From Fragilariopsis cylindrus CCMP1102 (lineage: Eukaryota > Bacillariophyta > Bacillariophyceae > Bacillariales > Bacillariaceae): a stretch of 64,000 nucleotides of DNA. The stretch lies in NCBI GenBank assembly GCA_900095095.1, contig FMBT01000295.1, forward strand, positions 620,001-684,000, written 5' to 3'. The first letter of the stretch is position 1; every line of letters starts with the position of its first letter. This document shows, one piece after another, positions 1-64,000 of the stretch. A program made the translations under genes and the position numbers. Under the pieces are notes generated by a model that saw only the letters and a list, made by a program, of their open reading frames with translations, did not search any database and was not told the origin of the DNA.

Positions 1-799
1 GTAAAGAGTCAGAGTAGAGCAGTCAATTAGAAATTATCTTTCAGACGATGGGTTTTTTTCTCTCTCTCTCTCTCTGTGTCTCTCTCTTTCTTTCTTCTGT
101 CTCTCGAAAATAATAGTAATTTTCTGACCTAGTTTTTCCTAATCTCTTTTCTGAATTAGTTGCATCAAACTTGAGGAAATTGCTTCCTTCCATCTGTTCC
201 GGTACTAAGATAGGCAGTTAGGCTAGGATGGTTCTTGTGTTCTTTTGTTTTTCATGTATTTTTCTTCTTCTGATTTTTTTGATTTTTTTTTTCATAAAGC
301 ACATACCGTATTGCTGTCATTTTACACCCGTACAGTACTTTCGGCTTCGTAGGATTTAACGTTAAATATTATTGTTCTGACGCGCTAACCTCACTTGAAA
401 AAGCGTGCTTAGCTAATCATGATTAGCGACACCAAACTTTTCTTCGATACTCAATCATGGAGATGTGGTCGCGTCTAACGGCTTGGAATTTAAGCAACGG
501 TCGGATCGGATTTCTTTTTTTTTTCTCTTTCTCACACTACCATTGAACTTACCAAATTTTTAGGTTAGAACTAATCATATATTAGGGTTAGCGATTAGGG
601 TTTATCAACGCACGACCCAATCGCACTGAAAAATCAAACAACGTCATTATTTTTTGAAGATCTCGATTGTTAATTAAGAAAGATTTCACTTACTGTACTC
701 TATTGATATATCCATACCAGTACTCATCGAAGATCCACTCACTCTCTTTCTTTTGCACCATATAGATATACACTGGCAGTATCGAACCTTGTCGCAATC
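1..799. other. Intergenic region upstream of the PAP/fibrillin gene
   Basis: I see no gene here. It holds a CT-rich microsatellite at about 57-105, T-rich runs near 270-290 and 510-525, and a perfect 16-bp palindrome at 412-427 (GCTAATCATGATTAGC). The last few hundred bases should contain the promoter of the gene starting at 800. No TATA box is evident. Confidence 0.6.
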
Positions 800-1771
800 A
801 TGAAAGCTACCAATGTCTTTGTGCTTCTGCACATGGTTGTCACCGTCACCGTCGGCGCATTTGCGCCTCCTTTGCGGGAACACTCGCTTCGGTCGTTGTT
901 GTCAACACCGACATCTCTGTTTTCGGGCAGCACCGAAGAAAATACAAAGGAAGCCGCCTCGTTGCTCAAGACGGAGCTCTTGGAAAAGATTGCCACACTG
1001 AAATGCCTCCAGGAAGAGGACGGGCAGATCAACGTCGACTTTGGCGTCAAGGGCGGGGAGATCGACAAGAAATCCCGGGCACCGATCAAGCTCGACTTTT
1101 ACACAGTATCGGAACGCGTCGGAACCGCGGCTGATTCCATCTTTGACACCGTCACAGAACTCTCCAAGATCAATCCGACCACGAAAGCCACAGAGGGAAT
1201 GGCCGATCCCGACTACGATCCGTCCGTGAAACCACCACCGCTTGATGGCGCCTGGAACCTCCTCTTTTCAACGGCTGCCGATGCCAGTTTTTCCAAAAAC
1301 AGCACCCGGGGGGACGCCAAGGCGTCCAACATTGTCGATGCGTGTGCGGGAATAATGACCAACGTCATCAAGTTCGCGCCCAACGTCGACGAGAAAACTG
1401 GTATCGAAACCCCAAAGGCCATTTCCGAGCTCCGGGTCAAGCTATCGGTCACTCCGGAGGGGCCAAACCGAGTCAATCTCGTCTTCAAATACGTGGCGGT
1501 GAAATTCACAAAGTTCTTCTTTTTGCCGATTCGGTGGACGCTTTATATTCCCGTTCCGGGTCCGACTATTGGAAATTTTGTCATTAGCCTATCCAACCTC
1601 AAGCGTCGGCTGTTGAGGAAAACGAAGACACAACCCGAGCGAAAGCGACCCAAGGCCTTTTTCGACGTCTTGTTTCTGGACAAGGACCTCCGCGTCCACA
1701 AAACCGGAGAAGACAATCTTTTCATTCAGGCCCGGCCGGAATGGAAGGCCGCCTGGAAGACTGTGGCGTAA
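800..1771 (+). CDS. Plastid-targeted PAP/fibrillin domain protein
   Basis: Predicted plastid lipid-associated (plastoglobulin/fibrillin) protein of 323 aa, a family that binds lipids or hydrophobic metabolites on plastoglobules and thylakoids. Residues 1-20 form a signal peptide ending in VGAFAPP; a Phe directly after the cleavage site is the diatom plastid-import signature, followed by a Ser/Arg-rich transit region. The PAP core starts near residue 145 with the typical LDGAWNLLFST phrase, continues through a VKFTKFFFLPIRW strand region and ends with LFLDKDLRVHKTGEDNLFIQAR, the usual closing strand with a radical-free 'D..LRI.R...G.LFVL' pattern. Single exon; the ATG at 800 is the only one giving a clean signal peptide. 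Its GC content and use of C/G-ending codons are visibly higher than in every neighbour. Family assignment is from motifs; the exact fibrillin subgroup is unknown. Confidence 0.85.
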   Translation: MKATNVFVLLHMVVTVTVGAFAPPLREHSLRSLLSTPTSLFSGSTEENTKEAASLLKTELLEKIATLKCLQEEDGQINVDFGVKGGEIDKKSRAPIKLDFYTVSERVGTAADSIFDTVTELSKINPTTKATEGMADPDYDPSVKPPPLDGAWNLLFSTAADASFSKNSTRGDAKASNIVDACAGIMTNVIKFAPNVDEKTGIETPKAISELRVKLSVTPEGPNRVNLVFKYVAVKFTKFFFLPIRWTLYIPVPGPTIGNFVISLSNLKRRLLRKTKTQPERKRPKAFFDVLFLDKDLRVHKTGEDNLFIQARPEWKAAWKTVA

Positions 1772-2613
1772 TGAAGTGAGTACAAGTTTGTGGAAATAGA
1801 AGGGCGGTCGCGACGATCCTCTCCAAAGCATAATGCTAGAAAAAGAAAAACCCGATGTCGATGTCGGTACCGTACTTGTCGCCTTGGATCACAACTGCAA
1901 TGCCACGAGGGGGCCCTTTGTTTGCCAACGCCACTCGTGGCATTCCGCTATAGTAAATAATTGGACGATGTACGTATGGGGTGGAGAAACAAAAAAGGCC
2001 AAATACAACAACATTATTATCACGGCACTGTTCATCCCCGACTCCCCCTAGCGAGAGAAGTGATCTCCGATGTGTTCATATGTCTTGAGTGTACGTCTTG
2101 TAGGATGAATTATCCATACCATCATAGCGATGATGAGATTCAAGTTGATGCAATACCTCCATTTTAAATGTTTTAATAATTTTTCTAGTGTTAATACGGT
2201 AGTGTAGGATTTATTGGAATTACAAAAGATGCATTATTTGACGTCGATCAATTCGTATGATCTTCTTATTTTTAATCAGGCAGTCGAAGCTATTTCTCTG
2301 AAACACCACTTCTACTATTAATATTAGCTATTATATTGATATAAAATAATTCTTGTTATACTATTGGATACTGTATTGTAATATATTATATTATATTATG
2401 GTAAGAATAACTAGTTGGTATGCTGGAAATTCCATCCATTTTGCCTCTATACAACATATACAAAAAGGGTGGCATATTAATAATCACTGGATATGCTGAG
2501 TGTTTGATGGTTAAATCATTTGTGACATTCTCTTGGATACAACTAACTGATGGTGCACAAACTAGGAGCTGGCACATCTATGTTTGACCCATTTCTGACA
2601 TGTGTATACATGG

Positions 2614-3120
2614 TGCAATGTGTATAAGAACTTCGCATTGAGAGTGTTGAATGTGAGAAAATGATGAGCCTCCCTCCCTCCTGTGCCCCGGCCCCTGTAA
2701 CTGCTATAACAAACCATTCAAGGAAAGATGAAATAGAATTGATCCCACCACATCATTATTAAAATAGAGGGGAGACAGTAAGAACTGACCATTTTTTTCT
2801 TCTTTAATGGAAAAACTATTGGGTAGGAGAGTGGCTAGTCCTGTCTGTCTATAATGCAGACGAGAAAAATTATACAATTGTGTGTGAGATCAAAAACACT
2901 AAGTGTGTATAGCCCTCACGTTGAGAGTGATGAGTATGAAAAGTAATGGTGGATTTTGAGGACTGTCAGCACCAGTAGGAGGAGTTATTATGCACCCTGT
3001 AGCTGCAGAGACAGTAAAAATATTGAAGAATCTCTTTTTAGTACAAAAAAAATGGGGTAGTTGGGGCTAGTCTGTCCTCAAAAAGAAAAATTATGGGATT
3101 GTATGTTAATATTGCATGTG
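2614..3120. repeat. Degenerate tandem direct repeat (two copies, about 280 bp apart)
   Basis: Copy A (about 2614-2890) and copy B (about 2900-3120) share ordered blocks: a GTGTATA...TTGAGAGTG stretch, GAGACAGTAA, GGTAG...GGCTAGTC.TGTC and GAAAAATTAT..(A/G)ATTGT. The blocks stay in the same order with many substitutions and small indels in between, so this is an old duplication. Function unknown. Confidence 0.5.
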
Positions 3121-3448
3121 ATTAATGTTGTTTGAGCTTGGATGCGCAGTCCCCGCCAAAAAAAGTGCCAGGAGAGAAATAAAGAAATGTGCACTAGGCA
3201 GTGCAAATTGTACACAAATGACTAGGGATTTTTATGGAAACTGCGTATTGTTAGGAGATGAGCCGCTCTCAGGTATGTTACGGCAATAGTGCTTGATGAT
3301 TGTTCCTTGGGTCTACTTGCTACACCCCCCCCCAACAATGTATTTTGATTGAATAATGGTAGTCAGTGTAGGACAATTTAGTATTCAAGAATAGGATATT
3401 TTGTAAGCTGCTGGAATTGTTTTAGCAAGTATTTTATACAAAAACATT

Positions 3449-3772
3449 TTATATAAAAAATGAACCATCCTTGTCCTTCTTGTTGGCACCAATGGCTCCT
3501 GTGAAAAATTGCTCCTGAACTTTGCACATGATTTTGCTTGTCCAGTCTTTGGAATCATGTTTAAGATCAAGGTGCAATGATAATTGATCAAATTCCATGT
3601 TGAATCTTGACTTAAGTTTCTTGCATCCTGCAGCTTCTAAATACATTTCTTGTGGTGTCTTGTTAAGAGCTATGCCTTCCTCATCATAGTGTAGGCGTAA
3701 GAAGCGTGTAACCATGGAATGACTGACCAAGGACATATCATATGAGTAGATATAGCTGCACATATAGAGCAA
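3449..3772 (-). pseudogene. Possible coding relic, family not recognised
   Basis: A 107-residue open frame with composition like real protein, for example phrases FLRLHYDEEGIALNKTP and DWTSKIMCKVQEQF. The first 15 residues look like non-coding sequence, so the true piece probably starts later, near the MVTRFL methionine, or behind a splice site. It ends in a stop at 3449. No domain is recognised. It could be a fragment of a mobile-element or expanded-family protein, or a chance ORF. Confidence 0.3.
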
Positions 3773-3913
3773 CTAATCTCACACTTCTAGTAAACACTAC
3801 TTACTACATACGTTAAAAGCATAGAAGTCTTCAATCTAGTGAACTAAGGTAGCTAGACACATTTACAGGTTATGTGGTGTTCAATTATTAGTTCTTGGTT
3901 ACAGTCAGTATAT

Positions 3914-4848
3914 CCTACAGGCGTGTTCCGGCTCAACGCTGCTCGGGACAGCCAAGTGTGTTACAAAAGCCTGTCCGCGCACAGACCATTTTATTCCTAC
4001 AACACGCGCTATCGCAGTGAAGTACCATTTTTTTCTAGGAATTGTTTCTGTATGGTAGCTCCTCAAACCTTCTACACGACCTATCCCACACAGATCTACG
4101 GATTCCAACTTAATGTGTGGGCGAGGTAGTATTATGTGATTTATGTACCACCATACAGAAACAATTCCCAAAAGATTCCGTACTTCGTTCAAAGTTGAAA
4201 AGTATTATTTATCGCGCACCTATGCAGTAAAAGGGCAGAAAATTCCTTATTAACACATGACAATGGGAATGTATTGAATCGACCCTCCATGGATGTCGAT
4301 CTATTTAACATACGCTTATGAGACGAAATATAGATATCTGTACTGTCAATAGGGACGAAGAGGTGCGGTTTAATGTGGGCTTATTTTGAGTACATAAATT
4401 CTCTCTTAGTAAAGAGACAAATTTTCGGATATTTCGAAAAAAACACGTCCAACACGCCCGTTGATAATGGATCCTCTCTTAACATAACAATAAGAATGAA
4501 AATTATCGCATTGACTAATATAATACTAATAGAGACATCTGTGATATTCGTTTAGGTCATACTCTATTATTTGATTTTTAATTCTCCTCTCTTATGCACC
4601 TCTTTCTGGCGATCCGAAATATGCCTTCCACCCATATAAATCTTCATATATATATATTCATAAGCTTTTGTTAAATAGATTGATATCCATGGAGGTTCGA
4701 TTCAATACATTCCCATTTTCATGTTGATGTGATAATTTTCCATTCAAGTCTTAATAATTTTAAATAAGAATTTTCTTTGTCGCGAGGAATCGCGCATTGA
4801 GTCCCGTAAGCACATGAAATGCAGCGTTGAGCCGGAACGCGCCTACAG
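3914..4848. repeat. Nested inverted repeats (foldback structure)
   Basis: The outer arms 3919-3943 and 4821-4845 are reverse complements with about two mismatches in 25. The inner arms about 4258-4325 and 4660-4719 pair over roughly 60 bases, including the shared core GGGAATGTATTGAATCGA. A third, independent inverted pair lies inside the left arm (4038-4057 against 4150-4169). The centre (about 4326-4659) is AT-rich and unpaired. The left side is longer than the right, consistent with an insertion in the left arm. It looks like a foldback or MITE-like element, or an inverted duplication. No ORF inside is convincing. Confidence 0.65.
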
Positions 4849-5786
4849 CCTCTTCATTTTACCATCCTCCAAGTCTAGGAGATAACATGTGGCTCAAATC
4901 CATGCTGTATCAGCATTTTTCTTTGCTTGGGCATGTGCATATTCATATGGAAAAAATTGCACTGTAGTCATTATTTCGGTTTTGTTCTTTCAATTATGTG
5001 ACACACTACATGTTGTGTGATTTTCCAGTGAAAATCATACCAACCCCTTCTAAATTAATCCTATAAAACACAATCTGCAAATTACTATCCTGGCTTCTAG
5101 TAATAAAGTAACAGTAAGAAAGAAAATAATGTGCACCAATCTCTGCATCTTATTTGGTTATTTTTTGATTTGAATTTCTTCTCCAATGCATGTGTCAATA
5201 TTTGGGTCTGTATTTTTATGTGCACAATGCATCCCTGCAAAATAATTTGTATGGGACCAAATCCAACCCGCCATGTATGGGCTCTTTATTTTCCTTTGTA
5301 TCTATTTATTTAGCACTAGATTTTACATACTAATACCCTACCCTGGTTCTATTTAAATTTTATTAGAGACATAGTAGGCATCCAGCGGTTACTATAGGAG
5401 AAATCAAAGATGTATGCAGCTGACTTGGTCTGTCCACTTCCCATACTTTCCAAACCTAAAAATTTCTTAAAACTTTGCAAAAATAATGCCCTACAAAAGA
5501 TAGAACTACTACTTGGAAAGTGCAACAAAAGTCACAGCACATCCCAATAATAGTGCATAATGAATGTGCTTTCCCCTGTAGAAATAAATGTAATTGGGCT
5601 AGTACACACAGACCAAAACCTTGATGTCCTTTATTGATATGATATTCCTGGATTCAAAACTACTATTGTTCCTTAAGGAAACAGCACATGTCGTTGCACA
5701 TTTTCTGCTGTGAGGAGTATATTATCTGTTCTTAGTCAGAAGTGTGAAGAGCTTTTTTCTGTATAGCTTTTAGAGCTACTAGTACA

Positions 5787-5834
5787 TGAGGAGAGAGAGA
5801 GAGAGAGAGGGAGGGAGGGAGAGAGGGAGAGAGA
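5787..5834. repeat. GA-rich microsatellite
   Basis: Runs of GA and GGGA units, purine-only on the plus strand. Simple repeat, no further signal. Confidence 0.85.
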
Positions 5835-6403
5835 AAAGAATCTACCACATAATGTGAGACTTCAAATAATCCAGTAGCATGTTTTCCTCATTCATCCTTC
5901 CTTTTGCAAAATGGCATAACCTTCAAAGATTTGTTTGTTTGATACAAACAATAATTAGATCCACTAATAATAATTTGAATATAAAAATCTGCAAAATGTA
6001 TGTGTGAACAATAAATGTCAAATACTATTATTACTAACTAACTTCAACAACATAAAAACACCTATTTTTTTCCCTAGCATTCATTATCATCTGTCATTAT
6101 TGTGTAGTAGCGCTGCAGACTAGACAACACAGCTACCCTTCCATGATAAGCTAAGGTTTGCACTATTTACTATATTACTCTCAAAACAAATTTAAAGATA
6201 CTACATTCAATATGGAATCAGTATGTTCTCCTGTCCATACAAATTGGATCACAATAAATGATAGTAGAGAATTCAAATTCATGATTATTGTGTGCTGTTG
6301 TTATTGTTGTTGTTGTCAAAGAAGAAGAATTTTAGAATTTTTTGTCGCTTATTTGCTTCTTTGTTCCTGTTCACAATGGCATGTCACCATCCATCATCCA
6401 TAC

Positions 6404-6437
6404 CTATGCTATGCTATGCTATGCTATGCTATGCTCT
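6404..6437. repeat. ATGCT pentanucleotide array
   Basis: Six consecutive CTATG/ATGCT pentamers in the region upstream of the cyclase gene. Simple repeat. Confidence 0.85.
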
Positions 6438-6697
6438 ACCAATGCACCCTCATATGATACAGTAAAGTACTGTACTATAACAATGCAATGGTTTGTCCTG
6501 GACCTCCATGGTGTATGTTGTGTAAACTACTATGATTGTTGTGTATGGAATTCGCGTTGCACCGTATGTTTTTTAGTCATTCTCGTTACACAACACCATT
6601 CTAATCGGTTTTTGCTTCATTCTTGTGAAATGCGCGCGCGAACTAAGTAAGTTACCGCGGCCGAGGTACACAAAAGGCGGGGCTACTAAACACTACG

Positions 6698-6730
6698 ACT
6701 AGCTACTACCGGTAGCTAGTGGTATAAATA
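6698..6730 (+). promoter_or_regulatory. Candidate core promoter of the cyclase gene: inverted repeat plus TATA-like box
   Basis: An inverted repeat with arms ACTAGCTAC and GTAGCTAGT (6698-6720) is followed within a few bases by TATAAATA (about 6723-6730). The box lies about 185 bp before the ATG at 6913, and the space between is a plausible leader rich in TCAAA repeats. This is the clearest TATA-like element I found in the window. Its role is inferred from position. Confidence 0.45.
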
Positions 6731-6912
6731 CCCTTAAAATTCAATACACAATTATGAACCAGTATCCTCACTTTTTATTTCACTTCACTTCATTTTATAT
6801 GTATTTTAGTTTATCTCATTTAATATTTGTTGAATCACATCAAATCAAATCAGATCAAAATCAAAATCAAATCAAATCAATCTCAAGAGACAAGCAATAA
6901 ACAACTACTTAT

Positions 6913-9900
6913 ATGATGGTACCCGACATTAAGAAGAATGTCATTAGTAACACCGTAGTCAACGTTGATTACACCCGAATCGAATCGGAGTCATCTATCA
7001 GTATTGGTTTGGGCGACGATGACAACGGCAACGGCAACGGCAACGATGATGATGACGATGACGATGATGATGAATACGAAGTTGATATGATTTCTATTAC
7101 CGACAGTCGTCATAATAGTAATATTAATGTTAATCATCCATTTTTTGATTCATTTGTTAGTGTTGGAGTTAGTTTGATGTTGGATGATGATGATGACGAC
7201 GACGATGATGATGATCTCGATGATCCTAACGATGATGGTCTCGATAATCACAACGATGACGATGATCACAGTAGTAAAAGCACTCCAAGCATGAAATCGA
7301 TCGGCGATATCAGCAGCAATATTAACATTGACGAAAACGATAATGACAATGACAACAATGACAATGATAGTACTACAACTCCTGGTAGAAGTTTCAAGGA
7401 ACGTATTGTCCGTTCTGTATTTTTTGGTTCATTGGTATTAATGGTAATTCTCCTTGTTGTGATTGTCGCTACTACTGCAACTTCTACTACTACAACAACA
7501 ACTACTAATGGGCGCAGCAGCAGTATTATTACTATTAATGTGACAGTAGCAATCATGATTCTCATTTTGATTGGTGGTATTGGAATTACTTTCCTCAGTT
7601 ATGAGAAGCTTCTCAAAAGTAGAGAACAGATGTTAGTAAAATCCAATCGACGTTCGGAGGCAATCGTGGATAGTTTATTCCCATCCATTGTTCGTGATCG
7701 TATCCTGGAGGAAGGAGGTTTAGTCAATAATACTAATACTAATACTAAGCGCAACGTCAAAAACGTCAACGTCAGCGTCAACAACTGCGGTAGTAACGAT
7801 GACGATCCTGCAAACAGCAACAACAGTGAGAATCATCTACCATCATCGTCGTTACCGCCAACCCCGCCACCGCCGCGATCACCCTCACCACCACTATCAT
7901 CAGTAGTATCATCGTCACAACACATATTATCTTCTCCATTATTCAAGATGAAGAAGAATTTCTCAAACTCAAACAAGAGGGATAGTATTAGTACTGTAAG
8001 TAGCCACCAGAGTACTATTCCTAGGAATCCACCACCAGTATCTTCCTCCTCTACTACTTCGTCGTCAAAACCAATTGCGGATTACTTTCCAAGTGCCAGT
8101 ATCCTCTTTGCCGACATTGTGGGATTTACGAGCTGGGCTAGTATTCGTGATCCGGCACAAGTATTTATCTTATTAGAAACCGTCTATGGTCGCTTTGATG
8201 ATATTGCCAAGAAGAAGGGTGTCTTTAAAGTGGAAACCATTGGTGATTGTTACGTAGCCGCTACTGGCTTACCCACACCCCGTACCGATCATGCGATTGT
8301 GATGGCCAGCTTTGCACGACGGTGTTTAGAGAATATGTTAGATTTATTGGAAAGTAGAGAATTAGAGAATGAATTAGGAATGGGTACAAATGATTTAGGA
8401 ATGAGATTTGGTATCCATTCCGGATCCGTCATTGGTGGTGTCTTACGTGGTGCTAAATCACGGTATCAATTATTTGGTGATACGATCAATACTGCCAGTC
8501 GGATCGAATCCTCTTCGATGAAAAATAAAATACATTTATCGGAACAAACTGCTGAATTATTAATTGCGGGAGGAAAGATGAGTTGGGTGGAGGAACGAGA
8601 AGAAAAAATACATGCGAAGGTATGTACTATTGGTATAAATAAAATAATAACCTATCCTAAAATCAGGTTGGGAAGTGATGGTGGGGCCCGCGAGGAATGT
8701 CCGTCCACGCCCACTTTTTCATTTTGTATCATCAAACGTTTACTTCTTCTTCTTTTTCCTCTACTGTTTCTTTTTCACTCTCATCCACTTCCCATTTTGC
8801 TGTCCTTCCTATTCTTACTTCTTTTTTGTTACTATCGTAACGTGTAACAACATCAGGGAAAAGGCGAACTCCAAACGTATTGGTTGACTACCGAAGGACC
8901 AAATAATTTGAGTGCAAAAGAACAGTTGGCTCTTCCTGCATTACTTAAAATGATGAAGAAGGCAAATATCGACCCGACATTTTGTGCTACGAAAAGAAAG
9001 ACTGTTAGTCCAGAAGAAAAGAAAGAACGATTAGTCGATTATCATACACATATGTTAACAAAGGTGTTGAAAAAATTGTTAATGATGCGTCGTCGCAACA
9101 ACACCAACACGGTCTCCACCACCACCACCACCACCACCACTATTGTTGCCGTTACCGGTACTAGCAACGAAATGAATGTACGTGACTTTTCCACCAATTC
9201 TATTTCAAATGAAGTGTTGGACGATATTAATTTCCCAACGACGACGACGTCCATCATCGAAGACAACACGACGGTTCGAGATGTCAAATCATCAGTTGAT
9301 ACTGTCGTCTTGGCTCAACTCCGTGAGCTAGTATCCAGGACTGCTGGACTGTACCAAGAGAAAGATCGCCCATTTCATTCATTTGAACATGCAAGTCACG
9401 CGGTCCTATCCGTTATCAAGTTATTGGCTGCAATTGAGAGAAAACTAAACGAATCTTCCCATTCTCGTAGAGGATCTCTGAACGATTCTTCTCATTCTCG
9501 TAGAGGATCTCTGAACGATTCTTCTCATTCTCGTAGAGGATCTGGACAACATCAAGGTAGTAGCTCGGGTGTCGTTGTTGGATTCGACTCTCAAGTGGTG
9601 AAGAAGACGAAATTAATGATCACCCACCCGTTAACTCAATTCGTTTTAATCTACGCGACTCTTGTATGTGATGTGGGACGAGGGTGTGATGTCACCCAAG
9701 CTAACAAAAGTAACAGCAAGCAAGATTCTATCGAGCGTGCGTGGTCTCTCTTGATGGAACCATCATTTCGTGATCTTCGGGAGTTCATCTGTGGGAAGGA
9801 ACAGGAACAAATGGTCTTCTTCCGACGTCTCTTGGTAAAGAGCATTATGGCAACGGATGTCAACGATGGTCGAGATGTAGTGGCGCCTCTACTACTGCGT

Positions 9901-10326
9901 CGTAGTTCTACGGAAGGTTCTCTCACTGGAGAAGATCAGAAGGCTAGTCAAAAAGCGATGGGTATCATCGAAAAATTAGTCCAAGCGTCCGATGGATCCC
10001 ATGCATTGCAACACTTTTCTGTCTTCACCAAATGGAACAAGTTGCTCTTCAAGGAAATGTATCTCGCGTACGAGTCTGGCAGGGCCACCACTGCCGACAA
10101 GGACCCATCGGAAATCTGGTACGAGCGTGAGCTTAAATTTTTCGACAGTCGCATCGTTTTAGCCAAACAGCTGCAAAATTGCCGAGTCTTTAACAAGGTA
10201 GCCGAAATCTACGTCAACGCTGCACTTAGCAATAGACGTGAATGGGAAAAGACAGGAAGATCAATCGTAAAAGATTATCTTTCTACATACGAAGGCAAGT
10301 CAGCCGTTTCCGATGCCACTTTGTAG
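6913..10326 (+). CDS. Membrane class III nucleotide cyclase fused to a degenerate phosphodiesterase
   Basis: Exons 6913-8619 and 8857-10326 (237-bp GT-AG intron, phase 0) give 1058 aa. The splice rebuilds the usual cyclase end HAK-GKGELQTYWL. Residues 1-166 are acidic low complexity with two poly-Asp tracts. Helices at about 167-187 and 207-230 flank a Thr/Ser-rich loop. The cyclase domain (about 393-579) keeps both metal Asp (D401 in FADIVGFT, D445 in VETIGD), N526 and R530. Base selection is ambiguous: E441 is the guanylyl-type residue, Q519 is neither the guanylyl Cys nor the adenylyl Asp. The PDE-like domain (about 716-1045) keeps FHSFEHASH (H743, H747) and D948, but the HDxxH signature reads CDVGR (840-844), so two metal His are absent. 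Cyclase-PDE fusions are known in diatoms and other algae. I infer an active cyclase with a weak, dead or regulatory PDE. Confidence 0.9.
9448..9546 (+). repeat. Three tandem 33-bp units encoding SSHSRRGSLND inside the PDE-like domain
   Basis: Near-identical 33-bp units encode an 11-residue repeat at about 767-799 of the cyclase-PDE protein. Each unit contains Arg-Arg-Gly-Ser (Ser 776, 787, 798), which fits the R-R-x-S consensus of PKA/PKG-type kinases. The insertion lies between the conserved HxxxH helix and the second metal motif. The copies differ at very few bases, so the expansion is recent. Confidence 0.85.
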
Positions 10327-11231
10327 TTGACAAACAGACAAACAAACAAATATCCAAGAGAGATTTCGATCAAATTAAAAGCAGAAAATACACTCAATTA
10401 CACGCACGCACGCACGCATACACTTATTTAATAAATACATTTATATTTATATATTCATAGGAAGACAAATTAGTTTTGGTTAGGATCTCTATATTAGACA
10501 GAGTTAATTTTCTCCGATTTCTCTTTTTTTTCCTGAATCAATATCAACTGAAATAGCATTAGGAGTATCGATGTCTCTATAGATGGTGGCCATGTCGTCG
10601 AATCATTCACAATCGTAACATCGTCCGTACGCTCCAAAGGTGTTCGTGTTTGGAACGACCAACGAAACGAATACATTGGTGTAGTTGGGAGCTGTGTGGT
10701 GGATATGGACGAGAAGATATCATCGAGGCCATGGCAGATGCTGCCAGGCTGAACACCAACGACACCGACGACAAATAGTAACAGCAGCAATTCGTGCTTG
10801 ATCTGGGAGTTATCGTTAGGCCGCGCTATGAATCAGATCCAATTGAATTCTGTCATCCTCTGGTAATGAACAATAATTTGTTTGATAGAATGGTCGATGT
10901 GTTATTGACCCAAGCTATCTATGATGTTGTACCTTACCAACTCAATAAACCACCATGATAATTATATCATTCATTCTAATTGAAATGCTACAAATCTTAT
11001 TCCTAAGTGAGGGGTTGTACTAGTAGTATATTTTTGAGAGACAATTAATTTTTTACAAATGTGAATGGGTATTATACTTTTCATGTATTTCGTCATTTTG
11101 TTACTATTGATTTGGAAAATCTGTTACGATTCCTCTACCCAAAAAGAAGAAGAACGTGATGCGCTGCTACTACTGCTTTTATAATTATTGTGATCTTTGC
11201 ATCAGTTACTACAGCTGCTGCTGCTGTCATA
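10327..11231. other. Region between the cyclase-PDE gene and the acidic protein gene
   Basis: Contains the 3' end of the cyclase transcript with a short CACG repeat near 10400-10420, the coding relic listed separately at 10557-10958, and an AT-rich tail. A minus-strand ORF at 10494-10790 has no ATG and overlaps the relic. I take it to be a shadow. Confidence 0.5.
10557..10958 (+). pseudogene. Coding relic of unknown family, two segments in different frames
   Basis: Segment 1 (10558-10752, 64 codons) and segment 2 (10782-10958, 58 codons) read like true protein: segment 1 contains GGHVVESFTIVTSSVRSKG and WNDQRNEYIGVVGSC, segment 2 contains DLGVIVRPRYESDPIEFC and ends PYQLNKPP. Neither begins with ATG. 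Segment 1 follows a possible splice acceptor (AAATAG at 10551-10556). The segments differ in reading frame and no GT donor separates them well. It may be the 3' end of a decayed gene or exons of a gene with an unseen first exon. I do not recognise the family. Confidence 0.45.
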
Positions 11232-13221
11232 TTACATTCCATTAAGGGAACCCAAACGACTTAAAAGGCTACCGAATAGTTTCTGTGCTCTTTGAGCAGA
11301 ATTTTCGAGTTCTCTCTGGAGATCACTTCTGCGACCGTAATTCTCCATCATGTATGATTCGATATCATACTCCAGATTTTCACACATCTCTCTGTGCTGG
11401 ACGTACAGATTAGATGCGATTTGAAGGATCGACTCGACCTCACTTTCCAAACCGGTATGCACGTCGTCAATTACTGTTCCGAAACTTCTCATGGTTTCAT
11501 TACGCTTGACGCGTCCATTCATGAATGAAAGAATCCTTTCACGATTAGGTTCATAGTCGAGAAGCTCATCCAAATCCGAATCTTCGTGTCCATACATAGT
11601 ATTCTTCGGACGGTACATTCCCTCGTCTATCGCTTGTGTCTTCTCCTTTGTACTTTCCGAAGCCACCACTGGATCTTTATTACTAGAAAGATGCGGATCA
11701 TCTTCCTGGTCTCCCGAAACTACCATATCTTTCCCATCACTTCCTGTTCGCTTGTTCCTTTCCTTCTCACCGACCTCAGCTGTTTCTTCAATCTGTAACA
11801 TTAACGTACGAAAAGAAAAAGAAAAAGGAGAAAAGAACGAAAATAATCATCAATAAGTGGTACGAAGACGACGACCAAAACTGCCTTTCAATCATGTAGC
11901 TAGTATATACTAGCGATGCTTTCATCATACGAAAAGGTTTCGGATGCTGAATTATAGGGACTATTACACTACTTACGTCGATTTCTTCATTCAAGATATC
12001 GGCAGTAAGTTTATGGAATTGATTATTCCATGTATCATCGGCATCATGCATGCGTTTCATTAGCTTGTTTCGACGTGAATGATTCGAGACGAGATTTTTG
12101 ATGATGTCGTCTTCGGTATGGTCGAAACGTTCCGTATACTGATTACAAACAGGCTCGATGACATCCGATAAAAGCTCGTTTGTTGTGTCACGTAATGATT
12201 GAATACAAACATCCATTGCATTTTCAAATTGCTCTGCAGAACACTTTCGAGTCTTTTTTTCTTGGAGGTACGCCTGGAGGTTTGGTGTTTCCTGGACATC
12301 CACAGAATCAACAAAGCCATTCCAACGTTTGCTGTGATCATTTTCATTGTCACTGTCATTGTCATCGCTACCGTCATTCTCCTCAACACCCATATCTTCT
12401 TCGCTTTCTTCTCCTTCTCCTCCTTCATCATTCTTTTCGGTACTATTACTATTGTTCCTATCTTTGCTACCAACCTCGTCGTTCTCGCTTTTTTCTTGTT
12501 TCCCTTTGTCATGATGTTGGTGACGGTCCTTGTTTACAATAATAGCTTCCACTTCAGCGTTTTGATCCCCATCCATGATCTTATTGTCATTATTTGATGA
12601 TGATGACGACGATTCAGATTCAAAGTGACGACTCGCATTGGTCATCATATCGGTATCGGGCTGAGTGGCAAAATGATAACATTAAAGTAAGATACAATAA
12701 AATAAAATGGAGCCAGAAGTAGAAGAAAAAGTAAGTGAGATATCTCAAAAATAAACAACAACAAAGAAGAGCAAATGACAGAGCTGTGGAATTATTCTTA
12801 CAGATTCAACTTCTTGCATAATACAACTGTCGGTTTGAGCATGGATGCTGTTGCTGTTGCTGTTGCTGTTATTGTTACTATTACCACCGCTACCGTTGTC
12901 ACTGACGCCATTAGGACTATGTTTTTTAGCGTTCTTTCCATTAGGATTGGCCGGATGTGGAGTCACGGGCAAACGTTTCTGTCCGACTTTTACAGTTGTT
13001 GTTTCTTCTTCTTCGCTTCGTTGCTTCGTTTCCTCACCATCATCATTGCTAATACCGATGCCAATGCCGATGCTACTGTCGAGTACGTCGTCGCCGTCGA
13101 TGCCGTCGTTATCGTCGTTATGATTATTTTTCGTATTATTATTACTAGGAGTAGTGTTATTATCATTAACGGAGGAGGGTCCGTCAATGATAGAGTTTGC
13201 TGCATCCGAAAAGTGGACCAT
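11232..13221 (-). CDS. Acidic low-complexity protein with coiled-coil-like C-terminal half, unknown function
   Basis: Three exons on the minus strand: 13221-12802, 12660-11977 and 11792-11232, all joined in phase 0 (introns 141 and 184 bp with GTAAG-type donors), giving 554 aa. Residues 1-250 are Asn/Asp/Ser/Glu-rich with a KNAKKH basic patch that could act as a nuclear signal. Residues about 260-360 and 430-554 are helical and charged: one region contains AYLQEKKTRKCSAEQFENAM and TERFDHTEDDIIKNL, the other an RERILSFMNGRVKRNE segment and a Leu-rich end. I do not recognise a domain. The gene is divergent from the sulfotransferase gene with 736 bp between. A nuclear or cytoskeletal structural role is possible but is a guess. 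Confidence 0.7.
11899..11914. other. Perfect palindrome GCTAGTATATACTAGC in an intron
   Basis: A 16-bp perfect palindrome in the second intron of the acidic protein gene. It resembles the TAGCTAG-containing inverted repeat near the cyclase promoter. No known factor is assigned. Confidence 0.6.
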
Positions 13222-13957
13222 GGTTCATAAAGGAAAAGATTGGTACAGTAATCTGAGGAATGAAAAGGAAGCTCCGTCGGAAAAACGATACGACGTCAAA
13301 TTATCATTGTGAGAAGAAGGAGAGTTTCGATTTGAAACGAGCGATCAAGAAAGTTGATCGTCGAACTTATCCATTCCTCGTGTTTATTATTATACGAAGC
13401 CGTAGATGAGAAAAGCAAAGCATAAAAGCCGTAAAATAAGCCTCTACGTAGAAACATACGTAGACTGGTAGGAAACGTATTAGGGTATAATTTAGTCCCA
13501 AATTACGACTCACTTGACTCACTTGTATTTCGTGAATGCTTTTTCTTCTTGTTATTTTTATGATTCAAATCTAGTCGTAAAGTTACTATTAGGCTTTGTG
13601 ACTTTACTCGACAAAAAAGATATGTCGACTCATTAATTGTATGCGACATTCGAACATACAGTACGATAAAATATGTTCAATACTTTTGTGTGAGAGAACA
13701 AATAAAACGAGAATATTAAATACACATTATCAAAAAACTGATGATGGAACGATGGCGTGGAGGTCGATTTAAAGTTCCAATACCGACGGGTAAAAAATTC
13801 TACAAGTTGTAATCATCATTCCAGGTTTACTTATCCTCTGCTGTAGAATCTTCTAGACCGATTGCCAGAATATATCGAGCAATATTTACCACATTTTCGT
13901 TTCGTATCATTTCATCAACGATAGCTAATAGAGGATCATCTTCTCATACTGTACAAA
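13222..13957. other. Divergent intergenic region, acidic protein gene and sulfotransferase gene
   Basis: Shared upstream region of two head-to-head genes. I see no TATA box. A GACGTCA sequence lies near 13291 and a tandem GACTCACTT near 13507-13524. No ORF is supported. Confidence 0.5.
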
Positions 13958-15639
13958 ATGACTGTCATTACGAAAATAAAAGATGCCCATAGCAGTAGTC
14001 AGGTTGTAATACGTCAACGAAACAAAGAATATCGCAGGCGTTGTCGTATTTGTTTTATCAGTGCTTTGATTTTTGGTTATATGACAGCTTATTTCTTTCT
14101 ATCAAGCAATCCAAAAGATATGCTTCCACCAGGAGAAATTTCTCACGTTGATCGATCTATTACTAATACAAATAGTAATGATAATACGACATTCGTCGAA
14201 GGTAAATCATCATCATCATCATTATCATCATCACTACATGAATCACGTCTTTACGATATCCAAATGATGGCATCTTCTATAACACGTATATACCACGCGG
14301 TACCTCCGTCGACATGGTGTGTTGACGATCGTTTACGACAAGATCAAGTAAAACGACGTCCAATGGGACTTTCTTATCTGAAAATACCTCGAGCTGCAGG
14401 GACAACACTTAAGGGTATTAATATGCGTATAGCTCATAATTTTGCTCAACGTCATAATATCGGTGGTTGTATCCGACATGATTCAAGTACAGTTGGAATG
14501 CATTATGCTCAACGTGATAAATTAAGTTACCTATGGACGTTCATTCGAGATCCAACCGATCGTGCTTTATCAGTAATTGGTTCAAAGTTATCTCGTCAAT
14601 TCCTTCGATCAAACAAGTATTATAATAGAGATTCTTTCAACGCAACAGCAGCAGCAATTACGACGACATCGACACCAAAACAACAACCAATTACAACACC
14701 ATCATTTCGTGGTAGCAATAGCAGCAGCAGCAGCCACAACCACAACCACGAACACAGTAGGTCGAATAATGTACTTGTAGATCGGACAATAAATATGCTT
14801 CAACATGACGTAGATACTAACGATGGTGTTGTTAGTGAAGGTCGTGGTGGATTTCAACTTCAATTTGGTATGCAACATTATATCGACGTTTATAGTGCTG
14901 TCGATCCAATAAATCCTATCGAAGTAATTAATCCTCCTAGGGTTCTTGGTCATGTTTCTCGGGTAAGTTTTTTTTTTTTTTTTTTTTTTTCACTCAGGTA
15001 CACTATCTAACTGCATCATATATGCCACAAAAAATTGGTTCTGTAAACTTTCTCTATTATTGTTTTATGCTCACCGAATATTATTATTCTTTATCATTGA
15101 TTGTTAATAATAAAACGTAGATGTTTAATAAATACGATTTTGTTGGTCTTGTGGAACGGTTCGATGAATCACTGGTAGCATTACAATTACTATTGGGCCT
15201 AGAAAGTTCGGACATATTATACTTTGCTGTAAATAAGAAAAATCAATGGCAGCGAGCTAAGGTTGGTCGGAATGAATTTGTTTGTCGTAAACCATTTGAT
15301 TGGGAGGTAGATCTTCTACCGGAATCGGCTATACGAGAATACGTAACTGAGAGTAGCGAATGGTACGCGCAAAATTACGGTGATAATTTATTGTACCAAG
15401 TTGCAAATCAATCCTTGGATCGAACTATACTGCAAATCGGGTTGGATGTTTTTGCATATGAATTGAAAAAGTTTCGAAGTTTATTGAAACTTGCCCACGA
15501 GGAATGCATCCCGAAGTTTCCATGTTCTTTCGATGGTATAGATCAATTCAATGAATCACAATACGATTGTATGGATGGATCCGTTGCATGTGGGCATCAA
15601 TGTCTGGACGGCGTTAGTACTGCTGTTGCTGCTGCTTGA
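13958..15639 (+). CDS. Golgi-type membrane sulfotransferase
   Basis: Exons 13958-14962 and 15121-15639 (158-bp intron starting GTAAGT and a 20-plus T run, phase 0) give 507 aa. The N-terminus is a type II membrane anchor: a basic start with RRRCR, then a helix at about 32-50 (FISALIFGYMTAYFFLSS). The sulfotransferase core has the PAPS 5'-phosphosulfate loop as K142-I-P-R-A-A-G-T-T and a 3'-phosphate site as FIRDP (R197) with S205. The second exon opens with YDFVGLVERFDESL, a phrase seen in carbohydrate sulfotransferases and stramenopile homologues. Expected to move sulfate from PAPS to a sugar or glycoprotein in the Golgi. Residues about 228-275 are a Thr/Ser/Gln/His linker. The acceptor cannot be read from the sequence. 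Confidence 0.82.
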
Positions 15640-16015
15640 TCATTTTCGGCTACCATTATATTAAAAAGTCTATTCTTATTCTTTTTGAAAAAAAACATAC
15701 GTATCGCTCAATTCTTTCTTGACCGACGACACAAGTAACAGTAGACATTATGAACGAAATTGTATTAGATATATACAGCAACACGCAGCTGGGCAGCTAC
15801 TCTATCTCAGAGCAAATAAAAATAAAACTTTTTCTATGCATAGAAGAAGAATCTTCGTTTGACGTCATGCAGCTTTTCTCTCTTTCTCTCTGTTGCTCGG
15901 AATTCGTTTGCTATACGCTATAAATTTTGAGATACAGTATTTCCACCCGTTTTTCTTAAGTATTCTTATCGTTTCTTGTATAATCATTTTCTTTAGTTTT
16001 GTGAACTTTATTCTA
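15640..16015. other. Tail-to-tail intergenic region with a TGACGTCA site
   Basis: Lies between the 3' ends of the sulfotransferase gene and the first bL12 gene. It holds a perfect CRE-like octamer TGACGTCA at 15860-15867. In diatoms related sites (TGACGT) serve as CO2/cAMP-responsive elements in promoters, but this position is downstream of both genes, so function is doubtful. Confidence 0.45.
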
Positions 16016-17032
16016 TTATACTAGCTCCACTGTTGCACCAACGGCTTCTAATTGTAATTTAAGTTCTTCTGCTTTTTCCTTTTTTAGTTCCTTTTGTATA
16101 ACTTTAGGGGCTCCTTCTACCATTTCCTTTGCTTCTTTTAGACCTAAACCAGCTATGTTCCTCACCTCCTTAATGACCTTAATTTTTGATTTTGCATCAA
16201 ATCCAAGAAGTTTTAGATCAAAAATTGTTTTTTCTTCCACTGGTTCGTCCGCAGCGGCATCACCACCAGCGCCTGCTTTTGTACTTCCTCCACCACCTCT
16301 TCCGGACATACGCTGTTCGGTTTCCTTCCAACTTATTCCCATTTGCTCATTAACAACTGAAGTTAATAGATGAACCTCAATCATGTCCAAAAATAATACT
16401 TTACCAAAAATTGCTTGAACCTTATCTTGAGAGTCTTGTGAGAGTGGTGCTGGAGGAGGTAAGTCGTATGTCACGTCCGTTGCGGATGGCTCTTCGTTAG
16501 AATCATCATCCTCGATGCTGGCATTATCACCCCCATCGTCGTTCGATGAGGTAGTGTCAGTAGTTGTTACGTCTTTTTCTTCTTCTTCTTTTTTCGGTTC
16601 TTCCTTATTGTCGGCAGCTGTAGTTGTTGTCACGTCTTTTTCTTCTTCTTCTTTTTTCGGTTCCTCCTTATTGTCGTCGGCAGCAAACCAAGACAATGGA
16701 GATGAATGAAATTGAGCACGAGATGTTAATGTCATCGAAGAATTTATGGTAGTTGCGTGTGGGCATCGTCGTTGTTGTTGTTGTCTATGATGATCCGAAA
16801 AATAGGAGTTTGATAAAGTCGATAACAGACGAGTTCTACCAGCAGCACCGATACTGCCAGTAGAGGAGGATATCAACCTGGACGATGTTGTCATGTCTCT
16901 TCGATTATATCTTCCTACTAATAAAGTATTATTATTCTTTTGTGGATGTACTATTATTTGTTTCCTATCCGCCTGTATCACGGAAGAGGATAGCAGTCGT
17001 AAGCGTCGATACGACGACGCAGGAATATTCAT
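16016..17032 (-). CDS. Mitochondrial ribosomal protein bL12m, copy A
   Basis: 338 aa, single exon. The last about 72 residues are a textbook L7/L12 C-terminal domain ([13 protein letters not shown]...KIKVIKEVR...[12 protein letters not shown]...), the part of the ribosomal stalk that recruits translation GTPases. Residues about 200-235 ([28 protein letters not shown], split here) match the N-terminal dimerisation helices. A basic Ser/Arg-rich start without acidic residues fits a mitochondrial presequence; diatom plastids usually encode their own L12, so mitochondrion is the likely site. It is much longer than normal bL12 (about 120-190 aa) because of an acidic spacer that includes a 21-22 residue tandem duplication ([18 protein letters not shown], nt about 16561-16683). 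Head to head with copy B. Confidence 0.88.
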
Positions 17033-17582
17033 ACCGTATGGAATTTTATTTTATTTTGTTGCGCCACAACAGCTACTTTGAACTTGTAGAGGAGTAAAAT
17101 AAACTCTGTTGTTTTTTGCTGCTATTGAGATTGTTTATCGTTTGTCGTTTGTTCCTAATCAAAAATATTATAATGTGTAAGTTGGTTGGTATTCCTCGCA
17201 ACAGTTCTAGAGCTCTAGATTTTGATTTTGATTTTGCCATCGTCGTAATAAGCTTCAAATCTCTGCACCGTCCAGATTTTTTTCGATGCGCGAATTCGAG
17301 GAAAGACTGAAGAGTTCCGTTTTTAATATATATTTATTACAATTTAACTAATATAATATAAGGAATCTGGAATTTCTATTTTATAAATGTGGGATAAATA
17401 ATCTGCAATTTTCTGACAGCTCATCCGTAAAAATCTCTACTTACAGGTACTTCTATTTATTTCACATCAGTGAGTTAGTAGCCGAATTGAAGATCGATAC
17501 GAAAACAATTAGTCGTTGTAGCATCAACAACAATCAATCAATCAAATCAGCAGATAAATACTAATACAAACTTTTGGAAATC
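17033..17582. promoter_or_regulatory. Shared 550-bp divergent promoter region of two bL12m genes
   Basis: Lies between the start codons of two paralogous genes transcribed away from each other. The leader of copy B holds CAATCAATCAATCAAAT repeats (about 17530-17550). A bidirectional promoter is inferred from layout only. Confidence 0.4.
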
Positions 17583-18476
17583 ATGTCAAAATCCTCTCGT
17601 CTGATACAGCGATGGGCGACGAAAACATCACCGTCGATTCCCAGTTCTAATAGCAGATCGGCTTTGTTGTCGACGAGCGCATCATCATCATCATCATCAT
17701 ATACAAGCAATAATACTCGTCCCTCATTATCAAACAGCAACTTCCAATTACTATTGCGGCGGCAGCAGCAGCGAATACTGCCATGTATGACAGGGGCAGC
17801 AGGAGGAGTAGGATCTAATACGAGAGGTACACGATCCTACCATTCTTCGGCATCGTTGTTTCATTTGGTCCATAAGGATGCTGATGCAGCGAAACCAACC
17901 GAAGAAGAACTTGCTGAAACAGACGATACGGTCCCAGTTTGGCAAAATCCACTTCATCATAACAATCCTGATATGAAAAAAATGTTTGCGGAAGATTTTG
18001 AAGAGGGTGAAGAAATGCCAATAATTCCTATGCCACCACTGGAATCTGATCCTGAGAAGGTCGTGGCTTCACCACACATTCATGAGTTAGCGAACGAGAT
18101 CGTACATTTGAATTTGTTAGAATTAAAGGAACTGACCGATAAAATTGCGGTCCATTTTGAATTTGATGATGAAATGATGGCAGCAAATTATGGTGGAGGT
18201 GGCGGAGGTGGTGCAGCTGGTGGTGATGGAGCCGGTGCGGAAGTTGAGGCTGTAGAAGAAAAAACAATCTTCGATTTGAAATTAATTGGTTTTGATGCTA
18301 AAGCTAAAATTAAGGTAATTAAAGAGGTTAGATCTATAGGCGGCCTAGGATTAAAGGAAGCTAAGGAGCTGGTAGAAGGAGCACCTAAGGTTATTCAAAA
18401 GGATTTAAAACAAGACAAGGCAGAAGAATTGAAAGCAAAATTAGAAGCGGTAGGTGCGCAAGTAGAAATAGTATAG
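17583..18476 (+). CDS. Mitochondrial ribosomal protein bL12m, copy B
   Basis: 297 aa, single exon. I place the start at the ATG at 17583; an in-frame TTG nine bases earlier is not needed. Residues 1-90 are Ser/Arg/Gln-rich and fit a mitochondrial presequence. Residues about 165-200 ([20 protein letters not shown]) form the dimerisation region typical of bL12, followed by a Gly/Ala hinge with seven consecutive Gly. The C-terminal domain begins [20 protein letters not shown] and ends VGAQVEIV. It is nearly identical in the C-terminal domain to copies A and C but differs from both in presequence and spacer, and its dimerisation region is the most canonical of the three. Best candidate for the constitutive stalk protein. 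Confidence 0.9.
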
Positions 18477-19368
18477 TGCTTATACTTCTTCTTCAAAAAT
18501 TATGAATAGAAAGAAAATAAAAAGACACTATTCCTTACTACACTTTAGTAGTGAGCCACTACTAGAGCTACGAACAACCAATCATCTTACATTCTGTAGC
18601 TAGCTTGCAACATGTATGTGCTGTTCTAAATGTTATGCTCCAATGATTATAGGCTTCACAATCGTAAATCAGAAATGAAGATAAATAGATAAATAGTTGC
18701 ATAGCAATACGCTACGGAGTTTTATAGAGTAGAAAATACATACCTAGTTTTTGGCTACTTCTTTACAGTCACTATTTTTTCCATTTTAAAGTGCTCATTG
18801 ATTTTTGGTATGGATTATCAATCAAGCTTTTGATCGTTTGGGTACGTTCTATTCAGATACAGATATGACTACAAAACAAAGATTGGTACCACCCCCTTTT
18901 TTACATCGCATCAGAGGCGTGTAACAATTTGTGAACGCATCGTTTGACTATCTAAAATGAGTATATTTGCCTTTTCAAATGTGTGCGGAGATATTTTATG
19001 ACAGCGTACATTTATGTCATTCCACTTAGAAGAGATGATCTAAAAGAAACAGAACAACTAGCTAGTAGCTTGCCTCCATACTAATACAGAAACCATCCTT
19101 TTAAGTCGGGATGGGTAGTAAAGTATCACTTCAACTCTATCACTAAGTACTATATATCTACTAGACTATAATTCACCTACTAGACTATTATTCACTTAAG
19201 GCTAAGTACAGGTATTGTTGTAACTAATCCGTTGCGGGTGCTAATGACTTGCTTTTCGATCGCGATGCGTACCGAATGAAACGTCTTTTATGGTTTATGT
19301 GGATGTGTGAGTCGAAATGAAAACGACTCGGTTGTGTACGCTAGCTAGATCGAAATCGAATTTTATGC

Positions 19369-19404
<36 letters not shown>

Positions 19405-19547
19405 TTGTAAGAGTGGAAATGCCGAAATCCTATGTCGATCGAGACATTCTCATAACAACTTGTACTTTTTTGAAATTTAGAAACGTAAAAGTAAGCCCCA
19501 AAATATTTGAAATTTCCTCCTGATAAATAGATACAACCAACTCAAAC
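18477..19547. other. Tail-to-tail intergenic region
   Basis: No gene seen. It holds a 19-bp tandem repeat (CTACTAGACTAT(A/T)ATTCAC at 19158-19176 and 19177-19195) and a GT microsatellite at about 19373-19402. A short plus-strand ORF over the GT run is an artefact of the repeat. Confidence 0.6.
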
Positions 19548-21881
19548 TCAATCAGCTTCAGGAGCTACTACCCGTCGCCACACTCCGAAGTGTTCTTTGT
19601 CGGCGTCATAGGGCTTTCGCGATCCGGGTGTACACCTAGTAATTAGAAGCAAAGAGTCGACACTGATGATCTGTTGCTGTCTTGAGACAGCAGCTGAAAA
19701 ACCGGAATCTCTTCCTCCACTTAGTATACTGAGAATTCCTCCGAATCCAGTATTGGATGTTTCTACTACGGTTTTTGATAGGATTCTCTTCGTGTCCTCC
19801 ATATCGATACTACCAGAACATTTGAGATTGACTAGTCCGGATGGACCTGATGCTGAAAAAATCATATCCTCGGTGGAGAATGTTTGTATGGCTGTAGAAG
19901 AATTAAAGTACGTAACACCGTCGCCTTTCTTGTCCGCCAGGAGCTGCAGTATCCATTCGCCTTCAAGGTTTTGAATCATTTCTTCTGCACTTAAAAGATT
20001 AAAGTCACCAATAGATATCTCATCTTTAGACGATGATGATCCCTTAACTATCGGCTTTCCATTCAAAAATGCCGTGGGTTCTTCTTTAGCCGTAGCAGAG
20101 ACCTCGAGTTCCAATATTTCGGTGTATTGTCGAGAAATGCATCGAAGTGCCTGTACGATTCTTGTACGGGTGACTTCACCCTTCCCTGTTGCCTTAATCA
20201 AAATTTGTCTGGCCTCTCTTGTTGATCGAACAACAGATTCAGTTAATTTTTTATAAAAATCGGCATCTAGATTTACATACGCGGTTGCGTAAACATCATC
20301 GAAGTTTTGAGCAATGTTAGCTAATCCGGTAGCATCAACGAAGGCGTTTGTCGACTTCTTCCTCGAAAAGTCAGAACTAACACTCTTCATTACCTCCATA
20401 GCCTCCATTCCGTACAGTAATTTCTTTGCATTGTACTTGACATCCTCCATCCTACAGTCTGTTAACGTTTGATATACTTGAACGGCTTCGCTGGTCCTAC
20501 CTACGGCTTCGTATGCCATGGCCAATTCCAAGTAAACTTTCGATCCGACCTTAGAATTGGTGGAACACCATTGTGTGACTTTTTCTAATGACGATACCGC
20601 TGTTGCGTATACTCCACGTTGCATAGCACGCTGACCGATACTCAATGCTTCCTCGATCTCGGCCGCGTGTTCTTTTTCGGTCGGGACTTCAATACCAGCA
20701 TTCTTTCGATAATCCTTAAGTAAATTTTTCGTGTTCAATTTTGCCGTCTCATCGTCTTCATTTGAATACCCAACACCAATCCGTCGACCTCCTCCGTATG
20801 CTTTACTTACATCCTTCGGTCGGGGAAATTTCCCCCAACTACCAGTTTTTGGCTGGTAATATTCTTCAGTAGATGTCTCGTTTTTGGTCCATGTCCCACC
20901 AATACCGGTGGTCGTCTTATTTTTCGACGTTGTTGTTGACTGCTCTTCGTCCTTTTCTACGGTCGTCGCCGTAGTTGTAGTTGATTCATTTGCTTGTGCC
21001 GCCTCTTGTCGGGCTATGGAAGCTGCTTCAATGGCAGCATCCTCTATGGCTCGCTTTTCTGCCAGTTTTTCAGCAACCAGTTCAATTAGTTCTTCTTCGG
21101 ACAATTCAGGTGGTTCCATCGATTCCTCATCGTCTTTACTTCTTTTTAGATCGAAAATTGCGGGATTGATGTTAATTTTTTGCTTTTGATTTAGTTGCTT
21201 TTCTAAAGCAGACGAGTACGATGACATGGTCGTGTCAAATTGTGGTTGTTGCTGTGATGGAGAATCTGGTAGGCTACCAATCCTACCCATTCGACGCCCT
21301 CCTCCATCCTCTATATCATCTATGGATCCCATCGTGCTATAATCATCATCATCATCATCATCATCATAACCAATATCATCACTACTGGTACTGGTACTGC
21401 TAGTGGTGCTACTACTTACACCCGTGAAACCCATAAGTTTACTCTTCTTTTTACCTAATTTCCCCTGCAACTTGTCGGCATAATCATCGTATGCATTGGC
21501 GTTACTTTTTTGAAACGCTTCGGGGGATGGTTGTGAATTATCGAGTTTCCCGTCTTCCTTCAGTTGTTGAATCTTTTTTCGAATTTCTTCTTCTCGTGAA
21601 TCTGACGAAGACGAGTCAAACAGTTTCGTTGTCTGTAATGATCGCGATGATGATTTCGACAAAGTCAACGTTGACGAACAAACGCCACATCCTTTTGAAT
21701 GTGATAATGATGAAAAAGAAAATCTCCCACTAGTAGCAGCAGCAGTATTTCCACATCGAATCGCGTGGACTGAATCAATTCCGTCATTGCTGTTGTTGTT
21801 GATGACATATACGAACAACAGGAATGTGATTAGTGTTGTCACAAAATAACGCTTTTGTTGTTGGTGTGTTGTCGTCGACAT
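19548..21881 (-). CDS. TPR-like protein with N-terminal signal anchor, possibly plastid
   Basis: 777 aa, single exon. A hydrophobic stretch at about 12-27 (FVTTLITFLLFVYVIN) acts as signal peptide or anchor. Residues 40-110 are Ser-rich and contain LQTTKLFDS, a phrase common after plastid import signals in stramenopiles, but I see no clear Phe at a cleavage site. Residues about 110-380 are acidic and low complexity with a Glu/Ala helix (PPELSEEELIELVAEKLAEK). Residues about 410-490 (IGQRAMQRGVYATAVSSLEK, VYLELAMAYEAVGRTSEAVQ) are two TPR-like helical hairpins as in plant chloroplast TPR proteins. The last about 150 residues (GEWILQLLADKKGDGVTYFN and on) look like a small beta-barrel, ending FGVWRRV. 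Role unknown; assembly or scaffold work is a guess. Confidence 0.7.
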   Translation of the reverse strand: MSTTTHQQQKRYFVTTLITFLLFVYVINNNSNDGIDSVHAIRCGNTAAATSGRFSFSSLSHSKGCGVCSSTLTLSKSSSRSLQTTKLFDSSSSDSREEEIRKKIQQLKEDGKLDNSQPSPEAFQKSNANAYDDYADKLQGKLGKKKSKLMGFTGVSSSTTSSTSTSSDDIGYDDDDDDDDYSTMGSIDDIEDGGGRRMGRIGSLPDSPSQQQPQFDTTMSSYSSALEKQLNQKQKININPAIFDLKRSKDDEESMEPPELSEEELIELVAEKLAEKRAIEDAAIEAASIARQEAAQANESTTTTATTVEKDEEQSTTTSKNKTTTGIGGTWTKNETSTEEYYQPKTGSWGKFPRPKDVSKAYGGGRRIGVGYSNEDDETAKLNTKNLLKDYRKNAGIEVPTEKEHAAEIEEALSIGQRAMQRGVYATAVSSLEKVTQWCSTNSKVGSKVYLELAMAYEAVGRTSEAVQVYQTLTDCRMEDVKYNAKKLLYGMEAMEVMKSVSSDFSRKKSTNAFVDATGLANIAQNFDDVYATAYVNLDADFYKKLTESVVRSTREARQILIKATGKGEVTRTRIVQALRCISRQYTEILELEVSATAKEEPTAFLNGKPIVKGSSSSKDEISIGDFNLLSAEEMIQNLEGEWILQLLADKKGDGVTYFNSSTAIQTFSTEDMIFSASGPSGLVNLKCSGSIDMEDTKRILSKTVVETSNTGFGGILSILSGGRDSGFSAAVSRQQQIISVDSLLLITRCTPGSRKPYDADKEHFGVWRRVVAPEAD

Positions 21882-22680
21882 TATTGCTTAGGACTACCGC
21901 CTTACTAATAATTACTAATTTGTTTTGTTCGGTTTGATTCCTATTCCAATTCAAATAGTGGGTAGGTAACCCAACCACTGTTTTTTCTTCTCCTCTAAGC
22001 TCTTCTGTTCTATCAGAACTCCAGGTCTAACGAAATAACACGATCGATGTCAATTAGTGATTCTTTTTTCTGATTTCTGATTGCGATGTTTAAATGTCAT
22101 AACTTAACTTGCGACTACTACAGTATGTAACAACGTACTAGTATATTGGTGCAATGAAATAATGAAGTGATGATAGCAAAATTCCGATTTTTCTGATCAT
22201 GCTTAGAGCAAGCTCTTCTCCTCCTGTGACGCATGAGACACTTGATTTTTGGCGCGGTTTCAGGATGGCCCTGTGATGGCATTTTTTTGCAAAGCCCTCA
22301 ATTTCAAGGCTTATTTAATACTTTTTCAAAGCTCGGTCACGGACACAAAATTATAATTTTTATGCATACTTTTTGTTTCCTTTCTATTGATTGGATTGAT
22401 CATTCATGTTCAATGTACAATCTTCTTCCCTCTATCTAATAGACTGTAGTACTGTAGCCTAGGGGCAAGATACACTTGTACAATTGTACAAGTACCGGCG
22501 TAGCATCTATCTCCTTCTAATCTTGAGATTAATCACCTTCTCCTCCGTGATTGGTCCTATTGTTATCCAATTAGCCAATTCGGTGTCTAGCGCAAAAATC
22601 AGAATTACAAGTAAACGAGTCAATTGAATTTCTTCCGTATTGCATAAATAATAGGATATTACTGTCAATAAGTATCCACT
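21882..22680. other. Divergent intergenic region with a 20-bp palindrome
   Basis: Upstream of both the TPR-like gene (minus) and the RAB3GAP1-like gene (plus). It contains a perfect 20-bp palindrome ACTTGTACAATTGTACAAGT at 22474-22493, about 190 bp before the RAB3GAP1-like start codon. Nothing else stands out. Confidence 0.55.
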
Positions 22681-25600
22681 ATGGTGGATCATATAGAAGA
22701 AGAATACACAGATTATTCGTGTTCGACGGCCGTCGAGCGTCTCAGCCGTGATGTTGAAACGATATTACGAGCCTGGCACGTCGATCGAGGAAGTGATCAT
22801 CATGTAACCGCATCAAATAATAACGGGAATGGTAGTAGCAGCAGCAGCAATAGCAATAGCATGGCAGTCGCTACCTCTGGTGGGGATACTTCATTATCGA
22901 GTGTTCGATTAATTCGAAGTGATACTATTACCTGGAATTTAACATTAACTACTCGACAAAAAGGTCGTACAAATATAACCATTGATCTAGAATTAGCACT
23001 GTGGGATGCACCAGGAGGAGGTAGTGGGACTAATAGGAAATCTACTGCTGATACTTCTACTACCGATAATGATGGCGACGGAGAATACTACACAACATCC
23101 TCGCCAGTTGTCCGATCGTTACAAAGGAAACCCTTCGGACCTATGCCAGCTCACGACTTTCTATTTGACAATTTTTCTACTCTCTTTGGGATTGGACAGC
23201 ACATCAGTTTATCACCAATCCAACCAGATCCAATCCCTGTTGAGTTAATGGATTCTATTGGTCGTTCGATTCTTGAACGACATCATGGTGTAAACGTTGC
23301 ACCGTGGGTGTTAGCATCAACATTATCCGGGTGGTTACAAACTTCATTGAATGTTGCAACTGCAAATTGTCGTACATGTATTCCCGTCTTTGGTGTTTGG
23401 GGCGAATATCGTCCTGATGAACTAGTCGTACACACGGAACCAGAACCAATTATAACTACTGCATGGGACAACGCCGGATCGCAGAAAAAACAACAACAAA
23501 AAAGCAGGACCATTGATCGCCGTTCTTCGGTCGAAAGGGCAGGAGGAAGTGTTGGTGGTTCGCGGCGTTCTGGTCTTAGTCGACTAGATGAAGATTCCGA
23601 AAATCAAGATATATTATTGGGACAGACAATTGAAACAATAAAGAACCAACAACTAGCAGAAGAACAATTGCAAAAACAACTTGTTCGACAATCTTCATCT
23701 AGGAGTGTTGGATCAAACGGTTCCGATAGTCGAAACGACAATAAAAGTAAGAATATAGGATACAAGAAAAAGAATGGTGTTCAGCTATTTCCTCGTTGGG
23801 CCCAAGCGATTAAACGAATTGAATTTCCACCAGAACTTTTAGTTCGAACAAGTTTCCAACACGGAAATGTGCAAAATCGTCACTTTTCGCCGCCGTTTGT
23901 ATCCGGTAACGTTATATCACCGTCAATTCCACGTACATCGCAACAGCAGCAACAGCAACAGCAACGTCAACAACAACAATCAGGCAACCCGAAACGTCTT
24001 CATAAAAAACCCTGGGGGAATGGTCGTGGTGGTACTGCCAACGGAACCGGCGACAACGATGAAATGGATCGCGGTAACCATAACAACAACAGTAATGTTA
24101 ATTTATACCGCATAGGAGCGAATTTATGGGTGAGTGCATATAGTACAAAGGCTCACCGGTATCCCGATGATGGGAAAGCTAGTAGCAGCAGTGGTAATCG
24201 CGGACTAAATAAAAATGATATGATTCCATCTGCGGCGGCTGTTTTGGCTAGTAATGCTCGATTGGCAATATGGGCAGGGGTACTGTTGCAGCATTGTCCA
24301 GAAGATGCAATGGTCGTGTTGGAGGGAGCGAGACACGTGTTTAGATGGTTCAAGGAGAGAGATTGCGATTCGGATCTTCGAGGAGGAATATTAGGAGCCC
24401 TAACTAGAGAAGGCAATGATGAAAGGAACGGATATGGCTATTATTACGGTCAGTCATCGTTAAGGGGTCGTCAAACAAACTGGAGGGCGGGGGGATACGA
24501 CGAAGAGGATGACTTCACCAACAATTACAACTTCGACGATTACGACTACTTTATTTTCTATAAAAAGCAATGCCAAGACTACGTTCAAGACGTTTTCGAG
24601 GAAGCTTGGGGCTGCAAGGATAGAAGAGCACCCCTATGGGGATCCATAGATGATCCAGTCAAATCTGTTTACGCAACCACCACTTGGAATGGTAAATCGA
24701 ATGATAATGGTCGCGGAGACGGGGAAGGGAATGTAGTGGAACCTCTTCTAACTTTTCCGTTGAGAATACGATCTCGAAGAGAATTGAGTAAGCGTGACTG
24801 GGCAGAGATGGAAGAGAGCGTGGAGAAGACTATTCTCGATCCAAACAATCCGTCTCGATTTTGTGTGCAGACTTACTACGATCGAGAAACAAGTGTATCC
24901 ACATTGGCTGCCAATCAACGTTGTGTTCTAGCTGTATTTGTTCGGGCTGCGACACTTCCTAACGAAACAGTGTTGCATCATTTGACAGATGCAGACATAG
25001 TCGGCAGATGGGACAATGCTGCGGGCCGGCGAGTGGCGGCTAAACTCGCAGAACGATCCCACGTTGGAAATGGTACGAGACAAATCATTGACGCTATGGA
25101 CTGGTCAAATGCTATCGAAGAGCTCATTAGTGTTCGAGAAGCAGAATATGTAGTACATGCCGTCATGAATGGAAGTTTGACAGCTGGTATCCCCAGTTCT
25201 CCTGAGGGATATTTCAACGATAAAGATTTCTTGTCTCCCTTTCGTAAATCCGCCCCATGGGGTCGACTCTTGTCTATCCTTTTTGCTCACATGGCTCGTC
25301 TACGATCGCTCCCGTCGATGGCTTTGGTGTGGAGAGTATTTTGTCAAGAGCTCCGACGGCGCTGGGATGAACGAGAGTCTCTTCCGAACATGCAATATGT
25401 ACCCGGTTTGGACCCTCGTCCAGAGGACCTCAAGATACAACATTGCTTTTCTACTATAGAGCCAAAGGCATCATTTTCTGCTTTCTTAAATTGTTCCGAA
25501 CCTGATCCAGATGACTACAATTGTTTGATTGGCCAAAAACTTCAAGTTTTTAACTTGGGAGTTGAGTGTATTGTAGCAGGAGAGCTATTGGAAAACGAGG

Positions 25601-27405
25601 CTATGGAACAATTCCTGGAGGCAGGACAGGTACCGGCTAGTTTGGACATCAGTAACGAAATAGATGCACCTTCAATCATTCCAAGTGTGACATCTAAAAA
25701 TTCCGCTGGTCTTTCTACTGATAGGTTGACGAGTGCGAATACTGCTGGCATAGGAAAGGAAAGCTTGTCTGAGAAAGCAGATTATGGTCCACCCACTATC
25801 GATCGGGATATGGATTTTTGGGTTATGGATGAGCCTACCAATTCCCGGGCCCAGGACAATAATTTGCCAACGAATGCAACAGACGAGATGGATTTTGACT
25901 ATGTTGGTCCTCCTGCTTCTGATCTTGGTTATACAGATGACACGTCCCTGAAAGAAGATCCTTACAAAGAAAATTCGAAACAAAAGAAGAAACACTTCAT
26001 TCTAGAAGGCCTTCCTGAAGCTTGGCGTGGCTCTGCTGCGGATGAATTAGACGCATCAGACGGATCGATGGGAAGTACCGATGCCCTTACTCAAGTATAT
26101 TTCGACGCAGCCGAAGCTGGAAGTATTTTTTCAATGAAACGCGGGTTCATAACTCTTGATACAGTTTTAAATGTTCAAGACACAAAGCATCGACCAGGAG
26201 CACGTTGTCCTGTAAAGGAGATGTCAATTTCTTCTACTGGAGACCAACTATATGCTCCGTATTTACAAAGACCTCATCCTCTAACAGACGATATTCTACT
26301 TCAAAGACGGATCATGCTAGCGAAATCCGACGAAATAAGAGAGAAAAAAGGAGCACTAAAGGGAAGACTCGAGCTAGCTCATCGATTGCAGAAGCCGAAA
26401 CTACTGAGTGATATGAGTTCCTTCAAGGCGGCTAACCCAAAATGTACAATAGACGACTTTACGAAGTGGTATGGGAACCCCGGAAGTCCATTCGATTCTT
26501 ACGAAACTGATGATCCTATAAGTGACGAAATGTCTGTAACAAGTGCTTATCAAGAGTCTGCGGCTAAAAAACTTGACAAGGCTTCAGAAGCAATGCGCGT
26601 GCTGGTGTCTACTCGTGATTTTTGGGGTAAATGCTGGGAAGAAGCATCACCTACAGCTGCCGCAGAACAGCAACCCCTTTTTGACCATACAAGTACTGTT
26701 GAGATGGTAATCGACTATCTTGAACAATTGCATCCAGCCAACTTGTTGAATCAAGTTATGGCTGTAAATCTTTCCTCTGCCTACTCAGCCTTGGCTTCGT
26801 CTGCTCGAGCTACAATGAAAGTTGGAATCGTCCAATTGTCTCTAAAGAGGCTCCGGAAGAAAACTGAGAAAGCATTAAAGCTCTTATCCCAAGATTCCCT
26901 TGGAAATCTATCTCAAATAAGTGAGAGTTTTCGCATCAGTGGAGCTGGAAGCACGATGAGTGGAGCTGTGGCGTCCTCTCAATTTGCCTCTGAAGCTGCC
27001 ATTTCCGCTTGCGAAGACGCCTGTAATGCTTTGAGTGTGACTGAAACCATGATTGCTCGAGCGACGTCGTTACTTCATAAATTCAAGGGTCAATACAAAC
27101 TCGTATCCGATCTGTTGCGATTTGCTGATGGTAGCACCTTAGCTTTGACCGATCGGGCTGGACGAAACAACTTTTTGAATATTGTATTCGAGCAGCAGCA
27201 GAAAGAAAATAAGCTTGTGGACCCATCGATGGACAAACTACCGAATCCAATTCTTCGCGAGTATGTTTTTCGTAATCTTGACGATGATAACCCATGTCAA
27301 CTGGCAGTCAGATTCGGCGATGAAGTTACGAATCAGGACCAAGGAGAAAATGAGGGAGGCGTTTTACTGGCCTTGAGCAAAAGTTACTGCCAAAATGATG
27401 AATAA
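22681..27405 (+). CDS. RAB3GAP1-like Rab GTPase-activating protein catalytic subunit
   Basis: 1574 aa, single exon. The N-terminal part (about 1-250) has the RAB3GAP1 opening with FGPMPAHDFLFDNFSTLFGI and HGVNVAPWVL. The conserved catalytic region follows at about 1190-1350: PHPLTDDILLQRR, then LLSDMSSFKAANPKCTIDDF with TKWY, then W.EAP-type WEEASPTAAAEQQPLFD; these align by eye with the human protein phrase by phrase. The end LPNPILREYVFRN matches the family C-terminus. With a RAB3GAP2-type partner the family acts as GAP on Rab3 and exchange factor on Rab18, controlling ER, lipid-droplet and secretory traffic. It is about 600 residues longer than the human protein because of Ser/Asn, poly-Gln (about 421-434) and acidic inserts. 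No partner gene is in this window. Confidence 0.85.
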   Translation: MVDHIEEEYTDYSCSTAVERLSRDVETILRAWHVDRGSDHHVTASNNNGNGSSSSSNSNSMAVATSGGDTSLSSVRLIRSDTITWNLTLTTRQKGRTNITIDLELALWDAPGGGSGTNRKSTADTSTTDNDGDGEYYTTSSPVVRSLQRKPFGPMPAHDFLFDNFSTLFGIGQHISLSPIQPDPIPVELMDSIGRSILERHHGVNVAPWVLASTLSGWLQTSLNVATANCRTCIPVFGVWGEYRPDELVVHTEPEPIITTAWDNAGSQKKQQQKSRTIDRRSSVERAGGSVGGSRRSGLSRLDEDSENQDILLGQTIETIKNQQLAEEQLQKQLVRQSSSRSVGSNGSDSRNDNKSKNIGYKKKNGVQLFPRWAQAIKRIEFPPELLVRTSFQHGNVQNRHFSPPFVSGNVISPSIPRTSQQQQQQQQRQQQQSGNPKRLHKKPWGNGRGGTANGTGDNDEMDRGNHNNNSNVNLYRIGANLWVSAYSTKAHRYPDDGKASSSSGNRGLNKNDMIPSAAAVLASNARLAIWAGVLLQHCPEDAMVVLEGARHVFRWFKERDCDSDLRGGILGALTREGNDERNGYGYYYGQSSLRGRQTNWRAGGYDEEDDFTNNYNFDDYDYFIFYKKQCQDYVQDVFEEAWGCKDRRAPLWGSIDDPVKSVYATTTWNGKSNDNGRGDGEGNVVEPLLTFPLRIRSRRELSKRDWAEMEESVEKTILDPNNPSRFCVQTYYDRETSVSTLAANQRCVLAVFVRAATLPNETVLHHLTDADIVGRWDNAAGRRVAAKLAERSHVGNGTRQIIDAMDWSNAIEELISVREAEYVVHAVMNGSLTAGIPSSPEGYFNDKDFLSPFRKSAPWGRLLSILFAHMARLRSLPSMALVWRVFCQELRRRWDERESLPNMQYVPGLDPRPEDLKIQHCFSTIEPKASFSAFLNCSEPDPDDYNCLIGQKLQVFNLGVECIVAGELLENEAMEQFLEAGQVPASLDISNEIDAPSIIPSVTSKNSAGLSTDRLTSANTAGIGKESLSEKADYGPPTIDRDMDFWVMDEPTNSRAQDNNLPTNATDEMDFDYVGPPASDLGYTDDTSLKEDPYKENSKQKKKHFILEGLPEAWRGSAADELDASDGSMGSTDALTQVYFDAAEAGSIFSMKRGFITLDTVLNVQDTKHRPGARCPVKEMSISSTGDQLYAPYLQRPHPLTDDILLQRRIMLAKSDEIREKKGALKGRLELAHRLQKPKLLSDMSSFKAANPKCTIDDFTKWYGNPGSPFDSYETDDPISDEMSVTSAYQESAAKKLDKASEAMRVLVSTRDFWGKCWEEASPTAAAEQQPLFDHTSTVEMVIDYLEQLHPANLLNQVMAVNLSSAYSALASSARATMKVGIVQLSLKRLRKKTEKALKLLSQDSLGNLSQISESFRISGAGSTMSGAVASSQFASEAAISACEDACNALSVTETMIARATSLLHKFKGQYKLVSDLLRFADGSTLALTDRAGRNNFLNIVFEQQQKENKLVDPSMDKLPNPILREYVFRNLDDDNPCQLAVRFGDEVTNQDQGENEGGVLLALSKSYCQNDE

Positions 27406-29251
27406 ACTCTGTATTTCTAGCTTACGATAAGTTATATTTAATCAGAGAAATTAGCAATTTTATCCTTTTACCTTGATAAGTTTATGTTTAGGTAAAAGAT
27501 GTTTCTATTCAATAGTGTGCTATCCAAAATACAAAATAGGGATGCCACACTTATTGCGCCCAGGGTAGAACGACAGCCTAGAACCATTATCACATAAAAA
27601 CAATTTATAACCATAGGGCCTACTATGATGTTTATATATATTATGTAATACTGTATATATATAATATGTTTATAGTATTCTTACCTGCTCTTAGTTGAAT
27701 CCTGGAAAGCAGTTTGACGTGACTCATAGAATAAAATGTGTGAAAAAAAGCAAATAATGGAAATATAATAATACTATACATCATCAGCTACCTCATGTAT
27801 CCTCTGTCTGTTGACAAAAAATTCTACATTAATCGCGAATATTTATTATCAACAACTATGTAATGCAATTCGAAGAAGAAGTAAACATGATCAATTCATG
27901 TGTGGTGTAGAGAGTTAGTTACTCAGCCAACAAGGTTTTTCATTAGTATATATTTTAATTTTTGTTTGTTTGTTTGTCTCTGTATGATCAAATAAAGATC
28001 CATCTCCATTTACAATGTTTCTGTTGAGAAGGCAAGACTTCATGACATTCTATTGTTGTTGTAGGAGAGTAATGTTATAGGAATGAGTATCTCTTAGAAT
28101 GTGTGTGAAGTAAGAACATGCCTCTCAACAACAACAGCATTCCATTCACCTTCTTCATATACAACTACCATCATCATTGACTGGTATCAATCATTATCAA
28201 CAGCATATAACAACAACCAAAGGAAGGACAAATGTATAGAAAAAGAGAAGGCTTCCATTTAGTGTATTATTAGTAATAGTTATAACAAAGAAAGAAGCTA
28301 CACAGAAAATGAGAAGCACAAGATGCTTGTATTTGGCAATAAAATAACAATGAAGAATCACCAAATCAGTATTATTTGTTGTACTCCAGTAGTTAGATAG
28401 AGTAGATATCATTTTGTCACCATTCCTTGTTTGCCTTATTAGCTTATAATTAATCTACTGCATGCAATGCTTCCTGCTTCTATTGATGTTAACATTCTCT
28501 GTCTTGAAATAAATGTGTGTGTGTGTGTGTGTGTGTGACTTACAAACACACCATGTGTGTCTACACGTACTACGGTAGTCATGGTTTTGCTGGCTTGGAT
28601 TCGGTCTTTTTGGACAGATTTTTTAAATCCCACTTTCGTCACCCAAAAGTTGAAAGTCATTCGGTTCGCTATTAGCGTCAAGTCATGGCTTGTGTTCTTG
28701 GATTCTTCGATTTGTTATGGACAGATTTTTTAAATCCCACTTTCGCACCCAAAAAAAGTCACCGGTTGCAGTTAAGAGCGCCCACACGACAGTCACTGCG
28801 TCCAAAATAAGCACGTATATTGTAGTATGCTTATTATTTATTGCCTGCTACCGTATTTTAGTCCGGTTAATTTTTGAATTGAACACTTTTGTTTCTGTTG
28901 ACAAATGCGACCAACACGGTCCAACTCTGTTGGTTGTTTTTAGAGAACTAATTTTCGCGGGAATGTTGTTATGTGTCATTAAATAGGATAGCGTTATTTT
29001 GTCGATGTAGAAGCAACGGACGTGCTTTATGAGATATGTGTACAATGTACTGTACTGCGTACAGTATGTGTTCTCTCCAGCCTTTAATTTGTGATTATGC
29101 TGTTCAGGAACAAATTATTTTTTATATTGTTTAAAGTTGTATGAACGTCTTTTGCAAACGGGATTTCTATTTCGCTCATAGTTTGTGATTTTGTTTGAGT
29201 GTTCTTTGTCTTCTATAACATCTCTTATAAAAAAAAAACAGCTGCATCAGC
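27406..29251. other. Intergenic region, 1.8 kb
   Basis: No gene supported. It holds TA-rich segments (27630-27670), a GT microsatellite (about 28513-28538) and the direct repeat listed at 28592-28760. ORFs of 60-98 aa here have no recognisable motifs. Confidence 0.55.
28592..28760. repeat. Direct repeat, two copies of about 65 bp spaced by about 107 bp
   Basis: Both copies contain CTTGGATTC, then an identical core of more than 30 bases starting TGGACAGATTTTTTAAATCC and ending near CACCCAAAA. The copies differ by small indels between the blocks. A local duplication of moderate age. Confidence 0.75.
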
Positions 29252-31552
29252 ATGGAAATTGTTGCTCACTATCAAAATGACGAAGATCTTTTTACGAACT
29301 CAGCATCCTCTTCCTCATTCCTAATTCGTGGTGGAACTAACACTAACAACGACGATGAAGATGATAATATTATATTCGATCCTCCAGAGATAACAAGGAT
29401 GACGGCATCCCATCATAATTCTTCTTACTACAGTAATAAATCTGCCGTTCGGGATACCTCCGATACAAGCAGACACAACCAATCGAATAATACTCGGGAT
29501 AATGGTAATAGTATTTCAAATAATACCCGGGATGGTATTATTTGTTGTAACAGTAGTAGACAAAGCATTAGTGGTTGTAGTACTGTTGTCAACACACATG
29601 ATTCTATCTTAGATTTAGAATCTCAATGCGGCGAAGGTGACGACGACGATGATGATATTTTTCCAATAATTTGTGAAGCTGAGGAAGAAGATGACGAAAA
29701 CATGATGATGATTGCATTGGTGGGTGACCAACTTCCATCCAATAGTCTTCTATTTGATGATGACGACCAAGAAGACAACTTCTACAACGATCTGAATAAT
29801 AATAATAATTCTTGTTCTTCTAGCTCGAATAAAGTTCGTTCCGTTAGTCCAAATCCAAATAACAATGAAGGAGGAGGAGGGATGAACTTGAACAAAAGCA
29901 GCAGTAGTAGTCCAGAGAAGAAAAAGAAAAAGCAATCAACAAGCAGTATCATGGATGGTTTCACGTTGTATGCTTCTGTAACTGATTCCTTTGTTGATTC
30001 ACTTTGTACGTCTACGGCATGTATCACCTCTGACAAGTATAATAAATGTTACACTAACAACAACAATAACAACAGTAACAAAAACAACAAGAATCGTAAG
30101 AACAGTAGTACCTTGTTTTCGTTCCAACAATCATGTCATTCAGCTCTTTTTGGTACTGCAAGTTGTCCCGTCGGTCAATCATCATCAGCAGCAGCAGCAG
30201 TATCGTCGTCTCATCCTGCTGCTACTGCTACTGCTAATGCTACGAGTGAACCATCATCATCATCATCGTCATCATGTAATAAGGTCGTTGTTTCTATGGA
30301 TATTTGGCAATTACTGGGATGTACCAATCCACCGGGGGAATCGGAAATGGAAGAAATATGGTCATTACGGACAACACCCGATATGCTCCGACAAGCAGGA
30401 CAACAACAGCAACAACACAATAATAAGAATAATAAGCAACATCCTGTCCGTGCATCTATCCGTAGACGATTAAAACGTATTCATCGATTACGGATGGATG
30501 ATCGTTGTGTTAGTGGAGCCAGTCGACATGGTGTTACCATAACGACCGATCAAAGTTATAATATCAATAACAATAATAACAACATGAATGATGATATCCG
30601 AAATGATATTCATAATAAACAACAACAGGAATCCTTCTGTTATCGTGCAATTGATAAATCATATTCAATGCAGATGGAACATGATCCCTTATCAAACTTT
30701 ATTGGACGAGGAATGATTGAACCGATCCCAGTAGAGTTTGAGGATGATAATGATAATGATAATGCAGAAGAAGGAATAGAAATTGATGGATATGATTCTG
30801 ATCCTGAAGTTAATTATTATTCAGCTTCCTCGTCTATGATTATAGCAGACTGTCCACTACCATCATCACCAACAAAGCGAACCGTATCGTCATCGTCGGT
30901 AGTACAAGAAGCAGTGCCTTCCACATCTCTTATCGACGACGATAACTACTTCTCAGAACAACAACACGAAGTAGTGCAACGACCGTACTCAATCCCAACG
31001 GATGAAACAGAAATGAGGTTTTTAGTCCAACAAACTTTGAATTCAACTTGGACGTTAACATGGCATCCCAATTTGGAAAATAGAAAAAAGTATAATATAT
31101 CACATAACAAACCAATGTGTATTAATATGTGGTTAGAACGTGGTACGGTGATTACTAATTCTGGTATCGTCGTGGAACCTGCCTTTATGTGGAGGGATGC
31201 ATACCAACCATTACTATTATCGCAACATAAATTGAATAATTCTACTCAAAAACCATGGTCGATGCGATTGTTGAATGCCTGCAGAGTCACACCTTGTCGT
31301 ACCATTGATCGAACGAAGTATCCAATGGCACGACAAAATTCAAGTTTCCTGTTAAATTCCTGTGGTGGAGAAGAATTTCTGTTGGAGGCAAAGGGACCTA
31401 ATGAGGTTTCTGCAATTACAGAACGATGGAAGTTAGTTATTGCTAGATTTGCTAGCCTAGCAGTTACGGAAGATGTTGGTAGGATCGCAAAAGAATTCTT
31501 CCATCCAACTTCAGAATCTAAAATGTTAACAATTACAGATGATGACTTTTGA
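29252..31552 (+). CDS. Low-complexity protein with possible PH-like C-terminal domain
   Basis: 766 aa, single exon. Residues 1-560 are Asn/Ser/Asp/Gln-rich with poly-Asn, poly-Ser and poly-Asp tracts. There is a short conserved-looking island at about 350-375 (MDIWQLLGCTNPPGESEMEE). Residues about 590-745 look ordered: TLNSTWTLTWHPNLENRK, then a segment ending FLLEAKGPNEVSAITERWKL followed by VIARFASLAV. A final strand and helix with E...W... is how pleckstrin-homology-like domains end, so lipid or protein binding at membranes is possible. That assignment is weak. No catalytic motif is visible. Confidence 0.6.
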   Translation: MEIVAHYQNDEDLFTNSASSSSFLIRGGTNTNNDDEDDNIIFDPPEITRMTASHHNSSYYSNKSAVRDTSDTSRHNQSNNTRDNGNSISNNTRDGIICCNSSRQSISGCSTVVNTHDSILDLESQCGEGDDDDDDIFPIICEAEEEDDENMMMIALVGDQLPSNSLLFDDDDQEDNFYNDLNNNNNSCSSSSNKVRSVSPNPNNNEGGGGMNLNKSSSSSPEKKKKKQSTSSIMDGFTLYASVTDSFVDSLCTSTACITSDKYNKCYTNNNNNNSNKNNKNRKNSSTLFSFQQSCHSALFGTASCPVGQSSSAAAAVSSSHPAATATANATSEPSSSSSSSCNKVVVSMDIWQLLGCTNPPGESEMEEIWSLRTTPDMLRQAGQQQQQHNNKNNKQHPVRASIRRRLKRIHRLRMDDRCVSGASRHGVTITTDQSYNINNNNNNMNDDIRNDIHNKQQQESFCYRAIDKSYSMQMEHDPLSNFIGRGMIEPIPVEFEDDNDNDNAEEGIEIDGYDSDPEVNYYSASSSMIIADCPLPSSPTKRTVSSSSVVQEAVPSTSLIDDDNYFSEQQHEVVQRPYSIPTDETEMRFLVQQTLNSTWTLTWHPNLENRKKYNISHNKPMCINMWLERGTVITNSGIVVEPAFMWRDAYQPLLLSQHKLNNSTQKPWSMRLLNACRVTPCRTIDRTKYPMARQNSSFLLNSCGGEEFLLEAKGPNEVSAITERWKLVIARFASLAVTEDVGRIAKEFFHPTSESKMLTITDDDF

Positions 31553-32075
31553 GATTGATTGATTATTGAGTAACGAGTTTATGAGAGACGAAAATAAAGC
31601 TGAACGAAACGAACTTATAGAATAAAGTATTTTCAATACTACTGGCTGGATCTTAGAAAAGATCAGTATGTGTTGTTAATAGTAGAATAGTAGAATATTA
31701 TGTTAATTATTATCTGTACTGTACGAACCTTTTGTAGACTATTGTGCTGGTTAACGGTATCCATCTATATCTGCGCAATTGTATTCTATAGAACACGACT
31801 AATATCTAATAGGAATTAGAAAATTTCCGTATTTCTTCTTATTTTAAATTAATATACTATTTCACTTAGTTAATATTCTTGACACATAAGATGTTTCTAA
31901 TATGTTTATTGGTACATTATTATTTTATTTCATTTCAGTTCTTGGTGCTATGTTGTGCGTGTGCTGTGTGCTTTTAATATACAAAGATGAGAAGACTGAA
32001 CGATTTTTATAAAATAGATAGAGATGGCAGCGGGTCAACAACGTAACCAACTGTGATATGCAAGTAATGTTGACA
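31553..32075. other. Tail-to-tail intergenic region
   Basis: AT-rich, no ORF or repeat that I can support. Confidence 0.6.
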
Positions 32076-33931
32076 TTACGCCAGGGTCGCATCTTTGTTC
32101 AATGGTTCAGTGAGAGTTTTTGATTTTCTTTTACTGCTACCCATACAGAAGCATTGTCGGAAGACTCTAAGTACGGATATACCAAGTGCTAAGGCACCAA
32201 ATCCAATCCATAGTTTACCAATAACAACAGCACTCTTTGCGGTAGGGGATGCAGCAACAGCAGCGGCTGCCTTTTTCTGTAATTCTTGTTCATACGCAGC
32301 CTCCTTTTGTTTCCTAATATATGTTAAATATTGTTCCTGTTCTGCAGAAACGAATGGTGAACCAAATACTACACCACTAACGTTAACTTGAAGAATACCC
32401 CCCTGGTTGGTAGCGGCGACAAGATCCTCCCATGACGCTGCTTCAAGATTAGCATGTGACCGAAATTTCATACATTGGTTCACATTCGAATAGTCAGCGT
32501 CATCGTCACAACGGAAGTACCCATTGTTTGGATCGTCGGTACCATCATCGTCCGAATACCAACCATTTCCTGCGTTCTCACCATTATAATTACTGTTGCT
32601 GTTACTGTTGTAATTATAATTGTACATTTTACGAGCCGATAGATTTTCTGTTGATGATTTGGCTTCCTCTCTTTGCTTGTCTTCTACCGTGCTTTGTGGT
32701 TGTTCCTCTCCATTTTCGTTCAAGTCACGGTTATTATTTTTATACCGGTAGTAGTAGCCACTGCTCGATGAGGAGGAGCTACTCGAGGAGGAGGAAGACG
32801 ACGATGATGATGACGACGATGATCCACTATTCTGTAAGTTGTATGCTCGACATGGTTGACAAACCTTGAACACCTCCATCGCATTATTCCATTGTTCCAT
32901 ATAGGAACCGTACAACAACCCCATATTAGCGGCAACACTTTCCACGTTGTATTGATTCCCTTCATATTCAGTGGCACAAACACTATCACTGTAAAGTGCG
33001 TAGGTCATGTTACCATTGAAGGTTGGTTTCAGATCGATGTATAGTCCGTAATTATCATATGATATTCCAGTACTAAGACATCCAGAAGACCAACCACTTT
33101 CACGTTGTTCGGACATAAATTCGTACAGATCATCATCGTTCCAAAGACAGACACCTTCATGTTTAAAAAGTTGTTCAAAGAATGCATCATTACCAAAGTA
33201 GGATGCCTCCTTGAAGACACCCATTAGTTTCCAATTAGTCGATGCTGGATCGTGACAGTCCATGTATTTACAGTTTCCATTACCATTTGTATCACAAGCG
33301 CTCGTGTCGTAATATCCTTTTGCTGTGTCAAAGATAGCGTATTCACCAATCCCGCCTCCACTGTAGTCTTCGTCGACGTACTGTTTTTGTTTTGTAGGAT
33401 ATGTTGTAGCAGTGATTGTGCAGATTGATTTGATTGATCAAGCGTTGTTATTTGGGTGAGATGTACATACATACATGCATAATGACTACAAATGTCGAAA
33501 GAAATACAGTACACCAAATATACTTCTTAAGTACAAATACAAATACACACACACACAAACAAACTTACAGCAGCCCACATTAAGTAGCGTTGACAGTAAT
33601 TATTTCCCACTTTACTGCTATCTTGATCATTACTACCACTACCACCACCACCTCCACTTCTATCATAATATCGATTCGATCCTCCATTACAGTCCACGTA
33701 CCAGCCTAAGTATCTCCATGATTGAGCATATCCATCGTAATAGGTTTGGGAGGTATCCGCATAGGCGTTCTGACCATACACGCTAGATGATTGACCATAA
33801 TTGGCGGATGATGATCCACCGTATCCTCCACCGTATGCTCCATTGTTGCCATCGTCGGCAACCACAACCTGTACACTACTAGTAGCCAGGAAGGAAAGTA
33901 CCGCAAGACACGCCGCTACTACCGTTTTCAT
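32076..33931 (-). CDS. Secreted type I membrane protein with RXL motif, candidate cell-wall protein
   Basis: Exons 33931-33569 and 33380-32076 (188-bp GT-AG intron, phase 0) give 555 aa. The signal peptide is residues 1-25 (AACLAVLSFLATSSVQVVVA). The lumenal part has a Tyr/Gly/Ser-rich start, several Cys, a poly-Ser linker of about 20 residues (about 305-326) and then NNNRDLNENGEE; R-D-L fits the RXL processing site of diatom silica-associated proteins. A single helix at about 503-527 (VIGKLWIGFGALALGISVLRV) is followed by a short basic tail. It shares a motif with its head-to-head neighbour: YIDLKPTFNGNMTYALY here, YIDATPQYTANVAYSLY there. The same overall plan (signal peptide, Asn/Ser-rich lumen, C-terminal helix) is known from silicanins and silicalemma-associated proteins. 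Direct homology to those is not shown. Confidence 0.72.
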
Positions 33932-34725
33932 TTTAATTTGTGTAGTTTTGTTTTGTTATCTGTAATAATATATAGTAGTAAGTTACTGTACAGTATTCAA
34001 ATTCAATATAATATATTGTATGCTAAAGTAGATAGATAGTATCCTACGACAAGTTAGATAAGAGACTCCTTATTTTACTAGTTTTATTTGATACGGAGTG
34101 CAGCTGAGTGATAATACTGTAACGAATGAAGCAAGCAAATGAATGAATGAATGATGTGAGATGTGAACGTTATTAATCTCTAAAAATTTGAAACGAGATA
34201 AAAATAAAAGCAAAATTAAATGGCGAACTGGCGAGGGCGGCACACGAGTTTACGGGGGGAATCTCTGGCTCTTTCGTAACGAAAGAAAGCATGCCATGTG
34301 TTAAATATAATATGCATGTAAAGTACACGTACTTAGGAGAAACTCAATCGTGTATAAAACAATATTTAACGTATTTTGTAAGTAAAGATTCGATGATTGG
34401 CGATGGATCGAATCTATATGCGTTAGATCAGTTAAATCACCTCCTTAAATAAATGTTTTAAAACTCCAATTCATTCACAAGAATATTTCACACGTTAACA
34501 GCACGAAGCTAGCGTTCCGTTACCGTGCATCAAATCCTAATCTTCTTTTCCTCATCTTGTTGGCAATTCTTGTCAATCCCTGACAAACGACTAACTACTA
34601 AAACCATACAGTACTAATAGCAATAACTCTTCGACTTATTACAAAATTTCTTCTATTGAAGGTAGTTTCAACAAAAAATTATACCAGTATAACGCTAAGA
34701 ATAATAGATAACATAACGATTGAGA
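33932..34725. promoter_or_regulatory. Shared 794-bp divergent region between two related secreted-protein genes
   Basis: Paralogues read outward from this region, so they may be co-regulated. I see no clear TATA box or strong repeat, apart from an AATG tandem near 34140. Confidence 0.4.
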
Positions 34726-36300
34726 ATGTTTGCTTCAGCAATAATTCACGCTTTGGTGCTTGGTGGCGCTGTATTCGCTGCCACCGTGGTTGATGTGGTA
34801 CAAGCCGTGAAGGATGATGAATATTATCGTGCTGGTATGGGAAATCCCAACGTCGATCTGAAAATGTATTGGGCCGATGCACATAACGTCTTAGAAGATT
34901 TGGATCAATTTTCCTCTTTATATATACAATATCATAACTGTGCCTGGTCCCAAAATAGAAATCAATACACCGGCGAAGACGACGAATCGGGGAGTGGAGA
35001 TGAAACCGATTACTGGTACATCGATGCGACACCTCAATACACCGCGAATGTTGCGTATTCGTTGTATGGTTCCTTAACGGGAGAATCCTTTTCAGGATGT
35101 GATGGCAACACCTTCATTAACTCCTTTACGACCAATTCTGGATTCGAATCCTTCGCATCGGCCATCTATTACGCTGGATCAGCTAGTACGGACTATTCTG
35201 GTACCTATTCCTCGGAATGTCAAGGTGGTGCGGGAGTGGCCTGTGATTATCAAGTTGGTTTTGCCACCGTTTCGTACAGTACGAATGCCTGTGATCCATA
35301 CTATTCCACTGGCGTCACCGATTCAATGGGGTATATGAATAGTGCCTTCCAATCGGCTCAATGTGTCAAGATTTTTGACGGAAACTCAAACAACTACAAT
35401 AATAATAACGATAACTACAATAATGGCAACAACAGAGATCTCAAACAACAACAGCAAAACAAAGAAGAAAACGCCGCCGAAAGCATTAAGAATTACAATA
35501 ACAATGGTGATGGCAGCAACCAAGAAGGGGTTTCCGAAAGCAACAACGAGGATCGAAACCTTCAAAATAACTACGGATACGGTGGATATGGGTACGGGTA
35601 CAATAGTTATAGCAACTACTATAACTATGCAGGAACGGCACTGTCTGTACTGTACTATTCCAACGCCTGTTTCGTTCAGAACTTTTGGGCACCCAATGGT
35701 GGATGTCCTGATCCATTTGGAAAACTGCAACTGTATCAACAAAACTTTAACAAGGGTGTACGTAAATCGATGAAAGTCGATACGTACGTGACGTACCGTG
35801 CTAATATGGAAATTGGTAAAAAGTATGTCAAAACCGGTGCACTTTTTTTTATGGCGGCTGCTTTATTATTTGTCTTTGAACAATTACTGGCGTTCCGTAG
35901 TCGAAAGGAAAATAAACGATTGGGGATCAAGAAAAAGTCCTCCCACAAAAAAGGACAAGTAGCGGATGGTAGGGATGAAAAAAATCCCAAGAATAAACGA
36001 TCCGTGGTTGGACTGGTTCGGTCCGCTACAGGAAAATTGCAGGATGTAGCGAATAAGACCGTAGCTAAAGTCACCAAGAATAAGTGTTCCGGCGAGGAGG
36101 AGGATTTTGATGGAAAAGATGGTGTTATGGTGGTGGATGGTATCAAAACGAGTAGTAGTAGGACTAAAAAAAGTAAAAAAGGTACTGCAACTAAAAAAAG
36201 TTCCTACAAGGCTCCACCAGCTTCTTCTTCCGTCAAAGAAGCAGGTAGCGAAGATAGCATCGCGAAGGTTGTAATGCCTGCTGCAAGAGAAGAAAGATAA
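34726..36300 (+). CDS. Secreted type I membrane protein with RXL motifs and Lys-rich tail, paralogue of the neighbour
   Basis: 524 aa, single exon, starting at the ATG at 34726 (a TTG six bases earlier is not needed). The signal peptide is about 1-29. The lumenal region has acidic and Tyr-rich parts with paired Cys, then an Asn/Gln-rich stretch with NNRDLKQQQQ (about 234-243) and EDRNLQNNYGYGGYGYGYN (about 273-291); both contain an RXL-type site. One helix lies at about 366-388 (TGALFFMAAALLFVFEQLLAF). The 135-residue tail behind it is very rich in Lys (KKSSHKK, KKSKKGTATKKSSYK). The YIDATPQYTANVAYSLY block links it to the divergent neighbour. Type I topology would put the Lys-rich tail in the cytosol. 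A cell-wall or silica-vesicle role is inferred from architecture only. Confidence 0.72.
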   Translation: MFASAIIHALVLGGAVFAATVVDVVQAVKDDEYYRAGMGNPNVDLKMYWADAHNVLEDLDQFSSLYIQYHNCAWSQNRNQYTGEDDESGSGDETDYWYIDATPQYTANVAYSLYGSLTGESFSGCDGNTFINSFTTNSGFESFASAIYYAGSASTDYSGTYSSECQGGAGVACDYQVGFATVSYSTNACDPYYSTGVTDSMGYMNSAFQSAQCVKIFDGNSNNYNNNNDNYNNGNNRDLKQQQQNKEENAAESIKNYNNNGDGSNQEGVSESNNEDRNLQNNYGYGGYGYGYNSYSNYYNYAGTALSVLYYSNACFVQNFWAPNGGCPDPFGKLQLYQQNFNKGVRKSMKVDTYVTYRANMEIGKKYVKTGALFFMAAALLFVFEQLLAFRSRKENKRLGIKKKSSHKKGQVADGRDEKNPKNKRSVVGLVRSATGKLQDVANKTVAKVTKNKCSGEEEDFDGKDGVMVVDGIKTSSSRTKKSKKGTATKKSSYKAPPASSSVKEAGSEDSIAKVVMPAAREER

Positions 36301-36789
36301 ACACATACAAGTTGTATTTATCAAATCAAATCAATCAATCCAAATTTGGATTGCTTGCATTCAATTCATTCTTTCATATTATGATAGTTTCATTTGATCT
36401 AGTAGTAGTAATAGTAACATCACTCTGTAACATATAGTAATAATTTTCAACCATTGTTTATCACCTTACACAGTAATAATATTGTCCGATTTTTTCGATG
36501 GATCATGAAGGAATCATCTGCTCACTGACTGCCCCTACTCATATTTTTATCATTTTCCATGCGTTCGCCCCTAGGTAAAAACCGTGTTTTAATAAAATTT
36601 ATCAAAAATTACCATTTTTGGCACATGGTATAATTTTTTTTAGAATGAATCATCAATCGGTATGAATAATAGCACAATTATAGCCTTATGTTAATAAACA
36701 ATAAATATATTCGTATCTATCCATTATAGTAAATCAATGAGTTAACTTAAAGACCAAAAGGACACGACGTACCCATAGTACCAAAAACG
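36301..36789. other. Intergenic region upstream of the SET-domain gene
   Basis: AT-rich, with a CAAATC/CAATC repeat at 36320-36345. No gene seen. Confidence 0.55.
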
Positions 36790-39064
36790 ATGTTACACCT
36801 TAGTAGTATCGGCGGCAGCAATGTCGTTGGCAGGGGAAAGCGTAATAACGGGGGTCGAAGAAACAAGATCAATGATAGAGTCAAAAGCAGACGTCTTCGC
36901 GCCAGCATAATCATCAACCTCATCGTACCGGTACAACTTATGTTGTTCTTTTTATTCTTAGCGTTGTCGTTACTGTCTCGGACGACAACGACGACAGTGC
37001 ATGCTGCTGCTGCTGCTGCTGCTGCTACCGCCACCGCATTAGAGTGTGAGTTGTATATTGCAGCAAGTACTATACCAAATGCTGGCTTGGGAATATTTTC
37101 TGGTCTTTCTAAGAAGAAAGATGATTTTATTGGAAATGGCGATAAAGCAATACCATTGATCGATGTTTGGTGGCACAATGGTCAGATATATGATTTCTTC
37201 AATCCGATGGATGATTATACGTGGGATGGTTCCTCGATGGGTATGGGGCTAGAGACTCTCCATAAAAATGACTTGAGTGCATTTTGGCCTGGTATTGATG
37301 CTATGGTGAATTGTAATGCAGCTTTACTAAATACCGAAAAAGCAACACCGCGGTACGACGAGGGGGGTCTACACCGAGCCAAACATCCTGGTGCAGGTGG
37401 AATAACACCATACAATGCCGATCAAAGTATTCTGATACGAGATATACCAATCGGTGGAGAACTATTTAAGAATTATGGTGACGAATGGTTCCTACATCGT
37501 ACCAATCTTGGACAAATCCCTGTTGAATCCCACTATGGGATGGTATTAGATTTAATGTCCGATATGATCGATGAGATCAAGTTTGATCCATCGATTATGT
37601 ACAACGAGCTTATAAGAGAATTTCAGACCATCTGGGATTCCAGGATATTAAATGCTTTGTATGATTTTACTTGGAAGGATGTACTACGAGCTATAGATGT
37701 GGATGATATTGGAATTCTCCTACAAAATAATGCAACCCGATCTGTTGAATGGCTCAATGAAAATGGAAAATGTATTGATCATATCGTTCATGGTCGGTCA
37801 ACTATTGACGGAGCCGGGCATGGTGCGTTTGCAAAACGTGATTTGCCCATCGATACTATCGTTACGGGAACTCCATTAATACATTTCCCGGATGGGAAAT
37901 GGTTTGATACGTATGAATTTCAATATTGTAATGACGGACATATGGTCCGAAATATGACAGATGGTCCGTACGGAAAACAACTGCTACTGAATTATTGTTT
38001 TAGCCACCCAGAATCAACATTGACCTTGTGCCCATACGGCTCTGGTGTTAATTATATCAATCACAATAAAACGAAAGCCAATGTCAAAGTTCAGTGGTCA
38101 AAAGATGGTATCACGAATCATCACTCCGAATGGTTGCTGAAAGATCCAAATGAGATGACTGGTGTACATAGTACGAACCTTGCCATTGATTACGTCACTA
38201 TTCGGGACGTTGTGGAGGGAGAGGAGTTGTTCTTGAACTATGGGGATGTTTGGGAAGACAAATGGAATGAACTTATCGAAGGTTGGAAACATTATGATAC
38301 TAGCTATTTAGAAGATTATGTGTCTGCTACCGAATATAATTTACGACATGGGAAAGATCGTATACTATCATCAAAAGAACAACAACTTTACTACCAACCA
38401 TATCCTGATAATCTATTAATAAGGTGTCATTATTTACTAGAACTGAGTAACAATGTATTCGATGGGGACGACATATCATTATTTTCCAATTGGGAAAATT
38501 ATATGGGAGACAATAATGGCTTTCCATGCCATGTATTGAATTATGATAATAGCAATGAATCATATCTGGTAGAATTTTATACATCTTATAATGTTCTTAA
38601 AAAACTTCGTGGTGTCCCTCGAGAAGCAATTAAGTTCGCTGATAGACCTTACAGTAAGTCATTCGAATTAAAATTGCTGATCAATGTATGTAAAACCCAC
38701 CATTTCCTTACAATTCATTCTACTAAAAAAAATCTTTTGTTTAATTCGATTCATAGCAACTGACTTACACATGATCGGTGTCATTCGTCAGCCTATTGGT
38801 ATCCCGGACGATATCCTACCCGATGCTTGGAGAAATAATAATAATAACAGTACGACTGATAAGGGTCAAACATGCACATCAGAAGATCAAATTACTTGTC
38901 TCAAGGAGGAGATCGAAATGATGAAGAATCTGCAATACAACACGGTACACGACGACGACGACGACGACGATCCATGTGCTGTACCAGATGCTTTCATAGA
39001 ACTTCCTGTTAAGACAAGCTCTAGTTCAATATCTACACACGGACGTGTATATAGAGGTGCTTAG
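36790..39064 (+). CDS. Membrane-anchored protein with two SET domain-like modules
   Basis: Exons 36790-38653 and 38757-39064 (103-bp intron, donor GTAAGT) give 723 aa. The splice creates RPYTTDLHMIGVIRQPIGIP, a phrase typical of stramenopile SET proteins. A later GTAAAA donor is also open but gives a poorer join. Residues 1-36 are very basic, then a helix at about 50-66 and an Ala tract, which suggests a signal anchor. Module 1 runs from NAGLGIF (about 96) to GGELFKNYGDEWF (about 222-234). Module 2 runs from GAGHGAFAKRDLP (about 340) through GVNYINHNKTKANVKV (about 418-433) to GEELFLNYGDVWED (about 477-490). Module 2 keeps the N(Y)INH and ELFLNYG motifs that bind S-adenosylmethionine and substrate. 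Module 1 lacks the NHS-type motif and may be structural. Predicted protein-lysine methyltransferase in the secretory system or plastid; substrate unknown. Confidence 0.78.
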
Positions 39065-39480
39065 TGAGCAAATTCGGATCATTGCTTGGTCTTGCTAACT
39101 AGTAGCATATGCTCTATTCGTGTCAGTTTTTTTACCGTGGAAGCGATGAAAGCAGATGATGACGAGGACAGTAATTTATGCTAATACTAAAGAAGTACTG
39201 TAGCTAATTAGAAAAAAGTTACAACATTGTTTTTTAATTTAGTTATGAGAACATATTATTGTATAATTCTAGTTGTGATGTTGATACTAGATTTTTATTG
39301 TTACATCGGGATTATTGTTTTCTTTTCTGGATAAGTATTCTTTTGTGGCTAGTAGATAGGATATTGATTGATCGACGCCGCCAACACAACCGACGACGTC
39401 AACGTAAAAGAAGAAAATAAATTACTGTAAAAATACATACATACATGCTTCTTCTTCTTCTTCATCATCTTCTTCCTTTT
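39065..39480. other. Tail-to-tail intergenic region
   Basis: Contains a CTT/CATCTT run at about 39447-39480 that touches the end of the next gene. No gene seen. Confidence 0.6.
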
Positions 39481-40107
39481 TTAACACACCCATTCATCGT
39501 CAGTGTCTATATCTTCTTCTTCTTCATGCTCTTCTTGATGGAGACATTTGTAATCACTTGCATGTGATGGTGACGATGATGGTACCAACAATAAACGTTT
39601 GTATTGTTGAACTTGGATGTATCCGATTGTAGCCACAATGAAGATAATGAACGTCAATGCAATTAGGATGTATAATGCATTTACTATATTTGTGAACATA
39701 ACGGTAGCAAGGACGATGTTCGTAAATATTTCCGGTAACAACAATAATGTAATAGAGTGAATTGGATGGATACGAAATATTTTTCTATATCCAACAGCTG
39801 CAATACAAAATGTACTGATAGTACACATTGCAAATTCCCATTGTACAATCAATATATCCTGTTGTTGTTGACAATACATCGTCGTTCCGAATTGAATAAA
39901 TAGTAAAAATGGAAAAACAAACCAATCCAGGACAGCATCGGCACATTTCACTGAAATTCTTCGTCCTACTGATGAACGATCATTCTTGTTGTTGTACGAC
40001 GTCATTTTTTCGACGACATCGGCATCGTTGTCAATGTGGTTGTCGTTGTGTTGATCCATTGTTTGTTCTTCGTAAACAGACTGAAGGTTCGTAGTTCGTG
40101 AATACAT
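39481..40107 (-). CDS. Small polytopic membrane protein, unknown function
   Basis: 208 aa counted from the first ATG at 40107. The frame stays open upstream to a possible splice acceptor (CTTTGTAG near 40154), so a short first exon may be missing. Four hydrophobic helices are visible at about 72-88, 97-117, 130-152 and 157-180 (for example IVNALYILIALTFIIFIVATIGY). The tail is acidic (HEEEEDIDTDDEWVC) and the start is Asn/Asp-rich. No family recognised. Head to head with the PIN1-type gene. Confidence 0.6.
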   Translation of the reverse strand: MYSRTTNLQSVYEEQTMDQHNDNHIDNDADVVEKMTSYNNKNDRSSVGRRISVKCADAVLDWFVFPFLLFIQFGTTMYCQQQQDILIVQWEFAMCTISTFCIAAVGYRKIFRIHPIHSITLLLLPEIFTNIVLATVMFTNIVNALYILIALTFIIFIVATIGYIQVQQYKRLLLVPSSSPSHASDYKCLHQEEHEEEEDIDTDDEWVC

Positions 40108-40535
40108 CGTCTTAAATATTTCTTCTTTGGTTAGTGTGTTAATCAAGAAATAATGCTACAAAGGGAATGTTCGTTAGGAGATTGATTGTTCGTTCTTGTT
40201 GTGTTGTTGTTTTTGTCGAAAATGTGAGAGCTTTTTGCCGTTTTATTTTGAATTTAACAGCCTCGCGCGTACCTAGCTAGCCCAGTAGCTAGCTACCGAT
40301 AGTGCTGTCATGCAACTTTACTCAGTACTGTAGAGCGGTTGCATTAGGGTGGAGGACGGACAGAGTTTAAACCATCCGGTCGACGTACCTACAAGTTGAC
40401 AGATCAGATTTCGTATGATGAATAAAGTAATATTCAGTAATTATATTGAAATAAGCACGAATAACATTTGGAGTTTCAGTTATAACTTCTACAATATAAA
40501 TCACACAAACGATAGCAATATAAAACAGAGATAAT
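40108..40535. promoter_or_regulatory. Divergent region upstream of the membrane protein and PIN1-type genes
   Basis: Holds an imperfect palindromic CTAGCTAGC...GTAGCTAGCTAC block at about 40272-40296, the same TAGCTAG word seen at the cyclase promoter. Start sites are not resolved. Confidence 0.35.
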
Positions 40536-41408
40536 ATGGAGGATGATACTCTTGTAGATGTAGCGGCTGTCGCCGATGCCGTAGAAGCGGCGGCAAGCAG
40601 CGCAGTTGCCGCAACTACTGACAATAACAACAATACTCATGATAATGAGGATCAACATCAAGAACAACGACAAGAACAAGAACAAAGATCGGAAGATCCA
40701 CCACCACCACTACACCGTGGGTGGGTGATTAAAGAATGTCGTTCAAGTCCTGAATTTTACTATTATTACAATATGGATACAGGAATTTCTACATGGGATC
40801 ACCCTAGTAATATTGAAAATGCTGAACAAGTGGCCGATCGTTTATTGGGTGCAGTTGGTGCAGTTGCATCTACTAGAAGACATGTTACAGACGACGATGA
40901 AGAGTATGCTGCTGCAGGAGAAGGAGATAATGATGATCAAAGATCATCGAAACGACAGAAGACAGCAGGAACAACCGATTCTTCTTCTTCTGCTGCTGAC
41001 GATACGACGATGATGGATAGTGCTAATAGTAGTAGCTCATCGAAAGAGGGTGAAGTTCGTGTTTTACATATATTGAAAAAACATAAAGGGTCACGTCGTC
41101 CAGCATCATGGAGGAATCCAAAAATTACAGCAACTTGGGAGGAAGCACATGAAGAATTAGAGGGCCTACTGGAAATATTACATGAAGAAGAAAGTGATTT
41201 CACAGAATTGCGTGCCACATTTGAAGAATTAGCCAGAACTGAATCAGATTGCTCCTCCGCAAAACGTGGTGGTGATTTAGGTTACTTTGGTCGTAAAAAA
41301 ATGCAACCAACATTTGAAAAAGAATCATTCAATTTAAAAATTGGTGAATTAACAACAACTATTGTTGATACAAAAAGTGGTCTTCATATTTTATTACGTA
41401 TTGGATAA
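40536..41408 (+). CDS. PIN1: PIN1-type peptidyl-prolyl cis-trans isomerase (WW plus parvulin)
   Basis: 290 aa, single exon. The WW domain lies at about 60-95 (GWVIKECRSSPEFYYYYN, then TGISTWDHP). The parvulin domain is about 178-290 and keeps the phosphate-binding Lys-Arg-Arg (KKHKGSRRPASWR, human K63, R68, R69), the active Cys (DCSSAKRGGDLGYF, human C113), the MQ...F pocket (KKMQPTFEKESF) and the final SGLHILLR with its His. The enzyme isomerises phospho-Ser/Thr-Pro bonds in nuclear and signalling proteins. It is nearly twice the size of human Pin1 (163 aa) because of an Asp/Gln-rich N-terminus and an acidic, Ser-rich spacer of about 80 residues holding a KRQK basic patch between the domains. 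Ess1/Pin1 orthologue with high confidence. Confidence 0.93.
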   Translation: MEDDTLVDVAAVADAVEAAASSAVAATTDNNNNTHDNEDQHQEQRQEQEQRSEDPPPPLHRGWVIKECRSSPEFYYYYNMDTGISTWDHPSNIENAEQVADRLLGAVGAVASTRRHVTDDDEEYAAAGEGDNDDQRSSKRQKTAGTTDSSSSAADDTTMMDSANSSSSSKEGEVRVLHILKKHKGSRRPASWRNPKITATWEEAHEELEGLLEILHEEESDFTELRATFEELARTESDCSSAKRGGDLGYFGRKKMQPTFEKESFNLKIGELTTTIVDTKSGLHILLRIG

Positions 41409-41801
41409 TATATATATATATATATATATATAAGAATAAGAATTAAGATAAAATAAGCAAATACAATAATAAATACAGTAAATAATCATGATACAAGTGC
41501 AAGTACAAGCTACATAATGTAGTGAGAATGAAGTGAAGTCAGTGTAGAAAGCGTACATTTTAAAAATAGAAGAAAACAACTATCCAGTAATAACAAAAAT
41601 AGAAAGAATCCGTATATAGTAAAGCGCTTCAAAATAAGGATGGAATAAATTTAATGCTTCGAATACTATATTGGATTTTGAAATGCATACATTACTGTAC
41701 AATACAAAGATAGGACTTGTTTGTCTATACTAAGATATACTACTTTAGTTTCAATTTTAACTCAAGATTTTTTTTAAATATTCAAGTTATCTATACTATA
41801 A
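41409..41801. other. Tail-to-tail intergenic region with TA microsatellite
   Basis: A TA dinucleotide run at about 41408-41432 follows the PIN1-type stop codon directly. The rest is AT-rich and without a gene. Confidence 0.65.
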
Positions 41802-42449
41802 CTATACTATTTCTATTTCAGCTCCTAAGGCTTCCAGTTTTTCTTTCAATTCATCGGCCTTTTCTTTTTTTATATCCTTTTGAATTATTTTCGGTGCCGA
41901 TTCTACTAAGGTCTTTGCCTCCTTTAATCCTAAACCAGCAATTGCACGAACTTCCTTAATCACCTTAATTTTAGATTTTGCATCAAAACCAAGAAGTTTT
42001 AAGTCAAAAATTGTTTTTTCTTCCACGACCTCGGCTTCAACTACAGCAGCATCACCATCTCCTCCTCCTCCACCACCACCAGCAGTACCGAATTGTCCTG
42101 GAAAAATTGTTCGTCCCAAAACTTGTAGAACTACTGCACCTAATACATTCACATCCTCTTCAGGAAGTTTCACAACACGATCATACAATCCTTGTAATTT
42201 TGGAGAGGACAAATCGACATTAGTTTCAGAAGATTTTTTAGTAACGGCAGCAGCAGCAGCAGCAGTATCGCTGGAAAAATAACGGTTCGTCGTTGCTATT
42301 GTTGGTATCGTAGTAGGTGAGTGACGACGTATTATCGCTGTTGTTGCTACAGTATTTATTCTCCCTTTGAAAGCTCCTCCTCCGACGCTGCTGCTGCCGC
42401 CCGAACGGAATGCTGCTCTACAAAAATAAGAATAGGAAGCCGTACTCAT
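41802..42449 (-). CDS. Mitochondrial ribosomal protein bL12m, copy C
   Basis: 215 aa, single exon, closest of the three copies to normal bL12 length. An Arg/Ser/Thr/Ala-rich presequence runs to about residue 60 with RYFSSD, a plausible processing site. Residues about 80-115 ([20 protein letters not shown]) replace the usual dimerisation helices and differ from copies A and B. A Gly-rich hinge precedes the C-terminal domain (about 143-215, [20 protein letters not shown] to ALGAEIEIV). The C-terminal domain is nearly the same as in A and B, so the copies diverged mainly in presequence, dimerisation region and spacer. Located about 24 kb from the other two. Confidence 0.9.
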
Positions 42450-42761
42450 GATAGCAGTGCTGGTAATTGATTGGATGGATGGTTAGCACTTGTAGTAGTC
42501 CTGTGGCAATACAATTGAATCAATCAGAAGGACTGCTAACCAGGGGTAATAATGGATGTTCGAATGTGCTGTCTGCGTTGACTTGAGACTTGACACAATG
42601 TTCAAAGTGTGAAATGAATTTAATAAGTTTGATCCGGTCAGAGGACGGACTAAACATTATTTTTTGGCGCGCATTTTTTTTGTATTGAAAATTTAAGGAA
42701 CAACATTATTTCTTAAACTTCATCATCATTCACACTAATGAAGAATGAAGAATGAAGAGTC
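42450..42761. promoter_or_regulatory. Divergent region upstream of bL12m copy C and the 471-aa protein gene
   Basis: 312 bp between two start codons. It contains a GGCGCGC element near 42666 followed by a T run, and GAAGAATGAA repeats before the plus-strand start. Promoter function inferred from position. Confidence 0.4.
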
Positions 42762-44177
42762 ATGGCTTGCCGTAAAAATGCTTACCGTGGCATGGTAGAG
42801 GCCTCCGAATGGAATCAGAAACAGCAAGAAGAACGTAACGTAATATTAGCCAAAGAAGAAAAGGAGCAACGACTATTTTGGACCCCCACTCTTGTTTTCG
42901 ATGCCTGTTGTACTCAGTGGTTAAAACATGGTAGGGAAGTTTATGGACATACAAACAATCGAGCATTAATTCAGGGTTGTAGTGGAGGCTGTGGGAAAGA
43001 TCATCCACGTATCACCCTCGATTACCATAACACTGAAGGAGCAATTGCTGTTCTTTCTCACAACCTGGATCCATTCGTTAAGTATTTTGATAGCTTGGTC
43101 AGTCAAAATCTTGCTTTTTGCCAGCGAAAGAATGACAATAATGTGGGGAACTTCAACGACGAACGATGTTACTTTTTGATAGGGTATCTCGCGACAATCA
43201 AAGAAAAATTGGAACAATCGACGACGACGAATTTTGACTCGCATCTTATTAAAGTATCACCAACAGCGTTGGCGGCCTCTAGGCGAGCTCATGAACGTTA
43301 CACAGAACAAGAGGAATTGGAACAGGAATTTAAAAGACGCAAAGTTACAGAACAATTTCCGGTGGTTGATAACGATCTATTGGTAAGCGTATTAGATGTG
43401 TGCCATCAGCACTACTCCTTTCGAGACCATCTTGATCTGTTAGAAATTGCATGGATGCGGATAAGTAACAAAATATTTGCGAAATATGCCGCAAAAACAG
43501 CATCGTCCCGTATCCGACAGCTACGTTTATCATATAGTGTTTTGTTAGAAGGTGGAGCGGAAGAAGAGGATGATCATTACAAAGATGTAGAAGATCAGGG
43601 CAGGAACTGCTATGTTGTATCTCAATATGTTAGTAGGAGTCTACATACTGTAGTATCTTCTCGTCTTCCGTTGACTGCATTGGAAAATCATGTCTTTGTT
43701 CCTGATGATGAAACTAAAGAGTTTGATTTTTCAGTCAATGAGATTTCATCCGGCCCACGTCTACTTATTCGTTTGTACTTGGAAGACGGTGCAAATACTT
43801 ACTTAAGTTGTCTTCCAGAAAAAGACTGTCTATATTCAGACTTGTTAGAAGTTGCAAGATTTTATTTTAATCCATGCGAAATTGATCGTGAAGGAATGTA
43901 CACTTCTTCTAATTTTAAATATAACGTGACATCATTGACTCAAACCGATGGAAGTAAGACGGGAAAGTTCTGCATACAATCGTTTCAATTTGACTTTCGT
44001 GACTTCTTGGGGGTATACGTTCGGAAGAAATTGCCGAAAGCTAAGGAAAATCTGCAGGAGATAAAGAAAAAACGACCAATCACGACGAAGGAGAAGGAGT
44101 ACGTCAAGGCCATTGCGAAGGCCGCACGTGAAAGTCCCGGAAACTCACAGGCATTCCAGGGGATGAAAGGTTGGTGA
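42762..44177 (+). CDS. Conserved-looking protein of unknown function
   Basis: 471 aa, single exon, with low content of simple repeats compared with its neighbours, which suggests constraint along its length. The N-terminus is charged (MVEASEWNQKQQEERNVILA). A small Cys cluster CSGGCGKDH lies near 73-81. An acidic helical part with FKRRKV (about 189-194) may be a nuclear signal. The C-terminal part ends with a strongly basic helix (KKLPKAKENLQEIKKKRP, then TTKEKEYVKAIAKAA). No catalytic motif or known domain recognised. Shares its upstream region with bL12m copy C. Confidence 0.7.
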   Translation: MACRKNAYRGMVEASEWNQKQQEERNVILAKEEKEQRLFWTPTLVFDACCTQWLKHGREVYGHTNNRALIQGCSGGCGKDHPRITLDYHNTEGAIAVLSHNLDPFVKYFDSLVSQNLAFCQRKNDNNVGNFNDERCYFLIGYLATIKEKLEQSTTTNFDSHLIKVSPTALAASRRAHERYTEQEELEQEFKRRKVTEQFPVVDNDLLVSVLDVCHQHYSFRDHLDLLEIAWMRISNKIFAKYAAKTASSRIRQLRLSYSVLLEGGAEEEDDHYKDVEDQGRNCYVVSQYVSRSLHTVVSSRLPLTALENHVFVPDDETKEFDFSVNEISSGPRLLIRLYLEDGANTYLSCLPEKDCLYSDLLEVARFYFNPCEIDREGMYTSSNFKYNVTSLTQTDGSKTGKFCIQSFQFDFRDFLGVYVRKKLPKAKENLQEIKKKRPITTKEKEYVKAIAKAARESPGNSQAFQGMKGW

Positions 44178-45197
44178 ACTTAAACTAACTAATAGAAGGG
44201 GAAATGTTACAGATGTACTATTATTAGCTTACTTTTGTTACTTAATCTTTGTGTAATCCACCGTGTGCGTGCGAAGTCTAATATAGAGCGATAAAAGCAA
44301 ATATAGTAGTTTTGACGCCTCTTCTAGTCGATTGACAAGTAGGGTGCTTAAAACCACGATAATAATTTGATACGTTCGAACCTTGGCACCCTGAAAATTA
44401 ACCACACAAGCTCCATTTCTTTTCCAAGCGATTTTGGAGTTGCAGCTTTAAGCAGACGATAATGTTTTCAGTTGATGGGGGGATTTATCACAGTTCTAAA
44501 ACGCGTAGAGGTATTTGAAATCCTGTCCAGTAGAAGACTGCGATATCATTTCTATTCTGTCACGATTTTGTTGTAGGTTGACTGCTCGGTCTAGCAAGTA
44601 CTGAAATGCATCCCGGTTGACCATCCATAGCTCACAGTCCGTTAATGCCAAACAAGTTGCTGCTCGAGGGATATAAAGATGATACTGAAAATGAAAAAGA
44701 AGAAAAACGTCGTCGTGATGCTAATAATCGATATGTGGGGGGATGTGGGTGCACAAGGTGGTGGAAGGTACGTACGTGTTTTAATCCGTTCTTTTACGTC
44801 TTTAACGTTTTCGTTACGTTTTTGGTTACGTTTCTACTGTACTGTGTACTCGAAGTGTTGCTTGTTTGTTTGCGTCTGCAATGTGTTGTTGTCGTGCATG
44901 CATTCAATCTTTCCAACCTATATAAAACTAAGAAATGATACGAAGGTGCAAATTTGTGAAAAACATGTCGGCGCATTCACTTGCTTTTCGAAGTACTCTT
45001 TGAAGCATTTTGGAATGGCCATTCTAATGCATTGTACTTTTAAAATCATATATCTTTTCAACATTTATATTTTGCCGTGTATGCTTTGCTGAACAGTTTT
45101 AATGGATGTACAACCTCTCTACAGAAAGAAGTGTACTTGATATCCGAACTATGATGGACAAGAGCCAATCATCTTGCAAGCTAGCAAGGAACATTAC
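44178..45197. other. Intergenic region holding a cyclic-nucleotide-binding relic
   Basis: Apart from the exon remnant at 44496-44684 nothing is certain. A plus-strand ORF at 44645-44938 lies antisense to that remnant and then runs into low-information sequence; I treat it as a shadow. Confidence 0.5.
44496..44684 (-). pseudogene. Single exon remnant of a cyclic-nucleotide-binding domain protein
   Basis: A 62-codon open segment ending in a stop at 44496-44498 and starting right after a good splice acceptor (TTTTCATTTTCAG). It reads YIPRAATCLALTDCELWMVN and continues RDAFQYLLDRA. The PRAAT part is the end of the phosphate-binding cassette, and ALTD.ELW.V.R..F is the usual following strand and helix of cNMP-binding domains, as in PKA/PKG regulatory parts. 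The key Arg of the cassette is present. The upstream half of the domain (GE-type loop) is not visible within the next 500 bases, so this is a remnant, or the last exon of a gene with a long intron. No ATG. Confidence 0.65.
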
Positions 45198-45890
45198 TTA
45201 AGCCACCCAAGCCAACGAAGAGGGGAAACACACCGAGGAAACAACTAGGGACAAAATAACGGGAAAGATTGAGATGGACGAGACAGAGGAGGAGGAGGTA
45301 GAAGATTCTTCAAACTCTTTCCCTTCTCCGTACTCTTTACAGGCTTTGCTTAGAAAGATTTCTCCGCCGAATCGAATCTGGCTAACAGGCGCGGAATCCA
45401 TCTTGCCTGTGAACGAATCTCCCGTCATCACTTCATCATCCACAGCACAGGAGCGATAAAAACCATCCTGCACACCCTGGCAAAATGGCGAGCATACAGG
45501 AGTGTCGTCACTGCAAAAAAAGATAGGGGTCGATAAATATAAAGTTCCCCAATCCTGGCAGGTGTCATCAACCTGAGATAGGAGTTCGTCCTCAACTATA
45601 GATTTGCACGGCTCGTCGACAAAGAGAAGCGCTGCAACCAAAGTGGTTGAAGCTTGATACGGTTCACCAGTAATAGTAGCTCCGTCGACAGAACATGCCG
45701 TGCCAAGCGTATCAAGAGATTCTTGACATGATGCTGGACATTGATCACTGCCTGCTACTGGATCACAGACATTTGAAAAAATGGTTATAGCATTATATTG
45801 ATCTTCGCACTCATTAGCGATAGCTCCAGTATACAGAGTTAAGGATGAAAATGCGAAGAGGAGAAAAGATTTTCTGTAGAGGAAATACAT
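45198..45890 (-). CDS. Secreted Cys-rich protein, possibly GPI-anchored
   Basis: 230 aa, single exon. Signal peptide about 1-24 (LLFAFSSLTLYTGAIA). The mature part has 12 Cys arranged as two related halves: C...C...C...C..C near the start and again after about residue 110 (DTCQDWGTLYLSTPIFFC, CSPFCQGV), which points to an internal duplication of a disulfide-bonded module. After residue 195 a Ser-rich stretch leads to a hydrophobic end (ISIFPVILSLVVSSVCF), a pattern that fits a GPI-anchor signal or a C-terminal membrane helix. Likely at the cell surface. No known family is recognised. Its start codon is only 116 bp from the transposase relic. Confidence 0.7.
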   Translation of the reverse strand: MYFLYRKSFLLFAFSSLTLYTGAIANECEDQYNAITIFSNVCDPVAGSDQCPASCQESLDTLGTACSVDGATITGEPYQASTTLVAALLFVDEPCKSIVEDELLSQVDDTCQDWGTLYLSTPIFFCSDDTPVCSPFCQGVQDGFYRSCAVDDEVMTGDSFTGKMDSAPVSQIRFGGEIFLSKACKEYGEGKEFEESSTSSSSVSSISIFPVILSLVVSSVCFPSSLAWVA

Positions 45891-46006
45891 CGTTATGATT
45901 GCTTTTTATGAATTTGCGTAGAGTTTTTTGAGATTGTGTTCTGGTTTTACTTCTAATAGTCACATTGAACATAGTCGTACATTATTTAACATGAAAAATT
46001 AAAAAA

Positions 46007-47977
46007 TTAAATTAGGTGTAATCCAGGATGAAACGGATACAAATAACTAGCCTCATTATTCATTCGGGCTGTCCTTGCAGCTGCACCTCCTCTAATTTGT
46101 TTCTTCAAATCTTGACAATGTATATCAGCATCAGGAAGATTACAGGTACGATATTCCTTATTCCCGAGACCAATATTTACTGATGCTGTAGCAGCATAAT
46201 CAACGGAAGAATTAAACATTTGATAAATCTTTACAGCGTCCATCTTTTTGAAAAATGAATCCAGATAATCATTGTAGTTACGGAGATCTTTCCAATACAC
46301 CTGTTCAGCAACGACATAGTCACTTCTATTACAGGCAGCAACTAAGTCATCCATACAAAAAAGATCAGTTACACGATAATCTTCTTTCAAATTGTTGAAC
46401 CGTTTATCAGCCCAATTTTTGGTATGACCAGAAAGGAGAAATAAGAATCCCGCTTTCTTAAAATACCCTTTAGTAACAAGATAAGGAGCTAATCATACAA
46501 CATGGTTGTTCTTGTTCTGTCCTGGACAATTATCCATGACAATTGTCAACTTACATCTTTTCTTTCCGTCTAATAAACCACGATCAGAAAGATACTTCAT
46601 AATTAATGATGCAACAACATTTCCTCCTTTATTACCTTCTGCTTCACTGTATATGTAGGCATAAAGTATGTTATCTTTGGTGTTACCATCAACAATTCCA
46701 AGTGTCGGTACAGTCATAGGTGAATAGTAGTATGTTTCACCTGGTTGAGTTCCGTTAAACGAAGGCATCTCCATATTTTGACAGAAATCTATAATCAATA
46801 CAATGCACATTTCTTCATCGTCAACACCATCTTCTGTACACTTCTGAGCTTCGGCATGTAAAACACCAAGAAGTTCTCTCATCGACCTTGCTTCTTCTAT
46901 ATGCCTTCCTACCTTAACCATTGCTTCTTCAAGTTCATCATCATCAAGATCGTCATCACTACTGTCCTCATCATCGTCATCATCACTATCAATATTGTCA
47001 TCATTATCAGCAGCTTGATGGCGTCTTCTATCAATTTTCCTTCTATACAAAAGGCTGAACTTGTAACATACACTGCATATATCTTTAGATGGCTTCCTAA
47101 CAATTAATTTTGGGTGGTTATAACTCCAGTAATTGTTGAAAGATTGTCGGCAACATACCTTTTTTGGTTCTTCAGTTGCAGACCAATTCGCATCAGTTCT
47201 TCTTTCTTTTACAGTAGTTCCTTTTGAAGTTGCACGTATTTTCCACCCCTGCTTCCATGCAAAATTACCATACAATCGACGCTTGGACCAACCAGGATCA
47301 AGCTCCTCTATTCCATCACTATCTCGTACTTCAGTTGTCTTTGTTACTGCATCTCTTGTCCATCGTGTTGGACGTGGTCCTGCAAGAGGAAGAATATCAT
47401 TAAGGAAAAAATCTTTCAGTAATGGCACAACATTATCTCTGTGATCAAGTGATTGCTTGCTTAGTTTCCCTTTATTACCATGAATAGGTAGCGTGTTTTC
47501 CTTTGCATTTTTTTCAAGAGAAGCAAGTGCATATACACCATATGAATGCAAAGCAGCCAAGGAATGTTTGCATATAAGAATGGAACTCAACTTCGAATTT
47601 GTTTCTACGTTCTCTGTTGCTAAGAATGGAAGCTGAAATGGCTTTGTTCCTTCCTTAGTGGAACGTAGGATTTGCCTCCCTATTAGTCGCTCCGCTAAAA
47701 GAATAGCTTTAATCTTTTCTATCAGCAATACTTTTTGTTGGAGAGGATCCATCTTGGACCAGAATAGTATATATGATGCAACGGCATCCATTGCATCACC
47801 ATCTCCCTGTAGAGAAGATAAACACGAACATTTTTTTACCCTGTTTGGTGTGTAGAAACATTGTTTGCCAGACAACTCTTCAATCCAATCCGTGATCAAA
47901 ACTACTCGATCAACATCACTTAGGTTTGACTTCTTTTTCTTTAATTCTAAACTGGTTTCCCATCTTTGGATACTCAT
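46007..47977 (-). mobile_element. DNA transposon-type DDE transposase gene with one in-frame stop
   Basis: A 657-codon frame on the minus strand is open from the ATG at 47977 to the stop at 46007 except for a single TGA at 46493-46495, which looks like a CGA-to-TGA change. Visible parts: a helical N-terminal half, a CSVCYKF Cys pair, an acidic Asp-rich insert, then VLIIDFCQNM (first catalytic Asp) and VMDNCPGQNKNN (second Asp). The D-N-C-x-G-Q-N-K-N motif is typical of a large DDE family in eukaryotes (I associate it with DUF7869-type proteins). A third acidic residue may lie in VVAEQVYWKD behind the stop. I cannot find terminal inverted repeats or target-site duplications, so element ends are unknown. 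It could be a recently silenced transposase, or a host gene with readthrough. Confidence 0.7.
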
Positions 47978-48911
47978 CTTGGTGTGTAAGGGCAGCCAGC
48001 AACAGTAACAATAGTAATACAGGGGCAGATGTTAGTAGTAGGTGAAGAAGTGGGAGTGCAGAACCAAACGGATTGACAATGATGATAACGATGATAACAA
48101 CAGTGACAAGTGACAGTGAACTGCCTGTGAAGAAAAAGTGGCGAGGCTTTAGTTTTTAGCCTGTTTTTTGTGACTTGCTCACATTTCATTTTGCCGTTCA
48201 ACGCATTCATTGTTATTTTTTTTTGCGCACGCCAAAATTTGGACCGTTGCGTCAACAAAAAGGCCATAGTAAATAGCCAACAAAACTCACCTGAATGACT
48301 CTACACGTGATTAAAAGTGGTCCTGGGGGTTCGTACAAAAATTATTATCATGACTATTCAGCAAGTATCGGTCCGTTGAACACAACACATACACCCAAAG
48401 TTGTCATTTCTTTCAAATATTCATACAATTATGCCTACAGAAAAAAGAGATTTTTCTTTTGAAATACCTTGTTCTACAATTATCACATAGCCAGCCTTTA
48501 ATTATCAATGCGTACCACCTAGAATAGTGTCTACGTATGTTGGATTCTCATACTACTACAATGTACATATTGATAATAGCTAGGACTAGTGTAGCATTAT
48601 TGGAGTAATAAGTTGCAAGAGTTTCATATCGTTTTTAGGAATGGCTTCAAAAAAGAATTAAAAACAAAATCCCGTTGTCAACTAGCATCCACTCAAGATA
48701 TATATGCATGATGCATGGTTGCTGTCTCCAACAGAAACTCGTCCATATGAAATACACAGCAGATAAATTGCAGATATTGAATCTAAGCAGTAACACAATA
48801 TAGTCTCCTCTTGAAAAAAGAAAGAAACTGATATGCTATAAGCCATTTCAGCACAATCAAAGCTTGTTCACATGAAAGTTCGGACAGGGATACTATAATG
48901 CGTTGTTTTTG
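47978..48911. other. Region between the transposase frame and the P450 remnant
   Basis: A minus-strand ORF just upstream of the transposase start (47974-48267) is in another frame, and its second half is simple-sequence-like; it may be leader sequence. The rest, 48268-48911, shows no ORF or repeat that I can support. Confidence 0.5.
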
Positions 48912-49161
48912 TCACGGCCTAGCTTCATTGTTGACGCAAGAAATCTCGTAGTCCTGCAGCAGTCGACAAATTATAGCCAAATATTCCAGTTTGGCAATAC
49001 CAGATCCAATGCACATACGAGCACCGAATCCAAACTATACAAGTTGTGTAATAATAGGATAATCCACGTGGAAAAAGAAGTAAGTAATTTACAAATTGGA
49101 AGAAAAACAACCAAGATACAATTAGCACCAACGCGGAACTTCAGAATAGATACAACCGCAT
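48912..49161 (-). pseudogene. Cytochrome P450 remnant (heme-binding end)
   Basis: The segment 49034-48912 encodes FGFGARMCIGSGIAKLEYLA and continues IICRLLQDYEI to a stop: this is the P450 heme loop (FGxGxRxCxG) with the Cys ligand and the following L-helix. It directly follows a TATAG acceptor-like site. Upstream, 49161 to about 49060 still shows MRLY and FPRGLS, which fit the K-helix ExxR and the strand behind it, but there is an in-frame stop, and the meander and PERF region is missing. So only pieces of the last quarter of a P450 of about 500 residues remain. Substrate class cannot be read. Confidence 0.72.
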
Positions 49162-49309
49162 GCTGAAGGACATAATATTACTCATGTCAAATGACGCTAA
49201 TTCACACCAACGATCAAATTGTTATTTCGTGGCATCTTTTTCATACGGTATATCTTTATTACATACGGGGTGGAAAATAGGAACGAAACGATGAAATAGA
49301 AGAAGTAAA

Positions 49310-50007
49310 TTAGTGCAAATCAATCATTTGATGCAAATAACGAGATAACGGGATCGGTGGTGAAAAATAACTGTACTCGACTTGAGACTCACATTCTTCG
49401 AAATGCTTTACAGCAAGATTGGCCGATTCGTTAATGGCCGGTACATACTTTTGTGCTACTTTTATTTTACTGTTCTTACAAGAATTTGTTCGTTTCAAAT
49501 TGTGAATAATAGAAGGAGGTTAATTCATTATTTATGACTCTTATTTGTATCAACATACCATTTTGGTTCTATTCTTATTTTCTCCTGATAGTTGTTATGG
49601 TAATTCTTCTTTGGATTTTGACAATATTCTCTTTGTTTTGTCGATAAGTCCATCTATTCCTTCCAAGCATTTGTTTGCCTGTTTTTGGTTAGATCCCTTT
49701 TTGTTATCGTGGTCTAAATCAGTGAAATACATATTACCTTTTGTATCAAATAGTGCATGGAAATCAGGCACAATAATAGGTTTCAATTTAAAGATAGTCT
49801 GAAGAGTATGATAACCTTCTTCCAATTTTTTGTAAAAATCGATACCATTCCCCATCTTGATAACATTGTTGATGTATTCCTCTTTCTTTTGGTTGAATTT
49901 CTCATTAGCTGAGCCTCTGCATTTGTAAAAAAGAAAATCATCGATCTCAATTTTTTTCACTTTTTGAACTGAAACATCCATCGCAAGTAGTTTCTCTCTA
50001 TTTTTGT
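49310..50007 (-). pseudogene. Kinase-fold-like gene fragment next to the LINE
   Basis: Two minus-strand open segments. The first (50007-49595) starts after a splice-acceptor-like TATTGACAG and contains PDFHALFDTKGNMYFTDLDH, which resembles the catalytic loop plus DFG-like part of distant protein-kinase-fold proteins (D.H...GN.YF.DLD). The second (49498-49310) carries QKYVPAINESANLAVKHFEE and ends LSRYLHQMIDLH. No clean intron joins them. The N-terminal lobe is absent: upstream lies the LINE, which may have been inserted into or next to this gene. The kinase-like reading is tentative; it could be one of the expanded diatom protein families with unknown function. Confidence 0.45.
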
Positions 50008-50152
50008 CTGTCAATAAAAATAATTATTTTTCGTTTGGAATAAATTAAAACGCGCACCTTTGTTTACACATCTACTAAAACATCTAGTACTAAATCTACG
50101 TAGAACCTACGTAGAGCTTCAACCTATCAACCTCTAATTTGTAGTGTCGACG

Positions 50153-52984
50153 ATGGTTATCATGTCGAATACAATCCAACCAGGAATGTATCTTGACAAC
50201 ATTGATAACAGGAGTGACAATCGTTCTATCGGATCCAGATCCAGCTTCAATCGTAACGAAATTCCGGCTAAAAATGATAAAGATATGACTTTACGAAAAA
50301 TCACGACAAAATCAACCAGTAACAACAACAAGACAACCACCGACGTAGAAGGTTGGACCACGACAAGCCCAGGAAAGAAGAAACCAAAGAATTCGAACAG
50401 CACCGTAGCATCAACTGAGTCAATCATCACGACAATTGACGGAAACTTCGATAGTATAGAGGCAGGAACCAGCAACAGAATCTATGTTACGTCTCCAGGA
50501 AGAAAGAATAAGTGCAACATACCTGACGACAGTAGGCAGCAAACAGAATTAGAATTCATTCCAACAATCATGGCAGTTAAAAGAAAAGAAAAAGTTAAAG
50601 ACAAGGAACAAGACAATGGAGAAGATAATGATACGAGCAAAACAAACGATCAAGACAATGGCAATACTATGGAGGATAACAGAGAAGGAAAAGACGACAA
50701 CAAAGAAGACAAGAATAAAACAAATAGTAAGAACGACAGTAGCAGTAACGATAGCAACAACAGAGGACAAGGAGGAAGAGGCGAAAGAGGAGGTGGACGA
50801 AAAGGAAGAGGAGGAAGAGGAGGTATAGAAAGAAATCTAATCCCTAAAACTGAATGGGAGACATACAACTTTTCAATTAGTTTCAATCCCAAGACAATGA
50901 ACAATAAAGACCCTGATACGGAATTCCAAGCACTACTTTCAGAGATGATGAAAAAGTCTCCAGGAATCACATTCCATGCAACGAACGAAGATATGTTTCC
51001 GAAACCAAAATCGTTCTCAAACATACAAGGATACCCACAGACAGAAGCTGCGTTCAAGGACTTCTTTGAAGTTTATGAAAACAAAGGTATGACAATTTAC
51101 AAAATATTTATCCAAGCAACAATGCACTACAATGAATTAGACCTTCGAAACAGTTTACTCAACTACTTGAGAAGTAATAATCTTTGGATGTCGAGTGATT
51201 TAATCTCAGAGAATGTAGACGAAATGATTGGATATATTAATTATGGACATGATAAAATGGTATGGAGACCTGAGTGTGAAAAGAAAATCAACAATGGGAT
51301 CAATGCCCTGATTCAAAGCGGATCCATTCCACAAGCTTTGCGATTAAAAATTGATGGATTAAAGAAAGATATCAAGATACGTGTCGCAGCAGGAACATTC
51401 CGGGGAGGACCAAGAAATGATCCAGTCATGTGCGAAGGTTTACTCTTACGAACAACGAAAGCACAAGCAAGAGCAAGTATGGAATTATTAGGTTTATTAG
51501 ACGACAATGTATTAGGAGAGTTCTACAGTATCATTCCGAAAGGAACAGACAAAGAAATAGGACCACAACTATATGGAGATTTATTACGGATGAACAACGA
51601 TATGCTAAACACTTTACGTGCTATTACTGTTGTTAACTGGCCAGAAGAATTATTCCTAGAGCTTTACAACCCCGCATTAGACGTCCCAGGAACAGTCGCA
51701 CTCAGAGTCGATACACTACTGATGAATGCATGGAAATGTGTAGCAATTGAACGTACAACTGAGACAGAAACAAGAGGTAAATACTTACTACTTTTCCAAG
51801 AAGAAGATATGGAGAAAGCGAAAGCATTAATCAGTAATCTGATTGACGACTTTGGAAGAGAGAGTAACAGTAACTGTGCAAAGATTGCGTTAGAAAAGTT
51901 TAATCAATTTCCAGAGTTTGACAGCATTCAAAGAGTGTCACAGTCAGTACAGGCAAAAGCTTCCAAATTGAAAGAAATGCTACAAAACGCGGCAGCACAG
52001 AGGACATCTAAGACGCCCAAACAAATACAGCAACCGCGATTTCAATTCCATGTAGCAAAACAATTGCAAAAGCAACTGCATCTCCCAACCCAAAAATCGT
52101 ATAGTAATATAGCACAAAGCAGCGCACAAAAGAAACATTTAACAATAGTACAACCTGCACCCAGTACCGCACAACCAACGACACCACAACAGCAGCCTCA
52201 ACAAGCAACACATGCAGAACAAACAAGAATGACAGAAGCAGACAATACAGCACAACAAGATCAAACTAGTAACGAAAATGGATTAAGAGTTCGTACATCA
52301 ATGAATTTAATGACACAAGACACAAGAACTATAGCAACGAACCACTCAGGATTATCAGACCAACAAACAATGACAACAATGATGACTCAGATAACACAAC
52401 AGTTTCAAGAAATGGAGAGAGATAGAATAACAAGAGAGGACAAACAAGAAGCAAAACGACAAGAAAGAGAATCTAAAATAGAGGAGAGACGAGTCGAGGC
52501 ACAAAGAGATATGTACTCTTTTATGAAATCAATGATGATGATGACTCAGAATCAGAACAGTGAGAATAAACAAAGAAAAGAAGCAAATCCAAATCCGATA
52601 CCAGACGAACTAACAACAGGTGAAACAGAACAAACAAGCGCTCTTACATCCAGCATAACAACGACAAAGTCATTGACTACACCTACCGGAAAAAGGGCGT
52701 CAGCTCTACTATCAAACACTAATGAAGAGACGAATATGACAGACATTGGAACAGAGGCAGAAGATACGGAGACGATAGAAACGATGTCAACAAAGAGAAA
52801 TAAAAGCGTAAGCGTATCAGCAAAGGACACAGAAGATGGACAAGCAGACGACATGATGGAGGATGGAGAAGAGAACACGGAGAAGAGAGGAGAAAATTCA
52901 AGTTCATTTACCGATGGATTCAATAATCAACAATTCCAACCAAAGGCGATAATAGCTCCTGGGACAGGAGCTACTCAACAATAA
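50153..52984 (+). CDS. LINE ORF1 protein
   Basis: 943 aa from the ATG at 50153 (a GTG nine bases upstream is also in frame). Residues 1-220 are Lys/Asn/Asp/Ser-rich and basic-acidic, ending in an RGG-type stretch (GRGERGGGRKGRGGRGG, about 205-222) likely to bind RNA. An ordered part of about 400 residues follows (TEWETYNFSISFNPKTMN to about residue 610). Then comes a Gln/Thr-rich region with long helices (QEMERDRITREDKQEAKRQE), which may be a coiled coil for multimerisation. There is no zinc knuckle and no RRM that I can recognise, so this ORF1 is unlike the common LINE-1 type. The usual role is packaging the element RNA. ORF2 frame opens over the last about 30 bases of this ORF. Confidence 0.75.
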   Translation: MVIMSNTIQPGMYLDNIDNRSDNRSIGSRSSFNRNEIPAKNDKDMTLRKITTKSTSNNNKTTTDVEGWTTTSPGKKKPKNSNSTVASTESIITTIDGNFDSIEAGTSNRIYVTSPGRKNKCNIPDDSRQQTELEFIPTIMAVKRKEKVKDKEQDNGEDNDTSKTNDQDNGNTMEDNREGKDDNKEDKNKTNSKNDSSSNDSNNRGQGGRGERGGGRKGRGGRGGIERNLIPKTEWETYNFSISFNPKTMNNKDPDTEFQALLSEMMKKSPGITFHATNEDMFPKPKSFSNIQGYPQTEAAFKDFFEVYENKGMTIYKIFIQATMHYNELDLRNSLLNYLRSNNLWMSSDLISENVDEMIGYINYGHDKMVWRPECEKKINNGINALIQSGSIPQALRLKIDGLKKDIKIRVAAGTFRGGPRNDPVMCEGLLLRTTKAQARASMELLGLLDDNVLGEFYSIIPKGTDKEIGPQLYGDLLRMNNDMLNTLRAITVVNWPEELFLELYNPALDVPGTVALRVDTLLMNAWKCVAIERTTETETRGKYLLLFQEEDMEKAKALISNLIDDFGRESNSNCAKIALEKFNQFPEFDSIQRVSQSVQAKASKLKEMLQNAAAQRTSKTPKQIQQPRFQFHVAKQLQKQLHLPTQKSYSNIAQSSAQKKHLTIVQPAPSTAQPTTPQQQPQQATHAEQTRMTEADNTAQQDQTSNENGLRVRTSMNLMTQDTRTIATNHSGLSDQQTMTTMMTQITQQFQEMERDRITREDKQEAKRQERESKIEERRVEAQRDMYSFMKSMMMMTQNQNSENKQRKEANPNPIPDELTTGETEQTSALTSSITTTKSLTTPTGKRASALLSNTNEETNMTDIGTEAEDTETIETMSTKRNKSVSVSAKDTEDGQADDMMEDGEENTEKRGENSSSFTDGFNNQQFQPKAIIAPGTGATQQ

Positions 52985-53093
52985 AGGCACTTCAAGTGCC
53001 AATCTAAAGCATACTCGTGAAGGAAAGACTGCAGACAATCCAACAGAACGATCAGGCGCACAACTATTAGAACATTCATACGATATAACAACA

Positions 53094-56000
53094 ATGATAC
53101 CAACACAAACAAATATATTTAGACAAACATACGAAAGGAATAACAACGACGAAGAAGATAAGGATAATGAAATGCCGACACTACAAGACAGAGATAGAGA
53201 GGATAGTGATAGCGATGATGAAGAGAGCGAGGACGATATAGTGTACGAGAATTACGATGAACAAGAGGTTGCATACGGAGACAACCAAGACACATTGGAA
53301 AATAGACTATTTAAATTAAAAGAAGAAATAACAAAGATTAGTAATCTACAGACAAACAATTTAACAGATAGTCTAACAAAAACAACAATAGCATTCGTAC
53401 CATCAAGAATGATCAATACTGAGAGACAAAAACTAAAAGAAGAAAGAAAAGAGAACAAAAGAGAACTGCTGCAACTGCAAAAAGAAATAATAAAAGAAAC
53501 AAAAGAAGTATTGAAATGGGAACGTATACAAGCAAAAACCCGAAATCAGGAGATGGAAGATGACGAGGAGGATGAAGACGAATCAGTGTATGAGCCAATA
53601 ACAATGCCTAAGTTAATTAAACGAAACGGAGATGATGACGACGACCGATCTGTCGACAGTGGGTCAGTGCAAACAGAAGATAATACCACAAAGAAACCGG
53701 TTACATTACGACTAAGAGGAGGAGCACCCCCAGAGATAATAGAAATAGTTGAAGAGAGATTCATATTAGAAGCATTGGATGAAGAAGAAGCAGAACCAAT
53801 GGGAGGCACAATGGAGGAACCAAAATTACCAGGAATGCTACGGATATCTGGATGTAATCCAAATGGTATCAAAGCAGGCCAATTGAAAAGTCATCTCCAA
53901 AACGCGATGGACTTAAACGTCGATATTCAATGCTACTCGGAAGTGAACACCGATTTCCTGCAAACACAACAAAGACAGAAATTCTACGAGAATACTAAAT
54001 CAATGGACAGACAGGCACGAGCCGTATGGGGGACTAGTCAAGTGGTAGTCGAAAACAAATCCGCATTTAAACCAGGCGGTACAGCAATCGTATCAATGGG
54101 AAAAACAGCTGGAAGAGTGAAGAAATCAGGCACGGATTCGATGGGAAGATGGACGTATCAAGTACTGGATGGAAAAGGAGGAAAAGACATACTCATTGTA
54201 AGTGTATATCAATGCTGCAAGCAACCAACAAACCCAAAAGGAGTTACAGCATATCATCAACAGGAAATAATGCTAAGTGAAACAAACAGAGTCGACAGAG
54301 ATCCAAGAAGAAACTTCTATAAAGACTTGAAAAAGTTCTTGAATGAATTCCTTACAGACGAGAACAATAACATAACACCCATTATACTGGGAGATTGGAA
54401 TGAAGAATGTAAAGGAACATCAACATCACAAAAACTATGCGACTACTTTGGATTTGTTAATATATTCAAACAAGTACATCCAAACCACAAACAATTTAAA
54501 ACATATATGAGAGGTTCAAGGACTATCGACTTCGCACTAGCCCCCCCAGAGCTAGCGAACCGAGTGACAAACTTTGTGTACGAGCCATTCATGTACAGGC
54601 TAAAAGGAGATCACCGTGCATATTACTTTGATATAGGAGAAGAAGTTCTATTTGGAAATAAACAAGAACCAGTATATGACCAGGCAGGAAGAACGTTCGC
54701 AAGCAAAGATCCAAAAGCAGTAACTACTTATCTCGCAGCAGCACACTCGCATCTTATGGCCAACGCAGTAATGACAAGAATAAGGAACCTACTGGCAAGT
54801 GATGACCCAGACCACGAGGAGGCAGAAAAACTAGACTCACTCATGACGCAAGCATGCGAACACGCTTCCAACCAATGTAAAAGAAGAAGAAAAGATTACT
54901 GGAACATCGAAATACATGAAACAAAAAGAAACCTATCAGTATGGTGTCAATACAAAAGTAGACGAGTACGGAAACTATCATCACGTGCACTCATAGCACG
55001 GACATCGGCACTAGGACTACAGATGAGAGAAGGAATGCCAATGGAAGAAATACTAGGACAAATAGAAATACTACGCACAAGAGTAAAAGAAATACACAAG
55101 GAATCTGAAAAGAAGAGAGATGAATCACTTACGGAGAGGGCAAATATGGCAGAAGACGCAGACGACAAGAAGAAAGCTAAGGCGATTCGTCAAATGAAAG
55201 AGACAGAACAGAAAACAAGAGCTTTCCAAAAATTGAAGTTCAAGAGAGGACTTATACACAATGGAGGAGGTATATCGAGATTACAAGTACCAATCACATG
55301 GCCAACAGCTGAAGAATACAATGACGAGACAGACTACAACCTGGAAGACCCGAAAGCAACAGACCAGAAAGATGCAAGCAAATGGAGAGAAGTAAATTGC
55401 CCAAAAGAGATTGAATTCCTGCTGAGATTGCGCAACCAACGTCATTTTGGACAGGCTGAAAGTGACAGAACGCCCTTTACAACAGAAACTATGAAACACA
55501 AATTCAATTGGAGTGCATCAACGAATGAGGCCGAACTGGTCCTAAAAGGAGAATATAACGATGATGAATTATCAGATATAACAAGACTATTTCTAGATAA
55601 TATGACACGAGTGACCGAGACAGAAGACAAACCGAAATTCTTAACAATGAAAGAATTTACAGGTAAATTCAAAGTATGGAGAGAAACAACGTCGACATCT
55701 CCAAGTGGAAGGCATCTGGGACATTACAAAGCTCTGGTGGCAACAATAGATCGATCCTTAAAAGAGGAAGAAAGAAAAGAATTTGTAACATTTCAAGAAG
55801 AGATATCCAAATGCTATATAGGTTTGATCAATTATGCGATCAAACATAGATATTCTCTTCAACGATGGAAGACGATAGTCAATATGATGATATATAAAGA
55901 ACATGGTAATGTCAAGATACACCGGTTGCGAGTCATTCATCTGTATGAAGCAGACTTAAGTCTCCTCTGGGGCGTGAAATGGAGAGAAGGTATGCACACA

Positions 56001-56399
56001 GCGTTAAAGACAAAATCACTACACCAAGGCCAGTATGGAGGGTTACCCGGACGAGATTGCACATCACTGACATACTTAGAAGAATTACGATTTGATTATT
56101 CAAAACTGACAAGATATCCAGTTGCAAATTTTGATAACGACGCAGCAGCATGCTATGATAGAATCCTATGTGCAATAGCAAGTTTAGCAGGAAGGAAATA
56201 CGGCATTCACAAAGACGTTATATTCATACATGCACAAACATTAGAAGAAGCAGAATTCAAACTGAAATCATCACTGAAAGTATCTGATACTCATATAGAC
56301 ACTGTGTTAAATTTCCCATACACGGAACAGGCCAAGGATCAAGCAATTCACCAACAATATGGTGTTTATATCAAGTGTACTATTCCAATGCCACAATGA
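53094..56399 (+). CDS. LINE ORF2, N-terminal part: AP endonuclease and first half of reverse transcriptase
   Basis: 1101 aa from the first ATG; the frame itself is open from about 52953, overlapping the ORF1 end in another frame. A charged start of about 235 residues ends in LRLRGGAPP. The endonuclease spans about 250-520 with GCNPNG (nt 53850), SEVNTD, GDWNEE (nt about 54389), SRTIDF (nt about 54517) and GDHRAY (nt about 54607), the standard APE order of Asn, Glu, Asp-Asn, and Asp-His residues. The reverse transcriptase begins with TSPSGRHLGHYKAL (nt about 55695) and includes the first catalytic region (VANFDNDAAACYDR). Then the frame is lost near 56330, ahead of the FVDD box. Not functional as it stands unless frames are switched. 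Confidence 0.8.
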   Translation: MIPTQTNIFRQTYERNNNDEEDKDNEMPTLQDRDREDSDSDDEESEDDIVYENYDEQEVAYGDNQDTLENRLFKLKEEITKISNLQTNNLTDSLTKTTIAFVPSRMINTERQKLKEERKENKRELLQLQKEIIKETKEVLKWERIQAKTRNQEMEDDEEDEDESVYEPITMPKLIKRNGDDDDDRSVDSGSVQTEDNTTKKPVTLRLRGGAPPEIIEIVEERFILEALDEEEAEPMGGTMEEPKLPGMLRISGCNPNGIKAGQLKSHLQNAMDLNVDIQCYSEVNTDFLQTQQRQKFYENTKSMDRQARAVWGTSQVVVENKSAFKPGGTAIVSMGKTAGRVKKSGTDSMGRWTYQVLDGKGGKDILIVSVYQCCKQPTNPKGVTAYHQQEIMLSETNRVDRDPRRNFYKDLKKFLNEFLTDENNNITPIILGDWNEECKGTSTSQKLCDYFGFVNIFKQVHPNHKQFKTYMRGSRTIDFALAPPELANRVTNFVYEPFMYRLKGDHRAYYFDIGEEVLFGNKQEPVYDQAGRTFASKDPKAVTTYLAAAHSHLMANAVMTRIRNLLASDDPDHEEAEKLDSLMTQACEHASNQCKRRRKDYWNIEIHETKRNLSVWCQYKSRRVRKLSSRALIARTSALGLQMREGMPMEEILGQIEILRTRVKEIHKESEKKRDESLTERANMAEDADDKKKAKAIRQMKETEQKTRAFQKLKFKRGLIHNGGGISRLQVPITWPTAEEYNDETDYNLEDPKATDQKDASKWREVNCPKEIEFLLRLRNQRHFGQAESDRTPFTTETMKHKFNWSASTNEAELVLKGEYNDDELSDITRLFLDNMTRVTETEDKPKFLTMKEFTGKFKVWRETTSTSPSGRHLGHYKALVATIDRSLKEEERKEFVTFQEEISKCYIGLINYAIKHRYSLQRWKTIVNMMIYKEHGNVKIHRLRVIHLYEADLSLLWGVKWREGMHTALKTKSLHQGQYGGLPGRDCTSLTYLEELRFDYSKLTRYPVANFDNDAAACYDRILCAIASLAGRKYGIHKDVIFIHAQTLEEAEFKLKSSLKVSDTHIDTVLNFPYTEQAKDQAIHQQYGVYIKCTIPMPQ

Positions 56400-57250
56400 A
56401 AGAGCGTCCGGAATGTTATTTCAGTCACCAGAAGGTGACATGATAGTCAGATTCAATATGGTAGGGTTTGTCGATGACTCCACATGTATCACCGGAGGCA
56501 ATCCCGATGATACACTACAGAATTGCTGAAGAAAATGCAGGATGATGCACAGCTATGGCACGATCTGTTGTGGTGCTCAGGAGGCAAATTGGAACTATCA
56601 AAATGCGGATATCATGTGATACATTACGACTTCGAAGACAGTGGAATTCCAAGAATGAAACATAACCCTGGGGAATCAATAACACTACAGAATGAAAAGG
56701 GCGAACCAATCTCCATCAAATCTAAAAATATATACCAAACAAGAGTGAATCTAGGACATGCAAAAGCTCCAAGCGATTCTTGTAACACAGAATTCGAACG
56801 TACGTTAAAGAAAGCAGTAAAGATCGGGGAAGCTATAACACAGTGCGGAGGCACGAGAGCTGAAAGCAAAATGCTGTATAGAGCTGTTTGGAAACCAGCA
56901 GTCGAATACATATTGCCGCAATCATTTCTATCGAAAAAGCAATTACAAAAGATAGAGAAAGCAAGTTTGCCTAAAATATATGCGAAATGCGGGTACAATA
57001 GGAACACGTCAAGAGCAGTACTAGCTGGACCTATAGAACTTGGAGGAGGAGGATTTACACCTCTGTACGTGACGGCCGGAACAGGCTACGTAACTCACTT
57101 TCTGAAAAACTGGAGGACACCTACAGAAGATATTGGAAAACAATTACGATCGTATATGCATGGACATCATATCAAGCAGGTGTTACATACCCCTTATTAG
57201 AACATCCAGAACGTATATTAGATTACGTAAACGGTAAAGTAATACCAGGA
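56400..57250 (+). pseudogene. LINE ORF2, frame-shifted reverse transcriptase middle
   Basis: The catalytic GFVDDSTCITGG box (FVDD, nt about 56465-56480) lies in a short frame that ends near 56525. A second open piece (56523-57200) carries the thumb-like region (WHDLLWCSGGKLELSKCGYH, then a long helical part with ILPQSFLSKKQLQKIEKASL). Another shift lies near 57180. Each piece reads cleanly in its own frame, so the breaks are recent indels rather than general decay. Confidence 0.75.
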
Positions 57251-59659
57251 ATGAGAGAATACTTGGACACAATTGATGGCAAAATAAAATTGAATAATAC
57301 TTATATTAGATCTAAATTGAGAACTAACGACAAAAGTATCATGGAAAGAGTAGCCGAAATGGAATTCACCACTATTCAAAGAGAACGGATCAATTGCGTC
57401 AGAATGTATTTGGGTGTGATGTATTTAAGTGAAATTTGTAATGAGGACGGAAAGTCGTTACAGAAAGGTATCGAAGACAACAAACACAACAAAACAACAT
57501 ACACAGTATCATTGACTAGACCAAAACAACAGAAACCAAACTCCTACAGCTGGAAATTTTGGAAGAAGGCAATAAGATCATTCACAACAGACGATAAGAA
57601 ATTAGAATTGGAACTAGGATCTTGGACCAACCAACACAGCAAATCCGGCAAGTGGGAATCATACCAGTCTAATATAGACAATAATATATATCACCATTGT
57701 AGCAACAAAGAAGATAACCATCAGTATTGGGAAGTTTATGAACGTCAAGGGTATCAACTCACTTTAATCGACGAAATGGAACTGGATGAATTTAAGATAC
57801 AAAATGGAGGAACACCAATACAAATAAAATCTTTAGCAAATGGAATGAAATATGGCGAGATGACAGCAGTAATAGTTAAAGATAAGAGAACACAGAATGC
57901 TTATGGACCCGACGTATCATGGGACAGATTTATACAAGCACAACCAGAATGGGTGCGAGTACTCCTGGAGGATGTTCATTTCTTTTCAGAAGATGGGTAT
58001 TCCAACCTGTGGGAAATAGTAGCATGCATGGAGAAACACAAGTACTTGTTAGCTGTATCTGATGGTTCTGTAAAATTCCATGACATGAGCTTTGGTTGGA
58101 TCTTAGCTACACCTACTGGCGAAAGATTAGCAGCAGCTGCAGGACCTTGTAATGGGAGAGGAAATTCACTTCGGGCAGAAGGAGCAGGAATGTTGTCAGT
58201 AACAATGTTTATAGCATCAATCATAAAATACCTTGAGGTAGAACCAATGAAGATAGTATTCATATCTGATAATCTAGAACTGATCAAACGACTGAAAGCA
58301 CATAAGCATTACAACGATCCATACCCAAATGAGACCCTGAAATCGGAGTTCGACGTGACAGAGCAAATATACAGAACAACAGAGACATATGGAATAGAGG
58401 CATCCTACAAGTGGGTTAAAGGTCATCAAGATAAGAACACACCTTACATGGACCTGAACTTAGAAGCACAACTCAACGTCGATGCAGACAAATTTGCAGG
58501 AGACTTTCAGATGGAAAAAGGGAAATTCAGACCAATGGTATTCCTCCTACCAAGCTGTGATGCCATGCTATCGATAAGAGGAATCAGCATCACAAGCAAC
58601 TATAGGAAACAATTAATAAGAGCATATGTTGAGCCGGAATACATTCAATACCTACAGTACAAATTCCAGTGGTCAAATGAAGTCATTGAGATAGTTTCTT
58701 GGAAATGCCTCTCACTTGCTATACAAAGAATTAACAGAGACGTTCTAATCACAAAAATATGCAATGATCTGTTACCAACAGCTGACACGCTGTGCAGAAT
58801 GAAATACCAACACCACGATACATATGTTTTATGTAACAACCACGAAACAAGAGACCATATGATAAGATGTACTGCAAAGTCAAGAATTAAATGGAGAAAC
58901 CAATATATAAATGCAATTAGAAAGAAGCTAAATACGATGGAGACAGAATACGCAATAACAGAAGCTCTATGCTCAGCTATTGCAGCATGGCTGGAGTTTG
59001 GAGAGGTCGATATAAGCAAGTTTCCGATACAATTTGCAAATGCTATCTTGTCACAAGAGAGAATCGGATGGAGACATTTCTTCGCTGGTAAAATATCGCA
59101 GGAATGGTTACAACTACAGGAGAACAGTACAAACAAGACAATAGGAAAGAAAAGAGACTGTTACGTTTGGGGAGCGTCGGTGGCTGAAGTGACTCTGACC
59201 TATTTCATTAAACTATGGGAATTAAGGAATGAGGAAGTCCATGGTAAATCTGTAGAACAACAAGAAAGAACAAGAAAAACCAAACTCAGTACAGATGTAA
59301 GAAAACTAAATGCACTAAAGGACAAAGCAAGACCGGTAGATATGGGCTTATTCCACAATGATATAGAAGAATTCATTGATAGTTCAACTGCACAAACAAT
59401 TGCGACATTTATCAGTAGCCACAAGAGAGCGATTGCAAATAGTGTGAAGAAATACAAAGCAGCCTCACAAGCAGGAGCAACGTCTGTAGTCCAATGGATC
59501 AGGGGATGGAGCAACAACGACGATGTGATAGAAAGGATGAACACTAGACAAAGGAAAGATATACTGGAAACAGATGGTAGGAAGAAGGAGAGACGACGGC
59601 GTAAACAAAACAGTGGAAGACAGAGATCAATAGTTGGTTTCTTGTCATTAGTGTCGTAA
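57251..59659 (+). CDS. LINE ORF2, C-terminal part: RNase H and Cys-His motif
   Basis: Up to 802 aa in one frame. It begins inside the connector region, so the first Met is arbitrary. The RNase H domain is at about nt 58045-58500 with its four acidic residues visible: LLAVSDGSVKF, SLRAEGAGML, VFISDNLELI and LNVDADKFAG. A Cys-His motif common behind the RNase H of such elements follows (VLCNNHETRDHMIRC, nt about 58828-58872). About 260 more residues with helices and a very basic end (RRKEKRRRKQNSGRQR-like) close the protein. All motifs are intact. Confidence 0.8.
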   Translation: MREYLDTIDGKIKLNNTYIRSKLRTNDKSIMERVAEMEFTTIQRERINCVRMYLGVMYLSEICNEDGKSLQKGIEDNKHNKTTYTVSLTRPKQQKPNSYSWKFWKKAIRSFTTDDKKLELELGSWTNQHSKSGKWESYQSNIDNNIYHHCSNKEDNHQYWEVYERQGYQLTLIDEMELDEFKIQNGGTPIQIKSLANGMKYGEMTAVIVKDKRTQNAYGPDVSWDRFIQAQPEWVRVLLEDVHFFSEDGYSNLWEIVACMEKHKYLLAVSDGSVKFHDMSFGWILATPTGERLAAAAGPCNGRGNSLRAEGAGMLSVTMFIASIIKYLEVEPMKIVFISDNLELIKRLKAHKHYNDPYPNETLKSEFDVTEQIYRTTETYGIEASYKWVKGHQDKNTPYMDLNLEAQLNVDADKFAGDFQMEKGKFRPMVFLLPSCDAMLSIRGISITSNYRKQLIRAYVEPEYIQYLQYKFQWSNEVIEIVSWKCLSLAIQRINRDVLITKICNDLLPTADTLCRMKYQHHDTYVLCNNHETRDHMIRCTAKSRIKWRNQYINAIRKKLNTMETEYAITEALCSAIAAWLEFGEVDISKFPIQFANAILSQERIGWRHFFAGKISQEWLQLQENSTNKTIGKKRDCYVWGASVAEVTLTYFIKLWELRNEEVHGKSVEQQERTRKTKLSTDVRKLNALKDKARPVDMGLFHNDIEEFIDSSTAQTIATFISSHKRAIANSVKKYKAASQAGATSVVQWIRGWSNNDDVIERMNTRQRKDILETDGRKKERRRRKQNSGRQRSIVGFLSLVS

Positions 59660-59795
59660 GACATTACATAAAAGTAGATTTGCGGTATAGCTGCTCCGGC
59701 AGTGCTGCGCCTTTGTGAGATGGTACTCGAGCCATGGGCTGAGCGTTTCGAAAGGATTTAAATTAGATATTTATATTATTATTATATTACATTAA

Positions 59796-59955
59796 CACCA
59801 CAACACGCATCACTGAAAATTGAATGCATTACATCCGACTAGAAGATAGAAGGTTTATAATTAATTGTTATCTACTAGTATAAGTATATACTTCTTACTC
59901 GGGATAGGCATATATCCTATTACATTATGTGTTATCTACATCTATAGATCACTTT
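59796..59955. other. Flank between the LINE tail and the next gene
   Basis: AT-rich sequence with no gene. It includes the 3' end region of the minus-strand membrane protein gene. Confidence 0.5.
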
Positions 59956-61120
59956 TCATTTCTTTTTGATCTTTCTACAGGCAGTAGTCTCACCAGCTGT
60001 AGTTGTAATTTTAGATCGTTTGTTCAATTCTGGTATTTTCTTCACGAAGAGCAATTCCGTGTAAAAGAGACCGGTAAATCCTAATACAGTCGGAAGATGA
60101 TAGAATTGATGTCCAGTTTTGGTGATCAACGTTGAAACACCGATCCCAAAAGCAAGACACGAGAGACCGACACAAAGATATTTATTTCGGATTTGTTTGT
60201 TAGGGCACTTCGCTTTCAAGAAAAGGAATAAAGTCGATACACCAAGTGTAACGAAAGACAAAACAAACCATGATACTTTTTCGCAATTTCCATAAGCTAT
60301 ATCAGATTCGGTGAGTTGGTATATTGTACTATTATCGTCTCCTGCGAGTTGCGCTTTCACGGTACACGAATGTCCACCGTAAACTATTGAAACGAAAGAT
60401 AGCACACTCAATGTCGGTAAAATGTACATCCATAATCCTGGACCCCGACCTTCGCCCCAAAGTCCTAAGGCAAGCATGCTCTGCCCGAGAGCCAATCCAC
60501 CGTAAAAGAATGCTTGATAAACTGTCGGAATCAGTCCTATGTACAGCCAATTGTCAAAAAGATGCCCCGCAACTTCTGCGAAAGCCCCAACGGATAATAT
60601 TGGCATTGCAGTTAGCATTAAATTTGGTGAGTACGCTAGCTTCTTGTTTGTATCATCATCGACCCACTTTGAATTAGATATCCACACAGCTCCAAGGGAT
60701 GTAATCCCAAGTGCAAGTAAAAAATGGAAGAACACAAGGAGGGATACCCAAATCACTGCCAATACGTCAATAAGAAAATGACCGTGGATATCCTTGCAAA
60801 TGACTCGTCCCGTTTGGGTGAGTGATGCAGGGTACCCATCAGGGATGTTCTTCGTATCTGCGATGATCGAATAGAGTGTACCCGGCTCCATACGATATCG
60901 AAGACAATTCCATGAGAATCCACTTTTTAAAGAAAACAAGGGAATGAAATAATAATAATGACAATGGAATAGAACATAAGTGTGTATGTGTGAGTATTTA
61001 TCGCAACCAACGTAACATGCATTTTGTATCAGGCACGCATATTATTACACCTTGAATGTTTCGCCCACGATCCAAATCATCATCGTACCTGGCTGCAAAA
61101 CTATCATTAGGCCAGACCAT
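59956..61120 (-). CDS. Seven-helix membrane protein, unknown function
   Basis: Proposed exons 61120-61089 and 60922-59956 (166-bp GT-AG intron, phase 2) give 332 aa starting MVWPNDSFAASGFSWNCLRY. Without the tiny first exon the first ATG would be at 60891 (311 aa). Seven hydrophobic segments are visible, including DVLAVIWVSLLVFFHFLLAL, IPTVYQAFFYGGLALGQSML, VSWFVLSFVTLGVSTLFLF and LPTVLGFTGLFYTELLFV. Between helices 6 and 7 lies GHQFYHLP, an HxxxH pattern, and GHLFDNW near helix 2. The HxxxH recalls the PAQR/CREST hydrolase superfamily, but the other required His/Ser/Asp motifs are not clear. The loop about 195-230 has paired Cys and a glycosylation site. The tail is basic. It sits directly beyond the LINE and is undamaged. 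Confidence 0.65.
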
Positions 61121-61908
61121 CTTTTGGTGATATTTGTACTATTTTCTTCAAATTGTCCGGCGTCAGGACAATGTAATACAGGTTACCTCGTTATTCTTCG
61201 AATGTTATGACCGGTTGTTATCAGCATCTTAAAAGCCTATCTTCTGTCTACTGTTGTACACGCGAGGTGCAGCGCCTTCTATCAAGATGCGCTTGACATG
61301 ATTTTTTTTAATTCCTTTGATTGATTCAATTTCTCTCTGTTCTTTGTTCTTTGATTGGTATTTCTACTTCTTCTTTCTTGATTCAATTAAATAATGTTGA
61401 CTCTGTTCTTAAATGTTCTTTGTCAAAGAATTTTCTTTTAACGCAACGGACTACTATATTCAAATCTTCTCTTTCAGATCTGAAATTTTTCAAAACTTCT
61501 CAATAGCTCTCTGAAATTTTCAAATCTTCTCAGTGTTGTCCCTATCGCGTCTTGCACCGTACGCCACAAATAAAAAAACTAAAACATTTTTAAATGAAAA
61601 CACAAAACAATGGTTGAATATTGAATACTGTACCTGGTATTCTCATTTAATTTTACGAACGATCGATGTTACAGTATCTGATAATGTTTACATTAATACC
61701 ATTACCAAGAGAATGTATGCGGGAATCGGACAATGATGTGAGCGAAGAATGTCTGTTTCACGCTTCCAAACACTACTTGTCTGTCGAATCAATCAGAATC
61801 ATTCTAATGTGATCACGGCATACAGATACGATTGGAAATTGGACAAGACCATAATATACTTCAATCAACTCAACTCAACAAGCTAAGCAATAGCAACAAC
61901 CAGCCAAC
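61121..61908. other. Divergent intergenic region
   Basis: Upstream of both the seven-helix protein and the hydrolase genes. It has T/C-rich sequence and an imperfect tandem repeat of CTGAAATTTTTCAAA-type units at about 61478-61532. Short ORFs here are not supported. The leader of the hydrolase gene is rich in CAACT/CAA. Confidence 0.5.
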
Positions 61909-62934
61909 ATGCAATTGATCCCCGCTCTTCTCGCTGGAGGGCTACAGTCCCTACGTCATCTGCAGCAGTTTACGATTCCAGATTATACCTCACCTCCCTT
62001 GGATATTGCCATCGAAGCAACGCCTGAATTATTTCGTGATGACGCCTACCTCAACAAAACCCGCGACATGATTGGTAGTGACGGGAGTTGCAATGACTAT
62101 ATAACAGGCTGTCAGATTCTCTTTCCTCCGGCACCCGAAGCTGTAGAATCTGGTACTGCCAAGCTGGGAGTCCTTTTCTATGGGGGAGGTCTGGTAGATC
62201 CTCGATCCTACTCTATCATAGCCAAGAAGTTATCTGATGTACACGGATTGGCCGTCGCCATTCCAATCTTTACTAGTGATTTGGCATATTCGGATTGTAG
62301 CGGTACCAATCGCCTCTCTCTTGCCGCTTCAGCGTTTCCCGACGTTGAGAAATGGATATTGGCCGGCCATAGTTTGGGAGGCATCGGAGCGCAGGTCGAC
62401 CTTTGGAACGCCAGAAACGAGACGGACAGTGATATAGGAGGTCTGGTTCTCATGGGCTCATACATTCGTCAAGATCTTGGATGTGGTGCAATTGATTTTT
62501 CTCAGACGAACATCCCCATGGCTAGTGTTTCTGGCGAGCTTGATGGTATTGTGAACCGCACTAGGTTTGACTTAGGTCAGGAGTTCCTTTCTACTAACGA
62601 TACTTTTCTTCTTGACGTTATGGGTGGCAATCATGGATACTTTGGTCATTATAATTATACCCTCCGGACTCCCATTTTGGGTCAAAATGATGGCGATGCT
62701 CTCATTCCTCGTGAAATTCAGATCGATCTTTCCATTGGGGCTATCATGCATGTTGCGTCACGTATGGGGCTACCTCTTCCGTCGTTTACCAAGAGGGCTG
62801 TTGCGCCGAAGATAATCTCTGCTTGCGAAGACAAAATCCTAGATACGAGTACATCATCTTCTGGAATCTTCTGGCATGGCTTTAGTGGAATGACCATTGC
62901 ATTGTCCACCTTTCTTTTCACCTACTGTTGGTAG
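61909..62934 (+). CDS. Secreted alpha/beta hydrolase
   Basis: 341 aa, single exon. The catalytic triad can be read: nucleophile S155 in the elbow AGHSLGG, acid D212 in SGELDGIV and base H242 in GGNHGYFG. The order and spacing fit the compact alpha/beta hydrolase (Abhydrolase_5-like) group, with FYGGGLVDPRSY near 89-100 as the oxyanion region. The start is weakly hydrophobic (LIPALLAGGLQSL), and there are several N-glycosylation sites (NETD, NRTR, NDTF, NYTL), which argues for the secretory route. A hydrophobic C-terminal end (GMTIALSTFLFTYCW) may be a GPI signal or a tail anchor. Substrate unknown; esterase or lipase activity is likely for the family. Confidence 0.85.
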   Translation: MQLIPALLAGGLQSLRHLQQFTIPDYTSPPLDIAIEATPELFRDDAYLNKTRDMIGSDGSCNDYITGCQILFPPAPEAVESGTAKLGVLFYGGGLVDPRSYSIIAKKLSDVHGLAVAIPIFTSDLAYSDCSGTNRLSLAASAFPDVEKWILAGHSLGGIGAQVDLWNARNETDSDIGGLVLMGSYIRQDLGCGAIDFSQTNIPMASVSGELDGIVNRTRFDLGQEFLSTNDTFLLDVMGGNHGYFGHYNYTLRTPILGQNDGDALIPREIQIDLSIGAIMHVASRMGLPLPSFTKRAVAPKIISACEDKILDTSTSSSGIFWHGFSGMTIALSTFLFTYCW

Positions 62935-63185
62935 AAAGATCTACTAATTTTAGTAAGAACCAATCTGTTAGTATCATGAATGTCCTATTAGAGTTAAATT
63001 AAATGCTTACACTAATACCTGAGGTTACGCGACATTTTCTGGATCCGTTTCTGTAGGGCCCGGTCGCCCACTTTCTTTATTCTTCCATGTTCTCCTCCCA
63101 ATAAGTCATCCCAGTCCAATGAAGTTGGCCTTTTTTGTATATATTAGTTTTCGATTTCATGGGCTGATTAGCCACATAATTCCCA
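62935..63185. other. Tail-to-tail intergenic region
   Basis: Short 3' region between the hydrolase gene and the partial minus-strand gene. It has a GGGCCCGG stretch near 63057. No gene seen. Confidence 0.55.
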
Positions 63186-64000
63186 TTAATGCAAAATCGT
63201 CACAACTCGTTCTTTATTGGAGTCAAAGACCACATCCTCTTCGGTGAAACCTGTCAATTGACCCACTATGTACGGCGTAGCTTCCTCTGCCCGAAATATT
63301 TTATCTAGAAATCCCTTTGACATTGCTGCTAGCATAGCACTATTATATTCATCAATATAGTACCCTGCTATAGAAACTTTAGGATTATCTTGAAACTGCC
63401 TATCTTTTAGATAAATGATTAATGTTATGCTATGATATGCTATATTTCTCTTCCTTTTCGATGAGCTGATGATTTCAGGTTGGATATAACCATTGTTCGA
63501 CGTCTCTCTAGAGATGGTGCGCCTAGTAAATCTTCACCTAGCAATAAGGACGGCGAACCACCCATTTCTTCGTCACCATCACTAGCGACTCTAGTAGTAG
63601 TAGCAGCAGTAGTATGATGTTGTTGTCGTCTGTCAGCGGAGAGATTTGGCAGTAGGGGTTGTTGTAACGGATCTACTCGACCATTGTTATTATTATTATT
63701 GTTATTGCTTACGGTTGATCGATCATTCGCATGATTATGACTACGGTCACGATCACCACCGTTCTGAGACGATACCCTTGTATGACTGCTATGTCCATTG
63801 TTATTGTCACTGCTATTGTTGCTGCCTTTATTATTGATATCACCAGTAGCGGGCGAAGAAAAAGGTGAAAGCAACCAATGATGTGACGATGATGACGATG
63901 CTGGGTTCCAAAACCTACTAGTATACGCTTCGTTATGGTTATTATTGTCGTCGCTACCGATGTCATTATCGTCGTCACTCCCATCAGTCCATACTATCTC
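63186..64000 (-). CDS. Partial gene, low-complexity protein with a conserved-looking C-terminal segment
   Basis: The gene enters from beyond the window. The frame is open from 64000 down to a stop near 63440 with Asn/Ser/His/Asp-rich sequence. A second segment in another frame runs from about 63510 to the stop at 63186-63188 and reads as ordered protein: LKDRQFQDNPKVSIAGYYID, then AMLAAMSKGFLDKIFRAEEA, then VVTILH. The two frames overlap around 63440-63510, with a possible acceptor TCTCTAG near 63510. So either a splice or a single-base difference joins them; I cannot choose. The composition of the second segment argues strongly that it is the true C-terminus. No family recognised. Confidence 0.55.

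Follow-up and report, generated by a model that had tools for sequence, protein, structure and literature searches.

The gene described here lies on the + strand of the window, by which we mean the whole 64 kb stretch of DNA that was analysed, and consists of two exons (6913–8619 and 8857–10326) encoding a product of 1058 residues. Its features are as follows.

6913–8619, + strand: exon 1, with an acidic low-complexity N-terminus, two transmembrane segments, a Ser/Pro-rich linker and a class III cyclase domain
7417–7473, + strand: predicted transmembrane segment 1 (residues 169–187; hydropathy scan)
7540–7596, + strand: predicted transmembrane segment 2 (residues 210–228; hydropathy scan)
8089–8577, + strand: class III nucleotide cyclase domain, with D401, E441, D445, Q519, N526, R530 and K539 kept
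8620–8856, + strand: intron predicted from sequence (237 nt, phase 0, GTATGT...CATCAG)
8857–10326, + strand: exon 2, comprising a linker and a degenerate phosphodiesterase (PDE) half (489 codons plus stop)

Pfam matches, hydropathy and comparison with six fusions found elsewhere in the genome all show the layout of the cyclase/phosphodiesterase (GC/PDE) fusions of diatoms, a family in which a cyclase is followed by a PDE domain in one chain behind N-terminal transmembrane segments, and by its sequence the protein is a predicted membrane-anchored member of this family. Because the predicted transmembrane segments are just 22 residues apart, a large ectodomain is absent; the corresponding loop has 13 residues in the paralogue C462 and, judged by eye, spans hundreds of codons in L038 and L039. 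When exon 2 was searched as DNA against the assembly (67.9 Mb, 818 contigs), it gave a single match. Elsewhere in the window, a ribosomal L7/L12 C-terminal domain was seen in three separate genes (16016–17050, −; 17565–18476, +; 41802–42482, −), and adjacent long frames of 948, 1147, 229 and 885 aa at 50138–59659 (+) are by eye non-LTR retroelement-like, the 1147-aa frame being without a Pfam match at E 0.001.

An earlier, sequence-only reading of this DNA had held that the cyclase half keeps its catalytic residues, and all seven active-site residues examined are indeed retained. Guanylate_cyc (PF00211) matches residues 393–555 (E 3.7e-41, Pfam), and this match is accompanied by the two metal Asp (D401, D445), N526 and R530 of a class III cyclase. 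D401, E441, D445, Q519, N526 and R530 are identical across the gene and the six fusions, while the K539 position is Lys or Arg throughout. The half retains 70 of the 81 columns invariant among the fusions (each fusion keeps 81 of the 82–90 invariant in the other five), and none of the 11 changed columns is among the seven active-site residues examined. On these residues, the cyclase half is probably active. The textbook purine pairs are Lys/Asp in adenylyl and Glu/Cys in guanylyl cyclases, and the E441/Q519 pair common to this gene and all six fusions matches neither of them. Moeys et al. (PMC4726125) class the Seminavis protein as a guanylyl cyclase because of the residues with which it binds guanine, which makes cGMP the likely product; the nucleotide made by the present protein would thus probably be cGMP.

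The PDE half retains part of a class I active site and has lost the rest.

9376–9390, + strand: HxxxH motif, kept (H743, and H747, a metal ligand)
9667–9681, + strand: CDVGR (C840, R844), replacing HDVDH
9682–9720, + strand: shortened segment, with about 13 residues fewer than the paralogues, ending in K857, which replaces an invariant Glu
9664–9720, + strand: in-frame GT...AG stretch of 57 nt (V839–K857; GTATGT...CTAAC...AAG), a conceivable very short intron
9991–9993, + strand: D948, the fourth metal ligand, kept

The exact residue numbers are H743, H747, CDVGR 840–844, MATD 900–903 and D948, and those of the sequence-only reading, which named all but MATD, agree with them exactly. The half is a class I PDE by homology, since PDEase_I (PF00233) is matched in exon 2 at 25.8 bits, barely above the curated cut-off of 24.8, and partially (profile positions 93–188 of 238). 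With class I PDEs (PF00233; PDE4, Rh-PDE 5vyd) it shares the HxxxH, the HD Asp, the late Asp and a recognisable domain. Unlike them, it carries CDVGR in place of HDxxH, so that C840 and R844 break the motif and the set of metal ligands found in active enzymes. The damage extends beyond what had been claimed earlier: about 13 residues after CDVGR are gone, including an Asn that every one of the genome's nine other PDE genes has, the remainder of that segment is not recognisable against the paralogues, and the Glu of the His–Glu pair, also present in all nine, is Lys857. Of ten catalytic positions taken by PDE4D2 numbering, four are lost, compared with none of ten in each of the six fusions, and the intact PDE catalytic site of the GC/PDE family is thereby missing; in that numbering the losses are H200 to C840, H204 to R844, N209 deleted and E230 to K857, with H743, H747, D841, T902, D903 and D948 kept.

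H743 holds the general-acid position and position 844 is a phosphate contact, both catalytic and neither a metal ligand. A review gives the PDE4B2B zinc ligands as His238, His274, Asp275 and Asp392 (PMC13095499), whose counterparts here are H747, C840, D841 and D948, so that one metal ligand of the four has been lost, not several, and three are kept. The earlier statement that metal-binding His residues are lost thus stands for position 840 and fails in its plural.

Searches with the PDE half alone gave little: phmmer with exon 2 against the PDB gave no match to E 1, and in NCBIfam exon 2 had no match and exon 1 none over the cut-off. A profile of five paralogues, with the present gene left out, found class I PDEs among the best 60 of 146 PDB sequences. 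A single-sequence AlphaFold2 model of 9277–10323 had a mean pLDDT of 41.6, too low for a fold search. At the position presumed to be that of the Gln that grips the purine in PDE4-type enzymes, this gene (E994) and all six GC/PDE fusions have Glu, as does Rh-PDE, and C628, C90:272k and C711 have Gln; the Glu may bear on substrate choice.

PDEase_I occurs at 16 places in the genome. Grouped by eye, with near-identical copies merged, these make ten genes including the present one, the others being C711/C760, C90:591k, C411, C660/C260, C459, C678/C641/C21/C743, C462, C628 and C90:272k/C597. The motif is HDVDH, HDVGH or HDVKH at each of the 15 other places, and HxxxH, the three HDVxH positions tested, the Asn, the Glu and the late Asp are kept by all nine other genes. 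The PDE half is 34–37% identical to those of the six GC/PDE paralogues, which are 47–81% identical among themselves, and the tree gave no firm placement of the gene among the six fusions. No orthologue was found in viral_contigs or genome_contigs, neither of which is a diatom collection. C462 (L043, C462:41000–49000) has two close transmembrane segments and no large ectodomain, and keeps HDVDH; with its similar N-terminal layout and intact motif, it is a natural control for this gene. Near-identical duplicate loci (C711/C760, C90:272k/C597, C21/C743, C660/C260) make it seem that the assembly holds partly separated haplotypes.

One-base frame breaks were seen in GC/PDE paralogues, two in C459 (near 3840 and 5420 of L041, C459:185000–192500) and one each in C628 (L044, near the cyclase motif) and C660 (L047). 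They are assembly errors or young pseudogenes, and so one or the other does occur in this assembly; the present gene is free of such breaks. On neither strand of the window does HDV(D/E/G)H occur as an unbroken string of codons (CAYGAYGTNGRNCAY, a pattern that leaves out HDVKH and intron-split motifs). A compensated frameshift behind CDVGR was considered and rejected. The +1 frame after DV (DEGV...LTK) slightly resembles the paralogues' DHxGV...LVK, with its score reached in 5% of shuffles for that frame alone and by some frame in 15% of 2000 shuffles, and this frame too is without the second His. The in-frame segment did not resemble the paralogues (p 0.58). Moreover, a pair of indels would not explain at once why both His codons are gone, why Glu has become Lys and why 13 residues are missing.

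Because C840, R844, K857, the missing Asn and the loss of about 13 residues all fall in the active site, the PDE half can very probably no longer hydrolyse cyclic nucleotides. With this half dead and the cyclase active, a once bifunctional enzyme would now be a one-way source, probably of cGMP. The earlier suggestion that the protein may make cyclic nucleotide without destroying it is well supported, both by what the nine other PDE genes show in comparison and by the unequal rates at which the two halves have evolved. We lean towards a reading in which an active cyclase is joined to a catalytically dead PDE half that has been retained as a non-catalytic module, where it would hold or regulate the cyclase dimer.

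The rates bear on the main alternative, namely that the dead PDE half is simply decaying under relaxed constraint, with selection on the cyclase half alone and a C-terminus without function, which we regard as possible, if on balance unlikely. In the PDE half the end branch of the gene is 1.60, compared with 0.10–0.66 for the six fusions (270 gap-free columns), and the speed is not confined to the lesion, as the branch is still 1.48 (fusions 0.11–0.67; 238 columns) with residues 826–857 left out, a whole-half acceleration of the kind expected from decay. Relative mean distances behave likewise, at 1.40 (bootstrap 1.30–1.52) against 0.80–1.04 for the whole half and 1.32 (1.22–1.44) against 0.81–1.05 without that stretch. 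For the cyclase half the branch is 0.48, against 0.09–0.52 (155 columns), and the mean distance 1.15 (1.01–1.31), against 0.87–1.11; this half is therefore within the branch-length range of the family and slightly the most distant of the seven by mean distance. Together with the 70 of 81 invariant columns kept, that position suggests that the cyclase half may itself be slightly relaxed.

Counts of invariant columns point both ways. The loss of 39 of the 89 PDE-half columns otherwise invariant in the six fusions is what decay would predict, as is the repeat expansion in a loop of this half (described below). Against decay, 50 of the 89 have survived and the alignment with the paralogues runs to the end of the half. 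When each fusion was left out in turn it kept 89 of 90–108 columns, compared with 50–62 of the same sets for the present gene. Changes cluster solely in residues 826–857, where 17 of 22 invariant columns differ against 22 of 67 elsewhere (Fisher p 4e-4, an optimistic value because the borders were picked after the alignment had been seen); the 22 of 67 lost outside the active site are as general relaxation would give. The idea that damage is confined to catalytic residues was rejected, since 4 of 10 lost resembles 39 of 89 overall and the catalytic list alone therefore gives no enrichment. Finally, of the 3401 single changes in exon 2 that alter an amino acid, 194 (5.7%) would give a stop, and the frame has nevertheless stayed open over 489 codons on a long branch, which suggests selection on the frame and argues against simple decay, yet shows no function.

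Between H747 and C840 the PDE half carries an inserted loop with repeated candidate phosphorylation sites.

9448–9546, + strand: three near-identical 33-nt units, N(E/D)SSHSRRGS(L/G) (residues 767–799), each coding one RRxS (RRGS) site
9898–9909, + strand: a fourth RRxS site (RRSS, residues 917–920)

RRxS is a PKA/PKG-type (cAMP/cGMP-dependent-kinase) site and a weak motif. The cyclase-plus-PDE part of the gene has four RRx[S/T], whereas none of the ten paralogue rows, two of which cover the PDE part only, has more than one. In the same genome, L053 combines, in the manner of PKG, three cNMP-binding domains with a protein kinase domain. The three RRGS sites would permit feedback by phosphorylation, and it is conceivable, though quite unlikely, that the dead PDE half, with this array between its metal motifs, relays PKG/PKA feedback to the attached cyclase and makes a self-limiting cGMP source. 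The near identity of the 33-nt repeats means that they are possibly recent and neutral. If the feedback reading were true, the degrading half of a fusion enzyme would have been turned into a kinase-regulated control module, beside bifunctional sisters.

That the pseudo-PDE is a sensor, binding cGMP or cAMP uncut and controlling the cyclase, an idea that the sequence-only reading had raised beside that of a regulatory lid, we consider improbable. In its favour, H747, D841 and D948 can still be recognised, as can the purine-facing side of the pocket in the C-terminal part (QASD, FFD), and there is an analogy in bacterial GGDEF-EAL proteins with degenerate EAL domains, in which a synthesis domain is fused to a degradation domain that has lost catalysis and in which some dead EAL domains bind or sense. 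These bacterial proteins differ in having unrelated folds and another nucleotide. Against a sensor, the pocket has lost about 13 residues on its metal and phosphate side, where two His have also become Cys and Arg and a Glu has become Lys, and residue 993, Gly in all six fusions, is Arg. A module with a structural or phospho-regulated role seems likelier than a sensor, given that the stretch flanking the metal and phosphate site has been deleted or can no longer be recognised.

It is very improbable that Cys840 serves as a zinc ligand in a rearranged metal site (H747, C840, D841, D948), whether still active or holding a structural zinc. Cysteine is in general a good zinc ligand, and three of the four ligands listed in the review are kept (PMC13095499). 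However, R844, K857 and the deletion take out other catalytic positions, and no other PDE gene among the nine has a Cys at this place. We give least credence of all to a gene-model artefact in which 9664–9720 is an in-frame intron and CDVGR is absent from the protein, since its GT...AG form, in-frame length and GTATGT donor (as in intron 1) are set against introns of about 98 nt or longer among the predicted exon joins, and such an intron, even if real, would remove the HD motif entirely and leave the PDE no less dead.

Its degenerate PDE half sets the protein apart within a known family. To the knowledge of Moeys et al. in 2016, cyclase/PDE fusions occur only in diatoms (PMC4726125), and from the presence of such fusions the genome is taken to be that of a diatom. 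The known diatom bifunctional fusion is the Seminavis robusta GC/PDE, Sro991_g228730, and GC/PDE fusions in this diatom rise with sex pheromone (PMC4726125, PMC8027222); PMC5485032 names a homologue from Pseudo-nitzschia multistriata and joins the other two in linking diatom GC/PDE fusions to sex-pheromone responses. Like the present gene, these fusions place a class III cyclase and a class I PDE behind two predicted N-terminal transmembrane segments; unlike them, it has a destroyed PDE active site. Among the literature matches listed, no GC/PDE fusion with an inactivated PDE half was apparent from title and abstract start. Diatom GC/PDE fusions are thus already known, and what is new here is a member with a degenerate PDE half.

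Pfam annotates the damaged domain as a PDE even so, which makes it unsafe to infer the number of cGMP sinks from domain annotation of GC/PDE genes. The finding bears on the question of why synthesis and breakdown share one chain in GC/PDE fusions, and a member with a disabled PDE, in one genome with six sisters whose motif is intact (C459 with frame breaks), offers a ready comparison for a non-hydrolytic role of the PDE half.
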